NCBI RefSeq assembly: GCF_013307435.2
Contig: NZ_CP102845.1
Span: forward strand, 62,001-126,000
Direction of reading: 5' to 3'
DNA from: Microvirga terrae
Lineage (GTDB): Bacteria > Pseudomonadota > Alphaproteobacteria > Rhizobiales > Beijerinckiaceae
DNA length: 64,000 nucleotides
The notes beneath the pieces are model-generated. The model saw only the letters and a program-made list of their open reading frames with translations. It was not told the origin of the DNA and did no database searches. A program made the translations under genes and the position numbers. The first letter of the stretch is position 1. The number at the start of each line of letters is the position of its first letter. Positions 1 through 64,000 of this stretch are shown piece after piece.

Positions 1-320
1 CCTACAGCTCCGCATCCGGGCTCGGCCGCATCCTGGCGGCCCACCCGGTCGGGAGCACCGAGGCGGGCCACCTGGAAAGCGCCTTCACGTCGCATCTCGC
101 CGCCACCTTGATGACCATGGCCCGCGAGGGACACGGCGTCGCCTGGCTCCCGCTCGGGCTCGCCGAGGAGGATCTGGCGCGTCAGCGACTGGTGCGGGCC
201 GGACCCGACAGGTTCGACATCCCGGTCGAGATCCGCCTGTTCCGGTCGCCCGATTGCCGCAACCACGCCGCGGACGAACTGTGGAGACGGATTCTCGAAC
301 AGGAGAGCGGCAGGGATTAG
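1..320 (+). CDS. LysR-family transcriptional regulator, C-terminal fragment
   Basis: The open frame enters from the left edge (reading from base 3) and ends at TAG 318-320, so only about 105 C-terminal residues are present. The segment contains LATLMTMAREGHGVAWLPL-like sequence, the part of the LysR substrate-binding domain where the effector-binding lobe is followed by a G-x-G-hydrophobic-L-P strand, and it ends with a typical short helix (ELWRRILEQ). The N-terminal HTH lies outside the window. The family call rests on this pattern alone; the target and ligand cannot be told. Confidence 0.7.
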   Translation, partial: YSSASGLGRILAAHPVGSTEAGHLESAFTSHLAATLMTMAREGHGVAWLPLGLAEEDLARQRLVRAGPDRFDIPVEIRLFRSPDCRNHAADELWRRILEQESGRD

Positions 321-359
321 CCGTTCATGAGGTTGACGATCCGTGGGGAGGACAAGATT

Positions 360-575
360 TCAGCCGAAGAGCCGCCAGTCCTGCGCGGGCGCCACGTCGA
401 AGGGCGGATCCGGAGCGTCGCTCGCGAGCGTCCGGATCTTCTCCTCGACCAGGTCGGCCAGGACGCTTCTCGGAGTCGAGGCTCGCACTTCACTGACAGC
501 CTCTCGGATCTGCTTCAGATCCAGGGGCGACAGCCTCGCCTGTCCTGGCCCCTTGAACTCCTGATTCGACGTCAT
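360..575 (-). CDS. Small hypothetical protein (71 aa)
   Basis: ATG at 575 is preceded by GGAGAA at a good distance; an in-frame upstream extension lacks such a site and looks non-coding. The product is acidic and helical (LDLKQIREAVSEVRAS, LADLVEEKIRTLA) and ends in a short tail DWRLFG. No signal peptide or membrane segment is visible and no family is recognised. It lies between the LysR fragment and the reductase operon, and convergent overlap with anything else is absent. Confidence 0.55.
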   Translation of the reverse strand: MTSNQEFKGPGQARLSPLDLKQIREAVSEVRASTPRSVLADLVEEKIRTLASDAPDPPFDVAPAQDWRLFG

Positions 576-732
576 GGATGATTCTCCGTCAGGGCTGACA
601 CGGCAGTGAAAGGGCGCGCTTGCGGAGATCAGCGTAGGCGTGGCCGTTTTCCCGTCGCATTGCGCGAGAATTACAAATCCGTAATGCAGCCGGCCGCATC
701 GTGCGGGAACCAAATCCCGATCGACGCTCGCC

Positions 733-2112
733 TCAGGCGGCAGGCGTCAGATCGCCGAGCACCGTCGGGATCAGTTCCGAGACTGTCGGATGGATCGGCA
801 CCGCCCATTGCAGGGTCGGGTAATCGGCGCCGGCATTCATCATGTCGAGGATGCCGTGGATCGCCTCGTCGCCGCCTGTTCCGAGAATGGCCGCCCCGAG
901 GATCTTTTTCGTGTCGGCGTCGGCGACGATCTTCATGAAGCCCTTGGTCTCGTCCTTCTCGATCGCGCGGCCGACCCGGGTCATCGGGCGCTTGGACACG
1001 AGGAGCGGGCGGCCGGTCCTGCGCGCCTCCATCTCCGTCATGCCGACGCGGCCGAGCGGCGGGTCGATGTAGAGCGCGTAGCCCGGGAGCCGGTCGCTCA
1101 CCCGCCGCGACGCCCCGTCGAGCAGATTGGCCGCGACGATCTCGTAATCGTTATAGGCCGTGTGGGTGAACGCACCGCGGCCGTTGCAGTCGCCCAGTGC
1201 CCAGATGCCGGGAACGCTGGTCGCCAGCGTGTCGTCGACGATGATCGTGCCGCGCGCGTCGACCGCAACGCCCGCGCGGTCGAGATCGAGATCGTCCGTG
1301 TTCGGCCGGCGCCCGACGGCGAGCAGCACGTGCGAGCCGACCACGAACGGATCGCCGGAGGTGCAGTCGACATCGACGGCCACGCCGTCCGCATGGGGCT
1401 TGAAGCCGATGCAGGTGGCGTTGGTGCGCACCGCGATTCCTTCGCCGGCCAGGATGTCCCGGATGGCTTCCGATACGTCCTCGTCCTCGCGGGCGATCAG
1501 CCGTGGTCCCCTCTCGACAATGGTCACCTGCGCGCCGAAGCGCCGGTACATTTGGGCGAATTCGAGCCCGATATAGCTGCCGCCCACCACGACGAGATGG
1601 CGCGGCAGCATGTCGAGCTGCAGGATCGACGTGTTGGTGAGGTAGGAGACCGTGCCGACGCCCGGCATGTCGGGAATGCTCGCGCGGCCGCCCACGTTGA
1701 GGAAGATGCGCGGCGCCTGCAGCACCCGGTCGTCCACTCGGATCGTGTCGGGGCTCTCGAAACGGGCGTGACCTTCGATCACGGTAAGGCCGTCCATGCC
1801 GCGCAGCCAGGTTTCGACATTCGTGCGGGCATTCGTCGAGACGGTATCAGCCCGGGCCCTGACGCGCTTCATGTCGATGGCGATGGGACTTTCGATGGAC
1901 ACGCCGAAATCCGCGCTCCGACGGGCGAGATGCGCCGCATAGGCGCTGGCCACCAGGGTCTTGGTCGGCATGCAGCCGGTATTGACGCAGGTGCCGCCGA
2001 ACAGCTTGCGCTCGATGATGGCGACCTGCATGCCCGCTTTGGTCAATCGTCCCGCAAGCGACGGCCCGGCCTGGCCGGCGCCGACCACGATGGCATCGAA
2101 CGATTCGGTCAT
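733..2112 (-). CDS. FAD-dependent pyridine nucleotide-disulfide oxidoreductase (mercuric reductase / lipoamide dehydrogenase-like)
   Basis: The 459-residue protein has the class I flavoprotein disulfide reductase layout. There is an N-terminal FAD motif (VVGAGQAGPSLA), the redox-active disulfide in GGTCVNTGCMPTK, a central NAD(P)H motif (VVVGGSYIGLEFA), the second FAD motif (GIWALGDCNG) and a C-terminal dimerisation domain with the catalytic His in HPTVSELIPT. The substrate disulfide is unknown; no heavy-metal-binding N-terminal domain is present, so mercuric reductase activity is not implied. The ATG overlaps the upstream DUF4126 stop (ATGA), placing it last in the four-gene operon divergent from the HxlR regulator. 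Confidence 0.88.
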   Translation of the reverse strand: MTESFDAIVVGAGQAGPSLAGRLTKAGMQVAIIERKLFGGTCVNTGCMPTKTLVASAYAAHLARRSADFGVSIESPIAIDMKRVRARADTVSTNARTNVETWLRGMDGLTVIEGHARFESPDTIRVDDRVLQAPRIFLNVGGRASIPDMPGVGTVSYLTNTSILQLDMLPRHLVVVGGSYIGLEFAQMYRRFGAQVTIVERGPRLIAREDEDVSEAIRDILAGEGIAVRTNATCIGFKPHADGVAVDVDCTSGDPFVVGSHVLLAVGRRPNTDDLDLDRAGVAVDARGTIIVDDTLATSVPGIWALGDCNGRGAFTHTAYNDYEIVAANLLDGASRRVSDRLPGYALYIDPPLGRVGMTEMEARRTGRPLLVSKRPMTRVGRAIEKDETKGFMKIVADADTKKILGAAILGTGGDEAIHGILDMMNAGADYPTLQWAVPIHPTVSELIPTVLGDLTPAA

Positions 2113-2573
2113 GGTATCGCTCCTACGATCAGGGCCGCTCCGAGGATCGCGACGGCATCCTCGACCAGGGCGGCGGGACGATCCTTGCCGAAGGCGGCCG
2201 CGAGCCGCGCCCGGCCTTCCGCTCCTCCGAGTGTCCCGATGATCCCGCCCACGGCTCCCGCCGCGAATCCGCCGATGAACGATCCGCTCTGCGCGGCAAT
2301 TGCCGCGCCGCACAGGCCGCCGACGATGATCCGGGTTGCGAAGGGCAGCGGGGTCTTGCGGCTCGGCGTGGTGGGAAGCTGGTCGCCGATCAGCTCGCCG
2401 ACGGCGAGAACCGTCATGATCCACGGCGTGAAGCGATAGCCCAGGAAGGCGAGCCAGGTTCCTTCGAGATTGAGGAGGCCGAGAAAGGCCGCCCAGCTGA
2501 CGGCCGCGGGAGCCGTCATGGCCCGCAGACCGGCGATCACGCCGATCAGGAGCGCCAACACGTAAACGACCAT
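2109..2573 (-). CDS. DUF4126 family membrane protein
   Basis: This 154-residue protein is almost entirely hydrophobic, with about four membrane segments and a Gly-rich stretch (GGFAAGAVGGIIGTLGG) typical of DUF4126. ATG 2573 is preceded by AGGGGA at a good distance; a TTG at 2597 would add eight residues without a better site. It is translationally coupled to the flavoprotein downstream (ATGA overlap). A role as a membrane partner in a redox or lipid function is only suggested by the operon. Confidence 0.75.
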   Translation of the reverse strand: MVVYVLALLIGVIAGLRAMTAPAAVSWAAFLGLLNLEGTWLAFLGYRFTPWIMTVLAVGELIGDQLPTTPSRKTPLPFATRIIVGGLCGAAIAAQSGSFIGGFAAGAVGGIIGTLGGAEGRARLAAAFGKDRPAALVEDAVAILGAALIVGAIP

Positions 2574-2681
2574 CGCTGTCCCCTGCACTTTGCTCAAGCT
2601 TGCCTGGGGATGGTGCGTTTTTCAATCCCGTGCGCAACGCGCCGGCGCCAGGCAGAGCCCGGTCCGCGGCTGCCCGGCAGG

Positions 2682-3110
2682 TCAGCGGGCGAGCGGCAGA
2701 AGCGCCCTCACGCGGGGATCGCGCAGCCAGAGACCCGCCCAGAGGGCGATCCCGAGATAGACGCCGAACAGCGTATGGCTCAAGAGCGGGCTGCCGATGC
2801 GCAGATGAGTGGCGACGGCGCCGCCGAGATAGGCGGTGACCAGGATCGCACCCAGGACGGAGGTGCGCGGATAGGCATGGAGCAGCGCGGAGGCGACGAG
2901 CACGACGCCGAGCGCACGCCACAGGGCGGGATCGGCCGGCCATCCGAGCGGGGTCACCGTGTCGATCACCACCTGGAGCGGCACCAGCTTGATCGCTCCG
3001 TCGAAGAGCAGGAACAGGACGACGAGCCCGCTCAAGGCTCGTCCGGTCCAGATCGCTGCACCGTTTCCGGTGCCGGCGGATGCCACCGGCGTGTCGGACA
3101 TCGCAGTCAT
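2682..3110 (-). CDS. DoxX-like four-helix membrane protein
   Basis: The 142-residue protein has four predicted membrane helices (starting at about residues 22, 62, 85 and 110) and the FLLFDGAIKL motif of the DoxX_2 group. The start ATG at 3110 has GGGAGAG upstream. It sits 22 bases after the VOC gene and 108 bases before the DUF4126 gene, on the same strand. DoxX-like proteins are often next to redox enzymes and HxlR regulators, as here; the biochemical role is unproven. Confidence 0.8.
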   Translation of the reverse strand: MTAMSDTPVASAGTGNGAAIWTGRALSGLVVLFLLFDGAIKLVPLQVVIDTVTPLGWPADPALWRALGVVLVASALLHAYPRTSVLGAILVTAYLGGAVATHLRIGSPLLSHTLFGVYLGIALWAGLWLRDPRVRALLPLAR

Positions 3111-3132
3111 ACGTTCTCTCCCTGTCGATGCC

Positions 3133-3564
3133 TCAGGCTGATGCGGGCGCGCTCATGGCCTCCTGGGCCGCCGCAAGATCCATCCACATCACTTCCCAGA
3201 TATGACCGTCCGGATCCTCGAAGCTGCGGCCATACATGAAGCCGTAATCCTGCTTGGGTCCTGGATCGGCCCGGCCGCCGGCCGCCGCCGCGCTGGCGAG
3301 CGTCGCGTCGACGTCGTCCCGGCTCTCGGCGGACAGGCAGATCAGCACCTCGGTTGTATCGCGGGCGTCGGCGATCTTCTTCGGCGTGAACTGGCGGAAC
3401 TTGTCGTGCGTCAGGAGCATCGCGTGGATGGTTTCGGAGAAGACCATGCAGGCGGCGGTGTGATCGGTGAACTGCTCGTTCTTGACGGCGCCCAGAGCCT
3501 CGTAGAACGCGATCGACTTGGGCAGGTCGGCAACGGGCAGGTTCACAAAGATCAGCTTGGACAT
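3133..3564 (-). CDS. VOC family (glyoxalase/bleomycin-resistance fold) protein
   Basis: The 143-residue protein starts MSKLIFVNLPVADLPKSIAF, the first beta-alpha-beta unit of a VOC module, and carries FEDPDGHIWEVMW near the C-terminus, the second half-module with the metal-site Glu. ATG 3564 has GGGAGAG upstream; an earlier in-frame start would add five residues. It is the first gene of the operon that diverges from the HxlR regulator, so the 60-base divergent region probably controls both. The substrate is unknown. Confidence 0.85.
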   Translation of the reverse strand: MSKLIFVNLPVADLPKSIAFYEALGAVKNEQFTDHTAACMVFSETIHAMLLTHDKFRQFTPKKIADARDTTEVLICLSAESRDDVDATLASAAAAGGRADPGPKQDYGFMYGRSFEDPDGHIWEVMWMDLAAAQEAMSAPASA

Positions 3565-3588
3565 CGGTCTCTCCCTCAAGCTTGCGGT

Positions 3589-3617
3589 TTGACATTGATT
3601 CCATGAAAAGTTATTTA
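3589..3617 (+). promoter_or_regulatory. Promoter of the HxlR gene, with overlapping inverted repeat
   Basis: TTGACA (3589-3594), a 17-base spacer and TATTTA (3612-3617) form a good sigma70-type promoter. The expected transcript start lies within a few bases of the ATG at 3626, so the mRNA would be nearly leaderless; no Shine-Dalgarno is seen. AGTT (3609-3612) and AACT (3622-3625) form an inverted repeat over the -10 region, a plausible autoregulatory operator. Confidence 0.5.
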
Positions 3618-3625
3618 TAGCAACT

Positions 3626-4327
3626 ATGAAGTTAGAAAATGTAACTGAGCAATCGCCCAGTCGATCTAAGCGGCATTACGAGGATGCCTGCGCGACCGCT
3701 CATGCTCTCGATCTCGTGGGCGAACGCTGGGCCCTTCTGGTGATGCGGGAGCTCATGCTGGGGCCGAAGCGCTTCGGCGACCTGCGCGAGAGCCTGCCCG
3801 GTATCAGCGCCAATGTCCTCACACAACGTTTGGACGGGTTGGAGGCCGCCGGCATCCTCGTGCGGCGCAGGCTGCCCCCGCCGGCGGCCGTGCAGGTCTA
3901 TGAGCTGACGGAATGGGGCTATGAGAGTGAGCCGATCTTTCAGGCGCTCGGCCGCTGGGCCGCCCGCTCCCCGTCGCACGATCCCACCCTGCCGTTCAGC
4001 ACGGCCTCGCTGGTGCTGTCCATGCGAACTATGTTCGACGCGGGGCGGGCCGGCGGCCTTGACGCCCGAATCGGCTTTCGTATCGGCGAGGAGACCTTCC
4101 TCGCCCGCCTGGCCGAGGGCCGCATCGAGATCGCGCGTAGCCCGCTCGATCCGGCCGACGTGATCCTGTCGGGAGCTCCGCAGGTCCTGGCCGGCGCGAT
4201 CTATGGCGGCCAGCCGCTGGAGGCGCTGGAACAGGCCGGCGCGCTTCAGATCGAAGGCGACCGCGTCCTCGCGGGCCGTTTCGTGAGCCTGTTCCCACTG
4301 CCGCCGAAGGCTTCGGTGCCTGCCTGA
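3626..4327 (+). CDS. HxlR-family transcriptional regulator with C-terminal SCP2-like domain
   Basis: Residues about 18-110 form an HxlR winged helix: CATAHALDLVGERWALLVMREL, then KRFGDLRESLPGISANVLTQRL and the wing. The conserved Cys that can act as a redox sensor is present (DACATA). Residues about 125-233 are an extra domain resembling a sterol-carrier/alkyl-sulfatase C-terminal fold, which would bind a hydrophobic ligand. The gene diverges from the VOC-DoxX-DUF4126-reductase operon, its likely target. The start is ATG with almost no leader. Confidence 0.85.
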   Translation: MKLENVTEQSPSRSKRHYEDACATAHALDLVGERWALLVMRELMLGPKRFGDLRESLPGISANVLTQRLDGLEAAGILVRRRLPPPAAVQVYELTEWGYESEPIFQALGRWAARSPSHDPTLPFSTASLVLSMRTMFDAGRAGGLDARIGFRIGEETFLARLAEGRIEIARSPLDPADVILSGAPQVLAGAIYGGQPLEALEQAGALQIEGDRVLAGRFVSLFPLPPKASVPA

Positions 4328-4351
4328 GACGTCCCGCGCGCAAGGGCAGGC

Positions 4352-5083
4352 TCATCGCAGCGTCTCGTGGAACAAGGTCGTGAGCCGCTTCCAGTGGCGC
4401 TCGGCCCCGCCTGCGTCATAGACGCTGTGGTCGGATACCGCCCAGCCATGGGCCATGCCGACGTAATTCTCGATGATGTGGTCGACCTCGGCCCGGCGCA
4501 AAGCCTCCGCCAGCAGGCCCGATTGTTCCGGCGGAAAGCTGCCGTCGACGCCCGCGCTGCCCACATAGACCCGCCCCCTGATGGTGGAGACGTGGCGATG
4601 CGGGCTGTCGGGCGCATCGCTGGCCAGCCGTCCGCCATGGAAGCTCGCCGCGGCAGCGATGCGGTCGGGATAGGCGGCCGCCGCATGAAGCGCGCGGCTC
4701 CCGCCCATGCAATAGCCGACGGTGCCGATCCGGTTGGTCGCACCGGCCTCAGTCAGGGCCTCGATGAACGCCGCCGAATCGCGCCGGGTCATGTCCTGGC
4801 TCGTGCCCTCGATCATGCTCCTCAGGGCGCTGCGGGAGGGCTCTTCGGAAAAGGCCGTCCTGGCGTCGAAGGGTCCGTAATCGCCGAAGCGATAGAAGAG
4901 ATCGGGAACGAGAACCGCATAGCCCTCGGCGGCGAGGCGCTCGGCCATGGCGTCGAGCGCGGGGCGTAGCCCGAAGGCATCCATGTAGAGAATGACCCCC
5001 GCGGCGGTCTGATGATCCGGGCGGAACAGCCCTGCCCGGGCGGTTCCGTCCTCCGTTCGAATCGAAATCTCCTGCTTGGCCAA
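4352..5083 (-). CDS. Dienelactone hydrolase family protein
   Basis: The 243-residue alpha/beta hydrolase has the DLH nucleophile elbow G-Y-C-M-G-G with Cys125, Asp179 in GVDGSF and His211 in MAHGWAV, a complete Cys-Asp-His triad. Early sequence GVILYMDAFGLRPALDAMAE matches the DLH family. It hydrolyses an ester or lactone; the native substrate cannot be inferred. It converges with the HxlR gene and probably forms its own unit. Confidence 0.88.
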   Translation of the reverse strand: MAKQEISIRTEDGTARAGLFRPDHQTAAGVILYMDAFGLRPALDAMAERLAAEGYAVLVPDLFYRFGDYGPFDARTAFSEEPSRSALRSMIEGTSQDMTRRDSAAFIEALTEAGATNRIGTVGYCMGGSRALHAAAAYPDRIAAAASFHGGRLASDAPDSPHRHVSTIRGRVYVGSAGVDGSFPPEQSGLLAEALRRAEVDHIIENYVGMAHGWAVSDHSVYDAGGAERHWKRLTTLFHETLR

Positions 5084-5348
5084 GGTCGTCTCCTCGTGTC
5101 TGCGCGGCCCGTCGGAACCCTCGCCGAGAGCGGGCGTTTCCCGGCCTCTCCTATGACGGCAGAGGCGCGCCCTTTCAAATGCGGACCGTCATGACGGTCC
5201 TCCGAAACGCCCGGAAGGGCTGCTTTCCGCATCGAGCCTGTCATGCTGGGAGCAACGAGGATGCCGACCGTGCGGCCCGAATACGCGACGGGAGCGAGAG
5301 CCGGGCGTTCCTTGAGGATGCACGGGAGGGCGCCCGCCGCCTGACGGA

Positions 5349-5528
5349 TCAGGGGCCTCCGGCCAGGGATCCCACGACCGCCATGGTGAGCTCGTCAAGA
5401 TTGACGCGACCTTCGATGGTGATCATCTCGGCCTCACCCGCCTTGACGCGCAGCCCCTGCTCGCCCGCTTCCGATTGGCGCTTCAGCTCGGCCACGATGG
5501 CCTCACGCACCTGATCCTCGATGTTCAT
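5349..5528 (-). CDS. Small hypothetical protein (59 aa)
   Basis: ATG 5528 begins MNIEDQVREAIVAELKRQ, followed by a strand-rich segment (AEMITIEGRVNLDELTMAVVG). An AGGACGG sequence lies just upstream. The longer frame from 5606 adds a Cys/Arg-rich head that looks non-coding. The product is soluble and acidic and no family is recognised. Confidence 0.6.
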   Translation of the reverse strand: MNIEDQVREAIVAELKRQSEAGEQGLRVKAGEAEMITIEGRVNLDELTMAVVGSLAGGP

Positions 5529-5605
5529 CCTGACCGTCCTCTCATCGCGGCGTTGCCTGCTGACGAACGTCGGCACGGACAGGGCTGTTCCACACCGGCA
5601 CAGCA

Positions 5606-5645
5606 TCCGATGCTCACGGCTTCTCTCCGATGCTCACGGCTTCTC
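5606..5645. repeat. Perfect 20-bp tandem duplication
   Basis: TCCGATGCTCACGGCTTCTC occurs twice, head to tail. The second copy covers the last codons and stop of the HNH gene on the minus strand; the first copy is intergenic. It looks like a recent slippage duplication that left the HNH reading frame unchanged. Confidence 0.85.
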
Positions 5646-5906
5646 CTGGCGGGCCTTCAGGGCCTTGAACGCCTGTGCGTCCATGGTGCCGCGCTCGTTG
5701 TTGCAGGCCGAGCAGGCCAGCACGAGGTTGTCCCGGTCGAGCGGACCGCCGAAGGATTTGGGCATCACGTGGTCGAGGGTCGCGAGATCGGGCGCACGCT
5801 TCACACCCGGGCCCGGACGCCGCGCGGGGATGCCGCAATACACGCAGCGGCCCGCGTCGCGGGCGAAGACGTCATTGAAAAGCCTGATGCGCTGCGCTGT
5901 CTTCAT
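5634..5906 (-). CDS. HNH endonuclease
   Basis: The 90-residue protein has the classic small HNH module: a Cys pair in CVYCG, the metal and catalytic segment LDHVMPKSFGG, then DNLVLACSACNNERG with the second Cys pair and the Asn. It is a stand-alone nuclease domain of the kind encoded singly in many bacterial chromosomes. ATG 5906 is chosen because the longer frame overlaps the promoter region of the divergent BON gene and is poor in family sequence. DNA specificity and role are unknown. Confidence 0.82.
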   Translation of the reverse strand: MKTAQRIRLFNDVFARDAGRCVYCGIPARRPGPGVKRAPDLATLDHVMPKSFGGPLDRDNLVLACSACNNERGTMDAQAFKALKARQEKP

Positions 5907-6000
5907 GGTGCTGGAATCTGCGTTCCTTTCGGACGGGCCTTTCGTGTGGAACCGGACGGGAAGCGGGGTGGTTGCTCCTGCAATCGAAGGAGAAGACCCC

Positions 6001-6549
6001 ATGGTAGATACCCGCCGCCGGAATCGGAACCCTTTCAATGACGACAACGGCTACGGCGACGTGCCGCCGCGCGGTGCCGTCGGCTTCCGCGGCGAAGGTC
6101 GTGAATATCCGGGCGGCTACGGCAGCGATGCCAACGAGTTCGCCGGCGGCGTGATCGACGACGGGCGGGGCGGACCTCCGGACGACGAGGGGTTCGACCC
6201 TGGCTACAGCCGCGACCGCTCCGGACTTGGCGCCTTCGGCTCACGCGATCCGAACGACGCCGAGGTGCAATCGGGCCGGGACGAGGCTCGTCCGTCCGGA
6301 GCCCATCGCGGTCGCGGCCCCAAGGGGTACAAGCGCTCCGACGAGCGCATTCACGAAGATGTCTGCGAACGGCTGACAGAGGATCCCTTCATCGACGCCT
6401 CGGACATCGAGGTCCTGGTGAAGGACGGCGAGATCACCCTCAACGGCACCGTCTCCAGCCGCGGCCTCAAGCGGCGCGCCGAGGATCTGGCGGAACTGGC
6501 CTCAGGGGCTCTCCACGTCCAGAACAATCTGCGCGTGCAAGGGGCCTGA
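6001..6549 (+). CDS. BON domain-containing protein
   Basis: The 182-residue protein has a long low-complexity Gly/Asp/Arg-rich N-terminal half (about residues 1-110), then a BON domain at about residues 115-180 (RIHEDVCERLTEDPFIDAS, VLVKDGEITLNGTVSSR, VQNNLRV). GAAGGAGA precedes ATG 6001. There is no signal peptide, unlike OsmY-type periplasmic BON proteins, so it is probably cytoplasmic. A general stress role is usual for such proteins, but nothing here proves it. Confidence 0.85.
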   Translation: MVDTRRRNRNPFNDDNGYGDVPPRGAVGFRGEGREYPGGYGSDANEFAGGVIDDGRGGPPDDEGFDPGYSRDRSGLGAFGSRDPNDAEVQSGRDEARPSGAHRGRGPKGYKRSDERIHEDVCERLTEDPFIDASDIEVLVKDGEITLNGTVSSRGLKRRAEDLAELASGALHVQNNLRVQGA

Positions 6550-6581
6550 AGCCTCCAGGACACAACCTGCCGTCCGGATCG

Positions 6582-6788
6582 TCACGGAACCTCGGGCGGC
6601 GGCATGGGATGAGTGACCGGCCTGTCCGATTCCGGCGGCTGCTCGGGCAGAGGGGACGGAGTGCTGGGGGGCATGGGCGGCACTGGCGTCTCGGGCGGGA
6701 TCGGCATGCTCGGCACCGGCTCGGTCGGAGGCGGCTTGGGATAGAATTCATCCGGCTGCGGACGAGAGCTGGCGCTGATCGCGGTCAA
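6582..6788 (-). CDS. Proline-rich small protein
   Basis: A 68-residue product starting from TTG 6788, which has AGGGAG six bases upstream; a second TTG at 6824 would add 12 residues but has a poorer site. After a short head (TAISASSRPQPDEFYPK) the protein is a run of Pro-containing repeats (PPPTEP, PIPPETP, PPMPP). It has no membrane segment and no recognised family. Codon usage fits the genome, but a protein this biased could be spurious. Confidence 0.45.
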   Translation of the reverse strand: MTAISASSRPQPDEFYPKPPPTEPVPSMPIPPETPVPPMPPSTPSPLPEQPPESDRPVTHPMPPPEVP

Positions 6789-6974
6789 AAGGATCTCCCT
6801 TGCAACATTCTGGCTCGTGTTCAACCGCCCAGCTGCGCGAAAGTTCTCCGGCTGCCGAAGCCCGGGCGCCGGGACCCATCGTCATCAAGGCGAAACCATA
6901 GGCGCAATCCCAGGCTTGACCTTACGTCCGTTTGAGGCCACCACGGCAGGGTGGAATCTCGAATTGGAAAAGCC

Positions 6975-7793
6975 ATGCGCGTAGCCCCCTCCCTCGCCTT
7001 ACTGACGGCCCTCGTGGCGGGTTCGAGCATGGCTCAGGCAGCCGATCCGTTCTTCTCGCAGGAACCCATTCAGGCCTCCACGGGCTGGATCGTCACCGTG
7101 AAGGGCAATCTGCGGGTCGGCCCTTCCTATCCCGGTTCGGACGAGTTCAGCTTCATCGGCTATCCGTCCCTGAGCTTCCGCCGGCCTGGTACGGTCGAGC
7201 GCTTCAGTGCTCCCGACGACGGCCTGAGCTTCTCGTTCCTGGAGGAATCGGCCTTCCGGATCGGCGTCGTAGGCCGCTTCGTGGGCGGACGCTATCTGCA
7301 GGACAACCGGGAGCTTTTCGGCCTGGAGAAGATCGACTGGGCGGTGGAGCCCGGCGTCTTTGTGGAATACTGGCCGCTCGAGTTCCTGCGCGCCCGCGCC
7401 GAGATCCGGCGCGGCTTCGGCGGCCACGAGGGCTTCGTGGCCGATTTCGGCCTCGACGCGGTGCAGCGCTTCGGAGCGTTCACGGTCTCGATCGGACCCC
7501 GCCTTGCTCTCGGCGACTCCGAATTCACCCGCACCTATTTCGGCGTGACGCCCGTCGAGGCGGCGCTGAACGGCCAGGTTACGCCGTATCGGCCGTCCGG
7601 CGGCGTCACGTCGGTCGGCGCGACCGGCGCGATCAGCTACGACTGGTCGCAGCAATGGTCGACGACCGCGTTCGTCACCTACAAGCGTCTCGTCGGCGAC
7701 GCCGCCGACAGCCCGATCGTCAAGAGCTTCGGCTCGGAGAATCAGTGGGGCTTCGGCCTGACCGCGTCCTATTCGTTCAGCTACACGCCTTAA
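6975..7793 (+). CDS. MipA/OmpV family outer-membrane protein
   Basis: The 272-residue protein has a Sec signal peptide (RVAPSLALLTALVAGSSMAQA, cut before ADPF) and then alternating amphipathic strands of an outer-membrane barrel (GNLRVGPSYPGSDEFSFIGYPS, WSTTAFVTYKRLVGD), ending in an aromatic-rich C-terminal strand (TASYSFSYTP) as BAM substrates do. ATG 6975 is chosen because it begins the signal peptide; GTG 6951 is in frame but would lengthen it oddly. In the family, MipA is linked to a murein scaffold; here the role is open. Confidence 0.85.
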   Translation: MRVAPSLALLTALVAGSSMAQAADPFFSQEPIQASTGWIVTVKGNLRVGPSYPGSDEFSFIGYPSLSFRRPGTVERFSAPDDGLSFSFLEESAFRIGVVGRFVGGRYLQDNRELFGLEKIDWAVEPGVFVEYWPLEFLRARAEIRRGFGGHEGFVADFGLDAVQRFGAFTVSIGPRLALGDSEFTRTYFGVTPVEAALNGQVTPYRPSGGVTSVGATGAISYDWSQQWSTTAFVTYKRLVGDAADSPIVKSFGSENQWGFGLTASYSFSYTP

Positions 7794-7808
7794 CCACGGC
7801 GCCTGTCC

Positions 7809-7841
7809 CAAAACGAAAGAGCCGCCTCTCAACGGCGGCTC
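7809..7841 (-). terminator. Rho-independent terminator of the PTPS-family gene
   Basis: GAGCCGCC (7819-7826) and GGCGGCTC (7834-7841) form a perfect 8-bp stem. Read on the minus strand it is followed by a T-rich tail (TTTCGTTTTGG). It lies 24 bases past the stop of the minus-strand gene and may also serve the convergent porin gene. Confidence 0.75.
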
Positions 7842-7865
7842 CTGTCCTGTGAGGGAGTGTGTCGC

Positions 7866-8252
7866 TCAGGCCGCGAGGCCGACCGCGCCCGCCGTCTCGC
7901 CGCGGTAGATGCAGCCCTCCGTGGAGCCGGGCATGCCGCGCCGGAGCTCGACTTCTTCGAGGTTCGGGAAGCGCGCCTTGACCAGCCTCCAGATATACGT
8001 GGTGACGTTCTCCAGGGACGCGATGCCAATCTCGGTGTTGAGATCGAGGTTGCCGTGATCGAGGCCCGATCCGTGCTCGCCCTTGATCTCCTTGATGTAG
8101 TTCTCGACGTCGTAGAGATTGACCGGCCAGCCATAGACCTCGTCGACCGGACCGCCGAAGGTGAGCTTGACGATGAAGGTATGCCCGTGCAGCCCGGAAT
8201 AGGGCGCCACCGAATGCGCGGCCTCGAACGTAAACTCGCAATATGTCTTCAT
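7866..8252 (-). CDS. 6-pyruvoyl-tetrahydropterin synthase / QueD family protein
   Basis: The 128-residue protein has the family's zinc histidines: His13 in AAHS and His22/His24 in LHGHTF, and the later GLDHGNLD segment. In QueD and PTPS a catalytic Cys sits four residues before the HGH motif; here that position is Tyr18 (PYSGLHGH), and no Glu replaces it as in the folate-type variant. Metal binding therefore looks intact but the standard catalytic nucleophile is absent, so a 6-carboxytetrahydropterin synthase role in queuosine synthesis is uncertain. No other queuosine genes are nearby. Confidence 0.78.
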   Translation of the reverse strand: MKTYCEFTFEAAHSVAPYSGLHGHTFIVKLTFGGPVDEVYGWPVNLYDVENYIKEIKGEHGSGLDHGNLDLNTEIGIASLENVTTYIWRLVKARFPNLEEVELRRGMPGSTEGCIYRGETAGAVGLAA

Positions 8253-8449
8253 TCACCCTGCTCCCGTCGCCGGTTGTTTGCTGATTGCTGTCCCAAAGGC
8301 GCGGCCTGCTGAGCAGCCGTTCCGCTTCTTCGCATGTCCGCGTTCAGGCAATGGAAAATGTGCCTAGCATATTTCGCCTTGCCGATAAAACCCGAGGATA
8401 CGTTTCAGCCATCGAGCGCTCATCGCGACGAGCGCCGGGTGTTTGCCGA

Positions 8450-10384
8450 CTAAGCGACTTGGACCTTGTGCTTGAGCGCCGCCATCGTATGAACCAGTTC
8501 CCGAGCCGGCTTCGGACGCCCGAAGAAGTAGCCTTGTGCATCGGTGCATCCGGCCGCTTGGATCTGCCGCAGTTGATCCTCCGTCTCGATCCCTTCGGCC
8601 ACGGTGGGCATGCCCAGGCTTGCGCCCAGATTGGCGATGGACTGCACGATCGCCAGGCAGTCCGCCCGCTGAGACATCTCCCGCACGAAGGACTGGTCGA
8701 TCTTGATTTTGTCGAAGGGGAAGCTGCGCAGATAGCTCAGGGACGAGTAGCCGGTGCCGAAATCGTCCATTGCGATGCGCACGCCGAGCCGGCGCAGCTG
8801 ATGGAGCGTGGAGATAGTCATCTCGTTGTCCTGGAGCAGCACCGACTCGGTGATCTCCAGCTCCAGCCGATTCGGAGCCAGTCCGGACACGGCCAGGGCC
8901 CGGCTGACGCTCTGCACGAGTCCCCGGTTCCTGAACTGGATCGGCGAGAGATTGACCGCGACATGAACGTCGCCCGGCCAGCTCGCCGCTTCCTTGCAGG
9001 CTTCCTCGATGATCCAGTCGCCGAGGGGCAGGATGAGGCCGGTCTCCTCGATCACCGGGATGAACTCCGCCGGCGGAACGAGACCGCGCTCCGGATGGTG
9101 CCAGCGCAGGAGCGCTTCGAAGCCGCCGATCTCGTTCTTCTGGATGTTGATCTGCGGCTGGTAGAACAGCTCGAACTCGCCATTGCCGATGGCCTTGCGC
9201 AGATCGACTTCCAGGGCGCGGCGGGCCTGAAGCTGCTCGTCCATGTCCGGCTCGAAAAAGCGGAACGTACCCCGGCCATCGGCCTTGGCGTGGTAGAGCG
9301 CCATGTCCGCGTGCTTCAGAATCTGGCTCGGCGTCATGTTCTTCTGCGCCAGCGCAATGCCGATGCTGGTGCCGATGAACAGTTCCTGGCCGTTTACCCG
9401 GAAGGGCGCGCGCAGAGCCTCGACGATGCGCGCCGCGAGGGCGGCGCTCTCCTCTGACCGGCGGATTCCCGTCTGGAGGATGGCGAACTCGTCGCCGCCG
9501 AACCGGGAGATCAGATTTCGCACATGGCCTTCGCTGGCCGGAATGCAGGCGCGAAGGCGATCGGCCACGGCCTTGAGAAGATCGTCGCCGGTTTCATGTC
9601 CGAAGGAGTCGTTCACGTCCTTGAAATGGTCCAGATCGAGATAGGAAACGGAGACTGTGCGCCCATTCGCCTTCAGGCGCACGAGGGCGTGCTCGAGCTC
9701 GTTGCGGAGCACCACGCGGTTGGGCAGACCCGTGAGCGAATCCTGGTGCGCCAGGACGTGCAGCTCCTCATGAGCCCGACCCAGCAGCCGGTTGTGCTTG
9801 TCGAGCAGGAAGATCAGGACGACGCCGACGAGAATCAGGCTTGCCGCGATGCCGGAGAAGGCCCAATGCAGCCGGATCAGTTCCTGCTGATCCTTCTGGA
9901 CCAGTGCGGCTCCGTGGTTATGGGCCACGGATGCAAGCTGCGAAAGCCTGCCTTCCAGGGGGCGCAGAAGGTCGAGCGCGTGTTTGGCTGCCGTTGGATC
10001 CTGCTCGATTTGAGCGATCAAGGGCTGGGCGGCGGCGAGCCTCTCCTGGAACTCGCGGAGGGTGGCGTGATGCTCGGGATTTCGCTGAAGAAGATCCTGG
10101 AAGCTCCCCTCGTTCAAGATCCGAGCCCTGCCAAGCAGGATGTCATAGCGCAGGTCGACCTCATCCTTGTCGACATCGCTTCCCGGCCCTCCGAACTCGG
10201 CCAGGCGTTGCTCGAGACGGATGAACTCGGAGGCGGCTTGCCCGGCTTCCCAGGCCGGGTTGTAGACGGAGATCTGCTGCAATGCACCCTGGCGCTGAAC
10301 CACCAGCACCGAGATGTAGATGCCGGCAATCAGAAAGCCGCCGATGACGATCGCAATGACCGTTTTGAAGGTGCGCAGGGACAA
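8450..10384 (-). CDS. Membrane-bound GGDEF-EAL c-di-GMP protein
   Basis: The 644-residue protein has two membrane helices (about residues 8-28 and 185-205) flanking a helical periplasmic sensor of about 150 residues. Then follow a GGDEF domain with intact FGGDEFA, and an EAL domain with intact FEALLRW, DDFGTGYSS and KIDQSFV. Both cyclase and phosphodiesterase motifs are complete, so either or both activities are possible; no RxxD inhibitory site precedes GGDEF. TTG 10384 is chosen because GGAGG lies nine bases upstream; an earlier TTG at 10447 would overlap the upstream gene. It follows the SUOX-fold gene by 32 bases. Confidence 0.88.
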   Translation of the reverse strand: MSLRTFKTVIAIVIGGFLIAGIYISVLVVQRQGALQQISVYNPAWEAGQAASEFIRLEQRLAEFGGPGSDVDKDEVDLRYDILLGRARILNEGSFQDLLQRNPEHHATLREFQERLAAAQPLIAQIEQDPTAAKHALDLLRPLEGRLSQLASVAHNHGAALVQKDQQELIRLHWAFSGIAASLILVGVVLIFLLDKHNRLLGRAHEELHVLAHQDSLTGLPNRVVLRNELEHALVRLKANGRTVSVSYLDLDHFKDVNDSFGHETGDDLLKAVADRLRACIPASEGHVRNLISRFGGDEFAILQTGIRRSEESAALAARIVEALRAPFRVNGQELFIGTSIGIALAQKNMTPSQILKHADMALYHAKADGRGTFRFFEPDMDEQLQARRALEVDLRKAIGNGEFELFYQPQINIQKNEIGGFEALLRWHHPERGLVPPAEFIPVIEETGLILPLGDWIIEEACKEAASWPGDVHVAVNLSPIQFRNRGLVQSVSRALAVSGLAPNRLELEITESVLLQDNEMTISTLHQLRRLGVRIAMDDFGTGYSSLSYLRSFPFDKIKIDQSFVREMSQRADCLAIVQSIANLGASLGMPTVAEGIETEDQLRQIQAAGCTDAQGYFFGRPKPARELVHTMAALKHKVQVA

Positions 10385-10416
10385 GTGCTGGGGCCTCCGA
10401 GGCCTGCCGACGGGCG

Positions 10417-10935
10417 CTACTTCACTTCGATCTTGGCGACCTGCCAAGCCGAGCGGGCGTAGTAGGTCTGAGTCTTGAGCTCGGGATTGCTGTCGTACGG
10501 ATAGACGATGAAGAGCGGACCTTTGTCGCGCACGGGCATGTACTCTCCGTCCCGCTTGAGAGCGAGGATGACGTTGAATTTGGCGAAATCCGCCATCGGG
10601 ATCTCGGTGGCGTAATCATTGAGCGCGATAACCGAGACGCGCTCGCCCTTGGCCTCGACCTGCTTCATCAGCTTGTCGAGCGACACGCCTTCGAACTTGA
10701 CCTTGCCGTCGTACCAGGGCGTCGTCGTCTCGATGGTGACGAGGCCGAGGGATTCCAGCATGGCCCGGTCGAACTGCGCCGTGTTGTCCTTGTTGGTGAC
10801 GCCGATCTTGCCCGTGATCGTGAGGATCGGCCGCTCCTTGGGGACCGCGAGCGATGCGGCATACGCCGCGCCGATTATTCCTAGGAACGCAATGAGCGTC
10901 CCCAGCAGGCCCGTTCTCATCTTGGCGCCAAGCAT
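10417..10935 (-). CDS. Exported SUOX-fold (molybdopterin-binding-like) protein
   Basis: The 172-residue protein has an N-terminal signal or anchor helix (GLLGTLIAFLGIIGAAYA) and a domain like the oxidoreductase molybdopterin-binding fold: a strand-rich start (LTITGKIGVTN), TPWYDGKVKFEGVSLDKLM and a C-terminal GPLFIVYPYD segment. It contains no cysteine, so the Mo-ligating Cys of sulfite oxidases is missing and cofactor binding is doubtful. It lies directly upstream of the GGDEF-EAL gene and could be its periplasmic ligand-binding partner; that is an inference from context. The start could also be ATG 10920. Confidence 0.75.
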   Translation of the reverse strand: MLGAKMRTGLLGTLIAFLGIIGAAYAASLAVPKERPILTITGKIGVTNKDNTAQFDRAMLESLGLVTIETTTPWYDGKVKFEGVSLDKLMKQVEAKGERVSVIALNDYATEIPMADFAKFNVILALKRDGEYMPVRDKGPLFIVYPYDSNPELKTQTYYARSAWQVAKIEVK

Positions 10936-11094
10936 GCAGATCCCCTACGGAAATTAATGTAAGCGATAGAAACACATAAAATTGATCGAAGTGTTACACA
11001 ACTCGACCTCGGAAGTAAAAGCGGCGAATGCGCCGGTGTTATTTTGTAATGGTTATCTGAACGTATCGGTGTGAAATGCTCGACTGTGCCGACA

Positions 11095-11127
11095 AAGAAA
11101 AACCGCCCCGCACGGCGTGCGAGGCGG
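11095..11127 (-). terminator. Rho-independent terminator of the ring-cleaving dioxygenase gene
   Basis: On the minus strand a GC-rich hairpin (CCGCCTCGCAC against GTGCGGGGCGG) is followed by TTTTTCTTTG, a textbook terminator 42 bases past the stop of the dioxygenase. Confidence 0.85.
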
Positions 11128-11169
11128 CGTCAGGACAGCAGTCCTTTTCGTCGTGAGAGCAGCGTCCGC

Positions 11170-12108
11170 CTAGAGCGGCTTCAGGCCGGCCTCGATCTGC
11201 GCCCGGCGCGGCTCCAGGAAGGGCGGCAGGGCCAAGCTCTCGCCGAGCTTGTCCATGGGCTCGTCCGTGGCGAAGCCCGGTCCGTCCGTGGCGATCTCGA
11301 ACAGGATCCCGTTCGGCTCCCGGAAGTAGAGGCTCCGGAAGTAATAGCGATCGACCGGACCGCTGGAGGGCGCCCTGAGGGATTGCAGCCGCTCCCAGCA
11401 TTCCTGATAGGTCTGCTCGTTGGGCGTCCTGAAGGCCACGTGATGCACGCCTCCCGCTCCCGGGCGGGCCGGGGACAGACCGGGCTCCACCGCAACGTGC
11501 AGCTCCGCGGCCGGACCGCCCTGGCCCATCTCGAACACGTGGACCGGGGTGTCGCCGACCCGGTATTCGCGCGCAACGCGCATGTCCATGGCCTCGGTCA
11601 GCACGCGGGCTGTCCGGTCGAGCTTCGGCACGCTGATTCGGATGGGGCCGAGGCCGCGGATCTGATACTCGACCGGCACCGGGCTCTGCTCCCAGGGATG
11701 GACCTCGCCCTGCCCGCCGTCGTCGACGAGGCTGAGGCGCTGACCTTCGAAATCTTCGAAATCGACGGTGAGCCGTCCGTCACGCTCCGCAATCGCCTCG
11801 CTGCGGATGTCGAGGCTCTTGAAGCGATCCTGCCACCATTGCAGCGCCTTCTCGCCGTTCACGCGCAGGGCGGTCTGCGAGATGCTGTGCGTGCCGCGCC
11901 GCTCGCGCTCGACGGGCCAGTCGAAGAACGTGATGTCCGTGCCGGGCGAGGCCTTTCCGTCTGCGTAGAACAGATGATAGGCGCTCACGTCGTCCTGGTT
12001 CACCGTCTTCTTCACGAGGCGCATTCCCAGAGCCTGCGTATAGAAGGCGTGGTTGCGGGGCGCGTCCGCGGTGACGGCCGTCAAATGGTGAATTCCCGTC
12101 AGTTGCAT
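11170..12108 (-). CDS. Ring-cleaving dioxygenase, tandem VOC (MhqO-like)
   Basis: The 312-residue protein consists of two VOC modules: the first starts [20 protein letters not shown] with His at the metal site, the second contains [13 protein letters not shown]. The Glu ligand in [14 protein letters not shown] completes an Fe(II) triad. This length and motif order match extradiol dioxygenases of the MhqO type, which open hydroquinone-like rings. ATG 12108 starts the family sequence; the longer frame is unlike it. The gene stands alone between two terminators. Confidence 0.85.
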
Positions 12109-12202
12109 GGTGGTTTCTCCATCGAAGTTGCGATGAAGATAGACCTGCGGTGATGGCCTTGCGACCCCGCGGGACGCCAAGGCTTTCTTGCCGGAATGCA
12201 AG

Positions 12203-12229
12203 AACACCCCGGCGGACGGCCGGGGTGTT
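12203..12229 (-). terminator. Hairpin terminator between amidohydrolase and dioxygenase
   Basis: AACACCCCGGC (12203-12213) and GCCGGGGTGTT (12219-12229) form a perfect 11-bp stem with a 5-base loop. The hairpin lies just past the stop of the minus-strand amidohydrolase; the tail after it is only moderately T-rich, so termination strength is uncertain. Confidence 0.65.
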
Positions 12230-12253
12230 TGCACAATTGACGATATCGGTCCG

Positions 12254-13690
12254 TCAGGCGGCCTTCGCCCGCAGATCGTCCGGAGTGACGTCCTCCGGGA
12301 TCGGACAGCGATAATCCCGGCCGCCGGTGCGCTCCTTCAGCTCCGCCTTGGCGCGAAGAACGAGGTCCGGATTGCGCAGGCAGTCCGCCGCCGTGGCCGC
12401 CATGGCCTTGGCGGCCAGCACCATGCCCTTGTGGGCTGCCGGGAGGTTGCCCTGGGTGACGAGCTGCCATGTGTGGAACGGGGTGCCGATGGCAAAGCAG
12501 GCTGTATGGCATTGAACCGTCGGGACGATCCAGCTCACGTCGCCCACGTCGGTCGTGCCCATCATGACGTCTTCGCGAACCGGCATGGCGAGCACGCCGT
12601 CGTGCAGGATCTTGGTCCTGAGCGAGAGATCGTGCGGCTTGACGCTCGCCAGGATGTCCTCGTCCGTGAGCGCCTCCTTCTGGAGTCTCTCGGCGAACGC
12701 GAAGTCGGCCTCGTCGAAGCCGGGTGGCCCGAGGCGGCGCATGTTCTCGTACATGGCCCCCTGTAGCGCCTTGTTGGGCACGACATTCGAGGTGGCGTCC
12801 GTGATCTGCACCGAAACGGAGGTTTCCGTCATCAGGGAGGCGCCTTCCGCGATCTTCTTCACGCGCTCGAACAGCCGCTCGGTATCGGGAAGATGGGGCG
12901 AGCGCACGAGGTAGAGCGTTTCCGCGAAGGCCTGCACCACGTTCGGCGCGTTGCCGCCCGTGTTGGTGGTGGCGTAATGCACGCGGGCGTCGGACGGCAT
13001 GTGCTCGCGCATGTAGTTCACGCCCACGTTCATCAGCTCGACCGCGTCGAGCGCCGACCGGCCCACATGGGGTGCAGCGGCCGCGTGCGCGGCGCGGCCC
13101 CTGAAGCGGAAATAGGCCTGGATGCAGGCGAGCGACGATGCGGTCTGCACCTCGTTCACCACGCTCGGGTGCCAGCAGAAGGCGGCGTCGAGATCGTCGA
13201 ACAGGCCCGCGCGGGCCATGAAGGTTTTGCCGGAGCCGCTCTCCTCCGCGGGACAGCCGTAATAGCGCACGGTCCCGGCGATTCCTTCCGCGTGAAGCGC
13301 ATCCTTGAGAGCGACCGCAGCGAGCGCGGAACCAGCCCCCAGCAGGTTGTGGCCGCAGCCATGGCCCGGCATCCCGGCCGCCGTCGGGGCATGGTCGACG
13401 CGCCCGGATTCCTGCGCGAGATCCGGCAGGGCATCGAACTCGCCCAGGATCCCGACGACCGGTCCGCCGTTTCCGAATTCGGCCATGAAGGCGGTCGCCA
13501 TGCCGCCGACATTCGTCGTGATGCGGAAACCCTCGCGCTCCAGTAGGGCGATCTGCTCACGGACGGCGCGGTGCTCCTCGAAAGCGAGTTCGGGGGCGGC
13601 CCAGATGCGGTCGCTCAGATCGCAGTAGTCTTCGGCCTTGGCGTCGACGTGACGGGCGATCGCCTCGAGGCTCAGTCGGTCGTTGTGCAT
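12254..13690 (-). CDS. M20 family amidohydrolase (AbgB-like)
   Basis: The 478-residue protein has the M20 metallopeptidase pattern: GEFDALPD early, the metal motif [12 protein letters not shown], the Glu-Glu pair in [10 protein letters not shown] and a dimerisation domain starting with [12 protein letters not shown]. Length and motifs match the aminobenzoyl-glutamate hydrolase subunit B group. It would hydrolyse an amide bond of an N-acyl amino acid or similar. No AbgA partner is adjacent. ATG 13690 is used; an ATG at 13708 would add six residues, and neither has a strong Shine-Dalgarno. Confidence 0.85.
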
Positions 13691-13865
13691 AACGTTATGA
13701 TGTCTCATCGATGAGGAGTGGGCAAACACTATTGTCGATCGCCCCGAGGCGAAAGAGCGGGGCTCCGCATTGCAGGAGGGACAAATCCGCATGTGTCCCG
13801 ACGATCGGTCGAGGCGCGGGACGCGGAGGCTCGTCCCTGTCGGAGATGGGGTGCGGTCACCTGGT

Positions 13866-15719
<1,854 letters not shown>

Positions 15720-15980
15720 CGTCGCGTCTCATGGTCTCCGACCCGAATCAGCCGAGCGAGGAGCGAAATGATGCAACACTCTTTGTCCCTGAGGTGACAA
15801 TCGCGCGAAGTTGATGACCTGTCCGGCGGCCGAGACACTCGACCACCGGTCTTGTTGAAGGCCGGATGAGCGGTATCCCGTGATCGATCCGTCAGGCGGT
15901 GGCAGCCGTCTCGGCGATCGGATCATGAAGTCGTTTCCAAGAAGCCGCTGTGGCTGTATTCTTGGCGCTGGAGAACCGCC

Positions 15981-16355
15981 ATGGTGGAGCTTGCACCGAG
16001 CTCAGTCATTCTGTGGGATACCCTCAAGCTGTCGGCCGAGCCGTTGCGAGGGCGCTGCGATATCCTGGTCGTGGCCCGGGTGAAGGTCCAGACGAGCGGA
16101 CGAAAAGGCTTCGACGAGTATCGCATCAACTTCGAGCTGAACAGACATCACGGCCTCGTGTCCCATGACACCGAGGTCCTGACGCCGGCTGCTGGAGCGG
16201 ATGAGCCCCTCTGGAGATACTCGGGACGGCGCGATCTTGTTGTGGCCGTCAAGAACCGCTTTCTCGCAACCCAACTCTACGCGCACGTCGCCGGTCAGCT
16301 GGGCTGGATGCCTGAGCAGCGCACGGACTTGATTCAGGCGCCCTTGGACCCCTGA
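15981..16355 (+). CDS. Hypothetical protein (124 aa)
   Basis: ATG 15981 has GGAG about eight bases upstream and the frame is open for 124 codons. The product is soluble and mixed alpha/beta (ILVVARVKVQTSG, RRDLVVAVKNRFLATQLYAHVAGQ), with no signal peptide, membrane helix or recognised motif. It converges on the HerA-like ATPase gene. Confidence 0.55.
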   Translation: MVELAPSSVILWDTLKLSAEPLRGRCDILVVARVKVQTSGRKGFDEYRINFELNRHHGLVSHDTEVLTPAAGADEPLWRYSGRRDLVVAVKNRFLATQLYAHVAGQLGWMPEQRTDLIQAPLDP

Positions 16356-16408
16356 GGCCATGAACGGGTGAGACGTCTGCGGCTCATCGGCATCGGCGAT
16401 GACAAGAG

Positions 16409-17953
16409 CTATCCCACCGCGAACAGATCTCGCGTCTCCGGTGCCTGCGGCTCCTCGAAGGCGTTCGGGTCGCCCGGGCCGGTCTCCCAGCCGAGGTCGG
16501 GGAGCGCGATGATGCGCAGCCCCCGCGGGTCGTTGCGGGTCACGACGATGTTGCGGCTTTCCATATAGGCGATGAGGCGCCGGGCGCGACCGGGCGAGCG
16601 GCTGCCGCAGGCGCGGGCGATCTCGCCGTCCGGCGGGCAGGCCGAGCCCTCCATGGCGGCCCGCGCGATGAGCAGGAAGACGCCCTGGATGTCCTCGGCG
16701 AGATCCGCCGCGAAGGCGACCGCCCTGTCCCATTCGGACCCCTCGGCCGTCGCCGTGTCGACGCCCGCGCGGGCGACCGCCAGGCGGCGCCGGAAGGCGT
16801 TGAGGTTCAGCGGCTCGCCGGAGACCCGGCGGATGCGGCAGCGGACGAGGAAATCCTGGTAAAGCACGGCGACCGACCGGAAGGCGGCCTCCGGATCGTC
16901 GAGGATCTCGCGCAGGATCGCATCGAGGGCGGCCTCGCGCTCGGCCTTGGACTGCTCGGTCTCCTGGGCCTGAGGCTCGGGCGCGGCGGCAGGCCGGGTG
17001 CGGGCGAGCTGGGCCAGGAGATCGTTGGTGGAGGGTGCCGGAGGCGCTGGAGGCGCCCGGCGGGGCATGACCGGACGGGCGATCACCTCATCCTCGCCGG
17101 CCTTGAAAATGAGGTCGCGGGCTTCTTCCTTGGGCTGCTCCGGGAGCGGCATGAGCTTGAAGCTGCCGCTGCGGGTCGAGGTCTCGACCGTACCGATGCG
17201 GATCGGCAGGGGGCGGCGCGACAAGGCCGGGCCGAGAGCCACGAAATGGCCGCGCTCGAGGTCACGGAACATCTCGGCCTGGCGGCGCTCCATGCCCAGG
17301 AGATCGGCCGCGCGGGCCATGTCGATGTCGAGGAAGGTGCGGCCCATGAGGAAGTTCGAGGCCTCCGCCGCGACGTTCTTCGCCAGCTTGGCGAGGCGCT
17401 GAGTGGCGATGATGCCGGCCAGCCCGCGCTTGCGGCCGCGGCACATGAGGTTGGTCATGGCCCCGAGCGACACCTTCCTGGCTTCGTCCGACACGTCGCC
17501 GGCGGCCGCAGGCGCGAAGAGCTGCGCCTCGTCCACCACCACGAGCATCGGGTACCAGTAGTCGCGCTCCGCATCGAAAAGGCCGCCGAGGAAGGCCGCC
17601 GCGCAGCGCATCTGCGCCTCGGCGTCGAGGCCCTCCAGGCTCAGCACCACGGAGACCCGGTGCTGGCGCACGCGGGCGGCGATGCGCTGCAGGTCGCCCT
17701 CGCTGCGGGAGGCATCGACCACCACGTGGCCGAACCTGTCCGCGAGCGTGACGAAGTCGCCCTCCGGATCGATGATGGCCTGCTGGACGAGATTGGCGCT
17801 CTGCTCGAGGAGGCGGCGCAGGAGATGCGATTTGCCGGACCCGGAATTGCCCTGGACGAGCAGACGCGTCGCCAGAAGCTCCTCCAGATCGAGCAATGCC
17901 GATTGTCCTCCCGGTGCGGAAGACGCCACGCCCATGTCGATGCCGACCTTCAT
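16409..17953 (-). CDS. HerA/DUF87-like P-loop ATPase
   Basis: The 514-residue protein opens with a P-loop GNSGSGKSHLLRRLLEQ (about residues 35-50), then DPEGDF, Walker B LVVVDEAQLF and an arginine-rich segment ending IIATQRLAKLAK, as in HerA/FtsK-type ATPases. A Pro/Ala-rich linker (about 285-335) leads to a C-terminal domain of winged-helix character (EIARACGSRSPGRARRLIAYME). GGGAGG lies just before ATG 17953. DNA-end processing or translocation is the family theme; no NurA-type nuclease is next to it, so its partner is unknown. Confidence 0.8.
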   Translation of the reverse strand: MKVGIDMGVASSAPGGQSALLDLEELLATRLLVQGNSGSGKSHLLRRLLEQSANLVQQAIIDPEGDFVTLADRFGHVVVDASRSEGDLQRIAARVRQHRVSVVLSLEGLDAEAQMRCAAAFLGGLFDAERDYWYPMLVVVDEAQLFAPAAAGDVSDEARKVSLGAMTNLMCRGRKRGLAGIIATQRLAKLAKNVAAEASNFLMGRTFLDIDMARAADLLGMERRQAEMFRDLERGHFVALGPALSRRPLPIRIGTVETSTRSGSFKLMPLPEQPKEEARDLIFKAGEDEVIARPVMPRRAPPAPPAPSTNDLLAQLARTRPAAAPEPQAQETEQSKAEREAALDAILREILDDPEAAFRSVAVLYQDFLVRCRIRRVSGEPLNLNAFRRRLAVARAGVDTATAEGSEWDRAVAFAADLAEDIQGVFLLIARAAMEGSACPPDGEIARACGSRSPGRARRLIAYMESRNIVVTRNDPRGLRIIALPDLGWETGPGDPNAFEEPQAPETRDLFAVG

Positions 17954-18153
17954 CAGCCTCCCTCTTGCCGTCTAAAAACGATCCGGTTCGGTCCTAACAC
18001 GGCAAGGCTTAAGGAAGTGCCGGGCCGAGATCATTCCTCCACAGGCGAAATAGGCTGTCCCCAGGCATGACGCCGCAGGTTTGCGCGAAACATGTGCGCC
18101 TCCGGACGATTGACTTGCACGATGTCCGTGGACCTCGATGCAGAAGAGGATCG

Positions 18154-18408
18154 ATGCCCGTCGCGCCTCCCGCCAATCCCGTCCTTCATGCCGCTCCGGC
18201 TGTCGTCAAAGAAAAGGGAAGCCGGCCGGAGATCCTTGAGGCGGCGGCCGGTCGGTCCGTGATCCAGGAGGACGATTCCAGCGCCCCCATGCTCCCGCCG
18301 GCTGGCGCCTCGCGGGCCGATACGGTCTTTGCGACGGTCGGAACCATCCTGCTGCTGATCCTGGCCGTCGCGTTCATCTGGACCCTGTTCGGCCAGCGGC
18401 GCCGCTGA
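18154..18408 (+). CDS. Small single-pass membrane protein (84 aa)
   Basis: ATG 18154 is preceded by GAGGA. The N-terminal 55 residues are polar and Pro/Ala-rich; a single membrane helix (TVFATVGTILLLILAVAFIWTLF) ends four residues before a basic tail GQRRR, suggesting the N-terminus faces outward. No family recognised. It lies between the HerA-like gene and the TetR operon. Confidence 0.55.
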   Translation: MPVAPPANPVLHAAPAVVKEKGSRPEILEAAAGRSVIQEDDSSAPMLPPAGASRADTVFATVGTILLLILAVAFIWTLFGQRRR

Positions 18409-18525
18409 TCCTCTGGCGCGGTGCCGGCGGGATTGCCCGGCGCCTGCTCGGCCTGCATTCCCCTCCGCCACGCAGATTGCGCCGCACGGATCATGATTCG
18501 ACATCCAGGCATTTTCCCATTATCG

Positions 18526-18543
18526 TGACTGTCCAGTCAGTCA
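18526..18543 (+). promoter_or_regulatory. Palindromic operator upstream of the TetR efflux operon
   Basis: TGACTG-N6-CAGTCA is a perfect inverted repeat 20 bases before the GTG start of the TetR gene. Its form matches operators of AcrR/CecR-type regulators. Autorepression of the whole operon is the natural reading. Confidence 0.65.
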
Positions 18544-18562
18544 TTCTATTCGTGAGGATGTT

Positions 18563-19210
18563 GTGAGCGCTCGGCGAGGGACGAAACGGCAGGCTCCGGC
18601 CAGGAACGAAAGCGAGCGCCAGGCCAAGCTCCAGACGATCCTGGATGCGGCCTTGGATGTGTTTCTCGAGAACGGTTTCGCCGACGCCCGCCTTGACGAC
18701 GTTGCCGCCAGAGCAGGGGTCGCCAAGGGGACCTTGTATCTCTACGTGCCTTCCAAGCAGGCCCTGTTCGAGGCGCTGGTACGCTCCGGCATCGGCGGCC
18801 CCGTTGGGGCCATCGAGCAGAGAATCCCGGATCCCGATGTCTCGGCCGAGGATCAGCTCAGGGCATTGTTCCATGTCCTGAGGACGGAGATCCTCGGCAC
18901 GCGCCGCCGCGACATCGTCCGCCTCCTCCTGATGGAGGCGAGCCGCTTTCCCGAGCTGGCGGAGGTCTACCATCGGGAGGTGATCGTCAGAGGCCTGCGA
19001 ATCCTGCGCGGCATCGCCGACCGGGGTGTTGCCCGGGGCGAGTTCCGCTCGGACGAGATCGCGCGGTTCCCCCAGCTGGCCATCGCGCCGGCACTCGTCG
19101 CCCTGCTCTGGACGAGCCTCTTCCAGCGCTTCGATCCCATCGACATCGAGGCGATGCTGGAGGCGCATCTGACCCTGCTGATGAAAGCGCTGAAAGGGCA
19201 TCTGTCATGA
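18563..19210 (+). CDS. TetR/AcrR-family transcriptional repressor
   Basis: The 215-residue protein has the TetR HTH at about residues 25-65: ILDAALDVFLENGFADARLDDVAARAGVAKGTLYLYVPSK in segments, followed by a ligand-binding helical domain. GTG 18563 has a GAGG site. Its stop overlaps the ATG of the membrane fusion gene (ATGA), so it is the first gene of a coupled four-gene operon. The order TetR, HlyD, ABC ATPase, ABC-2 permease recalls E. coli cecR-ybhGFSR, which handles drugs such as chloramphenicol and cefoperazone. Confidence 0.9.
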   Translation: MSARRGTKRQAPARNESERQAKLQTILDAALDVFLENGFADARLDDVAARAGVAKGTLYLYVPSKQALFEALVRSGIGGPVGAIEQRIPDPDVSAEDQLRALFHVLRTEILGTRRRDIVRLLLMEASRFPELAEVYHREVIVRGLRILRGIADRGVARGEFRSDEIARFPQLAIAPALVALLWTSLFQRFDPIDIEAMLEAHLTLLMKALKGHLS

Positions 19211-20193
19211 AGACCTCGCGGCTCGTCGCTCTGGCCGCGCTGCTTCTCGCCGGGGGGACCGCCGCGTGGTTCTTCTGGCCACGGCCGGACGGCACAACCC
19301 GCTTCCAGGGCTACGTGGAGGGTTATCTGGTCTTCATGGCTCCCGAGGAGGGCGGGCGCATCGAGGAGCTTGATGTCGATTCCGGCGACCGGGTGACCGA
19401 AGGCAGGCTTCTCTTCAGCCTCGACGCGTCGGTGCAAACCGCGCAGCGCAACGAGGCCGATGCGAAGCTGCAGCAGGCGCGTGCGCAGCTCGCCAACCTG
19501 CGGGCCGCGCTCCAGCGCCCCGAGGAGATCGCCGTTCTCGAAGCCCAGGAAGCGCGCGCGCAGGCGCAGCTCGACCTGTCGCAGGCCGAGCTCGACCGAC
19601 AGAGGACCCTGTTCGAGCGCGGCATCGCCGCAAAGGCGCAGTACGATCAGGCGCGAACGGCCTTCGAGCGCGACAAGGCGGCCCTCGCCGAGGTTCAGCG
19701 GCAGATCCAGGCCGGGCAGATCGCCGGACGCTCGGCGGAGATCGCCGCCGCGGAGGCGGCCGTGCAGGCGAACGAGGCGGCCCTGATGCAGACCGAGACC
19801 CGACTCGCCAAACGCCAGGTGAAGGCGCCGTCCGACGCCCAGGTGCAGGACGTCTATTTCCGCGCGGGTGAAACGGTGAACGCGGGCCAGCCGGTGCTCG
19901 CCCTCCTGCCGCCCGCCAACCGGCGCATCCGCTTCTACGTGCCGGAACCCCTGCTCGCGACGGTGGCTCTCGGGCAGATCGTCGGTCTCTCCTGCGACAG
20001 CTGCCGGGAGGGGCTTGAGGCCCGTGTCAGCTTCATCTCCGGCGAGGCCGAGTTCACGCCGCCGGTGATCTTCAGCGAGCAGGAGCGGGCGAAGCTCGTG
20101 TTCCGTGTCGAGGCGCGCCCGCTCGATGGCGCCGACCTGCCCATCGGCCTGCCGGTCACCGTCACGCCCACCGCCGCAGAGCCACGATCATGA
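19207..20193 (+). CDS. HlyD-family periplasmic membrane fusion protein
   Basis: The 328-residue protein has an N-terminal membrane anchor (LVALAALLLAGGTAAWFFW), a lipoyl-like half (EEGGRIEELDVDSGDRV), a long coiled-coil hairpin (about residues 75-205, Ala/Gln/Glu rich) and the second lipoyl half (KAPSDAQVQDVYFRAGE). This is the YbhG/EmrA-like layout. Overlaps join it to the genes on both sides. It would link the ABC pump to an outer-membrane channel, which is not encoded here. Confidence 0.9.
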   Translation: MKTSRLVALAALLLAGGTAAWFFWPRPDGTTRFQGYVEGYLVFMAPEEGGRIEELDVDSGDRVTEGRLLFSLDASVQTAQRNEADAKLQQARAQLANLRAALQRPEEIAVLEAQEARAQAQLDLSQAELDRQRTLFERGIAAKAQYDQARTAFERDKAALAEVQRQIQAGQIAGRSAEIAAAEAAVQANEAALMQTETRLAKRQVKAPSDAQVQDVYFRAGETVNAGQPVLALLPPANRRIRFYVPEPLLATVALGQIVGLSCDSCREGLEARVSFISGEAEFTPPVIFSEQERAKLVFRVEARPLDGADLPIGLPVTVTPTAAEPRS

Positions 20194-21152
20194 CCCCGGA
20201 TGTCGCGGGGTCCCCTCCGGTCGCGGCGGAACCCGAGATCGTCATCGACGTGGAGGGGCTCACGAAATCCTTCGGCGGCCGACCCGTCGTGAAGAACCTC
20301 TCCATGCAGGTCCGGCGGGGTCTGATCTACGGCTTTCTCGGCCCCAACGGCAGCGGCAAGACCACGACGATCCGCATGCTGTGCGGGCTCCTGACCCCCG
20401 ACAGCGGACACGGCACCTGCCTGGGCTACGACATTCTCACGCAATCGGCCGAGATCAAGCGTCACGTGGGCTACATGACGCAGAAGTTCTCGCTCTATGC
20501 GGACCTGTCGATCCGCGAGAACCTCGAATTCGTCGCCAGGGTCTACAACCTGGCCGATCCGCGACAGGCGGCACGCGACGCCATCCGGCGGCTCGGCCTC
20601 GAGAACCGCGCCGAGCAGCTCGCGGGCGAGTTGTCCGGTGGCTGGAAGCAGCGCCTTGCGCTCGGGGCCTGCATCCTGCCCGAGCCGCAGCTTCTCCTCC
20701 TCGACGAACCGACCGCCGGCGTCGACCCGAAGGCGCGGCGGGATTTCTGGGACGAGATCCACGCGCTCGCCCACGAGGGCATGACGGTGCTCGTCTCGAC
20801 ACATTACATGGACGAGGCCGAACGCTGCCACGAGATCGCCTATATCGCGTACGGGGAATTGCTGGCGCAAGGCACCGTCGCCGAGGTCATCGCGAACGCG
20901 CATCTGGCGACCTACACGGTCACCGGGCCCGATCTCGCCGGCCTCGCCGAGCGGCTCAGGATTCTCGACGGAGTCGACATGGTGGCGCCCTTCGGCATGG
21001 CCCTGCATGTGAGCGGCCGCGACGGCGGGAAGCTCGATGCGGCGACGCGGGCGATGCGCGAGCATGGGCCGCAGCACTGGGAGCCGGGCGAGGCGACGCT
21101 CGAGGATGTGTTCATCGATCTGATGAGCCGATCGAAGGACAATTTCGGATGA
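20190..21152 (+). CDS. ABC transporter ATP-binding protein (drug exporter type)
   Basis: The 320-residue ATPase has Walker [11 protein letters not shown]-loop [14 protein letters not shown], signature [12 protein letters not shown], Walker [13 protein letters not shown] and H-loop STHYMDEA. It matches the CcmA/YbhF-type drug exporters but is a single ATPase, whereas YbhF is a fused double. A C-terminal regulatory region (about 230-320) follows. ATG overlaps the upstream stop. Confidence 0.92.
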
Positions 21153-22321
21153 GCGCCGGGATCAGCGACGTCGACCGGCGCACGCGGGGTTTCAAGGCCT
21201 CGCTGATGCGCTTCGGCGCCGCCTTCATCAAGGAGCTGATCCAGCTGCGGCGCGACCGCATCACCTTCGCCATGATGATCATGATCCCGCTCCTGCAGCT
21301 CACCCTGTTCGGCTACGCGATCAACACCAGCCCCCGGCATCTGCCCACCGCCGTTCTCGTGCAGGACGACAGCGCCTTCGCCCGGTCGTTCGTCGCGGCG
21401 ATGCGCGCGACCAATTATTTCGACATCTCCGTCGCGGCCGCGACCGAGGAGGATCTCGACCGCCTGATCCTGTCCGGCAAGGTCCTGTTCGGCGTGCAGA
21501 TCCCGGCGCATTTCGGGCGCGATCTCATGCGCGGCGAGCGGCCCGCGCTTCTCGTCGTGGCGGATGCCGCCGACCCGACGGCGACCGGCAGCGCCATCGC
21601 GGCCCTGCAGGGGCTCTCGTCCCAGGTGTTCTCCCGCGAGCTCACTGGGCCCGCAGCCAGCCTCGCGCCGCGGCCGCTGCCCTACGAGCTGCGCGTGCAC
21701 CAGCGCTACAACCCGGCGGGCGAGACGCGCCTCAACATCGTGCCGGGCCTCATGGGGCTGATTCTGACCCTCACCATGCTGATCTTCACGGCGCTCTCGG
21801 TGACCCGCGAGATCGAGCGCGGCACCATGGAGAGCCTGCTCGCCATGCCGATCCGCCCGGTCGAGATCATGCTCGGCAAGATCGCCCCCTATCTGCTGGT
21901 CGGCGGCGTGCAGATGACGATCATCCTGGTCGCCGCGAGGCTCCTGTTCGACATCCCGGTGATCGGCAGCCTGTGGCTCCTCGTCGGCCTGACGCTGCTC
22001 TTCATCCTGGCCAATCTCTCGATCGGCTACACGTTCTCGACCATCGCCCAGAACCAGCTCCAGGCGATGCAGATGTCGTTCTTCTTCTTCCTGCCGAACA
22101 TCCTCCTGTCCGGCTTCATGTTCCCGTTCAAGGGCATGCCCGGCTGGGCTCAGGCGGTCGGCGAGATCCTGCCGCTGACCCATTACCTGCGCATCGTGCG
22201 CGGGATCATGCTCAAGGGCGCGACCTTCACGGATCTGCAGACCGACGTGCTGGCCCTCGCGGTCTTCACCCTGTTCGCCATGGGCGTGGCGGTGGCGCGC
22301 TTCCGCCAGACTCTCGATTGA
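21149..22321 (+). CDS. ABC-2 type transporter permease
   Basis: The 390-residue permease has an N-terminal membrane helix (about 30-52), a large extracytoplasmic domain (about 55-180) and five C-terminal helices in the ABC-2 pattern, with REIERGTMESLLAMPIRPVEIMLGK between helices 2 and 3. ATG 21149 overlaps the ATPase stop. E. coli has two permeases (YbhS, YbhR); here there is one, so the pump is probably a homodimer. Confidence 0.9.
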   Translation: MSAGISDVDRRTRGFKASLMRFGAAFIKELIQLRRDRITFAMMIMIPLLQLTLFGYAINTSPRHLPTAVLVQDDSAFARSFVAAMRATNYFDISVAAATEEDLDRLILSGKVLFGVQIPAHFGRDLMRGERPALLVVADAADPTATGSAIAALQGLSSQVFSRELTGPAASLAPRPLPYELRVHQRYNPAGETRLNIVPGLMGLILTLTMLIFTALSVTREIERGTMESLLAMPIRPVEIMLGKIAPYLLVGGVQMTIILVAARLLFDIPVIGSLWLLVGLTLLFILANLSIGYTFSTIAQNQLQAMQMSFFFFLPNILLSGFMFPFKGMPGWAQAVGEILPLTHYLRIVRGIMLKGATFTDLQTDVLALAVFTLFAMGVAVARFRQTLD

Positions 22322-22324
22322 GGA

Positions 22325-23836
22325 TCAGTCGGCCACCGCCGCCTCCGCGGCCTTGACGGCAGCGCCGCGCAGGGGCCGCTCCTCCAGCGCGAGGAGGAAG
22401 GCCAGCGACAGACCGAAGCCCACGATGGCCGCGATGAAGACCCAGCTGAACACATCCGCCAGATCGACCCCGCTCTGGGCCGCGACCGTGCTCAGGCTCT
22501 CGAAGCTCGTGGCCCCGCTCAGGCCGGCCCCGCCGAGCACGATGGCGCCGAAGATCGCCACGATGAAGGCGCCGCCGAGCGACCGGAAGAAATTGGCCGT
22601 GCCCGTCGCGGTTCCCATCTGGTGCGGAGCGACCGCGTTCTGGGTCGTCACCATGGTGACCGGCAGAACCGTGCCCAGCCCGATGCTGATGACGGCCAGG
22701 ATGATCTCGACCATGAGGATCGACAGGGACTGGCCATAGGCCGCGAGGATTCCGGTCGTCGCCATGGCGACCAGGAGGCCCGCCGTGGGAAGCCGCTTGT
22801 AGTGCTTCACCTTGGCCATGGTGCGTCCGGACAGGGTGGCGCCCACCACCGTTCCGGCCATGAGGGGAATCAGCGCGAGGCCCGACTGGCTCGCCGAGAT
22901 GCCGCGCACGGCCTCGAAATAGACCGGCAGATAGATCGTGAGGCCGATATAGGTGCCCATGCCGAAGCAGGCGGCGAGCACCGCCATGCGCACCACCGGG
23001 TTGTGCAGCACGCCCGGCGGGATCAGGGGCTCGGGCGCGAGCCGCATGCGGAGGGCGAACAGGATCCAGAGCACGACGGAGCCCGCGATGAGCCCCACGA
23101 TCGGCAGGGAGCCCCAGGGATAGCGGATCCCGCCCCAGCTCAGGGCCAGGAGCAGCACGACCGTGGCCGCCACGAGGAGGAAGGCGCCGAGCAGATCGAG
23201 CTGGTGCGGGCGCTCGAACCGGGGCAGCCGCCTCAGGCTGCGATAGGCGATCGCGAAGGCGATGAGCCCCAGGGGCAGGTTGATCCAGAAGATCATCGAC
23301 CAATGCAGCTTCTCCGCGATGAAGCCGCCGAGCACGGGTCCCAGGAGGCTCGAACTCATGAAGACGCTGGCGAAATAGACCTGGTAGCGCCCGCGCTCCT
23401 TGGGGGGCACGATGTCGGCGATGATGGTCTGCGCCAGCGCGATGAGCCCGCCGCCGCCGATGCCCTGCAGGCCTCGGGCCAGGATGAGAATCGTCATGGT
23501 GGGGGCGAGCGCGCAGGCGATGGACCCGATGACGAAGATCACGATGCCCGTCAGCATGATGCCGCGCCGGCCGTAGGAATCGCTGAGCTTGCCGTAGAGC
23601 GGCGTGACCGCCGTCGAGGTCAGGAGATAGACCGTCACGATCCAGGACAGATGCTCCAGGTCGCCCAGCTCGCGGCCGATGGTGGGAAGCGCCGTCGCGA
23701 TGATGGTCTGGTCGAGGGCCGCCAGGAACATGGCCAGGATGACGCCGGCGATGATGGTGCGGATTTCGGCATGGCTCAGAGCCGTGCCCTGACCGCCGTG
23801 AGGCTGCGCTGTGGGGGATTGGTCCATGGTATCCAT
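22325..23836 (-). CDS. MFS transporter, DHA2 (EmrB/QacA) family, 14 helices
   Basis: The 503-residue protein has about 14 hydrophobic helices, motif A (YGKLSDSYGRRG), motif C (LLGPVLGGFIAEKLHWSMIFWIN in two parts) and the helix 1 motif LDQTIIATALPTIG of drug:H+ antiporters. It would export drugs or dyes. It is convergent with the ABC efflux operon, with stops only 3 bases apart. A second start at 23827 is possible. Confidence 0.9.
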   Translation of the reverse strand: MDTMDQSPTAQPHGGQGTALSHAEIRTIIAGVILAMFLAALDQTIIATALPTIGRELGDLEHLSWIVTVYLLTSTAVTPLYGKLSDSYGRRGIMLTGIVIFVIGSIACALAPTMTILILARGLQGIGGGGLIALAQTIIADIVPPKERGRYQVYFASVFMSSSLLGPVLGGFIAEKLHWSMIFWINLPLGLIAFAIAYRSLRRLPRFERPHQLDLLGAFLLVAATVVLLLALSWGGIRYPWGSLPIVGLIAGSVVLWILFALRMRLAPEPLIPPGVLHNPVVRMAVLAACFGMGTYIGLTIYLPVYFEAVRGISASQSGLALIPLMAGTVVGATLSGRTMAKVKHYKRLPTAGLLVAMATTGILAAYGQSLSILMVEIILAVISIGLGTVLPVTMVTTQNAVAPHQMGTATGTANFFRSLGGAFIVAIFGAIVLGGAGLSGATSFESLSTVAAQSGVDLADVFSWVFIAAIVGFGLSLAFLLALEERPLRGAAVKAAEAAVAD

Positions 23837-24024
23837 CGTGTTCCGGCAGGCTCATCTAAGGGACGACCACGGCCGTGTCGAACTTAAGATTGCAAGGCTG
23901 GTATGCGTCTGCGTTCGCGATTGGGCTAAGCCCCGGGTTGGTCCACAGGTTCCATCGGTCACCGGCATGGCTCCAGGGCCGCGGGTCTGGCGTTGACCTG
24001 CGACGTTTCTCTATTGTTCCTTTC

Positions 24025-25218
24025 ATGGCATCCCGCACCCGATTCTCCCTCGCCCAGGCCCGGCGCATCGCGCTCGCCGCGCAAGGCTTCCATGAAGGCC
24101 GCCCCGCGGCGGCGGCCAAGCGCCATCTGAGCCGCGTGCTGCAGCGCTCGCACCTGCTCCAGATCGATTCGGTCAATGTGCTGGTCCGGGCTCATTACAT
24201 GCCGCTCTTCTCGCGGATCGGCGCCTATGACCGCAGTCTTCTCGAGACGACCGCCTATCACCCGAGGCGGCGCGAGGCCTTCGAGTACTGGGGTCACGAG
24301 GCCTCCCTGATCCGCCTCGATCTGCACCCTCACTTCCGCTGGCGCATGGAGCGAGCCCGGCGCGGCGAGGGCATCTATGGCGGCCTCGCCCGGTTCGGGC
24401 GCGAGAGGCGCGCCTTCATCGAGGAGGTTCGCCGCGAGATCGAAACCCGCGGTCCGATCGGGGCGGGCGAGCTCTCGATCGGCGGTAAGGGTCAGGGCTC
24501 TTGGTGGGGCTGGAGCGACGGCAAGCGGGCGCTCGAATGGCTGTTCTGGGCCGGCCTGGTCACCACGGCCACGCGGCGCGGCTTCGAGCGCCTCTACGAC
24601 CTGCCGGAGCGGGTTCTGCCCGCCCACATCCTGAACGCCCCGACGCCCTCGCCCGAGGAGGCGCAGCGCGAGCTGCTTCGGCTCTCCATCCGGTCGCTCG
24701 GCATCGCGTCGGAGCGGTGCCTGCGCGACTATTTCCGCCTGGACCCGCAGGACGCGAAGGCCCGCATCCCCGAACTCGTCGAGGCCGGCGATCTCGTCCC
24801 CGTCGCGGTGGAGGGCTGGAGCGGGCCGGTCTATCTCGACCCGCAGGCCAGGCACCCGCGCCGGGTCGAGGCCCGGGCCCTCGTGTCGCCCTTCGATCCG
24901 ATCGTCTGGGAGCGCACCCGGACCGAGCGCCTGTTCGATTTCCGCTACCGGATCGAGATCTACACCCCGGTCGAGAAGCGCGAATTCGGCTATTACTGCC
25001 TGCCCTTCGTGCTCGGCGAACGGATCGTCGCCCGGGTCGACCTCAAGGCGGACCGGGCGGCCGGCAACCTCATCGTGCATTCGATCCATCCGGAAGCCGG
25101 CGTGTCCCCCGAGGAGATCGCGCCGGCGCTCGGGGACGAGCTTCGCCTCATGGCTACATGGCTCAACCTCGGCAGCATCACCGCCCCGAAGGCGTGGCGG
25201 ACGTCGCTGGCGGTGTGA
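24025..25218 (+). CDS. Winged-helix DNA glycosylase, YcaQ/AlkX type
   Basis: The 397-residue protein is full length for the HTH_42 (YcaQ/AlkZ) family. It begins with the Phe-Ser-Leu-x-x-A-R-R motif typical of it and has three winged-helix units. The catalytic motif LLQIDSVNVL gives Gln46-Ile47-Asp48, i.e. Q-hydrophobic-D as in E. coli YcaQ (AlkX) rather than Q-hydrophobic-Q of AlkZ. The family removes bulky or crosslinked N7-alkylpurines. ATG 24025 is used because family similarity starts there. Confidence 0.88.
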   Translation: MASRTRFSLAQARRIALAAQGFHEGRPAAAAKRHLSRVLQRSHLLQIDSVNVLVRAHYMPLFSRIGAYDRSLLETTAYHPRRREAFEYWGHEASLIRLDLHPHFRWRMERARRGEGIYGGLARFGRERRAFIEEVRREIETRGPIGAGELSIGGKGQGSWWGWSDGKRALEWLFWAGLVTTATRRGFERLYDLPERVLPAHILNAPTPSPEEAQRELLRLSIRSLGIASERCLRDYFRLDPQDAKARIPELVEAGDLVPVAVEGWSGPVYLDPQARHPRRVEARALVSPFDPIVWERTRTERLFDFRYRIEIYTPVEKREFGYYCLPFVLGERIVARVDLKADRAAGNLIVHSIHPEAGVSPEEIAPALGDELRLMATWLNLGSITAPKAWRTSLAV

Positions 25219-25319
25219 GCGCTCACCCTCGCCGGCAGCACCGCATGTGCCGGTGATCGCGATGATGGGAGGCGCGGCGCCGGTCCGGATTGGGATGGGC
25301 CCGCCTTGATCCTCTCCCG

Positions 25320-25410
25320 GTCATCACCGGGCGTGTCCCGGTGATCTCGCTTGCTTGAAGCGCCGCGCCGTTCCGATCGGGATGGCCGGCACAGGGCCGG
25401 CCATGACGGG
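25320..25410 (+). repeat. Family-B palindromic repeat, copy 1
   Basis: Two hairpins joined by a spacer: a first TCATCACCGG...CCGGTGAT stem, spacer with GCTTGAAGCG, then GGATGGCCGG...CCGGCCATGACG. The same arrangement recurs at 25832, 30137, 48293 (inverted) and 54998. Always between genes. Confidence 0.8.
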
Positions 25411-25524
25411 CGCAGGGTGGCGGGACGGAGGAGCGTCACGCTGCGGTGCGGGTTCGTGATCTGTGCGCTGTCAAAGAGCAGCACCTGTGGGCCCGCAGCC
25501 GTGGGGCTGCGAGCCTGTCAGATG

Positions 25525-25741
25525 GATCGAGGGTGGCGCGAGTGGCAGCCCGGCTCGATGTCTGAGGTGATAAGCGAGAGCCAAGCTGCTCGTCGCGCAC
25601 GGTTCTTTTCAGGCGGACCAGCTGGACGGAGCCCAAGGTCGGCCTCCTGCGCGCCCAGGTTTGCGAAGCCTGTCGCAGGACCGTGCCGGCTCCCACACTT
25701 GCGACGCCTCGCGAGCGCGCCCCTCGTCGGAACCGATCTAC
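25525..25741 (-). ncRNA. Candidate structured non-coding RNA, rod-like fold
   Basis: On the minus strand, directly after a consensus promoter, the sequence folds into nested helices: GATC 25735-25738 with 25525-25528; GAGGGGCGCG 25716-25725 with 25531-25540; GGGAGCC 25688-25694 with 25576-25582; GCACGGT 25680-25686 with 25597-25603; CCTGCG 25674-25679 with 25646-25651. Such colinear pairing over about 215 bases is the signature of a long rod with internal bulges. No protein frame fits and no gene follows on that strand. Size, rod shape and strong promoter recall 6S RNA, but I cannot confirm the family; the conserved cores of RNase P, SRP RNA and tmRNA are not seen. The 3' end is uncertain; a GCAGCC-loop-GGCTGC hairpin at 25495-25510 may end it. 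Confidence 0.5.
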
Positions 25742-25747
25742 GCCATG

Positions 25748-25776
25748 ATATAGCTTAGCTTGCACCCGCTGTCAAG
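25748..25776 (-). promoter_or_regulatory. Consensus promoter of the candidate ncRNA
   Basis: CTTGAC (25776-25771), a 17-base spacer and CTATAT (25753-25748) on the minus strand match the strong alphaproteobacterial housekeeping consensus CTTGAC-N17-CTATAT exactly, as used for rRNA and abundant small RNAs. The predicted start is about 25741-25739. Confidence 0.75.
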
Positions 25777-25831
25777 AACAAAGGTGGAACATCATCGCAC
25801 CTACACCTGTCCACCACTCCGACCCTCGGCC

Positions 25832-25920
25832 CGTCATCACCGGCCCTGTGCCGGTGATCCCGACCCGTAAGGCGCTCTGCTCTTCCAATCGGGATGGCCG
25901 GGACAAGCCCGGCCATGACG
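25832..25920 (+). repeat. Family-B palindromic repeat, copy 2
   Basis: CGTCATCACCGG...CCGGTGATCCCGA, a spacer of about 26 bases, then TCGGGATGGCCGGGACAAG with CCCGGCCATGACG. Full two-hairpin copy. Confidence 0.85.
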
Positions 25921-25974
25921 TGAGGGTGTCAGGACGGACGGAAGGTGGCGAGGAAGAGCGCCGCGCTTCACCGC

Positions 25975-26007
25975 ATCGGGATGGCCGGGACAAGCCCGGC
26001 CATGACG
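25975..26007 (+). repeat. Family-B half repeat (second hairpin only)
   Basis: ATCGGGATGGCCGGGACAAG followed by CCCGGCCATGACG is identical to the right half of copy 2, 88 bases downstream of it. The flanks are also similar, so this is a tandem duplication of the half element with its neighbouring sequence. Confidence 0.8.
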
Positions 26008-26222
26008 GGGTGGGTGTCAGGAAGGACGGAGGGTGGCGAGACGAGCGGAGGGTGCGGGAGCGGGCTGGTCGGGACGGGCCGGCCCTGACGATGGATGCCG
26101 TGACCCGGAGGCACCGGCCGCGACGCGACGGGTGGCCGCCCTGGCCTCGGCCGGACGCCGATCCGGTCCGTCGCATCCTCGCCCCTCGCCAGATGCCCGC
26201 CAGAAGCCTATTTCAGGAGGCC

Positions 26223-26975
26223 ATGCACACGCTTCTTGCTCCCGCCACCCGCCTTTGGCTTCGCCTGCGCCTGAACGAGGTCGGTCCTCTGCTGTCCATG
26301 TCCGCCTGCGGGTTCTTCGCCTGGGCCTTCATCGCGCTGGCGGACGAGGTGCGCGAGGGGGAAACCCATGCCCTCGACAGCCGGCTCCTGCTGGCCCTGC
26401 GCGATCCGCAGAACCCGGCCAACCCGCTCGGACCCTCCTGGCTGGAGGAATCGGCCCGGGACATCACCGGCCTCGGCGGCTACGCGATCCTGACGCTCCT
26501 CACCCTGGCGGCGGTCGCGTATCTGCTCATGGCGGGCAAGCGCGGCGCGGCCCTCCTGGTCCTGGCCGCCATCGTCGGGGGCACGCTCCTCTCCACGGGC
26601 CTCAAGCTCGGGTTCGAGCGGCCCCGGCCGGATCTGGTGCCCCACGCGACGCGGGTCTACACGGCGAGCTTCCCGAGTGGCCACGCGATGATGTCGGCGA
26701 TCACCTATCTGACCTTGGGCGCCCTGCTCGCCCGGATCGAGAAGAGCCGGCGCGTCAGCGCGTTCATCATGGGGCTGGCGATCCTGACGACCCTGCTCGT
26801 GGGGATGAGCCGCGTCTATCTCGGCGTGCACTGGCCGAGCGACGTCCTGGCCGGATGGGCGGTCGGCGCCGCCTGGGCGTCCCTGTGCTGGTTCGTGGCC
26901 CTGCAATTGCAGCGGCGCGGCCAGGTGGAGAAGCCCGGCGAGGCCTCGCCCCCCGCGGATGCCAAGCCGGAATGA
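26223..26975 (+). CDS. PAP2-family phosphatase
   Basis: The 250-residue membrane protein carries the three PAP2 motifs: KLGFERPRPD, YTASFPSGHAM and SRVYLGVHWPSDVLAGW, with six hydrophobic helices. AGGAGG stands just before ATG 26223; longer in-frame starts run through repeat DNA. It would dephosphorylate a lipid phosphate such as undecaprenyl pyrophosphate or phosphatidic acid at the periplasmic face. Its stop overlaps the recX start. Confidence 0.88.
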   Translation: MHTLLAPATRLWLRLRLNEVGPLLSMSACGFFAWAFIALADEVREGETHALDSRLLLALRDPQNPANPLGPSWLEESARDITGLGGYAILTLLTLAAVAYLLMAGKRGAALLVLAAIVGGTLLSTGLKLGFERPRPDLVPHATRVYTASFPSGHAMMSAITYLTLGALLARIEKSRRVSAFIMGLAILTTLLVGMSRVYLGVHWPSDVLAGWAVGAAWASLCWFVALQLQRRGQVEKPGEASPPADAKPE

Positions 26976-27517
26976 CCGACGATCCGAAACCGGTCCGCAA
27001 GCCGCCCCGGAAGGTGACGCCGGCCTATCTCCAGCGCGCGGCGCTGGCCTATCTCGAGCGCTATGCCTCCTCGGCCGAGAACCTGCGCCGCGTCCTGCGG
27101 CGCAAGGTCGACAAGCGCTGCCGCCTGCGCGGCGAGGACCCGGCCGAGTTTCACGACATGATCGACGAGGTGGTGGCCAAGAGCCTGAGGAGCGGCCTCA
27201 TCGACGATACCCGCTACGCCGAGGCCCGCGTCGCCTCCCTGCGCCGCCGGGGCGGCTCGGCCCGGGCGATCCAGGCCAAGCTCTCCGCCAAGGGCGTCGA
27301 CCGCACCGCCATCGCGGCGGCCCTGGAGGGCGAGGAGGGCGACGAGGAGCAGGCGGCCCGCGCCTTCGCCCGCCGCCGCAGGCTCGGGCCGTTCCGGCCG
27401 GGAGAGCGGGCGCCCTATCGCGACAAGGATCTCGCCGCCATGGCGCGGGCCGGGTTCCGCTTCGACGTGGCGCGCGGCATCGTCGATGGAGACCGGGACG
27501 ATCCCGGTGAATCATAG
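26972..27517 (+). CDS. recX: Regulatory protein RecX
   Basis: The 181-residue helical protein has the RecX repeats: LAYLERYASSAENLRRVLRRKV, then LRSGLIDDTRYAEARVASLRRRGGSARAIQAKL in segments, and the C-terminal third repeat with AFARRRRLGPFR. RecX binds and inhibits RecA filaments. ATG 26972 overlaps the PAP2 stop (ATGA). recA is not nearby; in many alphaproteobacteria recX is separate from recA. Confidence 0.85.
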   Translation: MTDDPKPVRKPPRKVTPAYLQRAALAYLERYASSAENLRRVLRRKVDKRCRLRGEDPAEFHDMIDEVVAKSLRSGLIDDTRYAEARVASLRRRGGSARAIQAKLSAKGVDRTAIAAALEGEEGDEEQAARAFARRRRLGPFRPGERAPYRDKDLAAMARAGFRFDVARGIVDGDRDDPGES

Positions 27518-27525
27518 CACCCAAG

Positions 27526-27570
27526 ATTTTACCCGGGTATATTGACGGGTGGATTTCATCCGGGTAAAAC
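27526..27570 (+). promoter_or_regulatory. DUF2239 promoter flanked by two ACCCGGGT-type operators
   Basis: TTGACG (27542-27547), 17 bases and TAAAAC (27565-27570) make a promoter. The palindrome TTTTACCCGGGTATA (27527-27541) abuts the -35 box, and a second copy CATCCGGGTAAAA (27557-27569) covers the -10 box. Both are versions of TTACCCGGGTAA. A repressor bound to both would block the polymerase. Confidence 0.65.
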
Positions 27571-27597
27571 CTCGGCTCTGCGACAGACGAGGACATC

Positions 27598-28191
27598 ATG
27601 GGTGAATCCCTCAAGACCTATACGGCCTTTGCCGGCCCGCGCCTGATCCGGTCAGGCCCGCTCCTCGCCGTCGCCGAAGCGACCAAGACGGCGCTGGACA
27701 GCGGCGAGACGGAGCCCGTCATCATTCTCGACGATGAGACCTGCCGGGTCGTGGAGGTGGATTTCCGGGGCACCCCCGAGGATGTGCGAGACCGGCTGAG
27801 CGCCGAATCCGGCACCGGTCCGGGCCCGTCCGAGCCCCGCGGTCCGGGCCGGCCCAGGCTCGGGGTCGTCGCCCGGGAGGTGACCCTGCTGCCGCGGCAC
27901 TGGGACTGGCTCAACGGCCAGCCGGGCGGTGCATCGGTCGCCCTGCGCAAGCTGGTCGAGGAAGCGCGGCGGGGCAGCGAAGGCCAGGACCGCGTTCGGC
28001 AGGCCCGGGAGGCGCTCTACCGCTTCATGGCGACCCTGGCGGGCAACGAAGCCGCTTTCGAGGAAGCCTCGCGCGCCCTCTTCGCCGGCGACCGGGCCCT
28101 GTTCATGGCCCTGATCCGGCTGTGGCCAAAGGATATCCGGGCCCATGCGGAGAGGCTGTCGGGCCCCGCCTTCGCGGGCGAGGCGGTCTAA
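27598..28191 (+). CDS. DUF2239 family protein
   Basis: The 197-residue protein matches DUF2239: N-terminal TYTAFAGPRLIRSGPLLAVA, an acidic middle with VIILDDETCRVVEVDFRG, then GRPRLGVVAREVTLLPRHWDWL and a helical C-terminus ending in AEAL-like repeats. The GRPRLGV...REVTLLPRHW region resembles a small DNA-binding or ribbon motif; with the paired palindromes upstream, autoregulation is plausible but inferred. GAGGA precedes ATG 27598. The biochemical function of DUF2239 is not known. Confidence 0.85.
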   Translation: MGESLKTYTAFAGPRLIRSGPLLAVAEATKTALDSGETEPVIILDDETCRVVEVDFRGTPEDVRDRLSAESGTGPGPSEPRGPGRPRLGVVAREVTLLPRHWDWLNGQPGGASVALRKLVEEARRGSEGQDRVRQAREALYRFMATLAGNEAAFEEASRALFAGDRALFMALIRLWPKDIRAHAERLSGPAFAGEAV

Positions 28192-28216
28192 ACCGTGAGG
28201 CGAGGCGCCCTGCCCT

Positions 28217-28325
28217 GGCGCATCGCGCGGACCCGGAGGGCTGCTCGAACGATGCGCTCCTCCAAGAGGCAGGAGCATTGGACCTGATTCCAAAAGGGGG
28301 TCCGTTTCTGGATCCGGCGCTCTAG
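28217..28325. repeat. Family-A palindromic repeat pair
   Basis: First hairpin: GCGCATCG (28218-28225) with CGATGCGC (28250-28257). Second, less perfect hairpin: GAGCATTGGA...CCAAAA with TTTCTGG...TCCGGCGCTC, ending in CTCTAG. The two-hairpin order is the same as inside the udgX-like gene. The CTAG at the right edge supplies the TAG stop of the minus-strand GNAT gene. Confidence 0.7.
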
Positions 28326-28861
28326 CGCACGAACATGATGGTCGGCTTGTCCTTGTAGGTCGTGCGGCGAAATTCCCGGTAGCCGCATTTCTCCGCCACC
28401 CGGATCGACGGCTCGTTCTCCGGTGCGATGATGCAGGCCGTGCGCACGGGACCGAAATGCCCCTCGCCCCAGGCGATCGCGGCGCGTGCGGCCTCGGTCG
28501 CGTAGCCCTTGCCGTGGCCGTGCGGCGCGATCACCCAGCCGATCTCCGGAACGCCCTCCAGGGACGGCTCGATCACGCGCCGGAAATCCGCGAAGCCGAC
28601 CTCGCCCATGAAACGGCCGCCTGCCTTCTCGGTCACGGCCCAGTAGCCGAAGCCCAACAGGGCCCAATGGCCGACATAGCGCACCAGCCGGGACCAGACC
28701 TCCTCCTGCGTCGATGGCTTGCCGCCGATGAAGCGCGTGATCTCCGGATCGCTCCAGAGGGCGAGGCAATCGGCGAGGTCGTCGACCCTGTGGCCGCGCA
28801 GCACGAGGCGCTCTGTCTCAAGGGTCGGGATGGAGGGGGACGCTGAGGAGGCAGTGTGCAT
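28322..28861 (-). CDS. GNAT family N-acetyltransferase (RimJ/RimL type)
   Basis: The 179-residue protein starts with LETERLVLRGHRVDDLADCLALW, the RimJ-like pattern, has the acetyl-CoA loop in HGHGKGYATEAARAAI and ends with SIRVAEKCGYREFRRTTYKD. Its substrate may be a protein N-terminus or a small amine. The final TAG codon belongs to the edge of a palindromic repeat. Confidence 0.85.
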   Translation of the reverse strand: MHTASSASPSIPTLETERLVLRGHRVDDLADCLALWSDPEITRFIGGKPSTQEEVWSRLVRYVGHWALLGFGYWAVTEKAGGRFMGEVGFADFRRVIEPSLEGVPEIGWVIAPHGHGKGYATEAARAAIAWGEGHFGPVRTACIIAPENEPSIRVAEKCGYREFRRTTYKDKPTIMFVR

Positions 28862-28968
28862 CGGTTCGATCGTGTCGGGACCCTTCCTGCGATCTCTGCA
28901 TAACGGCCCCGGTCCCGCAAGGCCCCGCGCGTTCGGCACGCCGGGCCCGGCCCGGAAGCGGGCATGGC

Positions 28969-29613
28969 CTACAGCAAGCCGGCCCCCACGTTCACCGCCA
29001 GGGCCAGGATGGTCGTGTTGAACAGGAACGACAGGATCGTATGGGCCAGCACCAGGCGGCGCATGCGCCGGGACACGATGACCACGTCGGAGGTCTGCGC
29101 AGCCGCGCCCAGGTTGAACGAGAAATACAGGCAGTCCCAGTAATCGGGCCGGTCCTCGTGGGGAAAGGCCAAGCCCCGCCTCTCGCCCTTGTCGCCGTAA
29201 TATTCATGCGCGTAGTGGATGGCGTAGATCGTGTGCACGAAAAACCACGAGCACAGAATGGTGAGGCCCGCGATGGTCAGGTGGAAGCCCTGCCGATCGG
29301 CCGGGGTCGCCTGGATGTTGGTCAGTTCGACCGCGATGGCCGCGAGGCTCGCCACGGACGCGGCGAGCGTCAGGACGAGCACGACGACGGCGCTCTCGTC
29401 CTCCTGGGCGGCGCGCTCCTGCATCTGGGTCGTGGAGGAGCGCAGGGCCATGGTCCAGGCGAGAAGGAGATAGCACGCCACCCCGATGTCCCAGGCCACG
29501 AGCATCCGGGAATTCACCGGCCAGGACGATGGCAGGAGCATGAAGACCAGGAGCGTCGCGAGGGCGGAGCCGAGCAGCCTCGGACGCAGGCGGGCCTGCA
29601 AGGGAATCGACAT
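28969..29613 (-). CDS. DUF1345 family membrane protein
   Basis: The protein (about 214 residues) has five to six membrane helices and the family's conserved YWDCLYFSFNLGAAAQTSDV with FVHTIYAIHYAHEYY. This ends in TILSFLFNTTILALAVN, like the ion-channel-like pore region noted in DUF1345. ATG 29613 is preceded directly by an in-frame GTG. Function unknown. Confidence 0.82.
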   Translation of the reverse strand: MSIPLQARLRPRLLGSALATLLVFMLLPSSWPVNSRMLVAWDIGVACYLLLAWTMALRSSTTQMQERAAQEDESAVVVLVLTLAASVASLAAIAVELTNIQATPADRQGFHLTIAGLTILCSWFFVHTIYAIHYAHEYYGDKGERRGLAFPHEDRPDYWDCLYFSFNLGAAAQTSDVVIVSRRMRRLVLAHTILSFLFNTTILALAVNVGAGLL

Positions 29614-29703
29614 CACACACCTGCGATCCGAACGGGATGGAGCCTCTGGAGCCTGGCACGACCTGTCCTAGATCACCAAGCCTATCCACAAAAGGAGATC
29701 GCG

Positions 29704-30126
29704 ATGAACCGCAAGGCAAGAGCTGTTTGGCAGGGTACGGGCAAGGAGGGCAGCGGCCATCTCACGTCCGATTCCGGCGTTCTGTCCTCGACGCCGTATT
29801 CCTTCAAGACCCGGTTCGAGAACGAGAAGGGCACGAACCCGGAGGAGCTGATCGCCGCCGCCCATGCCGGCTGCTTCACCATGGCGCTCGCCTTCCAGCT
29901 CCAGGGCGCCGGCTTCACGCCGACCGAGCTTGCCACGGAGGCGGTTGTCTCCCTCGAGCAGGAGGGCAGCGGCTTCGCGATCAGGAAATCGGCCCTGACG
30001 CTCAACGCCAACGTGCCGGGTATCGACCGGGCCAAGTTCGAGGAGCTCGCCCGCGCGGCGGAGAAGAACTGCCCGGTCTCCAAGGTGCTCAACGCCGAAA
30101 TCACCATGGAATTCACGCTGGCCTGA
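29704..30126 (+). CDS. OsmC family peroxiredoxin
   Basis: The 140-residue protein is OsmC length and has both redox cysteines: Cys57 in AAAHAGCFTMAL and Cys123 in EKNCPVSKVL, plus the GTNPEELI motif before the first. It reduces organic hydroperoxides with thiols. GGAGATC lies before ATG 29704. A single-gene unit ending at a family-B repeat that may act as transcript end. Confidence 0.9.
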   Translation: MNRKARAVWQGTGKEGSGHLTSDSGVLSSTPYSFKTRFENEKGTNPEELIAAAHAGCFTMALAFQLQGAGFTPTELATEAVVSLEQEGSGFAIRKSALTLNANVPGIDRAKFEELARAAEKNCPVSKVLNAEITMEFTLA

Positions 30127-30136
30127 GTCCTCCGAC

Positions 30137-30227
30137 CGTCATCACCGGCCCCGTGCCGGTGATCTCGATCGAATGAGGCGCTGCGCTTTTCTGTATTGGG
30201 ATCCCCGGGACAAGCCCGGGGATGACG
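30137..30227 (+). repeat. Family-B palindromic repeat, copy 3
   Basis: CGTCATCACCGG...CCGGTGATCTCGA, a spacer of about 35 bases, then GGGATCCCCGGGACAAGC with CCCGGGGATGACG. The right hairpin has compensatory changes (GGCC to CCCC with GGGG opposite), so pairing is kept while sequence drifts. It sits between the stops of convergent genes. Confidence 0.8.
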
Positions 30228-30244
30228 TGACAGGAAAACCAAGC

Positions 30245-31228
30245 CTACATGGCGGCCTTCTTGTAGCTGTCGATGACGGCCTGCCCGTCGGGGCCGGCCT
30301 TCTTCAGCCAGTCCTGCGTCAGCTGCTCGCCGACCTTCTGCAGGCCCGCCTTGAGCTCGGGGCTTGGGGGCTGCACCTTCATGCCCTTCGCGGTCATCTG
30401 GTCGACATACCACTTGGTCTTTTCCTGAGCGGTCTTCCAGCCGCGCTCCTCGGCGGTCCTGGCGGCCTTCAGAACGGCCTCCTGGGTCGGCTTGTCGAGG
30501 GCGTCGAAGGCCGCCTTGTTGACGAAGGTCAGGTTCTTCGGGATCCAGGCCTGCGTGTCGTAGAAGTGCGAGAGCGATTCCCACACCTTTGAATCGTAGC
30601 CCGTGGCGCCGGAGGTCATGAAGGTGTTGACCACCCCGGTGGCGAGCGCCTGCGGCAGGTCCGCCGCCTGGACGGTGACCGGCTGCGCGCCGACGAGCTC
30701 GGCGATGCGCGCGGTGCCGGGATTGTAGGAGCGCCACTTCACCCCTTTGAGATCCTCGACGGTGTTGATGTCCTTCTTGGCGAAGATCCCCTGCGGGGGC
30801 CACGGCACCGCGAACAGCAGCATCAGGCCCTGGCTCGCGAACTTCTTCTCGATGGCCGGCTTCTGCACGTCCCAGAGCTTCTTTGCCTGGTCGAACGAGG
30901 TGGCGAGGAACGGCACCACGTCGAGACCGTAGACCGGATCCTCGTTCTCGTGCAGGGACATCAGCACCTCGCCGGCCTGGGCCTGTCCGGTCTGCACCGC
31001 GCGCTTGATCTCCGGCGCCTTGAAGAGCGAGGCGTTCGCATGGACGGTGACCTGCAGCTTGCCGCCGGTCGCGTCGGCCACGTCCTTGGCGAAGGCGTTG
31101 AGGTTTTCGGTGTGGAAATTGTCCGGCGGATAGGCGGCCGGCAGGTTCCACTTGGTCTGGGCCAGGGCGGGCGCTGCCATGAGCAGGGCTCCCGCGAGGC
31201 TCAAGCCGAAGCGCGTCATGTGTCTCAT
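30245..31228 (-). CDS. TRAP transporter solute-binding subunit (DctP family)
   Basis: The 327-residue protein has a signal peptide (FGLSLAGALLMAAPALA, cut before QTKW) and the DctP fold. The ligand Arg region is KGVKWRSYNPGTARIAEL, followed by ADLPQALATGVVNTFMTS. It captures an organic acid in the periplasm for the QM pump. GGGAGA stands seven bases before ATG 31228. Last gene of the Q-M-P operon; the ligand cannot be told. Confidence 0.9.
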   Translation of the reverse strand: MRHMTRFGLSLAGALLMAAPALAQTKWNLPAAYPPDNFHTENLNAFAKDVADATGGKLQVTVHANASLFKAPEIKRAVQTGQAQAGEVLMSLHENEDPVYGLDVVPFLATSFDQAKKLWDVQKPAIEKKFASQGLMLLFAVPWPPQGIFAKKDINTVEDLKGVKWRSYNPGTARIAELVGAQPVTVQAADLPQALATGVVNTFMTSGATGYDSKVWESLSHFYDTQAWIPKNLTFVNKAAFDALDKPTQEAVLKAARTAEERGWKTAQEKTKWYVDQMTAKGMKVQPPSPELKAGLQKVGEQLTQDWLKKAGPDGQAVIDSYKKAAM

Positions 31229-31261
31229 CGTTCGTCTCCCTCTGGTTTTGTGTGAACGGGT

Positions 31262-32569
31262 TTAATCCGGGAAAGCCATCTGCGGCAGCACCATCACGAT
31301 GCTCGGAAACACCGTGATGATCGCGACCGCCGCGACGAGCAGGAAGAAGAACGGCAGCGAGGCCAGCGCCACCGTGTTCGAATCCTTGCCCGACATGGTC
31401 TGCAGCACGAAGAGGTTGAAGCCGACCGGCGGCGAGACCTCGGCCATCTCGACCACGAGAATGAGGAAGATGCCGAACCAGATCAGGTCGAAGCCCGCGG
31501 TCTTTACCATCGGGATCACCACCGCGGTGGTGAGCACGATCATCGAGATGCCGTCGAGCGCCGTGCCGAGCAGGATGTACATGACTGTGAGGGCCGCGAT
31601 GAGCGCGTAGGGCGAGAGGTGCAGGCCGTCGACCCAGGAGGCGAGCGCCTGGGGAATGCCCGTATAGGCCATGGACGTCGACATGAAGGAGGCGCCGGCC
31701 AGGATCAGCATGATCATGCAGGTGATGCGCGTCGTTCCCATCACGCTGGCCCAGAACGAGTCCCAGGACAGGGAGCCCGACCACCAGGCGATCGCCAGCG
31801 AGCCGAGCACGCCCCAGGCGGCGCATTCCGTCGCGGTCGCCCAGCCGAGCAGCAGGGTGAGGAAGACGAGGGCAATCAGGAGCGCGACCGGGATGAGATT
31901 GGTCGATTCCTTCAGCTTCTCGCGAAAGCTCATCCTGGGCTCGGGCGGCGGAGACTTCTGCGGGTTGGCGAGCGACCACACGGCGATATAGCCGGAATAG
32001 AGCGCCATCACGAGCAATCCCGGCAGGAAGCCCGCGAGGAAGATCTGGATGATCGACACGTTGGCCGCCACCGCATAGACCACCATGGTGATCGAAGGCG
32101 GGATGAGGATCCCGAGCGTCCCGGCGCCGGCCAGGCTCCCGAGGCTCACCATGTCGTCATAGCCGCGCTTCTTCAGCTCGGGCAGGGCGATCTTGGCCAC
32201 CGTCGCGCAGGTGGCGGCGGACGAGCCGGAGACCGACCCGAAGATCCCGCAGGCGAGCACGTTCACGTGCATGAGCCGTCCCGGCAGCCAGTTGAGCCAG
32301 GGCGCGAGACCGCGGAACATCTCCTCGGACAGTTTCGTCCGGAACAGGATCTCGCCCATCCAGATGAAGAGCGGAAGCGCCGCCAGCGTCCATGAGGCGG
32401 AATTGCCCCAGATCGTGGTGGCGAGCACCGAGCCCGCCGGAATGCCCCCGCCTACGAACTGCATCCCGACCCAGCCGCAGGCCATCAGCGCGATGGCGAT
32501 CCAGACGCCGCCGGCGAGCAGCACGGCGAGCAGCAGGAGCAGCAGCCCCGAGATCTCGATGAGTTCCAT
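31262..32569 (-). CDS. TRAP transporter large permease (DctM family)
   Basis: The 435-residue protein has about 12 hydrophobic helices and the DctM motifs: AATCATVAKIALPELKKRGYD in parts, SLAGAGTLGILIPPSITMVVY and EVSPPVGFNLFVLQ. It is the ion-coupled permease. The ATG is 6 bases after the DctQ stop, so the pair is translated together. Confidence 0.92.
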   Translation of the reverse strand: MELIEISGLLLLLLAVLLAGGVWIAIALMACGWVGMQFVGGGIPAGSVLATTIWGNSASWTLAALPLFIWMGEILFRTKLSEEMFRGLAPWLNWLPGRLMHVNVLACGIFGSVSGSSAATCATVAKIALPELKKRGYDDMVSLGSLAGAGTLGILIPPSITMVVYAVAANVSIIQIFLAGFLPGLLVMALYSGYIAVWSLANPQKSPPPEPRMSFREKLKESTNLIPVALLIALVFLTLLLGWATATECAAWGVLGSLAIAWWSGSLSWDSFWASVMGTTRITCMIMLILAGASFMSTSMAYTGIPQALASWVDGLHLSPYALIAALTVMYILLGTALDGISMIVLTTAVVIPMVKTAGFDLIWFGIFLILVVEMAEVSPPVGFNLFVLQTMSGKDSNTVALASLPFFFLLVAAVAIITVFPSIVMVLPQMAFPD

Positions 32570-32575
32570 GACGCC

Positions 32576-33121
32576 TTACACTCCGCTCTGGATCGCGCGC
32601 TCGACCACTTCTTCGGCCGTGGTGGCGGGTGGCTTCTCGTAGCGCGGATCGCCGCCGCGCAGCACGTGGACGAACTCGTCGAGGAAGGCGATGAACAGGA
32701 TCACGAGACCGGCCGCATAGCCGACCTGCGGGATCCAGAGCGGGATCGCCAGCACGCCCTGCGCCATGTCGTTGAAGCGCCAGCTGTCATAGGTGAGCAC
32801 GACCGCGTGCCAGGCGAAGAAGCCCACGAAGCCGAGGCCGATCACCAGCGAGAACATCTCGAGCCACCAGCGGGCCGGGCCGCGCACGCGGTCCGTGAGA
32901 AGACCGACCCGGATCATCTCGCCGGAGCGGAAGGTATGGGCGAGGCCCAGGAACGCCATCGCGGCCATGGACCAGGAGGCGAGATCGTCGCCGGCCGGGA
33001 TGTTGACGCCGATACCCCGCCCCAGAGAGAGGCCCATCATCAGCAGAAAGATGACGAGGAGGAACAGGCCCGCGAGGTAACCTGAGACGCGGTAGAGACC
33101 GTCGAGAAAAGTGCGGATCAT
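32576..33121 (-). CDS. TRAP transporter small permease (DctQ family)
   Basis: The 181-residue protein has four membrane helices and the DctQ pattern (LASWSMAAMAFLGLAHTFRSGEMIRV in parts). ATG 33121 begins the family sequence; a longer frame from 33172 lacks similarity. It is the first gene of the TRAP operon. No regulator is next to the operon. Confidence 0.9.
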   Translation of the reverse strand: MIRTFLDGLYRVSGYLAGLFLLVIFLLMMGLSLGRGIGVNIPAGDDLASWSMAAMAFLGLAHTFRSGEMIRVGLLTDRVRGPARWWLEMFSLVIGLGFVGFFAWHAVVLTYDSWRFNDMAQGVLAIPLWIPQVGYAAGLVILFIAFLDEFVHVLRGGDPRYEKPPATTAEEVVERAIQSGV

Positions 33122-33324
33122 GCAGTCCGTTTCGGGCGTTCGGCAGGGAGGCGCGGCCAAGTCTAGGGGCATTCACGACAGGCGCAAGTGCTTCCTTGAT
33201 GCCACTTGCACAGGCGTTGAGCAGAACCTGAGAGACTGCCCATTGTCCGGACAGAACCAATCATCAACTTCGCCGTTGAGAGGGGAGAAGTGACTGTGCG
33301 TCACGGATAAATCAGGAGGAATTC

Positions 33325-33918
33325 ATGGCTTCGAAGCATCTTGTGCTGGCGCTCCTCGGAACGGCCCTGGCATCGGCCCCGGCCCTTGCCCAGACCCAGC
33401 CGTCCAGCTCATCGGCAAGCCCGAGCGCCGCGGCATCGTCCATGTCCTCGGGCAACTGGATGACTCAGGAACAGCCGGGACAATGGCGCGCCTCCAAGCT
33501 TGAGGGCTTGGACGTCTACAACAACAACAACGAGAAGGTCGGCGACATCAGCGAGATTCTCGTGGATCAGAGCGGCAAGATCCAGGCTGTCGTCGTCGGC
33601 GTCGGCGGGTTCCTCGGCATGGGCGAACACGACGTGGCCGTCCCCTTCGACCAGATCAAGTTCGTCAACGAGCCGCGCGCCAATGCGACGGCCTCGAACA
33701 CCACGACCAGAACGGCCGGCATGAGCGGCAACAACGCCGGTACAACGGCCGGCACGACCACGACCGCGCCGGCCACCACCGGTTCGACCGCGAGCTCCAC
33801 CGCGTCGAACGCCAATGCGGCCAATGCCAACGCGAACCGGTCGGCTCCCGATCATGCCATGCTGGACATGACCAAGGACCAGCTGAAGGCTGCGCCGGAG
33901 TTCAAGTACAGCCGCTAA
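33325..33918 (+). CDS. Exported PRC-barrel domain protein
   Basis: The 197-residue protein has a signal peptide (LVLALLGTALASAPALA, cut before QTQPS), a PRC-barrel (about 50-115: WRASKLEGLDVYNNNNEKVGDISEIL in parts, then VVVGVGGFLGMGEHDVAVPF), a Thr/Ala/Asn low-complexity linker (about 118-170) and a short conserved tail (MLDMTKDQLKAAPEFKY). AGGAGGAATTC precedes the ATG. The linker is rich in near-perfect codon repeats. Function in the periplasm unknown. Confidence 0.85.
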   Translation: MASKHLVLALLGTALASAPALAQTQPSSSSASPSAAASSMSSGNWMTQEQPGQWRASKLEGLDVYNNNNEKVGDISEILVDQSGKIQAVVVGVGGFLGMGEHDVAVPFDQIKFVNEPRANATASNTTTRTAGMSGNNAGTTAGTTTTAPATTGSTASSTASNANAANANANRSAPDHAMLDMTKDQLKAAPEFKYSR

Positions 33919-33937
33919 GTTCGGCCACAGAACGAGA

Positions 33938-33962
33938 AAGGGGCCCGGCGGGCCCCTTTTTT
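33938..33962 (+). terminator. Rho-independent terminator of the PRC-barrel gene
   Basis: AGGGGCCCG - GC - GGGCCCCT followed by TTTTT; a textbook terminator 20 bases past the stop. With A residues before it, it may also end the convergent HhH gene. Confidence 0.9.
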
Positions 33963-33969
33963 CGGCTGC

Positions 33970-34338
33970 TTACGATTTCTGGTGCGCGATGATCCGATCC
34001 TTGATCGCATCATAGGCGTTCTGCGGGATGATCTTCTTGTCCACGAGCTCGTTCTTGGCCCGGTAGGGACGTCCCTTGATGATGGCCTCCGCCCGGGCCT
34101 CGCCGATCTGGGGCAGCTTGTCGAGCTGATCCTTGGGCGCCGTATTGATGTCGATCAGGGCGCTCGTGGCGGCTGTCGTATTGGGCATCGGTTTCGCCGC
34201 GGCCGGCGCGGGGGCGGTCACCGGCGGCTTTGCCGCCGGGCCGGGAGAGGCGGCCCCGGGGGCGGCCGTCTGCGCGAGAACCGGAGAGGCAAGCAGGGAT
34301 CCGAGAGCGACCAGCGCTCCGAGATGGGACAGACGCAT
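33970..34338 (-). CDS. Exported helix-hairpin-helix protein (ComEA-like)
   Basis: The 122-residue protein has a signal peptide (LSHLGALVALGSLLASPVLA), an Ala/Pro linker (about 22-60) and a HhH domain: LIDINTAPKDQLDKLPQIGEARAEAII, then KNELVDKKIIPQNAYDAIK. The INTA...LPQIG pattern is that of ComEA-type DNA-binding domains. Natural transformation genes are not nearby, so DNA uptake is only a possibility. ATG 34338 has GAGG upstream. Confidence 0.82.
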   Translation of the reverse strand: MRLSHLGALVALGSLLASPVLAQTAAPGAASPGPAAKPPVTAPAPAAAKPMPNTTAATSALIDINTAPKDQLDKLPQIGEARAEAIIKGRPYRAKNELVDKKIIPQNAYDAIKDRIIAHQKS

Positions 34339-34605
34339 CGTAACCTCCTCTGGCCGGATCCTTTCTGAAGACGTTCGGTCCGGCTTCATCAACCTACACA
34401 ATCAACGCGGACCGGCGCCTGAACGATCCGTTTTCTGGGGTTCATGGTCCTGACGGGCCCGTGGCGGTCCGTTCCCGTCCACCGCTCCAGGCCGAGTTTC
34501 GGCGCACGGGCCCTCCGGCGATGCGACCTCCCGCCCCTCTCCTGGGTCTCGCCTTCCCGCCGCGACCGTGCTAGAACAAAACACGAACAATTCTGCTGGA
34601 AGACC

Positions 34606-35820
34606 ATGGACGAGAAGCTTTCGAAGAAGCTGCGCATCCTGGCGGACGCGGCCAAATACGACGCCTCCTGCTCCTCCTCCGGTGCGCCCAAGCGCAAGGC
34701 GGACGCGGGAGGTCTCGGCTCGACCGAGGGGAGCGGCATCTGCCACGCCTACACGCCGGACGGGCGCTGCGTGTCGCTGCTCAAGATCCTGCTCACCAAT
34801 TACTGCCTGTTCGACTGCGCCTATTGCGTGAACAGGCGCTCGTCGAACGTGAAGCGGGCGAAATTCTCCGTCGACGAGGTGGTGACGCTCACCATCGAGT
34901 TCTACAAGCGCAACTATATCGAGGGCCTGTTCCTGTCGTCGGGCATCATCCGCTCGCCCGACTACACCATGGAGCAGATGCTGCTCGTGGCCAAGAAGCT
35001 GCGGCGCGACCACGGCTTTCGCGGCTACATCCACCTGAAGACCATCCCCGAGGCGAGCCCCTGGCTCATCGAGGAGGCGGGCCTGTGGGCCGACCGCCTG
35101 TCGATCAACCTCGAGCTGCCGACGGAAAGGAGCCTGGAGCGCCTCGCGCCCGAGAAGGACGGCGCCTCCATCGAGACCGCCATGGCGCAGATGTTCGAGC
35201 GCATCGAGGAGGCCCGCGAGGAGCGCCGACACTTCTCGCCGGCGGGCCAGACCACCCAGATGATCGTCGGCGCGGACGAGACCACGGACGCGGACGTGCT
35301 GCGCACCTCGGCCAAGCTCTACGGCCATTACGACATGAAGCGCGTCTATTATTCCGCCTTCAGCCCGATTCCGGATTCGAGCGCCATCCTGCCGCTGAAA
35401 TCGCCGCCGCTCATGCGCGAGAGCAGGCTGTACCAGGCCGATTGGCTGCTGCGCTATTACGGCTTCGACGTGGACGAGATCGCGTCCGGGGGCGAGAAGG
35501 GCATGCTCGACCTCGACGTGGATCCGAAGCTCGCCTGGGCGCTGAAGAACCGCCATCGCTTTCCCGTCGACGTGAACCGGGCCGACCGCGAGATGCTGCT
35601 GCGCGTGCCGGGCCTCGGCGCCCGGGCGGTCGACAAGATCGTGGTGGCCCGCAAGCACACGACCCTGCGCCTGGAGGATGTCGCCCGCCTTACCTCGGGT
35701 CTCAAGCGCGCCAAGCCGTTCCTCATCACGGCCGACCATCATCCGAAAGCCAGACTCGATACCCTCGACCTGCGCGAGCGGCTGATCGAGAAGCCGGAGC
35801 AGCTGAGCCTGTTCGGATGA
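34606..35820 (+). CDS. Putative DNA modification/repair radical SAM protein
   Basis: The 404-residue protein has the radical SAM cluster motif Cys67-x3-Cys71-x2-Cys74 in NYCLFDCAYCVNR, the family lead GICHAYTPDGRCVSLLKIL, the barrel strand LFLSSGIIRSPDYT and a C-terminal helix-hairpin-helix (MLLRVPGLGARAVDKIVVAR). This is the group named putative DNA modification/repair radical SAM protein and it is nearly always paired with a DUF4130/UdgX gene, as here (ATGA overlap). The reaction is not known; the HhH suggests DNA contact. Confidence 0.88.
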   Translation: MDEKLSKKLRILADAAKYDASCSSSGAPKRKADAGGLGSTEGSGICHAYTPDGRCVSLLKILLTNYCLFDCAYCVNRRSSNVKRAKFSVDEVVTLTIEFYKRNYIEGLFLSSGIIRSPDYTMEQMLLVAKKLRRDHGFRGYIHLKTIPEASPWLIEEAGLWADRLSINLELPTERSLERLAPEKDGASIETAMAQMFERIEEAREERRHFSPAGQTTQMIVGADETTDADVLRTSAKLYGHYDMKRVYYSAFSPIPDSSAILPLKSPPLMRESRLYQADWLLRYYGFDVDEIASGGEKGMLDLDVDPKLAWALKNRHRFPVDVNRADREMLLRVPGLGARAVDKIVVARKHTTLRLEDVARLTSGLKRAKPFLITADHHPKARLDTLDLRERLIEKPEQLSLFG

Positions 35821-37373
35821 GCCTGCACCGCATCACCCTCAAGGCTGGCGCCGACCTCGACGGCTTCCGCCGCGCGGTTCGCTGGCTCGTCGCCGAGGAG
35901 CTGGCGCCGCAGCACGTCGTCTTCGGGGCCGACGAGGCCCCGGCCCTGTTCGGCCAGGACGTCGCGGGCGATGCGCCGGCGATCTCGATCCCCAAGGGCG
36001 TGGCGCGGCTCATCGAACCCGTGGTCTGCCACACGGATCCGGAACGTTACGCCCTGCTCTACCAGCTCGTCTGGCGGGTGCTCAACGGCGAGCGCGACCT
36101 GCTGGAGATCGCCAGCGACCCCCTGGTCCACCGGATCGACCTGATGGCGCGCTCCGTGCGGCGCGACCTGCACAAGATGCACGCCTTCGTGCGCTTCCGG
36201 CGGATGGACGGCGGGGATCCTGCGCATCGTGCGGAGAAGTGGTCCCGGTTCTCCGCGCCCAACGATGCGCAGCTTGAGGAAAGAAGCATCGGATTGATCC
36301 CAAAAATGGAACCCACTTTTGGGTCCGATGCTGTAGAGCGCTTCGCCGCCTGGTTCGAACCCGAGCACTTCATTCTGGAGGCGGCCGCGCCCTTCTTCGT
36401 CGACCGCTTCCGCTCCATGGACTGGACGATTCTCACGCCCATCGGGTCCGTGCGGTGGGATCGCGCCGCGCTGACCTTCGGCCCGCTGGGGCAGCGCGAG
36501 GACGCGCCGGCCGAGGACAGCTTCGAGGAGGGCTGGCGCGGCTATTACGAGAGCGTGTTCAACCCGGCCCGGGTCAACCCGACCGCCATGCGGGCCGAGA
36601 TGCCGAAGAAGTACTGGCGCAACATGCCCGAGACCGCGGCGATTCCCGGCCTGATCCAAACCGCCTCGCGGCGCGTTGAACGGATGATCGAACAGGAGGC
36701 CACGATGCCCACTAAACGCACCCCCGAGCGCGCTCTTGAGGCCATGTGGGATCAGGAGCCGAAGACCCTGGCGGAGCTCAACGCCATCATCGCCAAGGCG
36801 GGGCCGCTCGTGCCCGGCGCCACCCAGGCCGTGTTCGGCGAAGGACCGGCCCATGCGGAGATCGTCTTCGTCGGCGAGCAGCCGGGCGATCAGGAGGACC
36901 TGCAGGGACGTCCCTTCGTGGGACCCGCAGGCAAGCTCCTGGGCAAGGCTATGACGGAGGCCGGGATCGACCGCGAGCAGGCCTATCTCACCAACGCGGT
37001 GAAGCACTTCAAATTCGAGCAGCGAGGCCACCGGCGCATCCACGCCAAGCCCACGGCCGGCGAGGTCAAGCATTACCGGCCCTGGCTGATGAAGGAGCTT
37101 GAGCTGGTGAAGCCGAAGCTCGTGGTGGCGCTCGGCGCGACCGCCCTGCTGGCGCTCACCGGGAAGGCGACCCCGATCACCCGCTCGCGCGGACGGGCGC
37201 GGCTCGGGCCCTACGAGGGCTATGTCACCGTGCATCCCTCGTACCTGCTGCGCCTCCCCGACGAGGCGACGAAGCGGGAGGCCTATGAGGCGTTCCTGAA
37301 CGATCTGCGCCGCATCCACGATCTCGCCCGGGCCGATCCGGAGACCGGCGAGCTGCCGCTGGCGGCCGAATAG
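35817..37373 (+). CDS. DUF4130 / UdgX-type uracil-DNA-binding fusion, cysteine-free variant
   Basis: The 518-residue protein fuses an N-terminal DUF4130 (SAM-linked) domain (about 1-310) to a UdgX-type uracil-DNA glycosylase domain (about 325-518). The UDG motif GEQPGDQED (353-361), VGPAGKLLG and the R-loop GHRRIHAKP with His409, the residue that bonds covalently to the abasic site in UdgX, are present. Family members carry Fe-S cluster cysteines at CRxCPL and near xCRPWL; here these read IAKAGPLVPGA and HYRPWL, and residues 320-518 contain no cysteine at all. Residues about 135-172 are encoded by two palindromic repeats and break the DUF4130 domain between VRFRRM and ERFAAWFEPEHF. Frame is intact; activity is uncertain. 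Confidence 0.85.
   Translation: MSLHRITLKAGADLDGFRRAVRWLVAEELAPQHVVFGADEAPALFGQDVAGDAPAISIPKGVARLIEPVVCHTDPERYALLYQLVWRVLNGERDLLEIASDPLVHRIDLMARSVRRDLHKMHAFVRFRRMDGGDPAHRAEKWSRFSAPNDAQLEERSIGLIPKMEPTFGSDAVERFAAWFEPEHFILEAAAPFFVDRFRSMDWTILTPIGSVRWDRAALTFGPLGQREDAPAEDSFEEGWRGYYESVFNPARVNPTAMRAEMPKKYWRNMPETAAIPGLIQTASRRVERMIEQEATMPTKRTPERALEAMWDQEPKTLAELNAIIAKAGPLVPGATQAVFGEGPAHAEIVFVGEQPGDQEDLQGRPFVGPAGKLLGKAMTEAGIDREQAYLTNAVKHFKFEQRGHRRIHAKPTAGEVKHYRPWLMKELELVKPKLVVALGATALLALTGKATPITRSRGRARLGPYEGYVTVHPSYLLRLPDEATKREAYEAFLNDLRRIHDLARADPETGELPLAAE
36220..36332 (+). repeat. Family-A palindromic repeat pair inside a coding sequence
   Basis: Hairpin 1: CTGCGCATCGT (36220-36230) with ACGATGCGCAG (36262-36272), and inside it GCGGAGAA (36231-36238) with TTCTCCGC (36249-36256). 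Hairpin 2: AGCATCGGA (36285-36293) with TCCGATGCT (36324-36332), and inside CCCAAAA (36299-36305) with TTTTGGG (36317-36323). The same architecture is intergenic at 28217 and, singly, at 46371 and 63774. It is translated in frame as about 38 residues. Confidence 0.85.
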
Positions 37374-37397
37374 CCCTCGCGGCGATCAGGGCCTGCC

Positions 37398-38651
37398 TTA
37401 GGCTCTCGCGGCCGTTCGCTGCGCGAGCTTGCGCCGCAGATCGAGCCGCCGCATGGTCGGCGTGACGGTGATGCCGTGGAGCACGATGGAGACCAGGATG
37501 ATGAACCCGGCCGTGCTCCACAGAAGGTGACCGTCATCGAACCGCGCATGGCCCATGGCGTAGGCGAGGTAATAGACCGAGCCGATCCCGCGGATGCCGA
37601 AGAAGCTGATGGCAGCCCTTTCGCCCGCCGGTGGATCGGTGCCGACGAGTCCGATCCAGCCGGCGAGAGGACGGACGACGAACAGCGCCAGAAGGCCGAA
37701 GGCGGCGGCCTCCCATGTGAGCGCGTCGAACAGATCGCCTCCCGTCATCGCCCCGCCGAACAGGACGAGCAGCACCATCATCATGAGACGCTCGAGCTCC
37801 TCGGCGAAGTCGTGCAGCTTCTGATGATAGTCGTGCTCCGGCTCCGTGGCGCGCAGGGCCAGCGCCGCCACGAACACCGCGAGAAACCCGTAGCCCCGCA
37901 CCATCTCGGTCAGGCCATAGGCCACGCAGGTGATGCCGAGCGCCACGAAGCCGGCTCCGGTCCGCGAGAGCTTGGCCCGGTTCGGCAGGTGAAAGGTGAG
38001 CCAGCCCAGCGCCCGTCCGACCCCGTATCCCATGCCGATGCCGGCCGCGATCTTCCACACCACCGCGTACGCGAACCACTCCGCGATGACCGTCGGGCCT
38101 GCCTCCTGCGTGAGCGCGATGGCGAGCAGCACGAACGGAAAGGCGAGGCCGTCGTTGAGCCCGGCCTCGGACGTGAGGGTGAAGCGCACCTCGTCCTCCT
38201 CCCGGTCCATCGGCGGGCCGACCTGCACGTCGCTCGCCAGCACCGGATCGGTGGGCGCCAGCGCCCCGGCCAGCAGCAGGGCCGCGGCCAGGCTCAGGCC
38301 CAGCATCTGCTGCCCCATCCAGGCGAGGCCCAGGATCGTCAGCGGCATGGCGATGCCGAGGAGCCGCCAGGTCAGCCGCCACCGCGTCCAGCCGAACGGA
38401 CGGTCGATCTTCAGGCCGGCCCCCATGAGCGAGATGATGACCACGAATTCGCTGAGATGCTCCACGATGGCGAGCTCCTCGCCGGGGTGCGGCATGACGC
38501 CCGGGAGCTCGGGAAAGGCGAAGATCAGCGCTCCCAGTGCGACGCAGAAGATCGGCAGCGACAGGGGCAGCTCCTTGAGAACCATGGGGAGCCAGGCGGT
38601 GAGCAGCACCACCACCCCGAACCCTGCCAGCACGACGACGTAAGCATTCAT
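37398..38651 (-). CDS. Cation:proton antiporter (CPA1, NhaP-like)
   Basis: The 417-residue protein has about 12 membrane helices. The core has LLLAGALAPTDPVLASDVQVG, the conserved A-P-T-D-P-V loop with its Asp, and SEAGLNDGLAFPFVLLA with the N-D pair of electroneutral Na+/H+ antiporters. It then has FFGIRGIGSVYYLAYA. It exchanges Na+ or K+ for H+. ATG 38651 is chosen by membrane topology; ATG 38732 would add 27 polar residues. Confidence 0.88.
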   Translation of the reverse strand: MNAYVVVLAGFGVVVLLTAWLPMVLKELPLSLPIFCVALGALIFAFPELPGVMPHPGEELAIVEHLSEFVVIISLMGAGLKIDRPFGWTRWRLTWRLLGIAMPLTILGLAWMGQQMLGLSLAAALLLAGALAPTDPVLASDVQVGPPMDREEDEVRFTLTSEAGLNDGLAFPFVLLAIALTQEAGPTVIAEWFAYAVVWKIAAGIGMGYGVGRALGWLTFHLPNRAKLSRTGAGFVALGITCVAYGLTEMVRGYGFLAVFVAALALRATEPEHDYHQKLHDFAEELERLMMMVLLVLFGGAMTGGDLFDALTWEAAAFGLLALFVVRPLAGWIGLVGTDPPAGERAAISFFGIRGIGSVYYLAYAMGHARFDDGHLLWSTAGFIILVSIVLHGITVTPTMRRLDLRRKLAQRTAARA

Positions 38652-38707
38652 CAGCCAGCGAACGCCGCCCGAACTCGGCAGTTCCGCTGCGGAAGCGTTA
38701 ATCCCCG

Positions 38708-38722
38708 TTAACCGCCCCTTAA
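38708..38722 (+). promoter_or_regulatory. TTAA-N7-TTAA motif, possible CtrA site
   Basis: TTAA (38708-38711), CCGCCCC and TTAA (38719-38722) fit the CtrA box TTAA-N7-TTAA. Another TTAA lies six bases to the left (38698-38701) and TTTAA to the right. The site is in the divergent region between the antiporter and PBP1A genes. Short motif, so it could be chance. Confidence 0.35.
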
Positions 38723-38798
38723 ACCGCCACATTTAAGGTGCTCCAGAGCATGAAAGGCCGGACGATATACCGGTCATGTCGATGCGGGGTTTTTAGAG

Positions 38799-40925
38799 GT
38801 GGCGAACGGACGTGACCGGCGGGAGCCGGTCTTCGATGCGCCCGCCGGCGAAGCGGGTGGGCTGGACTTTCGCCTTTCGCCCGAGGATCGGGCAGGGGGA
38901 ACGATGGCGCGCAGGCGGGCTTCTTCGAACGGCGGCGACGGGCCGCGCCGTCCCCCCAGGCCCAGGAAGGCGAAGCGCAAGAGCGGCCGCTCCTTCTTCA
39001 GCAAGCTCGTCTATGCCGGGCTCGTGCTGTGCCTCTGGGGGGTGATCGGCGTCGGCGGCGTGGTGGCCTATTACGCATCCCAGCTGCCGCCCATCGATCA
39101 GCTCACGGTGCCCAAGCGCCCGCCGAACATCGCCATCATGGCCAGCGACGGCTCGCTTCTCGCCAATCGCGGCGAGACCGGAGGCCGGACCGTCACGCTG
39201 AAGGAGCTGCCGCCCTACCTGCCCAAGGCCTTCGTGGCCATCGAGGACCGGCGCTTCTACGACCATTTCGGCATCGATCCGACCGGCATCGCCCGGGCGG
39301 TCTACCGCAACCTGGCTCACAAGGGCGGCCTGCAGGGAGGCTCGACCCTCACGCAGCAGCTTGCCAAGAACCTCTTCCTGACCCAGGAGCGCACCGCCTC
39401 GCGCAAGATCCAGGAAGCCATCCTGGCGCTCTGGCTGGAGCGCAACTACTCGAAGGACCAGATCCTCGAACTCTACCTCAACCGGGTCTATTTCGGCGCC
39501 GGCGCCTATGGGGTCGAGGCGGCCGCCCAGCGCTATTACGGCAAGTCGGCCCGCAACGTGTCGCTCTCGGAGGCGGCCGTTCTGGCGGGCCTCGTGCAGT
39601 CGCCATCGCGTCTCGCTCCCAACCGCAATCCCGAGCGCGCTCAGGCCCGCGCGGAGCTGGTGATCGCGGCCATGAACGAGCTCGGCTTCATCACGCCGGG
39701 CATGACCAAGACGGCCCTCGGCGCACCCGCCGAGCCGGTTCATGCGAACGGGGCTGGCTCGGCCAATTACGCGGCCGACTACGTGATGGACGTGCTCGAC
39801 GACTTCGTCGGCAACGTGGAATCCGACATCGTGGTCTCGACCACCATCGAACCCTCCCTGCAGGCGACCGCCGAGCGCGTCCTGGTGGAGGAACTCGACG
39901 CCAAGGGCCAGAAATTCAACGTGAGCCAGGGCGCCTTCGTGGCCCTGCAGCCGGACGGCGCAGTCAAGGCCCTGGTGGGCGGCCGCAATTACGAGACGAG
40001 CCAGTTCAACCGGGCCACCACCGCGCGCCGGCAGCCGGGCTCGTCCTTCAAGCCCTTCGTCTACCTGACCGCCGTGGAGCGGGGCTATACGCCCGACATG
40101 GTTCTCGAGGACGGACCGGTCAATTTGGGCGGCTGGGCGCCCAAGAACTACGACCGCAAGTATCGCGGGCCGATCGCCCTGCGCGACGCGCTGGCCCTGT
40201 CCCTCAATACCATCGCGGTGAAGCTCAACATGGAGGTCGGGCCGAAGAACGTGGTGCAGACCGCCCAGCGGCTCGGGATCTCGTCGCCCCTGCAGGCCAA
40301 CGGCTCCCTGGCGCTCGGCACCTCGGAGGTGACGCCGCTCGAGCTGGTGAGCGCCTATGCGGCCTTCGCCAACGGCGGCACCGGGGTCCTGCCCTACGTG
40401 ATCTCGCAGGTGAAGACGACGGACGGCAAGCTGATCTACAAGCGCCCGGGCGCGGGCGGCCTGGGCCGCGTCATCGACGCCAGCGCGGTCGCGATGATGA
40501 ACGAGATGATGCACAACACCTTCGTGGTCGGCACCGCCCGGTCGGCGCAGGTTCCCGGCTGGCCCATGGCGGGCAAGACCGGGACCACCGACGACTACAA
40601 GGATGCCTGGTTCGTGGGCTTCACGGGCAACCTCGTGGCAGGGGTCTGGCTCGGCAACGACGACGGCACGCTCACCAAGCGGGTCAGCGGCGGCAACCTG
40701 CCGAGCGAGGTCTGGCACAATTTCATGAAGGTCGCCCTGAAGGACAAGCAGCCCGTGCCGCTTCCGGGCAGCGAGCGGTTCCGGGACGACGTGCCGGTGG
40801 CGAATGGCGGGTCCGATTCGCGCTACGCCAATGCGGGAACCGGCGACAATGCCTGGATCCAGCCCGCCCCGCAGCGACGCGCCAGCCGCGAGAAGAACTT
40901 CTTCGAGAAGCTGTTCGGGCTGTGA
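38799..40925 (+). CDS. mrcA: Penicillin-binding protein 1A (bifunctional peptidoglycan synthase)
   Basis: The 708-residue class A PBP has a basic cytoplasmic head, one membrane helix (about 68-92), a glycosyltransferase domain with catalytic Glu149 in AIEDRRFYDHFG and GGSTLTQQLAKN, and a transpeptidase with Ser415-x-x-Lys418 in PGSSFKPF, SLNT and KTGTT. It polymerises and crosslinks peptidoglycan. GTG 38799 is used; ATG 38904 has a better GGGGGA site and would remove 35 residues. No OB-fold insert is visible, so it is shorter than E. coli PBP1A. Confidence 0.92.
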   Translation: MANGRDRREPVFDAPAGEAGGLDFRLSPEDRAGGTMARRRASSNGGDGPRRPPRPRKAKRKSGRSFFSKLVYAGLVLCLWGVIGVGGVVAYYASQLPPIDQLTVPKRPPNIAIMASDGSLLANRGETGGRTVTLKELPPYLPKAFVAIEDRRFYDHFGIDPTGIARAVYRNLAHKGGLQGGSTLTQQLAKNLFLTQERTASRKIQEAILALWLERNYSKDQILELYLNRVYFGAGAYGVEAAAQRYYGKSARNVSLSEAAVLAGLVQSPSRLAPNRNPERAQARAELVIAAMNELGFITPGMTKTALGAPAEPVHANGAGSANYAADYVMDVLDDFVGNVESDIVVSTTIEPSLQATAERVLVEELDAKGQKFNVSQGAFVALQPDGAVKALVGGRNYETSQFNRATTARRQPGSSFKPFVYLTAVERGYTPDMVLEDGPVNLGGWAPKNYDRKYRGPIALRDALALSLNTIAVKLNMEVGPKNVVQTAQRLGISSPLQANGSLALGTSEVTPLELVSAYAAFANGGTGVLPYVISQVKTTDGKLIYKRPGAGGLGRVIDASAVAMMNEMMHNTFVVGTARSAQVPGWPMAGKTGTTDDYKDAWFVGFTGNLVAGVWLGNDDGTLTKRVSGGNLPSEVWHNFMKVALKDKQPVPLPGSERFRDDVPVANGGSDSRYANAGTGDNAWIQPAPQRRASREKNFFEKLFGL

Positions 40926-41188
40926 GCTGGATTCCGTCCGGGTCCTGTCCTTGCGACAGGTGCGGGACCGCCGTGTCGCAGCCTCGGGTTGCAGAATTTG
41001 AGGAAAGTTTTATCTGCGGTTGAAGAAATTGGCATTGTTGCAAGGGCATCGTGTGTTTTTGCCGCACCTTCCCTCTTTGTCCAAGGAGCTAGCACACCGG
41101 ATGGTTTAGATATGATCCATCGTTGCATCGGTCATAATCCGCATCGCTTGAAGCGGATCGACGGCACCATCGACGAGAGGAACGGATC

Positions 41189-44100
41189 ATGACGACATCC
41201 ATCCAAAGCACCGGGATCCTGCCTGCCGCTCTGGTGCCGGACGCAGCCCCGAGCAACCTAGCGGCCAACTCAGTCATTCAAGGGAATGCCGACGACAACG
41301 AGCTCGGCAGCCCGGACACCCCGACATCGGTCACGATCAACGGCGCCGAGGGCTACGATACGCTCTGGGGCGGAATGGCCGGCGACGAGCTCCATGGCGA
41401 TGTCGACAACGATCTGCTGATCGGCGGGGCCGGGAACGACACTCTCGACGGCGGCATCGACTGGGATACCCTCTCCTACCGGGAGGAGACGGGCGGCGCG
41501 GGCATCGTTCTCAATCTGAGCGATTCGGCCTGGACGTATGGGGGCACGACCTACGCGTCGCTCACCGGCAGGGACATGTGGGGCGATCTCGACACCCTGC
41601 TGAATTTCGAGGAGGTCTACGGATCGACCGCCGGCGACGTGATCTACGCCGGCAATTCCCTGCAGGGCTGGTACCTCGATGGCAACGAGGGCGACGATAC
41701 GCTGACCGGCGGCGGCAACGACGACACGCTCATCGGCGGCGCGGGCAACGACACGCTCGTCAACGGAAGCGTCATCTATGTCGGCACCGATGCCATCAAT
41801 GCCGATCTCACCGCGGGTCGCGCCAGCGGCCAGGGCCAGGACATCTTGTCCGGGGTGACGTTTCTGATGGGCGGCGAAGGCAACGACACCATCCGCGGCG
41901 CTACGCTCGCCTCCACCATCGACGGCGGCTTCGGCGACGACATCCTCTACACGGGTGGGTCGACCTATATCGACGCGAGCTTGGGCGCCGACACGGTCCA
42001 TGGAGCCATCGCGTCCACGACGGTCGCGCGCGCGTCAAACGACAGGATCAAGGTCAACGCAAGCACCGTGCTCACCTACGAGGATCTCACGCGCCCGGCC
42101 GCGGCGGTCAAGGCTGATCTGGGGAACGGCTGGGTCGACGAATATGACGGCAGCGTCCGGTACGCGACGGACAAGCTGTTCGGAAGCTTGAGAAAGTTCA
42201 TCGGGTCGAGCGGGAACGACACGATCTTCGGCAGCGCTTCCAACAACACGATCGTCGGAGGCGACGGCAACGATTATATCCTCGGTTTCGGCGGAAATGA
42301 CTCCCTTGTGGGCGGCGACGGAAACGATACGCTCTCGGGGAGCAACAGCTACCGCGACACGCTCGTCGGTGGACTTGGCAACGATCATTACGTGACCGGC
42401 GACAGCGACGACGTGCTCGTCGATGCCGGCGGCATCGACACGATCGAAACCTATCTCTCCAGCTACACGCTCCAAGCCGGTTTCGAAAACCTGATCAATA
42501 CGGCCTCGAGCGCCGGAACCCTGGTCGGCAACGCGGCCGACAACAAGCTGACCAGCGGCGGCGGAAACGATACGCTCGACGGCGGCGCCGGCAGCGACAC
42601 CATGACGGGCGGCGCCGGCAACGACGTCTATTACATCCGCGATCTCGGCGATCTGGCGGTCGAGCTCAACGGCACGACGGGCGGCGACGACACGGTCATC
42701 ATCTCGGTTCGCAACTACGACGGCACCAAGCTCGCCAATATCGAGCACATCCGGTTCGTGGGCGAGGGCAGCATCGCGGGCACCAACACGGCGCCCGTGA
42801 TCGGCGGGCTTGCCTCCCCGTTGAGCCTGACCATCGCCGACAACGAGACCGTCAGCCCCTTCACGTCCGTCACGATCACGGATTCGGACAGCGCCAGCGT
42901 CACGGCCGTCGTGAGCCTGAACAACAGTTACGGCGCGCTGACGAATTTCGGCATCGGCACCTATGATGCCCAGGAGCGGCGCTACACGGTCACCGGCACG
43001 GCCGAGCAGGTCCAGAACGCCCTGCGTGGCCTCGTCTACGATCCCTTCGACCGACCGAGCGATTCTGCCGGAAACGGCCTGACGACGACCTTCACCATCA
43101 CGCTCACCGACGTGGAAGGCGCATCCGCCACCCCCAACGCAAACGTCTCCGTGACGAGCGTGACGGCCAACCGGGCTCCGACGATTTCGTTCATGCCGCA
43201 GACCTTCACGATGGCCGACACGGAGAACACGGACCTCGTGGCGCCGTTCACGCTTCTCGCCGTGAACGAACCGAATGCCGGCGACGTGCTGACCGTGAGC
43301 ATCCGGCTCGACGACGCCGGGAAGGGCGCGCTGGTCCCGGTCCAGGGCGGCGCCTACGATGCCGCCACGGGCACGTTCACGGTCATCGGCTCCCTCGCGC
43401 AGGTGCGGGCGGCCGTTACCGCGCTCCTGTTCAATCCGACCGACCGTCCCCTGGCGGAGAGCGGCTCCGTCGAGACGACCACGTTCTCGATCACGGTCAC
43501 CGATGCACGCGGCGCGACGGCCTCGGCGGCCAGCGTCGCCACGGTGAATTCCGTCGCGATCGGGTATGTCAACCATGCTCCGACCGCGCCGGTTCTGTCG
43601 AACGGCGACATCTCCGACAGGCTGACCACCGACCTGACCGTCGGATCCCTCACGGCGACCGATCAGGACGGCGATGCCCTGACCATCACGTTCGACTGGG
43701 CCCAGCCCTATTCGTCGGGCCTCATCAGCGCCGACGGCTGCTTCAAGATCGTCGACGGCACCGTGGTGGTCAACAATCCGTCGCTCGTTCAGGTCGATGG
43801 CAACCAGACCTTCACCTACGCGGTCACGGCCACGGACGGGCACGGCGGCACCACCTCGAGCACGATCGCGATCCATGTGGCGGACGTGAACCACGGCCCG
43901 ACGGCGCCCGTTCTCGCCGGCGGCACGATCTCCGAGACGTCGGCCGCCCACACGGTCGCCGGCACGCTCTCCTCGACCGATGCCGACAACGATCCGATCG
44001 CCTACGCCTTCACGAATCCGCTCAGCGGAACGGATGGGCGCGTCAGCGCCGACGGCCGCTTCGAAATCGTGAACGGCACCATTCAGGTCAGGGATCCGGC

Positions 44101-44965
44101 GCTCATCCAGGTGAGCGGCGACACCACCTTCAGCTACGGCATCGTCGCGTCGGACGGCTATGGCGGAAAGGTTTCGAGCGCCATCGCCATCAAGGTGACG
44201 GATGCGAACCCGGCTCCTGCCGACATCCTTTTGTCCGGCACCGCGGTCGTCGAACACAGCGCCATCGGCCAGACCATCGGCACCCTGTCGTCGACCCTTC
44301 CGGGCCAGGGCCAGCGCACGTACACCCTGCTCAACGACGGTGGCGGTCGCGTGGAGCTGGTCGACAACCAGCTGCGCGTCAAGAACAACACCAAGATCGA
44401 TTACGAGCAGCTCACCTCCTTCAAGGTCACCGTCTCGGTCACCGACGGATCCGTCAGGAAGGTCAAGGACTTCACGATCAAGATCGTGGACGTCAATCCC
44501 GAGACGGTGAACGGGACCGACGGCTCCGACCTGATCAGGGGCGGCAGTGGCGCCGACACGATCTCGGGCGGAGCTGGGAACGACACCTTAAGCGGCGGCG
44601 CCGGGAAGGACGTCCTCATGGGCGGCAAGGGAGCCGACATCTTCCTGTTCGAGCGCAGCACGCCGGGCACGGCTGGACCGGACCTGATCCAGGACTTCAA
44701 GGTCGCGGAGTACGATCGCGTCTATCTGTCCCTGAGCAGCTTCACGGGGTTCAAGTCGTCCGATCTCGGCCGCCTGAAGGCGAGCGACTTCGTCCTGGGC
44801 ACAAAGGCCCTGGGGAAAGAGGACCGGATCATCTACGACCAAGCCAAAGGCGAGCTCTATTACGACTCCGATGGTACGGGCGGCGCCGGTCAGATCCACA
44901 TCGCCACCTTCACCAATGCGGGCACCAAGCCGGCTCTCACTTATGCCAGCTTCTTCATTGTCTGA
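41189..44965 (+). CDS. Large RTX/cadherin-like calcium-binding protein, type I secretion substrate
   Basis: The 1258-residue protein has no Sec signal. Residues about 30-480 hold several clusters of GGxGNDTL nonapeptides that form calcium beta-rolls. Residues about 530-890 contain two repeats with TITDSDSASV and TITLTDVEGA elements; residues about 790-1090 hold three cadherin-like repeats (TDQDGDALTITF, TDADNDPIAYAF, VTDANPAPADI). A final RTX block (GGSGADTISGGAGNDTL) precedes a C-terminal domain ending YASFFIV, the usual place of the type I secretion signal. GAGAGGAACGG precedes ATG 41189. No transporter genes are adjacent. Confidence 0.88.
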   Translation: MTTSIQSTGILPAALVPDAAPSNLAANSVIQGNADDNELGSPDTPTSVTINGAEGYDTLWGGMAGDELHGDVDNDLLIGGAGNDTLDGGIDWDTLSYREETGGAGIVLNLSDSAWTYGGTTYASLTGRDMWGDLDTLLNFEEVYGSTAGDVIYAGNSLQGWYLDGNEGDDTLTGGGNDDTLIGGAGNDTLVNGSVIYVGTDAINADLTAGRASGQGQDILSGVTFLMGGEGNDTIRGATLASTIDGGFGDDILYTGGSTYIDASLGADTVHGAIASTTVARASNDRIKVNASTVLTYEDLTRPAAAVKADLGNGWVDEYDGSVRYATDKLFGSLRKFIGSSGNDTIFGSASNNTIVGGDGNDYILGFGGNDSLVGGDGNDTLSGSNSYRDTLVGGLGNDHYVTGDSDDVLVDAGGIDTIETYLSSYTLQAGFENLINTASSAGTLVGNAADNKLTSGGGNDTLDGGAGSDTMTGGAGNDVYYIRDLGDLAVELNGTTGGDDTVIISVRNYDGTKLANIEHIRFVGEGSIAGTNTAPVIGGLASPLSLTIADNETVSPFTSVTITDSDSASVTAVVSLNNSYGALTNFGIGTYDAQERRYTVTGTAEQVQNALRGLVYDPFDRPSDSAGNGLTTTFTITLTDVEGASATPNANVSVTSVTANRAPTISFMPQTFTMADTENTDLVAPFTLLAVNEPNAGDVLTVSIRLDDAGKGALVPVQGGAYDAATGTFTVIGSLAQVRAAVTALLFNPTDRPLAESGSVETTTFSITVTDARGATASAASVATVNSVAIGYVNHAPTAPVLSNGDISDRLTTDLTVGSLTATDQDGDALTITFDWAQPYSSGLISADGCFKIVDGTVVVNNPSLVQVDGNQTFTYAVTATDGHGGTTSSTIAIHVADVNHGPTAPVLAGGTISETSAAHTVAGTLSSTDADNDPIAYAFTNPLSGTDGRVSADGRFEIVNGTIQVRDPALIQVSGDTTFSYGIVASDGYGGKVSSAIAIKVTDANPAPADILLSGTAVVEHSAIGQTIGTLSSTLPGQGQRTYTLLNDGGGRVELVDNQLRVKNNTKIDYEQLTSFKVTVSVTDGSVRKVKDFTIKIVDVNPETVNGTDGSDLIRGGSGADTISGGAGNDTLSGGAGKDVLMGGKGADIFLFERSTPGTAGPDLIQDFKVAEYDRVYLSLSSFTGFKSSDLGRLKASDFVLGTKALGKEDRIIYDQAKGELYYDSDGTGGAGQIHIATFTNAGTKPALTYASFFIV

Positions 44966-45033
44966 GAGAGGCTCTCACCCGTAGGAATCCGGGGCGGCTT
45001 CCCAGCGGCGGCGCCCCGGCGGCGAAAGGACCA

Positions 45034-46230
45034 TCAGGCGGGCTTGTCCCGACGGGCCCGTCCCGAGGCCAGGAACAGGGCGAGGGCCAGCACGCCCGTG
45101 GTGGCGATGGTGGCCGGCAGGGGAAGCGCGGAGGCGTCGAGATTGCGGCCGAGGAGAATGCCCACGACGGCCGCGAAGGTCATCTGGCAGATGCCGAGCA
45201 GGGACGAGGCCGCGCCGGCCCGATCCGGAAAGGGCATCAGCGCCGAGGCCATGGATTGCGGCATGGTGAGGCCGACGCCCACCCCATAGATCGCCATGGG
45301 GGCGCTGATGCCCAGCGATGACGGCACTCCCGCCAGCACCAGGGCCAGCATAGTGAGGCCGCCGAGCGCGAGGCACGTCACCCCGATCCGGATGGTGCCG
45401 TCGAGCCCGTACCGTCCGACGAGATGTTGCGCCAGGGAGGTGCCGGTCATGAAGCCCGCCACCACGAAGGTGAACGAGAACGCGAAGGACAATTCGTCGA
45501 GCCCGTAGATTTTCTGCAGCACGAAGGACGAGCCGGAGATGAACGCAAAGAGCCCGCCATAGGTGAGCATGGACAGGCCCACATAGGTCCGGTAACCGGC
45601 ATGGCCGAGCAGGAGCCTGAAGCCGCGCAGGATCGCCGGAAACGAGATCGGCACATCGGATTTCCGGCGGATGCTTTCGGGCATGCGCCAGAGGATGATG
45701 GCCGCGAGCGCGATGCCGCACAGGATCATGGTGCCGAAGGTCACGCGCCAGCCGGTGAAGCGTTCGATGACGCCGCCGAGAACGGGCGCCGCCGCCGGCA
45801 CCACGCCCATGATCGTGCCCATGCGCGACAATTCGCGGCCCGCGCGCGGGCCCTCGTAGAAATCGCGCACGATGGCGCGCCCGAGCACGATGGGACCCGA
45901 GGCGCCGAGCGCCTGCAGGAAGCGCGCGGCGATCAGGGTCTCGATGTTGGGCGAGAGCGCGCAGATCAGGCTCGCCAGGGTGAAGAGCCCGAGCCCGAAG
46001 AGCAGCACGGGCTTGCGTCCGATGCGGTCGGACACCGGCCCGTAGAAGAACTGCCCGGCCGCGAAGCCGAGGAGGAAGGCCGACAGGGTGAGCTGCGTCT
46101 GCCCGGTCGTGGCGTGAAGGCCCGCGGCGATCGCGGGGAGCGACGGCAGATACATGTCCGTCGACAGGGGGCCGAGTGCGGTGAGCAGGGCCAGGACGAC
46201 GGTGAGGGCCAGCGTATCGGGTTTGAGCAT
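45034..46230 (-). CDS. MFS transporter, Bcr/CflA family
   Basis: The 398-residue protein has 12 hydrophobic helices, GPLSTDMYLPSLPAIA in helix 1 (the Bcr/CflA mark), motif A GPVSDRIGRKPVLLFG and the family FLQALGASGPIVLGRAIVRD in parts. It would export drugs or sulfonamide-like compounds. ATG 46230 begins the first helix. Single gene, convergent with the RTX gene. Confidence 0.9.
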   Translation of the reverse strand: MLKPDTLALTVVLALLTALGPLSTDMYLPSLPAIAAGLHATTGQTQLTLSAFLLGFAAGQFFYGPVSDRIGRKPVLLFGLGLFTLASLICALSPNIETLIAARFLQALGASGPIVLGRAIVRDFYEGPRAGRELSRMGTIMGVVPAAAPVLGGVIERFTGWRVTFGTMILCGIALAAIILWRMPESIRRKSDVPISFPAILRGFRLLLGHAGYRTYVGLSMLTYGGLFAFISGSSFVLQKIYGLDELSFAFSFTFVVAGFMTGTSLAQHLVGRYGLDGTIRIGVTCLALGGLTMLALVLAGVPSSLGISAPMAIYGVGVGLTMPQSMASALMPFPDRAGAASSLLGICQMTFAAVVGILLGRNLDASALPLPATIATTGVLALALFLASGRARRDKPA

Positions 46231-46370
46231 GAAACGGTTTCGTCGGTGACAGGCACGCCCGGTTAAGCCCGAATCGGCGTGCCTGTCATCTGATTTGGCG
46301 GCCCTGAAGCCTCGGACCCGACAGTGGCGTTGCACTTTTGGGATCCATCGGATGCTTTCGTCTTGAATGA

Positions 46371-46413
46371 GAGCATCGGTCAGAACGGACCCGAGGGGCC
46401 GTCCGGTGCTCTA
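46371..46413. repeat. Family-A palindromic repeat, single hairpin
   Basis: GAGCATCGG (46371-46379) pairs with CCGGTGCTC (46403-46411, one mismatch), inner ACGGACC with GGCCGT, and the right edge is CTCTAG. As at 28322, the CTA of this edge is the TAG stop codon of the minus-strand gene, here the chemoreceptor. Confidence 0.7.
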
Positions 46414-48096
46414 GGCCGCCCGGACGGTCGCCAGGAAGCCGTTGACCTGATTGCGCAGGTGCTCGGCCTGGCCCACGAGGGCCGAGGAGGATGTCAGCAC
46501 CTGATGAGCGGCAACCTCGGTTTCCTCGGCCACCTGGGCCACCCGGCCGATATTGGCCGTCACCTCGCCCGTCCCCGCCGAAGCCTGGTTGACCGAGGCG
46601 ACGATCTCCCGGGTGGCGGCGCCCTGCTGGTCCACCGCCACGGCGATGCTGCTGGACACGTCGCTCATGGCCTGGATGCGCTGGGTGATGCCGCCGATCG
46701 CCTCCACGGCCTTGGAGGTCGAGGTCTGGATCGCGGCGATCTGGCTCGAGATGTCGGCCGTGGCCTTCGAGGTCTGGTCGGCGAGCGACTTCACCTCGGT
46801 GGCCACCACGGCGAAGCCGCGGCCGGCCTCGCCGGCCCGCGCCGCCTCGATGGTGGCGTTCAATGCCAGCAGGTTGGTCTGGCCCGCGATGGCCGAGATC
46901 ATGTCGATGACCGCCCCGACCCGGTCGGCGGCGGCGCTCAGCTGCGAGACGATCTCGGTCGTCAGAGTCGCGGCCTGCACGGCCTCGCGCGACATGACGG
47001 CCGATTGCTCGACCTGGCGGCTGATCTCTCCCACGGAGGCGCCGAGCTCTTCGGTGGCGCTCGACATGGCGAGCACGTTGGCCGAGGTCTGTTCGGCGGC
47101 GGCCGCCACGGCCGTGGAGCGCGAGGACGTGGCCTGGGCGGAATTCGTCAGCTGCTCGGCCGTGGCCTGCATGCGGCTGGCCGCCATGGACACCGACGTG
47201 ATGATCTCGCCGACGGCGCCGTCGAAGGTTTCGGCGAGTTCGGTCATCATCCGCTTGCGCTGGACCTCGGAGGCTTCGCGGGCCTGGATGGCTTCGAGCT
47301 CCAGGGCCTTGTTGCGGACCATGCGGTCCTTGAAGACCTGCACGGTCTCGATCATCTGGCCGATGTCGCGGCTGCGATTGCCGGCAGGCAGCTCGACCGC
47401 GAGGTCGTCGTCGGCCAGACGGCGCATGACCGAGGTCAGGCTGCGCAGGGGCGCCACGATGCTGACCTTCGTCATCAGCAGGCTGATCAGCACGCCGAGC
47501 GCGATGCCGGCGGCCGCGACGCCGATCTGGAGCCGGATCGCGCGATTGGCGCTGTCCTCGGCGGCCGCGCGCATGTCGGCGAGCTTCTTGGCCGTGTAGG
47601 TGCTGTAGGCCTTCACCGTGTCGGTGACGCTGCGCTGCGACGCGAGCCCCTTGTCCACCTCGGCGTTCATGACGGCCGCATCGGCGCCCTTGCCGGAGGC
47701 CGCCACCGTGATCATGGCCCTGATGACGTCGAAATAGGCGTTCAGGGAGCCCCGCATCTGGTCGAGCAGGACCTTCTCCTGGGAATCCGCCACGGCCTCG
47801 AGCGTCTTGAACCGCCCCAGCATCTCCTTCGTGCGGCGCTCGGCTTCGGTGCCGAAGTCGGAGGCCTTGGTCGGCTGCTGGGCGACCTGGTAGGTCATGC
47901 GACTGATGGCGATGATGTCGACGCGCAGGTCCATGGCTTCGCGCGCCGCCTCCTCGCGCAGGCCGACGATCTCCATCGCGTCCTTGAGCCTGGAGGTCTC
48001 GCGCCAGCCGACCACGGCGATCACCGCCGCGACGAGGCCCATGAGGGAGACGACCGCAATCACCTTCTGCGGGATCGAGAAATTTTTCAGTGCCAT
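46411..48096 (-). CDS. Methyl-accepting chemotaxis protein
   Basis: The 561-residue chemoreceptor has two membrane helices (about 10-30 and 190-212) around a four-helix-bundle periplasmic sensor, a HAMP domain (about 213-265) and a signalling domain with the hairpin tip [26 protein letters not shown] in parts. No C-terminal NWETF-type tether for CheR is seen. Ligand unknown. No che genes are near. Confidence 0.92.
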
Positions 48097-48436
48097 TGGA
48101 ATCTTGCCCCTGCAGACCGGCCGCGTGTCCGGCTCTCGAGGAAGCGGCCGGATCGACGAAGGTCAGGTCTATTGCCCTAACGGCATGTCTGCGGGGCAGC
48201 GGTTAAGAAACCGATAAATTGTCCAATGGAAACAAGTGAGATTGGGCAGGCGCGCCCCTTCCCCGCCTTATCCGACCGGAATGACGTCCGCCCGTCATGG
48301 CCGGGCTTGTCCCGGCCATCCCGATTGCTTTGAGCGCGACGCCTCTCGGATCGGGATCACCGGCACAAGGCGGTGATGACGTCGAGTGCGTAAAGTTCTT
48401 GTCCTTGCGGGAAGCGGGATGATCCAGCGGCAGCCC
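48097..48436. other. Intergenic gap with a palindromic repeat
   Basis: The 340 bases between the divergent-to-convergent pair (chemoreceptor start and metallopeptidase stop) hold the chemoreceptor leader and an inverted family-B repeat at 48293-48381. I see no further gene. Confidence 0.6.
48293..48381 (-). repeat. Family-B palindromic repeat, copy 4 (inverted)
   Basis: CGTCATGGCCGGGCTTGTC with CCCGGCCATCCCGA, a spacer of about 28 bases, then GGGATCACCGGCACAAGG with CGGTGATGACG. Reverse orientation relative to the other copies, so the element inserts or is copied both ways. Confidence 0.8.
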
Positions 48437-49180
48437 TCACCCGATCCGGTGCAGGGCGCTGCCATAGGTCTTGAGCCATTCCTCCGCCTCGTCCGTGCGC
48501 GGGCAGAGCTGGTGCGTGAGCTTCCAGAACCGGCTGGAATGGTTGAGCTCGCGCAGGTGCGCCACCTCGTGGGCGGCCAGGTAGTCGAGCACGAAGGGCG
48601 GAGCCATGATCAGCCGCCAGGAGAAGTTGAGCGCTCCGTTGGCCGAGCAGGAGCCCCAGCGGCTCTTGGTGTCGCGCACGGTGATGCGCTTGGCCGGCTG
48701 CCCGAGCTGGGCCGTATGCTTCTTCACGGCGGCGGCGAAGTCCTTCCTGGCCTCAGCCTCGAGAAAGTCCCGCACCCGCCGGGCCACATGGGCGGCCTCG
48801 CAGGCGACCGCGATGACGGGCTCGCCGGTGGCGCTTCGGGCGGCCTGGGTCACCCCGCGTATCGCCGACCAGTGAACGATCCGGTGGGGAACACCGCGAA
48901 AAGGCACGAGGGCGCCCGGCTCGAAGAGCACCCGCTCCGGCACCTTGGCGAGCCGCGTGGCGATCCACTGGCTGTGGCTGTCGGCGAATTTCTGGGCGAG
49001 CCCCACATCCGTGCGCTCGGGGATGCTGAGCACGACCTCGCCGGTCGCGTTGGAGACGCGCAGCGTGATCCGCTTGGCGGTCGGACGGCGTTTGAGGGCC
49101 ACCTTGAAGGTCTGGCCCTCGTGGACGACTTTGAGATGGGGCGGGTCCGCAGGAACGCGGCGGAACAGGGCGGATTTCAT
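48437..49180 (-). CDS. YgjP/DUF45-like zinc metallopeptidase
   Basis: The 247-residue protein carries the zinc motif HEVAHLRELNHSSRFW (HExxH with a third His eight residues on) and the preceding DTKSRWGSCSANGALNFSWRL in parts, both marks of the DUF45 / M48-like SprT-type family. ATG 49180 begins MKSALFRR; the longer frame overlaps the divergent neighbour region. Target unknown. Confidence 0.88.
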   Translation of the reverse strand: MKSALFRRVPADPPHLKVVHEGQTFKVALKRRPTAKRITLRVSNATGEVVLSIPERTDVGLAQKFADSHSQWIATRLAKVPERVLFEPGALVPFRGVPHRIVHWSAIRGVTQAARSATGEPVIAVACEAAHVARRVRDFLEAEARKDFAAAVKKHTAQLGQPAKRITVRDTKSRWGSCSANGALNFSWRLIMAPPFVLDYLAAHEVAHLRELNHSSRFWKLTHQLCPRTDEAEEWLKTYGSALHRIG

Positions 49181-49244
49181 ATCCGCAATCTGCCCTGTCA
49201 GGCTGATTCTGTCAGCGCAGCCGTTTGCCGCTCCTAAGAACGTA

Positions 49245-50519
49245 TCAAGAACGGACTGATGCCCTTGACGGCTTCGTCCGGGCTGGTTCTCGGCTGTGAT
49301 TCTCAATGAATTCAACGATTCGAGGAGCGATCTGAGCCCTGAAACGAGAACCGTTGAAGACGCCATAGTGACCGACCCCGGCCTGGAGGTGATAGAGCTT
49401 CTTGTCGGAGGGAAGGTTGGGGGTCAAGTCCAGGGCCGCGAGCGTCTGGCCCACGCCCGAGATGTCGTCCCGCTCGCCCTCGACCGCCATGATGGCGCAG
49501 CGCCGGATGGCCATGAGGTCCACCGGCTGGCCCCGGTGCATCATCTCGCCCTTGGGCAGATCGTGGTTCACGAACACCGTCTCGACCGTCTGCAGGTAGA
49601 ACTCGGCGGTCAGGTCCATGACGGCGAGGTACTCGTCATAGAAGTCCCGGTGCTTCTCGGCCGAATCACCGTCGCCCTCCACGAGATGGTTGAACATCTC
49701 GTAATGGGCCGTGAGATGCCGGTCGATGTTCATGGCCATGAAGCCGGACAGCTGCAGGAAGCCCGGGTAGACGTCGCGCCAGAAGCCCGGGTGGGACGGG
49801 GGCACCTTGGTGATGCAGTGCTGGCGGAACCAGTCGATGCCGCGCTCCTCGGCCAGCCGGTTCACGGCGGTGGGCGAGCGGCGGGTGTCGATGGGCCCGC
49901 CCATGAGGATCATGGCCCGCGGGACGAGGGGATCGTGCTCGGCCTCGAGGCGGGCGACCGCCGCGATGACGGGCACGGCCGGCTGGCACACGGCCATCAC
50001 GCTCAAGTTCGGGCCGAGGTCCCGGAACATGGTCTTGAGATAGTCGATGTAATCGTCGAGATCGAACCGGCCCTCGGCCAGGGGCACCATGCTGGCGTCG
50101 GCCCAGTCGGTGATCATCACCTGGTGGGTCGGCAGGAAGGTTTCGACCGTGCCGCGCAGCAGCGTGGCGTAGTGGCCCGACATGGGCGCCACGATCAGGA
50201 GTTTCGGCTGGTCCTCGGCCCGGTCGTGATCCCGCTCGAAGGAGATGACGCGGCAGAAGGGGTGTTCCCAGACGATCCGTTCGGTGACCGCCACCTCCTC
50301 GTTGCCGATCACCGTGGTGGGCAGGTCGAAGGCGGGCTTCCCGTAGCGCCGGGTGGTGCGCTCGAACAATTCGCAGGCTGCCGAAACGGTCCGGCCGTAG
50401 GGCGTGTTCGTGAGGGGATTGTCGGGGTTCTCGAAAAAGTGCTTGGTGATATCGGAAGCTGCGCGAGCCGGACTCAAAAGCCAATGCGCGGTATCGTACC
50501 ATACATAGGAAAAATTCAT
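49245..50519 (-). CDS. phaZ: Intracellular polyhydroxyalkanoate depolymerase
   Basis: The 424-residue protein is full length for the intracellular PhaZ family. It starts MNFSYVWYDTAHWLLSPARA, has the nucleophile in AVCQP (Cys178, matching the catalytic Cys of the Cupriavidus enzyme), an Asp in VEGERDDISG and a His in GVGHYGVFNG. It mobilises stored PHB granules in the cytoplasm. No synthase or phasin gene is nearby. Confidence 0.9.
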   Translation of the reverse strand: MNFSYVWYDTAHWLLSPARAASDITKHFFENPDNPLTNTPYGRTVSAACELFERTTRRYGKPAFDLPTTVIGNEEVAVTERIVWEHPFCRVISFERDHDRAEDQPKLLIVAPMSGHYATLLRGTVETFLPTHQVMITDWADASMVPLAEGRFDLDDYIDYLKTMFRDLGPNLSVMAVCQPAVPVIAAVARLEAEHDPLVPRAMILMGGPIDTRRSPTAVNRLAEERGIDWFRQHCITKVPPSHPGFWRDVYPGFLQLSGFMAMNIDRHLTAHYEMFNHLVEGDGDSAEKHRDFYDEYLAVMDLTAEFYLQTVETVFVNHDLPKGEMMHRGQPVDLMAIRRCAIMAVEGERDDISGVGQTLAALDLTPNLPSDKKLYHLQAGVGHYGVFNGSRFRAQIAPRIVEFIENHSREPARTKPSRASVRS

Positions 50520-50749
50520 CTAAGTGTCCCCAAAGGCCGGGTGCCTGGTTCTCGCATCATGCGGTAGGCTTTATCCTCAACCGTAATTTTAAGATTAAAG
50601 TTCCTTCAGATTCTTGCAACAGACTAGCTCTGCCTCTGCGAAAACGAACTACATACTTTGGTTTCAGACCACTGCCGAAGTCCTCGATAGGAAAATAGGC
50701 CAAAGGCGGATGCTTGGCGAACGATCAGGGGACCCTATTCTGTTCGGGG

Positions 50750-52105
50750 ATGTCCAAGATCGACCAGAAGAGTCTGACCCACCACGCCCGGCACCTGCGC
50801 CTCGACACCCTCGTTCGCCTGCGCTGGCTCGCCATCGCGGGTCAGGCGGCCGCCGTCGCCGGGGTCCGGTTCGGGCTCGGCTTCCCCCTGCCCTTCGCCC
50901 TCTGCTTCCTGGTCATCAGCGCGTCGGTCTGGGTCAACCTGCTCCTGCGGATCCAGTACCCGGCGAGCCACCGGCTCAGCGACAACATCGCCACGGCGCT
51001 CCTCGCCTTCGACATCCTGCAGCTGGCGGGGCTTCTCTATCTGACGGGCGGGCTCGAGAATCCCTTCGCCATGCTGTTCCTGGCGCCCGTGCTCATCTCG
51101 GCCACGGCCCTGACCCCGGAGCGGACCCTGGGGCTCGGCCTTCTCGCCATCGGCTGCGCGACGCTTCTGGTGCTCGCCCACAAGCCCCTGCCCTGGTCTC
51201 CCGCACAGAGCTTCACGCTTCCCTTCCTCTATGTCACGGGGATCTGGGCGGCGATCGTGCTCGGCACGGCCTTCACGGGCATCTATGCCTGGCGCGTCGC
51301 CGAGGAGGCCCGGCAGCTCGCCCAGGCGCTCGCCGCCACGGAGCTTGTCCTCGCCCGCGAGCAGCACCTGTCCCAGCTCGACGGCCTCGCGGCCGCGGCG
51401 GCCCACGAGCTCGGCACCCCGCTGGCCACCATCGCCCTGGTGACCAAGGAGCTGAGCCATGCCATGCCCAAGGACGGCCCGGTGGGCGAGGACCTGCGGC
51501 TCCTGCAGGAGCAGGTGGAGCGCTGCCGCACCATCCTGACCAAGCTCACCTCCATGGGTCAGGAGGAGGAATCGGAATTTCTGGAGACCATCTCCCTGAG
51601 CCATCTGGTGGAGGAGATCGTCGAGCCGCAGCGCGCCGTCGGCTTCGACGTGCAGGTCGAGACGCGGGGCGAAGGGCCGGAGCCCATGGGACGGCGGAAT
51701 CCCGGGGTCGTCTACGGCCTGTCCAACATTCTCGACAACGCCACGGACTTCGCGGAAAGCCGGGTGACGATCGAGGCGTTCTGGTCCCCTCACGAGGTTT
51801 TCATCGAGATCCGGGATGACGGCCCGGGTTACGCTCCCGATATCCTGCTCAGGGTGGGCGAGCCCTACGTGACCACCCGCAGCGCCGCCGAGCGGACGGA
51901 GGACAGCGAGGAGGGCGGTGGCCTGGGGCTCGGCCTGTTCATCGCCAAGACCCTCATCGAGCGCTCGGGGGCGGAACTGACCCTGACGAACACCGCGCCG
52001 CCGGCCTCCGGGGCCATCGCACGGATCGTTTGGCCCCGTCATGCGTTTGAACGAGGTGCGGCAATTTCGCCGCAGGGAGAGTCCACGCTGTCCCTCAAAG
52101 GTTAG
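50750..52105 (+). CDS. regB: Redox-sensing histidine kinase RegB/PrrB/ActS
   Basis: The 451-residue kinase has six membrane helices, the quinone-binding motif GGLENPF (100-106), the H-box with His219 in AAAHELGTPLATIA, the redox-active Cys259 in VERCRTILTKL, and the ATP domain (NILDNATDFA, DDGPGY, GGGLGLGLFIAKTL). All RegB marks are present. It autophosphorylates when quinones are reduced. ATG 50750 is used; TTG 50714 has a better spaced AAGGCGG and would add 12 residues. It lies directly upstream of regA. Confidence 0.9.
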   Translation: MSKIDQKSLTHHARHLRLDTLVRLRWLAIAGQAAAVAGVRFGLGFPLPFALCFLVISASVWVNLLLRIQYPASHRLSDNIATALLAFDILQLAGLLYLTGGLENPFAMLFLAPVLISATALTPERTLGLGLLAIGCATLLVLAHKPLPWSPAQSFTLPFLYVTGIWAAIVLGTAFTGIYAWRVAEEARQLAQALAATELVLAREQHLSQLDGLAAAAAHELGTPLATIALVTKELSHAMPKDGPVGEDLRLLQEQVERCRTILTKLTSMGQEEESEFLETISLSHLVEEIVEPQRAVGFDVQVETRGEGPEPMGRRNPGVVYGLSNILDNATDFAESRVTIEAFWSPHEVFIEIRDDGPGYAPDILLRVGEPYVTTRSAAERTEDSEEGGGLGLGLFIAKTLIERSGAELTLTNTAPPASGAIARIVWPRHAFERGAAISPQGESTLSLKG

Positions 52106-52187
52106 GGGAAGAATTCCCATATGAGAGAGGAGCCGGACAGGCTCGCTCATGAGGGAGTTTCAGCCCACCATGCAAGGAGATGTTCTG

Positions 52188-52745
52188 ATGGCCGATGCGC
52201 CTGCCGCGTTCGAAGATCGCGCCGACAAGAGCCTCTTGATCGTCGACGACGACCGGCCATTCTCGACCCGTCTCGCCCGCGCCATGGAAGGCCGCGGCTA
52301 TCAGGTTCGCGTGGCCGAAAGCGTGACGGACGGCCTCGCGGCGATCGAAAATGAACCGCCGGCCTTCGCGGTGATCGACATGCGCCTGGGCGACGGCAAC
52401 GGGCTCGACGTGATCGAGCGCCTGAAGAGCCGCCGCCCCGACGCGCGCGGCGTGATCCTCACCGGTTACGGCAATATCGCGACGGCCGTCACGGCGGTGA
52501 AGATGGGCGCCTTCGACTATCTGGCGAAGCCCGCCGATGCGGACGAGATCCACGCCGCGCTCATGGCCCAGCCGGGCGAACGCGCCCTGCCGCCGGAAAA
52601 CCCCATGTCGGCCGACCGGGTGCGCTGGGAGCACATCCAGCGCGTCTACGAGCTCTGCGGCCGCAACGTCTCGGAAACCGCGCGCCGCCTCAACATGCAC
52701 CGCCGAACCCTGCAGCGGATCCTCGCCAAGCGCGCGCCCCGCTGA
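52188..52745 (+). CDS. regA: Global redox response regulator RegA/PrrA/ActR
   Basis: The 185-residue regulator has an N-terminal receiver with Asp64 in VIDMRLGDGNGLD and a C-terminal Fis-type HTH (VSETARRLNMHRRTLQRILAKR), highly conserved in the RegA family. It controls respiration, nitrogen and carbon metabolism with oxygen in alphaproteobacteria. AAGGAG precedes ATG 52188. Unlike Rhodobacter, where senC and regA diverge from regB, here regB and regA are in the same direction with no senC. Confidence 0.93.
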   Translation: MADAPAAFEDRADKSLLIVDDDRPFSTRLARAMEGRGYQVRVAESVTDGLAAIENEPPAFAVIDMRLGDGNGLDVIERLKSRRPDARGVILTGYGNIATAVTAVKMGAFDYLAKPADADEIHAALMAQPGERALPPENPMSADRVRWEHIQRVYELCGRNVSETARRLNMHRRTLQRILAKRAPR

Positions 52746-52782
52746 GTCCCGGAGCGTCAGGCCCTCGACCATGTGCCGGTGT

Positions 52783-53325
52783 TCAGCGCGAGAACGCGCC
52801 TGACGGCTCCCGCGCGACGGGGCGCGGATCCTCGCGGTACCGCGTCCGGAGCAGAACGAGCCCGAAGACCGGCAGCAGAACGTCCGTGTAGAAGATCACG
52901 CCCGCATTGCCGGGCGCGAAGTTGTGCGCCTCCACCATCTGCTGCACGTGGCCGGCCGCCGCCCCCCACAGGAAGCAGGCCGGACCCACGAGGGCGGCGA
53001 CGCGCAGGCCGCTCCCTCCCTTGAACGCCATGAATCCCACGACGGAGAAGCCGAGGCTGGCAAAGCCCACCTCCTTCTGGAATGGACTGGCCTGCCAGCC
53101 GATGAAGGCGGCCGCCATCTCCGAGAAGAAGACGTGCATGACGAAATTGTACAGGAAGCTCACGCCGAGCGAGAAGAACAGGAACCAGGACAGGAGCGCC
53201 TCGACCACCGTGGCGCGGGTCCAGGGACACGGGCCGCGCAGCAGGGCGATGAGCGATGCGGCCAGCCCCACGGCGAAGAGCGTGAGGGTGAAGTTGCTGA
53301 GCAGAAACCGGATGGCCTGTTCCAT
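52783..53325 (-). CDS. DUF6790-like membrane protein
   Basis: The 180-residue protein has about five membrane helices (FTLTLFAVGLAASLIALL; LLSWFLFFSLGVSFLYNFV; others) and the family's pattern of HVFFSEMAAAFIGWQASPFQKEVG in parts. It converges with regA. Function unknown; an M at 53337 could add four residues. Confidence 0.75.
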   Translation of the reverse strand: MEQAIRFLLSNFTLTLFAVGLAASLIALLRGPCPWTRATVVEALLSWFLFFSLGVSFLYNFVMHVFFSEMAAAFIGWQASPFQKEVGFASLGFSVVGFMAFKGGSGLRVAALVGPACFLWGAAAGHVQQMVEAHNFAPGNAGVIFYTDVLLPVFGLVLLRTRYREDPRPVAREPSGAFSR

Positions 53326-53445
53326 GATCGCCCCCACGACCGGAGGATTCGGTCACGGGCGGGACTGTGACGCTCGGCGACCGGGCATGCAACCGCTCTC
53401 AAAACGGACTTGCACAGGAAACGCGTGAAGCGAACGCGGGGCGGG

Positions 53446-53943
53446 TCAGAGACGCCCGTCCGCGACCCGGTCCGGATCGGCCAGGGCATGGAGCAACGAG
53501 GCGGCCGAATGGGCGAAGCGCAGGGTCACGGCCTTGCGGCGGGCGCCGGCGAGCGGATGGTGCGACGCCGCCCGGACGATCGCCGCCCCGAAGCTGTCGG
53601 CGACGATCAGCCCACGGTCCTCCGGCAGGATGTCGAAGGGCACGGTTTCCGGCACGGCGAAATAGAACCGGTCACAGAAATCCTCGTAGTCGGGCCATTT
53701 CCGGTCGGCCCGGAAATCGGCCACGCTCGACTTGATCTCGACGATCGTGAGCGCGCCGTCGGGCGCGAGCGCGATGAGGTCGGCGCGCCGGCCGTTGGCG
53801 AGGGTGAATTCCGGCAGGCTCACGTGGCCGAGCTGCGCGAACAGGCGGCGCACGCCGCGCTGGACTCCGAGAGCGATGGTGGATTGGCGTCCGTCCGTGG
53901 GCAGAACGATGGGACGGGAAACGAGGGCGGGCGAATCGGACAT
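53446..53943 (-). CDS. mmcB: MmcB family DNA repair protein
   Basis: The 165-residue protein matches MmcB, an alphaproteobacterial SOS-linked PD-(D/E)xK-like nuclease: NGRRADLIALAPDG, LTIVEIKSSVADFRADRKWPDY in parts and CDRFYFAVPETVP. The D...E-x-K residues are visible. In Caulobacter MmcB acts with the ImuBC mutagenesis pathway. ATG 53943 is used; the longer frame upstream is Arg/Pro-rich and unlike the family. Confidence 0.85.
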   Translation of the reverse strand: MSDSPALVSRPIVLPTDGRQSTIALGVQRGVRRLFAQLGHVSLPEFTLANGRRADLIALAPDGALTIVEIKSSVADFRADRKWPDYEDFCDRFYFAVPETVPFDILPEDRGLIVADSFGAAIVRAASHHPLAGARRKAVTLRFAHSAASLLHALADPDRVADGRL

Positions 53944-54097
53944 GGGGCCCAGGGTACGCCCTCGCGGCCGGCCTGCAACGGCCCCGTTGTCGCGCTTGCG
54001 AGGGACCTTGCGAGGGATCTTGGCGAGAGATCTCAACGACAGCTCTCGTGTCGGGTAGACTGAAGCCCTCTCGCACCCGCCAACGACGAGGCCGGAC

Positions 54098-54955
54098 ATG
54101 ACACGCGACGACCCGGACGATTGGACGATCCGCGTGATGACGCGCCAGGACCTGGATCTGGCGATCGAGTGGGCGGCCGCCGAGGGCTGGAATCCGGGGC
54201 TCGGGGACGCCGAATGCTTTCACGCGGCTGACCCAGGGGGATTTCTGGTCGGCTGTCTCGGCACCGAGCCGGTCGCGTCCGTCTCGGTGGTCCGCTACGG
54301 CGGCGCGTTCGGCTTTCTCGGCCTCTATATCGTCCGGCCCGACCAGCGCGGACGGGGGTTCGGCTATCGCCTGTGGCAGGCCGGCATGGAATCTCTCGGA
54401 GACCGCATCGTGGGCCTCGACGGGGTCGTGGCCCAGCAGGACAATTACCGGCGGTCCGGCTTCGCCCTGGCTCACCGCAACATCCGCTTCGGGGGCGTCC
54501 CGCTTTTGGAGGCGCCCCGGGCCGCAGGCCTGCAGCCGGTGACCTTCGAGATCGTCGCTTCCGTCCTCGCGTACGACCAGCCGTTCTTTCCCGCGCCGCG
54601 CGAAACCTTTCTGCGCTGCTGGCTCAGGCCGGATGCGCGCAAGGCCGTCGCTCTCGTGAGGGACGGAGGCGTCGCGGGTTACGGCGTCATCCGGGCCTGT
54701 CGCAACGGCTTCAAGATCGGCCCCCTCTTCGCCAATGGCGAGCATGAGGCCGACCTGCTGTTTCAGGCGCTCGCATCGGAAGCGAAGGGCGATGCGGTGT
54801 TCCTCGACCTGCCGGAGCCGAACCCGGCCGCCCTTCGGCTCGCCACGCGCCATGGCCTGTCGCCCGTGTTCGAGACGGCCCGGATGTATCGCGGCGAAAC
54901 CCCGGACCTGCCCCTGTCGCGCATCTTCGGCATCTCCACGTTCGAATTGGGGTGA
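54098..54955 (+). CDS. GNAT family N-acetyltransferase (two-domain)
   Basis: The 285-residue protein has an N-terminal GNAT fold (about 8-145) with LGLYIVRPDQRGRGFGYRLW as strand 4 and the acetyl-CoA loop, and a C-terminal second acetyltransferase-like domain (about 150-280) with RDGGVAGYGVIRAC and IGPLFAN. This arrangement is that of YitH/HolE-type two-domain GNATs. The frame starts two bases inside the end of the longer MmcB reading frame but clear of the true mmcB gene. Confidence 0.85.
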   Translation: MTRDDPDDWTIRVMTRQDLDLAIEWAAAEGWNPGLGDAECFHAADPGGFLVGCLGTEPVASVSVVRYGGAFGFLGLYIVRPDQRGRGFGYRLWQAGMESLGDRIVGLDGVVAQQDNYRRSGFALAHRNIRFGGVPLLEAPRAAGLQPVTFEIVASVLAYDQPFFPAPRETFLRCWLRPDARKAVALVRDGGVAGYGVIRACRNGFKIGPLFANGEHEADLLFQALASEAKGDAVFLDLPEPNPAALRLATRHGLSPVFETARMYRGETPDLPLSRIFGISTFELG

Positions 54956-54997
54956 CGGGCCGGGTTCATCGAGGAACGGACCGAGACTTGTCTCCGT

Positions 54998-55088
54998 CGT
55001 CATCACCGGCCTTGGGCCGGTGATCCCGATTGCTTGAAGCGTTGAGCCTTTCCGGGTCGGGATGGCCGGGACAAGCCCGGCCATGACC
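54998..55088 (+). repeat. Family-B palindromic repeat, copy 5
   Basis: CGTCATCACCGGCCTTGGGC with CCGGTGATCCCGA, spacer with GCTTGAAGCG, then GGATGGCCGGGACAAGC with CCCGGCCATGAC. It sits between the stops of two convergent genes, as does copy 3. Confidence 0.85.
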
Positions 55089-55132
55089 GTGGCGGTGTTC
55101 ATCCCAATGCAAATCGCAGCGCCCCCCAACCC

Positions 55133-55699
55133 CTAGTGCAGCATCAGGTGATGGGGCGACAGGTTCTCCAGCATGTCGCGCAAGTCGTCCATGTGCGGAT
55201 TGATGGCGAGCGCGATCTGGAACGCCGCCCGGGCCTCGTTGAGATGCCCGTTGCGCAGGCAGATGTTGCCGAAGCCCGCGATGGCGCCGAAGTGGCGCGG
55301 CTCGAGCCGCAGGGTCTGGGCGATGTCGAGCAGGCTGTCGGCGTCGCGCTTCTCGATGGAGGCGAGCGTCGCCCGCTTGTTCCAGGCCTCCGCCCAGCCC
55401 GGATGCTGGGCGACCAGATGGTCGAGCAGGGGCCGGGCGGTCTTGAGCGACCCCGACCCCATGGCTTCGATGGCGGCCATCATGGTCTCCTCGGCGAGAC
55501 GGTCCTCGTGGGATCCCCACAGGGCCCAGATCTGATCCTCGATGTCCTCGACCGGACGGGCCGGCTCCGGCAGGGCCAGCTCCTTGAACAGCCCCGTAAG
55601 GCGGCGCGGCAGGTCCGGGCTCGGGGTGCGGGTCGGAACCTCGAGGACGAGCTGGAACACCGGATCGAGCGGCAGGAGGGACGTCATGGACAGGCTCAC
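55133..55699 (-). CDS. TPR-like hypothetical protein
   Basis: The 188-residue protein has TPR-like helical pairs in its second half (WAEAWNKRATLASIEKRD, PRHFGAIAGFGNICLRNG, NEARAAFQIALAINPH). GTG 55699 has GGAGG four bases upstream; ATG 55687 is in frame but 16 bases from it. No signal peptide. Role unknown; probably protein interaction. Confidence 0.75.
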   Translation of the reverse strand: MSLSMTSLLPLDPVFQLVLEVPTRTPSPDLPRRLTGLFKELALPEPARPVEDIEDQIWALWGSHEDRLAEETMMAAIEAMGSGSLKTARPLLDHLVAQHPGWAEAWNKRATLASIEKRDADSLLDIAQTLRLEPRHFGAIAGFGNICLRNGHLNEARAAFQIALAINPHMDDLRDMLENLSPHHLMLH

Positions 55700-55960
55700 C
55701 GATCCTCCGTGAAAGGCAGCAAGGCAGAGGAGCAAGGGGGGTGACATAGCGTGGAAGCGCGGCGCGGCGAGGGGTCGTGGCGGCAGAGTTTGAGCGCATC
55801 CCGGGCCGGCCCGGGACCCGCCGGGACGGGCGATTCCGGCGTTTTGTGCCGGAGCGCACTTTTTGACTGCAAGGCAGATCCCATTCGCCGAGAAAATGCT
55901 CTAGGGTCTCCCACCGTCACTGAAACTGATCGCCTGTTGGAGTTGTCCTTGGGAGTTGTC

Positions 55961-58495
55961 GTGGAGCGCGACCCGCTGCGCCTGGCGTGGAAAACATCTC
56001 CTGGTCGCCACCTGGTCGGACTGAGCCTTCTGGCGGTGGCCGGCCTCCTGATCCTTCTCGGCTTCGATCTCGTGCGCCTCGTCGTGGACCGGGCCACCGG
56101 GGGAGCGGGCGGCTGGCATGCGCCGGCCACCTTCCTGCGAATCGCCTTGAGCCCGCCGGCGGCTCTCTGGCCCGAGCCGATCGTGCTGGTCCCGGGCGTC
56201 GTGCTGGGCCCAGAGGCCTTCGCCCTGGCGTCGATTGTCGGGATCCTCCTGGTCCCCCTTCTCCTCGGCCTGATCCTGGTCGGGTTCGAATGGCTGGTGG
56301 TCGGCATCGGGCTCAGGATGCTGACCAAGACCCAGTCGGCCGCTCTCGACGTCATCCTGAAGGTGCCCACGGCTTCCCACGACGAGATCGCCATGGTGAC
56401 GGCCCTGGCCGGCCGAGGCCTCGCCCGCGAAAGCGGCGTGCTGGGATCCAGCCTCCTCATGCCGGTGAAGCTCGGCGGGATGATCGGGCTCGCCTGCGCG
56501 TACGTGTTCGTCATGGACTGGCGTCTCGGCGCCGCCCTGGCGCTGGTGTTGGTGCTGGGCGCCGTGGTGAGCGCCCGCCGCTCCCTCCTGCGGTTCGACG
56601 CCACCGCCGCCCGCCACCAGGAGGGCGACGAGGCCGAGGGCGTGTTCGCGGAGCTGGAGCACCGCATTCCGGCCCTGCGCGCGCACGGCACGGCCCCCTA
56701 CGAGCGCGACCGGGTGCGGGAGGCGCTGGTCGTGAGCCATCGGCCGGTGATGAAGCGGGAATACCGCCTGGCCCTCGCGGAAGCGGGCTCCGCGGCCGTA
56801 CTCATGATCGCCCCCCTGTCGGTTCTGACCCTGGGGGCCTGGTTCTCGCAGGTTCGTCCCGTGTCGGCCGGGACGGTGGCGGCCTGCGTGCTCGCGGCGG
56901 CGCTCGCCGCCTACGGCACCCGGGAAGTGGTCCAGTGGCACCGGCTCGCCCTGAGGGCGAGGGCGCTGCTCATCGATCTGGGCCGGGGGCTCGGGCCGCT
57001 GAAGCTGCGCGCCGCCCTGAAGGGCAAGGCCGGCCTGCCCGACAGCGGCGCCCTCGTGGCCCAGGGCGTCTCGGCCTACGACCCGGCGAGCGGGGCGCGG
57101 GTGACCTCGGTCAACCTGAATCTCGCCTTCCCGTCCCATGTGGCCCTGGTCGGCGACGGGGATGCGGGTCCGCGGCTCCTGGCGGCCCTCATGAGCGGCC
57201 AGATCCCTCCGTCGATGGGCCGCCTGACCTATGGGGGCATCGACCTGTCTGCGGCCGATCCGGTGGAGCGCAGCCGGCGCATCGCCTTTGCGGGCAGCAC
57301 CGTGCTGATCGAAGGCAGCCTCAAGGACAACCTGCTCTACGGCGCCGCCGCGCCGGCGGGCGAACTCGATCATCGCCTGTCGGAGGCCATCGCGGTCGCC
57401 GGCCTCGACCGTCTGACCCATGCCCGCGGCCTGTCCGGAACCATCGATCCGGACCGGGAGCCGAAACTCGCCGCCGCCATCGTGGACGCCCGGCGCGCCG
57501 TGCAGGCGGCGCTCGCCGCCGAGCAGCTCGACCGCTTCGTCGATCCCTTCAGCGCCACCCGCTACAACCGCTATGCCACGATCGGCGAGAACCTCCTGTT
57601 CGGAAAGCCGATCGGCGATTCCTTCCAGGAGGATCGCCTGGCGAGCCATCCTTTCGTGCGGGCGATCCTGGAAGCCAACGAGCTTACCAAGCCGCTCGCC
57701 CGGATGGGGCTTTCCATCGCCACGAGCATGATCGAGATCTTCTCCGACATCCCGGATGGATCCCCGCTCTTCGAGCGCTTCTCGTTCTTCTCGGCGGCGG
57801 ACCGTCCGTACTTCCAGGATCTCGTCGACCGCAGGAACGAGCAGCGGCGCAGCGACCAGACCTCCCGGGACCGGGAGCGCCTGATCGGTCTCGCCCTGCG
57901 CTACAACGAGAGCCGGCATCGCCTGGGACTGCTCGAAGGTGGCCTGGAGGCGCAGATCCTCGTCGCCCGGACCGATTTCGCCCGCATGCTGCCGGTGAGC
58001 CTGAAATCCTCGATCGAGTTCTACGACGAGGAGCGCTTCTGCGCGGCCGCCAGCATCCAGGACAACCTGCTCTTCGGACGCATCGCGGCCGATCAGGCCG
58101 GCGCTCTCGCGTCGGTCCAGGAGGTGACGCGCCGCATCCTGACGCAACGGGGCCTCGACGGGGAGGTCTCGCGCATCGGGCTCGACACGCCGATCGACCC
58201 CCAGGGCGACGATCTCAGCCTGAGCGAGGCGGCGGCCATCGACCTGGTGCGCGGCCTCGTGCGCCGGCCGAGCATCCTGGTGGTGCAGCGGGCGCTCGAC
58301 GGCCTGCCCGGACCGGCCGCCGACCGGCTCGTCGCGTCCCTGCGCCGCGCCCTCGTGGGGCGGGGGCTAATCCTCGTGACGCCGTCGATTTCACCGGCCA
58401 TGGATCAACCGCCCTTCGACGCGGTTATCCATTTCGAACGGGGCGAGCCGGTGATGGATCGCCGCACCAGATCCCTGGAGGCGCTGAGTGCGTGA
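55961..58495 (+). CDS. ABC-transporter-like protein with a degenerate, expanded nucleotide-binding domain
   Basis: The 844-residue protein begins with an ABC-exporter-like membrane half of about six helices (residues 15-320). The NBD-like part starts normally (GARVTSVNLNLAF), but the P-loop reads VGDGDAGPRLL (about 396-403: Lys is Pro, Ser/Thr is Arg), the signature reads LSLSEAAAIDL, the Walker B reads ILVVQRALDGL (Asp-Glu replaced by Gln-Arg) and the H-loop reads VTPSISP. The motif NLLYG/NLLFG, which follows the Q-loop in exporters, occurs three times (about 459, 545, 704), around an extra stretch of some 240 residues. ATP hydrolysis is not expected. GTG 55961 is chosen for its GGGAG site. 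Confidence 0.8.
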   Translation: MERDPLRLAWKTSPGRHLVGLSLLAVAGLLILLGFDLVRLVVDRATGGAGGWHAPATFLRIALSPPAALWPEPIVLVPGVVLGPEAFALASIVGILLVPLLLGLILVGFEWLVVGIGLRMLTKTQSAALDVILKVPTASHDEIAMVTALAGRGLARESGVLGSSLLMPVKLGGMIGLACAYVFVMDWRLGAALALVLVLGAVVSARRSLLRFDATAARHQEGDEAEGVFAELEHRIPALRAHGTAPYERDRVREALVVSHRPVMKREYRLALAEAGSAAVLMIAPLSVLTLGAWFSQVRPVSAGTVAACVLAAALAAYGTREVVQWHRLALRARALLIDLGRGLGPLKLRAALKGKAGLPDSGALVAQGVSAYDPASGARVTSVNLNLAFPSHVALVGDGDAGPRLLAALMSGQIPPSMGRLTYGGIDLSAADPVERSRRIAFAGSTVLIEGSLKDNLLYGAAAPAGELDHRLSEAIAVAGLDRLTHARGLSGTIDPDREPKLAAAIVDARRAVQAALAAEQLDRFVDPFSATRYNRYATIGENLLFGKPIGDSFQEDRLASHPFVRAILEANELTKPLARMGLSIATSMIEIFSDIPDGSPLFERFSFFSAADRPYFQDLVDRRNEQRRSDQTSRDRERLIGLALRYNESRHRLGLLEGGLEAQILVARTDFARMLPVSLKSSIEFYDEERFCAAASIQDNLLFGRIAADQAGALASVQEVTRRILTQRGLDGEVSRIGLDTPIDPQGDDLSLSEAAAIDLVRGLVRRPSILVVQRALDGLPGPAADRLVASLRRALVGRGLILVTPSISPAMDQPPFDAVIHFERGEPVMDRRTRSLEALSA

Positions 58496-58540
58496 TACAA
58501 TATTTACCTTGACCTGCCGACCCGCTCGTGGGCAGCTTAT

Positions 58541-58562
58541 CGATGTGCGCCAGCGCACATAA
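58541..58562 (+). promoter_or_regulatory. Palindrome before the MBL gene
   Basis: TGTGCGC (58544-58550), CA, GCGCACA (58553-58559) form a perfect 7-bp inverted repeat flanked by TATCGA and TAAGC. It lies 34 bases before the MBL start and has no T tail, so an operator or an mRNA hairpin is more likely than a terminator. Confidence 0.4.
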
Positions 58563-58592
58563 GCAGGGTTTTCGATTGGCCATGATCCTGAA

Positions 58593-59504
58593 ATGATAAG
58601 GCGTGTTGCATCCTCTGACGCGTTGCGGGTCCGGTTCTGGGGCATACGCGGCTCCACCTGCGCCTCCGGTCCCCAATTCGTCGAGTTCGGTTCGCACACC
58701 CCCTGCATCGAGGTCCGCTGCGGCGAGCGCCTGTTCATCCTCGACGCGGGAACCGGCCTATCCGCCTTCGGAAGCGAGCTCGGCGCCTCCGCGCCCGACA
58801 AGATCGACATCCTCCTCAGCCACCTTCATCTCGATCACATCAGCGGCCTGCCCTTCTTCAAGCCCGCTCTTCTCGCCAAGGAGCGGGTGATCCGCACCTA
58901 TTGCGGGAACCTGGACGGCGAGAGCGCCATGGAGCCTCTGAATCGCATCTTCGCCCCGCCGCTGTTCCCCGTCCGCCTCGGCCAGCTGCCCGCCCGCTTC
59001 GAGCATCACGGCTTCAAGGCGGGCGAGCCTCTCATCTTGGACGACGGCGCCCGGATCGAAACCCATCTCCTCAACCATCCCGGCGGCGCCACGGGCTTTC
59101 GCATCAGCCATCGGGGCCGCAGCGTCTGCTACATCAGCGACGTGGAGCACAGCGACGCCTGGCCCGATCCGGGCCTCAAGCATTTCGTGCGCGACGCCGA
59201 CCTGATGATCTTCGACGGCATGTTCTCCGACGCCGAGTATTCCTACTGCCGCGGCTGGGGCCATTCCACGTGGCAGAAGGGCGTGGAACTGGCGCAGAGC
59301 GCCGGCGTGAAGGCCCTGGCGATCTTCCATCTCTATCCCGGCCACGACGACGGCTTCCTGAAAGCCGCCGAAGCCGAGATGCAGGTCGTCATGCCCACGG
59401 CCTTCATGGCCCGCGAGCGCCAGTCCTTTATCTTCGAGCCCGTGGAAGACAACCTGGACATGAACTGTTCCGAGCCTGCCCTCGCGCAGGCCGGCGGAGG
59501 TTGA
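58593..59504 (+). CDS. MBL-fold metallo-hydrolase (class III phosphodiesterase-like)
   Basis: The 303-residue protein has a complete metallo-beta-lactamase metal site: His77-x-His79-x-Asp81-His82 in SHLHLDHISG, Asp in ISDVEHSD and His in AIFHLYPGHDD. RVRFWGIRGSTCASG at the start is that of the MBL group near cyclic-nucleotide phosphodiesterases and RNase Z. It lies 97 bases after the degenerate ABC gene on the same strand. Likely substrate is a phosphodiester, possibly a cyclic nucleotide, which is inference. Confidence 0.88.
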   Translation: MIRRVASSDALRVRFWGIRGSTCASGPQFVEFGSHTPCIEVRCGERLFILDAGTGLSAFGSELGASAPDKIDILLSHLHLDHISGLPFFKPALLAKERVIRTYCGNLDGESAMEPLNRIFAPPLFPVRLGQLPARFEHHGFKAGEPLILDDGARIETHLLNHPGGATGFRISHRGRSVCYISDVEHSDAWPDPGLKHFVRDADLMIFDGMFSDAEYSYCRGWGHSTWQKGVELAQSAGVKALAIFHLYPGHDDGFLKAAEAEMQVVMPTAFMARERQSFIFEPVEDNLDMNCSEPALAQAGGG

Positions 59505-59685
59505 TGGCCCAAGGCCTGAAACGCACCTGACGCGAGCAGCGTGAGCCGACGGAAGCGTCAGCGCGCAACAGAAAAACCGTCACCGCAAGACCACACCTCC
59601 CAGAAATGAGCCATCTTGCCGACACCCTGAGACGCCGGGCCGCCCCGTGTGAGCCGCTCCGGCATTCCTATTGTAGGAAAAAGTG

Positions 59686-59700
59686 TTAATCACGGTTAAC
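59686..59700 (+). promoter_or_regulatory. TTAA-N6-TTAAC inverted repeat upstream of the second RTX gene
   Basis: GTTAATCACGGTTAAC is a near-perfect palindrome 90 bases before the start. It differs by one base of spacing from a CtrA box (N6, not N7), so binding by CtrA is doubtful; it may be an operator of another regulator. Confidence 0.3.
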
Positions 59701-59791
59701 TTCCTTTACGGAAGTTCGTGCAAAACAGACCTGCCCGGCTCGCTTCCGCAAGCACAAGCCAGAACAGGCCAGAGGGGAAGTGGGGCGAGAG

Positions 59792-64000
<4,209 letters not shown>

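Follow-up and report, generated by a model that had tools for sequence, protein, structure and literature searches.

A dispersed family of structured RNA genes with a putative LexA operator in Microvirga terrae

An intergenic element in a 64,000-nucleotide stretch of the Microvirga terrae genome (the window) is a member of an undescribed, multi-copy family of structured RNAs and not a lone small RNA. The main new finding concerns its control region, where GTTC-N7-GTTC, a sequence matching the LexA box of alphaproteobacteria, overlaps the -35 element in all but one of the 111 copies examined. The repeat unit of approximately 325 bp, consisting of the LexA-type operator, a promoter and an RNA of approximately 260 nt, occurs in 27 copies in this genome (G000). 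In the window, it occupies the gap between genes for an AlkZ-like (YcaQ) glycosylase and a PAP2 protein (both assigned by Pfam), and its features are listed in Table 1.

The initial annotation had described a minus-strand CTTGAC-N17-CTATAT promoter followed by a rod-shaped RNA of about 215 bases in a gap lacking protein frames. The promoter was found where described, with both hexamers invariant among the copies, and comparison across copies likewise bore out the lack of a protein frame. The proposed span proved too short, as the match to the RNA model and the operator both reach further, and neither the LexA-type box nor the occurrence in 27 copies had been noticed.

Table 1. Features of the element copy in the window (positions are those of the window)
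Feature	Position	Strand	Basis or remark
LexA-type operator, ATGTTC-N6-TGTTC	25776-25792	-	Sequence; GTTC-N7-GTTC at 25776-25790, overlaps the -35 element
-35 element (CTTGAC / TTGACA)	25770-25776	-	Sequence; CTTGAC itself at 25771-25776
-10 element, CTATAT	25748-25753	-	Sequence; 0 segregating sites in four genome sets
Predicted transcription start	25741	-	Inferred from promoter spacing, ~7 nt past the -10 element
Structured RNA body	25466-25729	-	Match to covariance model R1, model positions 1-261
Conserved 24-mer GAGGGGCGCGCTCGCGAGGCGTCG, 5' side of the RNA	25702-25725	-	Matches in own genome and copies in G082
3' G+C-rich hairpin, possible terminator	25490-25515	-	Helix 8, compensatory changes
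GCTCTTTGACA tail, closing the conserved unit in the majority of copies	25469-25479	-	Comparison of copies

Copy number and structure of the RNA

A covariance model (R1) built from 30 aligned copies, with the window copy (L032) among the 30 rows, gave 27 matches in the 6.13-Mb genome, all of which fell on the largest contig (C1, 5.3 Mb). The window copy scored 251.3 bits and was the sole full-length match within the window. When positions 25430-25790 were used as a DNA query, 40 of the 48 genomes of the genus gave matches, and the M. terrae genome did so in at least 14 places at 92-100% identity, the latter being a lower bound because this search scored only 14 candidates per genome. A search for the promoter pattern returned 26 sites, and in one additional copy (L045) the spacer is longer by a single base. 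The conserved 24-mer, allowing up to two mismatches, had 25 matches in the genome, and those listed all lie inside element copies. Some copies (L048, L049, L051 and L057) diverge directly past the GGTGCTG of the 3' tail. Spacing of the copies around the chromosome was not significantly even (gap CV 0.73; 6% of random placements were as even).

Two variant forms were also observed. Two divergent copies in the M. terrae genome (L058 and L059) have in common an altered 5' core (GCTCGAGGCGT-TCGC), which is also found in L009 of genome G034 and marks a subfamily, while L020, L023, L024 and L030 (from G033, G020, G001 and G013, respectively) have a longer RNA, which carries an additional domain of approximately 60-70 nt near helix 5.

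Folding of the single window sequence was only modestly better than that of shuffled sequences (z of -1.40 for 25525-25741, with 19 of 200 shuffles folding as well; z of -2.58 for 25440-25745, with 0 of 100 folding as well), whereas comparison of 30 copies gave much stronger evidence. RNAalifold predicted eight helices with 44 pairs for this alignment, arranged as a helix that closes the structure, an arm made up of several parts, another arm whose loop is open, and a hairpin set apart at the 3' end, so that the RNA predicted initially is indeed structured, but branched and not rod-shaped. Standard pairs filled 96.5% of cells, compared to at most 43.8% when partners were slid. Changes on both sides occurred in 13 pairs and 51 cells, compared to 6.9 and 14.6 in shuffled alignments, and the covariation score was 0.214, compared to at most 0.064 with slid partners. 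Four of the five covariation measures exceeded all 500 shuffles, and the fifth exceeded 483 of the 500; in this test, the structure was derived from the same alignment.

A second alignment, made with MAFFT, contained 54 copies not used before, many of them from the same genomes, together with the window copy. Here, 93.3% of cells were paired, 60 cells carried double changes compared to 27.5 in shuffled alignments, and the covariation score was 0.161 compared to at most 0.052 with slid partners. Three of the five measures exceeded all shuffles, and the slid controls were far below, while the number of pairs with double changes (10 compared to 9.1, 201 of 500 shuffles) and the number of pair types (35 compared to 37.5, 485 of 500 shuffles) were not above those of the shuffles. 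Helix 5 was paired in only 61.3% of cells in this alignment. Covarying pairs, which the initial annotation had proposed to look for, are thus present in both alignments, and covariation supports most of the helices, though not by every measure. Structures predicted separately on the two sets have 57 of their 73-74 pairs in common.

The invariant 5' GAGGGGCGCGC has two potential pairing partners, GCGCCACCCTC and the 3' tail, which allows for two alternative folds. Helix 7 has an apical loop that is poor in G (4.5% and 5.6%, compared to 32.5% for the whole RNA) and takes 27 different sequences in 30 rows, implying that it is kept open and not used as a fixed antisense seed. Helix 8, the G+C-rich hairpin near the 3' end, shows compensatory changes in both alignments, with columns 244 and 259 of the 30-copy alignment pairing as CG in 21 copies and as GC in 8. 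The terminator scan of the window listed no consensus terminator for the element.

The LexA-type operator and promoter

In a set of 111 distinct copies drawn from 29 genomes, GTTC-N7-GTTC was present in 110, at a distance of 62-67 nt before the RNA core; TGTTC-N6-TGTTC was found in 101 and the promoter, by a simple pattern, in 105. In a first set of copies, the box was found in 53 of 56; one of the misses has GCTC as its second half-site, and in the other two (L020 and L021) the region had been misplaced. As described in PMC13384398, the experimentally defined LexA consensus of Caulobacter is (T/A)TGTTC(N6)TGTTC, which the element operator, ATGTTC-N6-TGTTC, fits. The arrangement resembles that of the alphaproteobacterial LexA regulon, in which TGTTC-N6-TGTTC overlaps a sigma-70-type promoter; in the M. 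terrae genome, this box is also found ahead of recA and of a gene for a Y-family polymerase. The members of that regulon are protein genes, normally at single loci, in contrast with the 27 copies of one RNA gene described here. A scan for sigma-70 promoters did not list the promoter of the element, even though both of its hexamers are invariant among the copies.

The occurrence of the box across the M. terrae genome was also determined. Plain GTTC-N7-GTTC is common by chance, with 232 sites compared to 149 for the control, while GTTC-N4-TTY-GTTC occurs at 49 sites compared to 4 for the control. Element copies hold 27 of these 49 sites, more than all other sites together. GTTC-N7-GTTCTTGAC occurs at 27 sites, coinciding with the 27 R1 matches, and its reversed control pattern at none. 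The surroundings of all 22 sites outside the family, one of which is in the window, were inspected. Boxes precede genes whose products match the Pfam families RecA (at 62 nt), IMS/Y-family polymerase (at 41 and 168 nt) and DnaB (at 220 nt), and others lie near an SSB gene and a radical SAM gene. Judged from these neighbouring genes, the box probably works as an SOS operator consensus in this genome. Among nine proteins near such boxes that were searched against Pfam, those named above were matched, and four predicted proteins (L063, L067, L070 and L078) had no match at 1e-5; these four are candidates for undescribed SOS genes. The surroundings of L078 match imuA-type loci carried by other plasmids. 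In the window, a second LexA-type box (GTTCGTGTTTTGTTC, as read on the minus strand) was noted at 34574-34588, just upstream of a plus-strand gene starting at 34606, the product of which presumably resembles radical SAM DNA-repair proteins.

To what extent the operator and promoter vary between copies of the same genome was determined for G000 (24 copies), G019 (14), G014 (9) and G006 (6). No segregating sites were found in the ten half-site bases, TTGAC or CTATAT in any of the four. In the same genomes, diversity was 0.07-0.22 in the N6 of the operator, 0.10-0.43 in the first 9 bases of the spacer, 0.22-0.53 in the upstream flank and 0.014-0.090 in the RNA core. These values were obtained with the divergent copies L050, L058 and L059 of G000 and L103, L106, L107, L110 and L113 of G014 left aside; the three from G000 also have the box. 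Invariant operator and promoter bases beside a variable spacer would be hard to obtain by recent copying or gene conversion alone, and this pattern points to selection on each copy.

Distribution and evolution of the copies

Of 40 other genomes of the genus, 32 contained matches to R1, with 2-34 in each and a median of 17; because some matches are partial, these counts are upper limits on the number of copies. The same 8 genomes lacked the family in both the DNA search and the R1 search, indicating that the family is dispensable. On a YcaQ tree, which was midpoint-rooted and carries no support values, four of these genomes (G018, G004, G008 and G010) form deep branches and the other four (G011, G017, G023 and G039) are scattered, the scattered lacks suggesting losses. 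The articles retrieved on Microvirga and small RNAs did not, in the text available, appear to concern small RNA genes.

Across 60 genomes from 43 genera of the taxonomic family, R1 matched only the M. terrae genome, one congener, a genome of another genus (G082, very probably Rhizobiales bacterium YIM 77505) and, weakly, G101, the last of which was judged from its sequence to be a chance match. G082 has five near-identical copies (L122, L126, L129, L132 and L135) with the same 24-mer and with promoters of two kinds, and GTTC-N7-GTTC was absent from them on the strand scanned. LexA control is thus not inseparable from the RNA, and the RNA core may either outlive its SOS operator or predate it. 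A search of 397 genomes of the order for the 24-mer, allowing two mismatches at most, found it in the M. terrae genome and once in G452 (L156); diverged relatives would escape such a search. No match was found in phages, and viral contigs contained no exact match to the 24-mer.

The positions of the copies are conserved in part. Of the 14 copies in G019, three (L081, L085 and L090, the last inverted) have both flanks in common with a copy in M. terrae, and a fourth (L087) has flanking genes in common with one in a less simple arrangement. Two more (L088 and L092) each join flanks from two different M. terrae copies, a sign that recombination at the element may have rearranged the chromosome. 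Partial sharing of flanks was similar for the copies of G009, G014 and G006. Identity within 11 syntenic pairs was 0.73-0.80, no higher than that of the best non-syntenic pairs, while copies within a species averaged 0.83-0.95, and a tree of the copies followed species for the most part. The exceptions were L050 of M. terrae and L098 and L099 of G009, which grouped with copies of G014. This pattern is most readily read as concerted evolution, or as repeated species-specific copying.

The gap between ycaQ and the PAP2 gene offers a closer view of one position. Among 47 ycaQ loci inspected with 1.5-2 kb of flank, only that of M. terrae has an intact copy in this gap, which indicates turnover through gain and loss of copies. 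In G026, the closest relative, the same gap contains a decayed remnant (L197, 2846-2896). A copy in G012 (L217) was dropped as an occupant, as it sits upstream of ycaQ, on its other side.

Proposed role and alternative explanations

It is fairly probable that the combination observed here, of dispersed copies, invariant operator and promoter, conserved structure and lack of a conserved peptide, represents an SOS-induced, multi-copy, trans-acting family of structured RNAs under LexA repression. Binding of LexA to the copies, their transcription and their induction are what we infer from the operator and promoter sequences. Against this reading stand the G082 copies in which the box was not seen, the 8 genomes devoid of the family, the turnover at the ycaQ-PAP2 gap, the two covariation measures and the poorly paired helix 5 of the second alignment, and the negative terminator scan. 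In an undamaged cell, LexA would sit on the operator overlapping the -35 element of each of the 27 dispersed copies and keep them off. Upon DNA damage, activation of RecA would lead to cleavage of LexA, and all copies would then fire together, resulting in a burst of one structured, untranslated RNA of approximately 260 nt. Because this product is nearly uniform between copies while their flanks and positions are not, the RNA would most likely act in trans. A core that stays constant and a loop that stays open hint at a bound protein, and the RNA might hold an abundant protein stoichiometrically through its invariant G+C-rich 5' and arm sequences, much as 6S or CsrB-type RNAs do; this is a guess, drawn by analogy, that we hold only tentatively. 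The likeness to 6S RNA (RF00013) and the CsrB/RsmZ-type sponges lies in the proposed role as an abundant, protein-holding RNA, and unlike them the element has no Rfam match. With similar reserve, we entertain a bolder possibility, in which the copies constitute an rDNA-like multi-locus family that is kept uniform by concerted evolution and LexA-repressed at every copy, so that damage would trigger a mass release of RNA holding a major protein or complex and thereby rewire the cell.

SOS regulons are usually seen as sets of repair and checkpoint proteins, whereas here the commonest SOS-type operators would drive one untranslated RNA, belonging to a family that is found in most genomes of the genus tested and has no entry in Rfam. 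Should induction occur as predicted, the RNA would represent a major product of the DNA-damage response in bacteria that has so far been overlooked, and its copies would offer a natural example of concerted evolution among dispersed bacterial genes outside the rRNA operons. Small RNAs under LexA control are known from enterobacteria (istR-2 and others), where they are untranslated, SOS-controlled and single-copy. The element resembles these in the SOS control of an untranslated RNA, and differs in being multi-copy; Rfam indicates no relation.

The main rival to an SOS-induced RNA family, which we nonetheless regard as unlikely, is a selfish, non-autonomous DNA element with its own LexA-controlled promoter. 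Damage would then turn on its RNA, and perhaps its spread, with no need for a benefit to the host, and similarity within species would reflect recent bursts of copying. The number of matches per positive genome, the gain of a copy in the ycaQ-PAP2 gap, clustering by species and the random orientation of the copies (9, 8, 5 and 5 in a rough ORF test) are all in keeping with this. Like mobile or repeat candidates and BRE-type repeats, as described in PMC11109978 and PMC3110155, the element is structured, intergenic, present in many copies, chromosomal and partly conserved in position; BRE, however, is approximately 90 bp, and the text available from these sources does not describe a LexA-controlled promoter for such repeats. 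It is also short, dispersed and devoid of a transposase gene, as are MITEs such as MiniMdi3 of Methylobacterium extorquens (PMC2680597). Unlike MITEs, it has no target duplication (in 51 copies, the mean common word was 2.73, compared to 2.61 +/- 0.19 in shuffled controls), and its operator, promoter and RNA are under constraint. No terminal inverted repeats were seen by eye, and a promoter that lies outside the transcript would be left behind if the RNA were simply retroposed. Plasmids are the usual gathering place of mobile elements. All 27 copies nevertheless fall on the largest contig, for which the chance is 0.019 by length alone, and R1 had no match among 72,556 plasmid records, including at least five from Microvirga (approximately 5.6 Mb together), which at the density of C1 should contain approximately 28 copies if their strains carry the family. 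Pieces of the smaller contigs C2 and C3 of the genome have their best matches among Microvirga plasmids. The flanking genes that several copies have in common between species, and the selection on each copy suggested by its invariant operator and promoter, further argue against a selfish element.

It is improbable that the element works as DNA, either through 27 operators whose titration of LexA sets the threshold of the SOS response or through repeats that serve as recombination sites, with the transcript as a by-product. The large share of GTTC-N4-TTY-GTTC sites held by the family and the rearrangements seen at 2 of the 14 copies in G019 would suit such a role, yet titration requires neither invariant -35 and -10 elements nor approximately 235 nt of conserved, covarying sequence. 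Still less credible is that the element encodes a small peptide, for example as the messenger of a type I toxin regulated by LexA. Toxins of this kind typically combine SOS control with a structured messenger (PMC1891008 and PMC3567139). No start codon common to at least 70% of 28 aligned rows opens a conserved frame, however, and a small-peptide gene, including one of the short hydrophobic type, was rejected on this basis. The SOS-controlled toxins with structured messengers include tisB, symE and dinQ.

A diverged 6S RNA, which the initial annotation had put forward on the strength of the promoter and long pairing, can safely be set aside, given that the genome has a separate 6S RNA (the one match to RF00013, at G000:C1:4633553-4633710, with 88.6 bits compared to a cut-off of 46.4), while the element is present in 27 copies, has no Rfam match and folds into a branched structure in place of the 6S-type rod, whose large central bubble resembles the DNA of an open promoter. 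Searches at Rfam gathering scores gave no match in the window or in 8 loci from other genomes, and the best sub-threshold match on the element was to asX1 (18.8 bits compared to a cut-off of 70), which leaves the other initial proposal, an undescribed structured small RNA behind a strong promoter, as the one supported. A further Rfam test gave three weak matches, all outside the element; the weak mir-4436 matches lie in palindromic repeats at 25831-25921. REP-like palindromes of the GGCCGGGACAAGCCCGGCCATGACG type flank the element in the window at 25225-25420 and 25831-26010. Similar repeats are found beside the other 13 M. terrae copies that were aligned, but in other species the sequences upstream of the copies are not alike.
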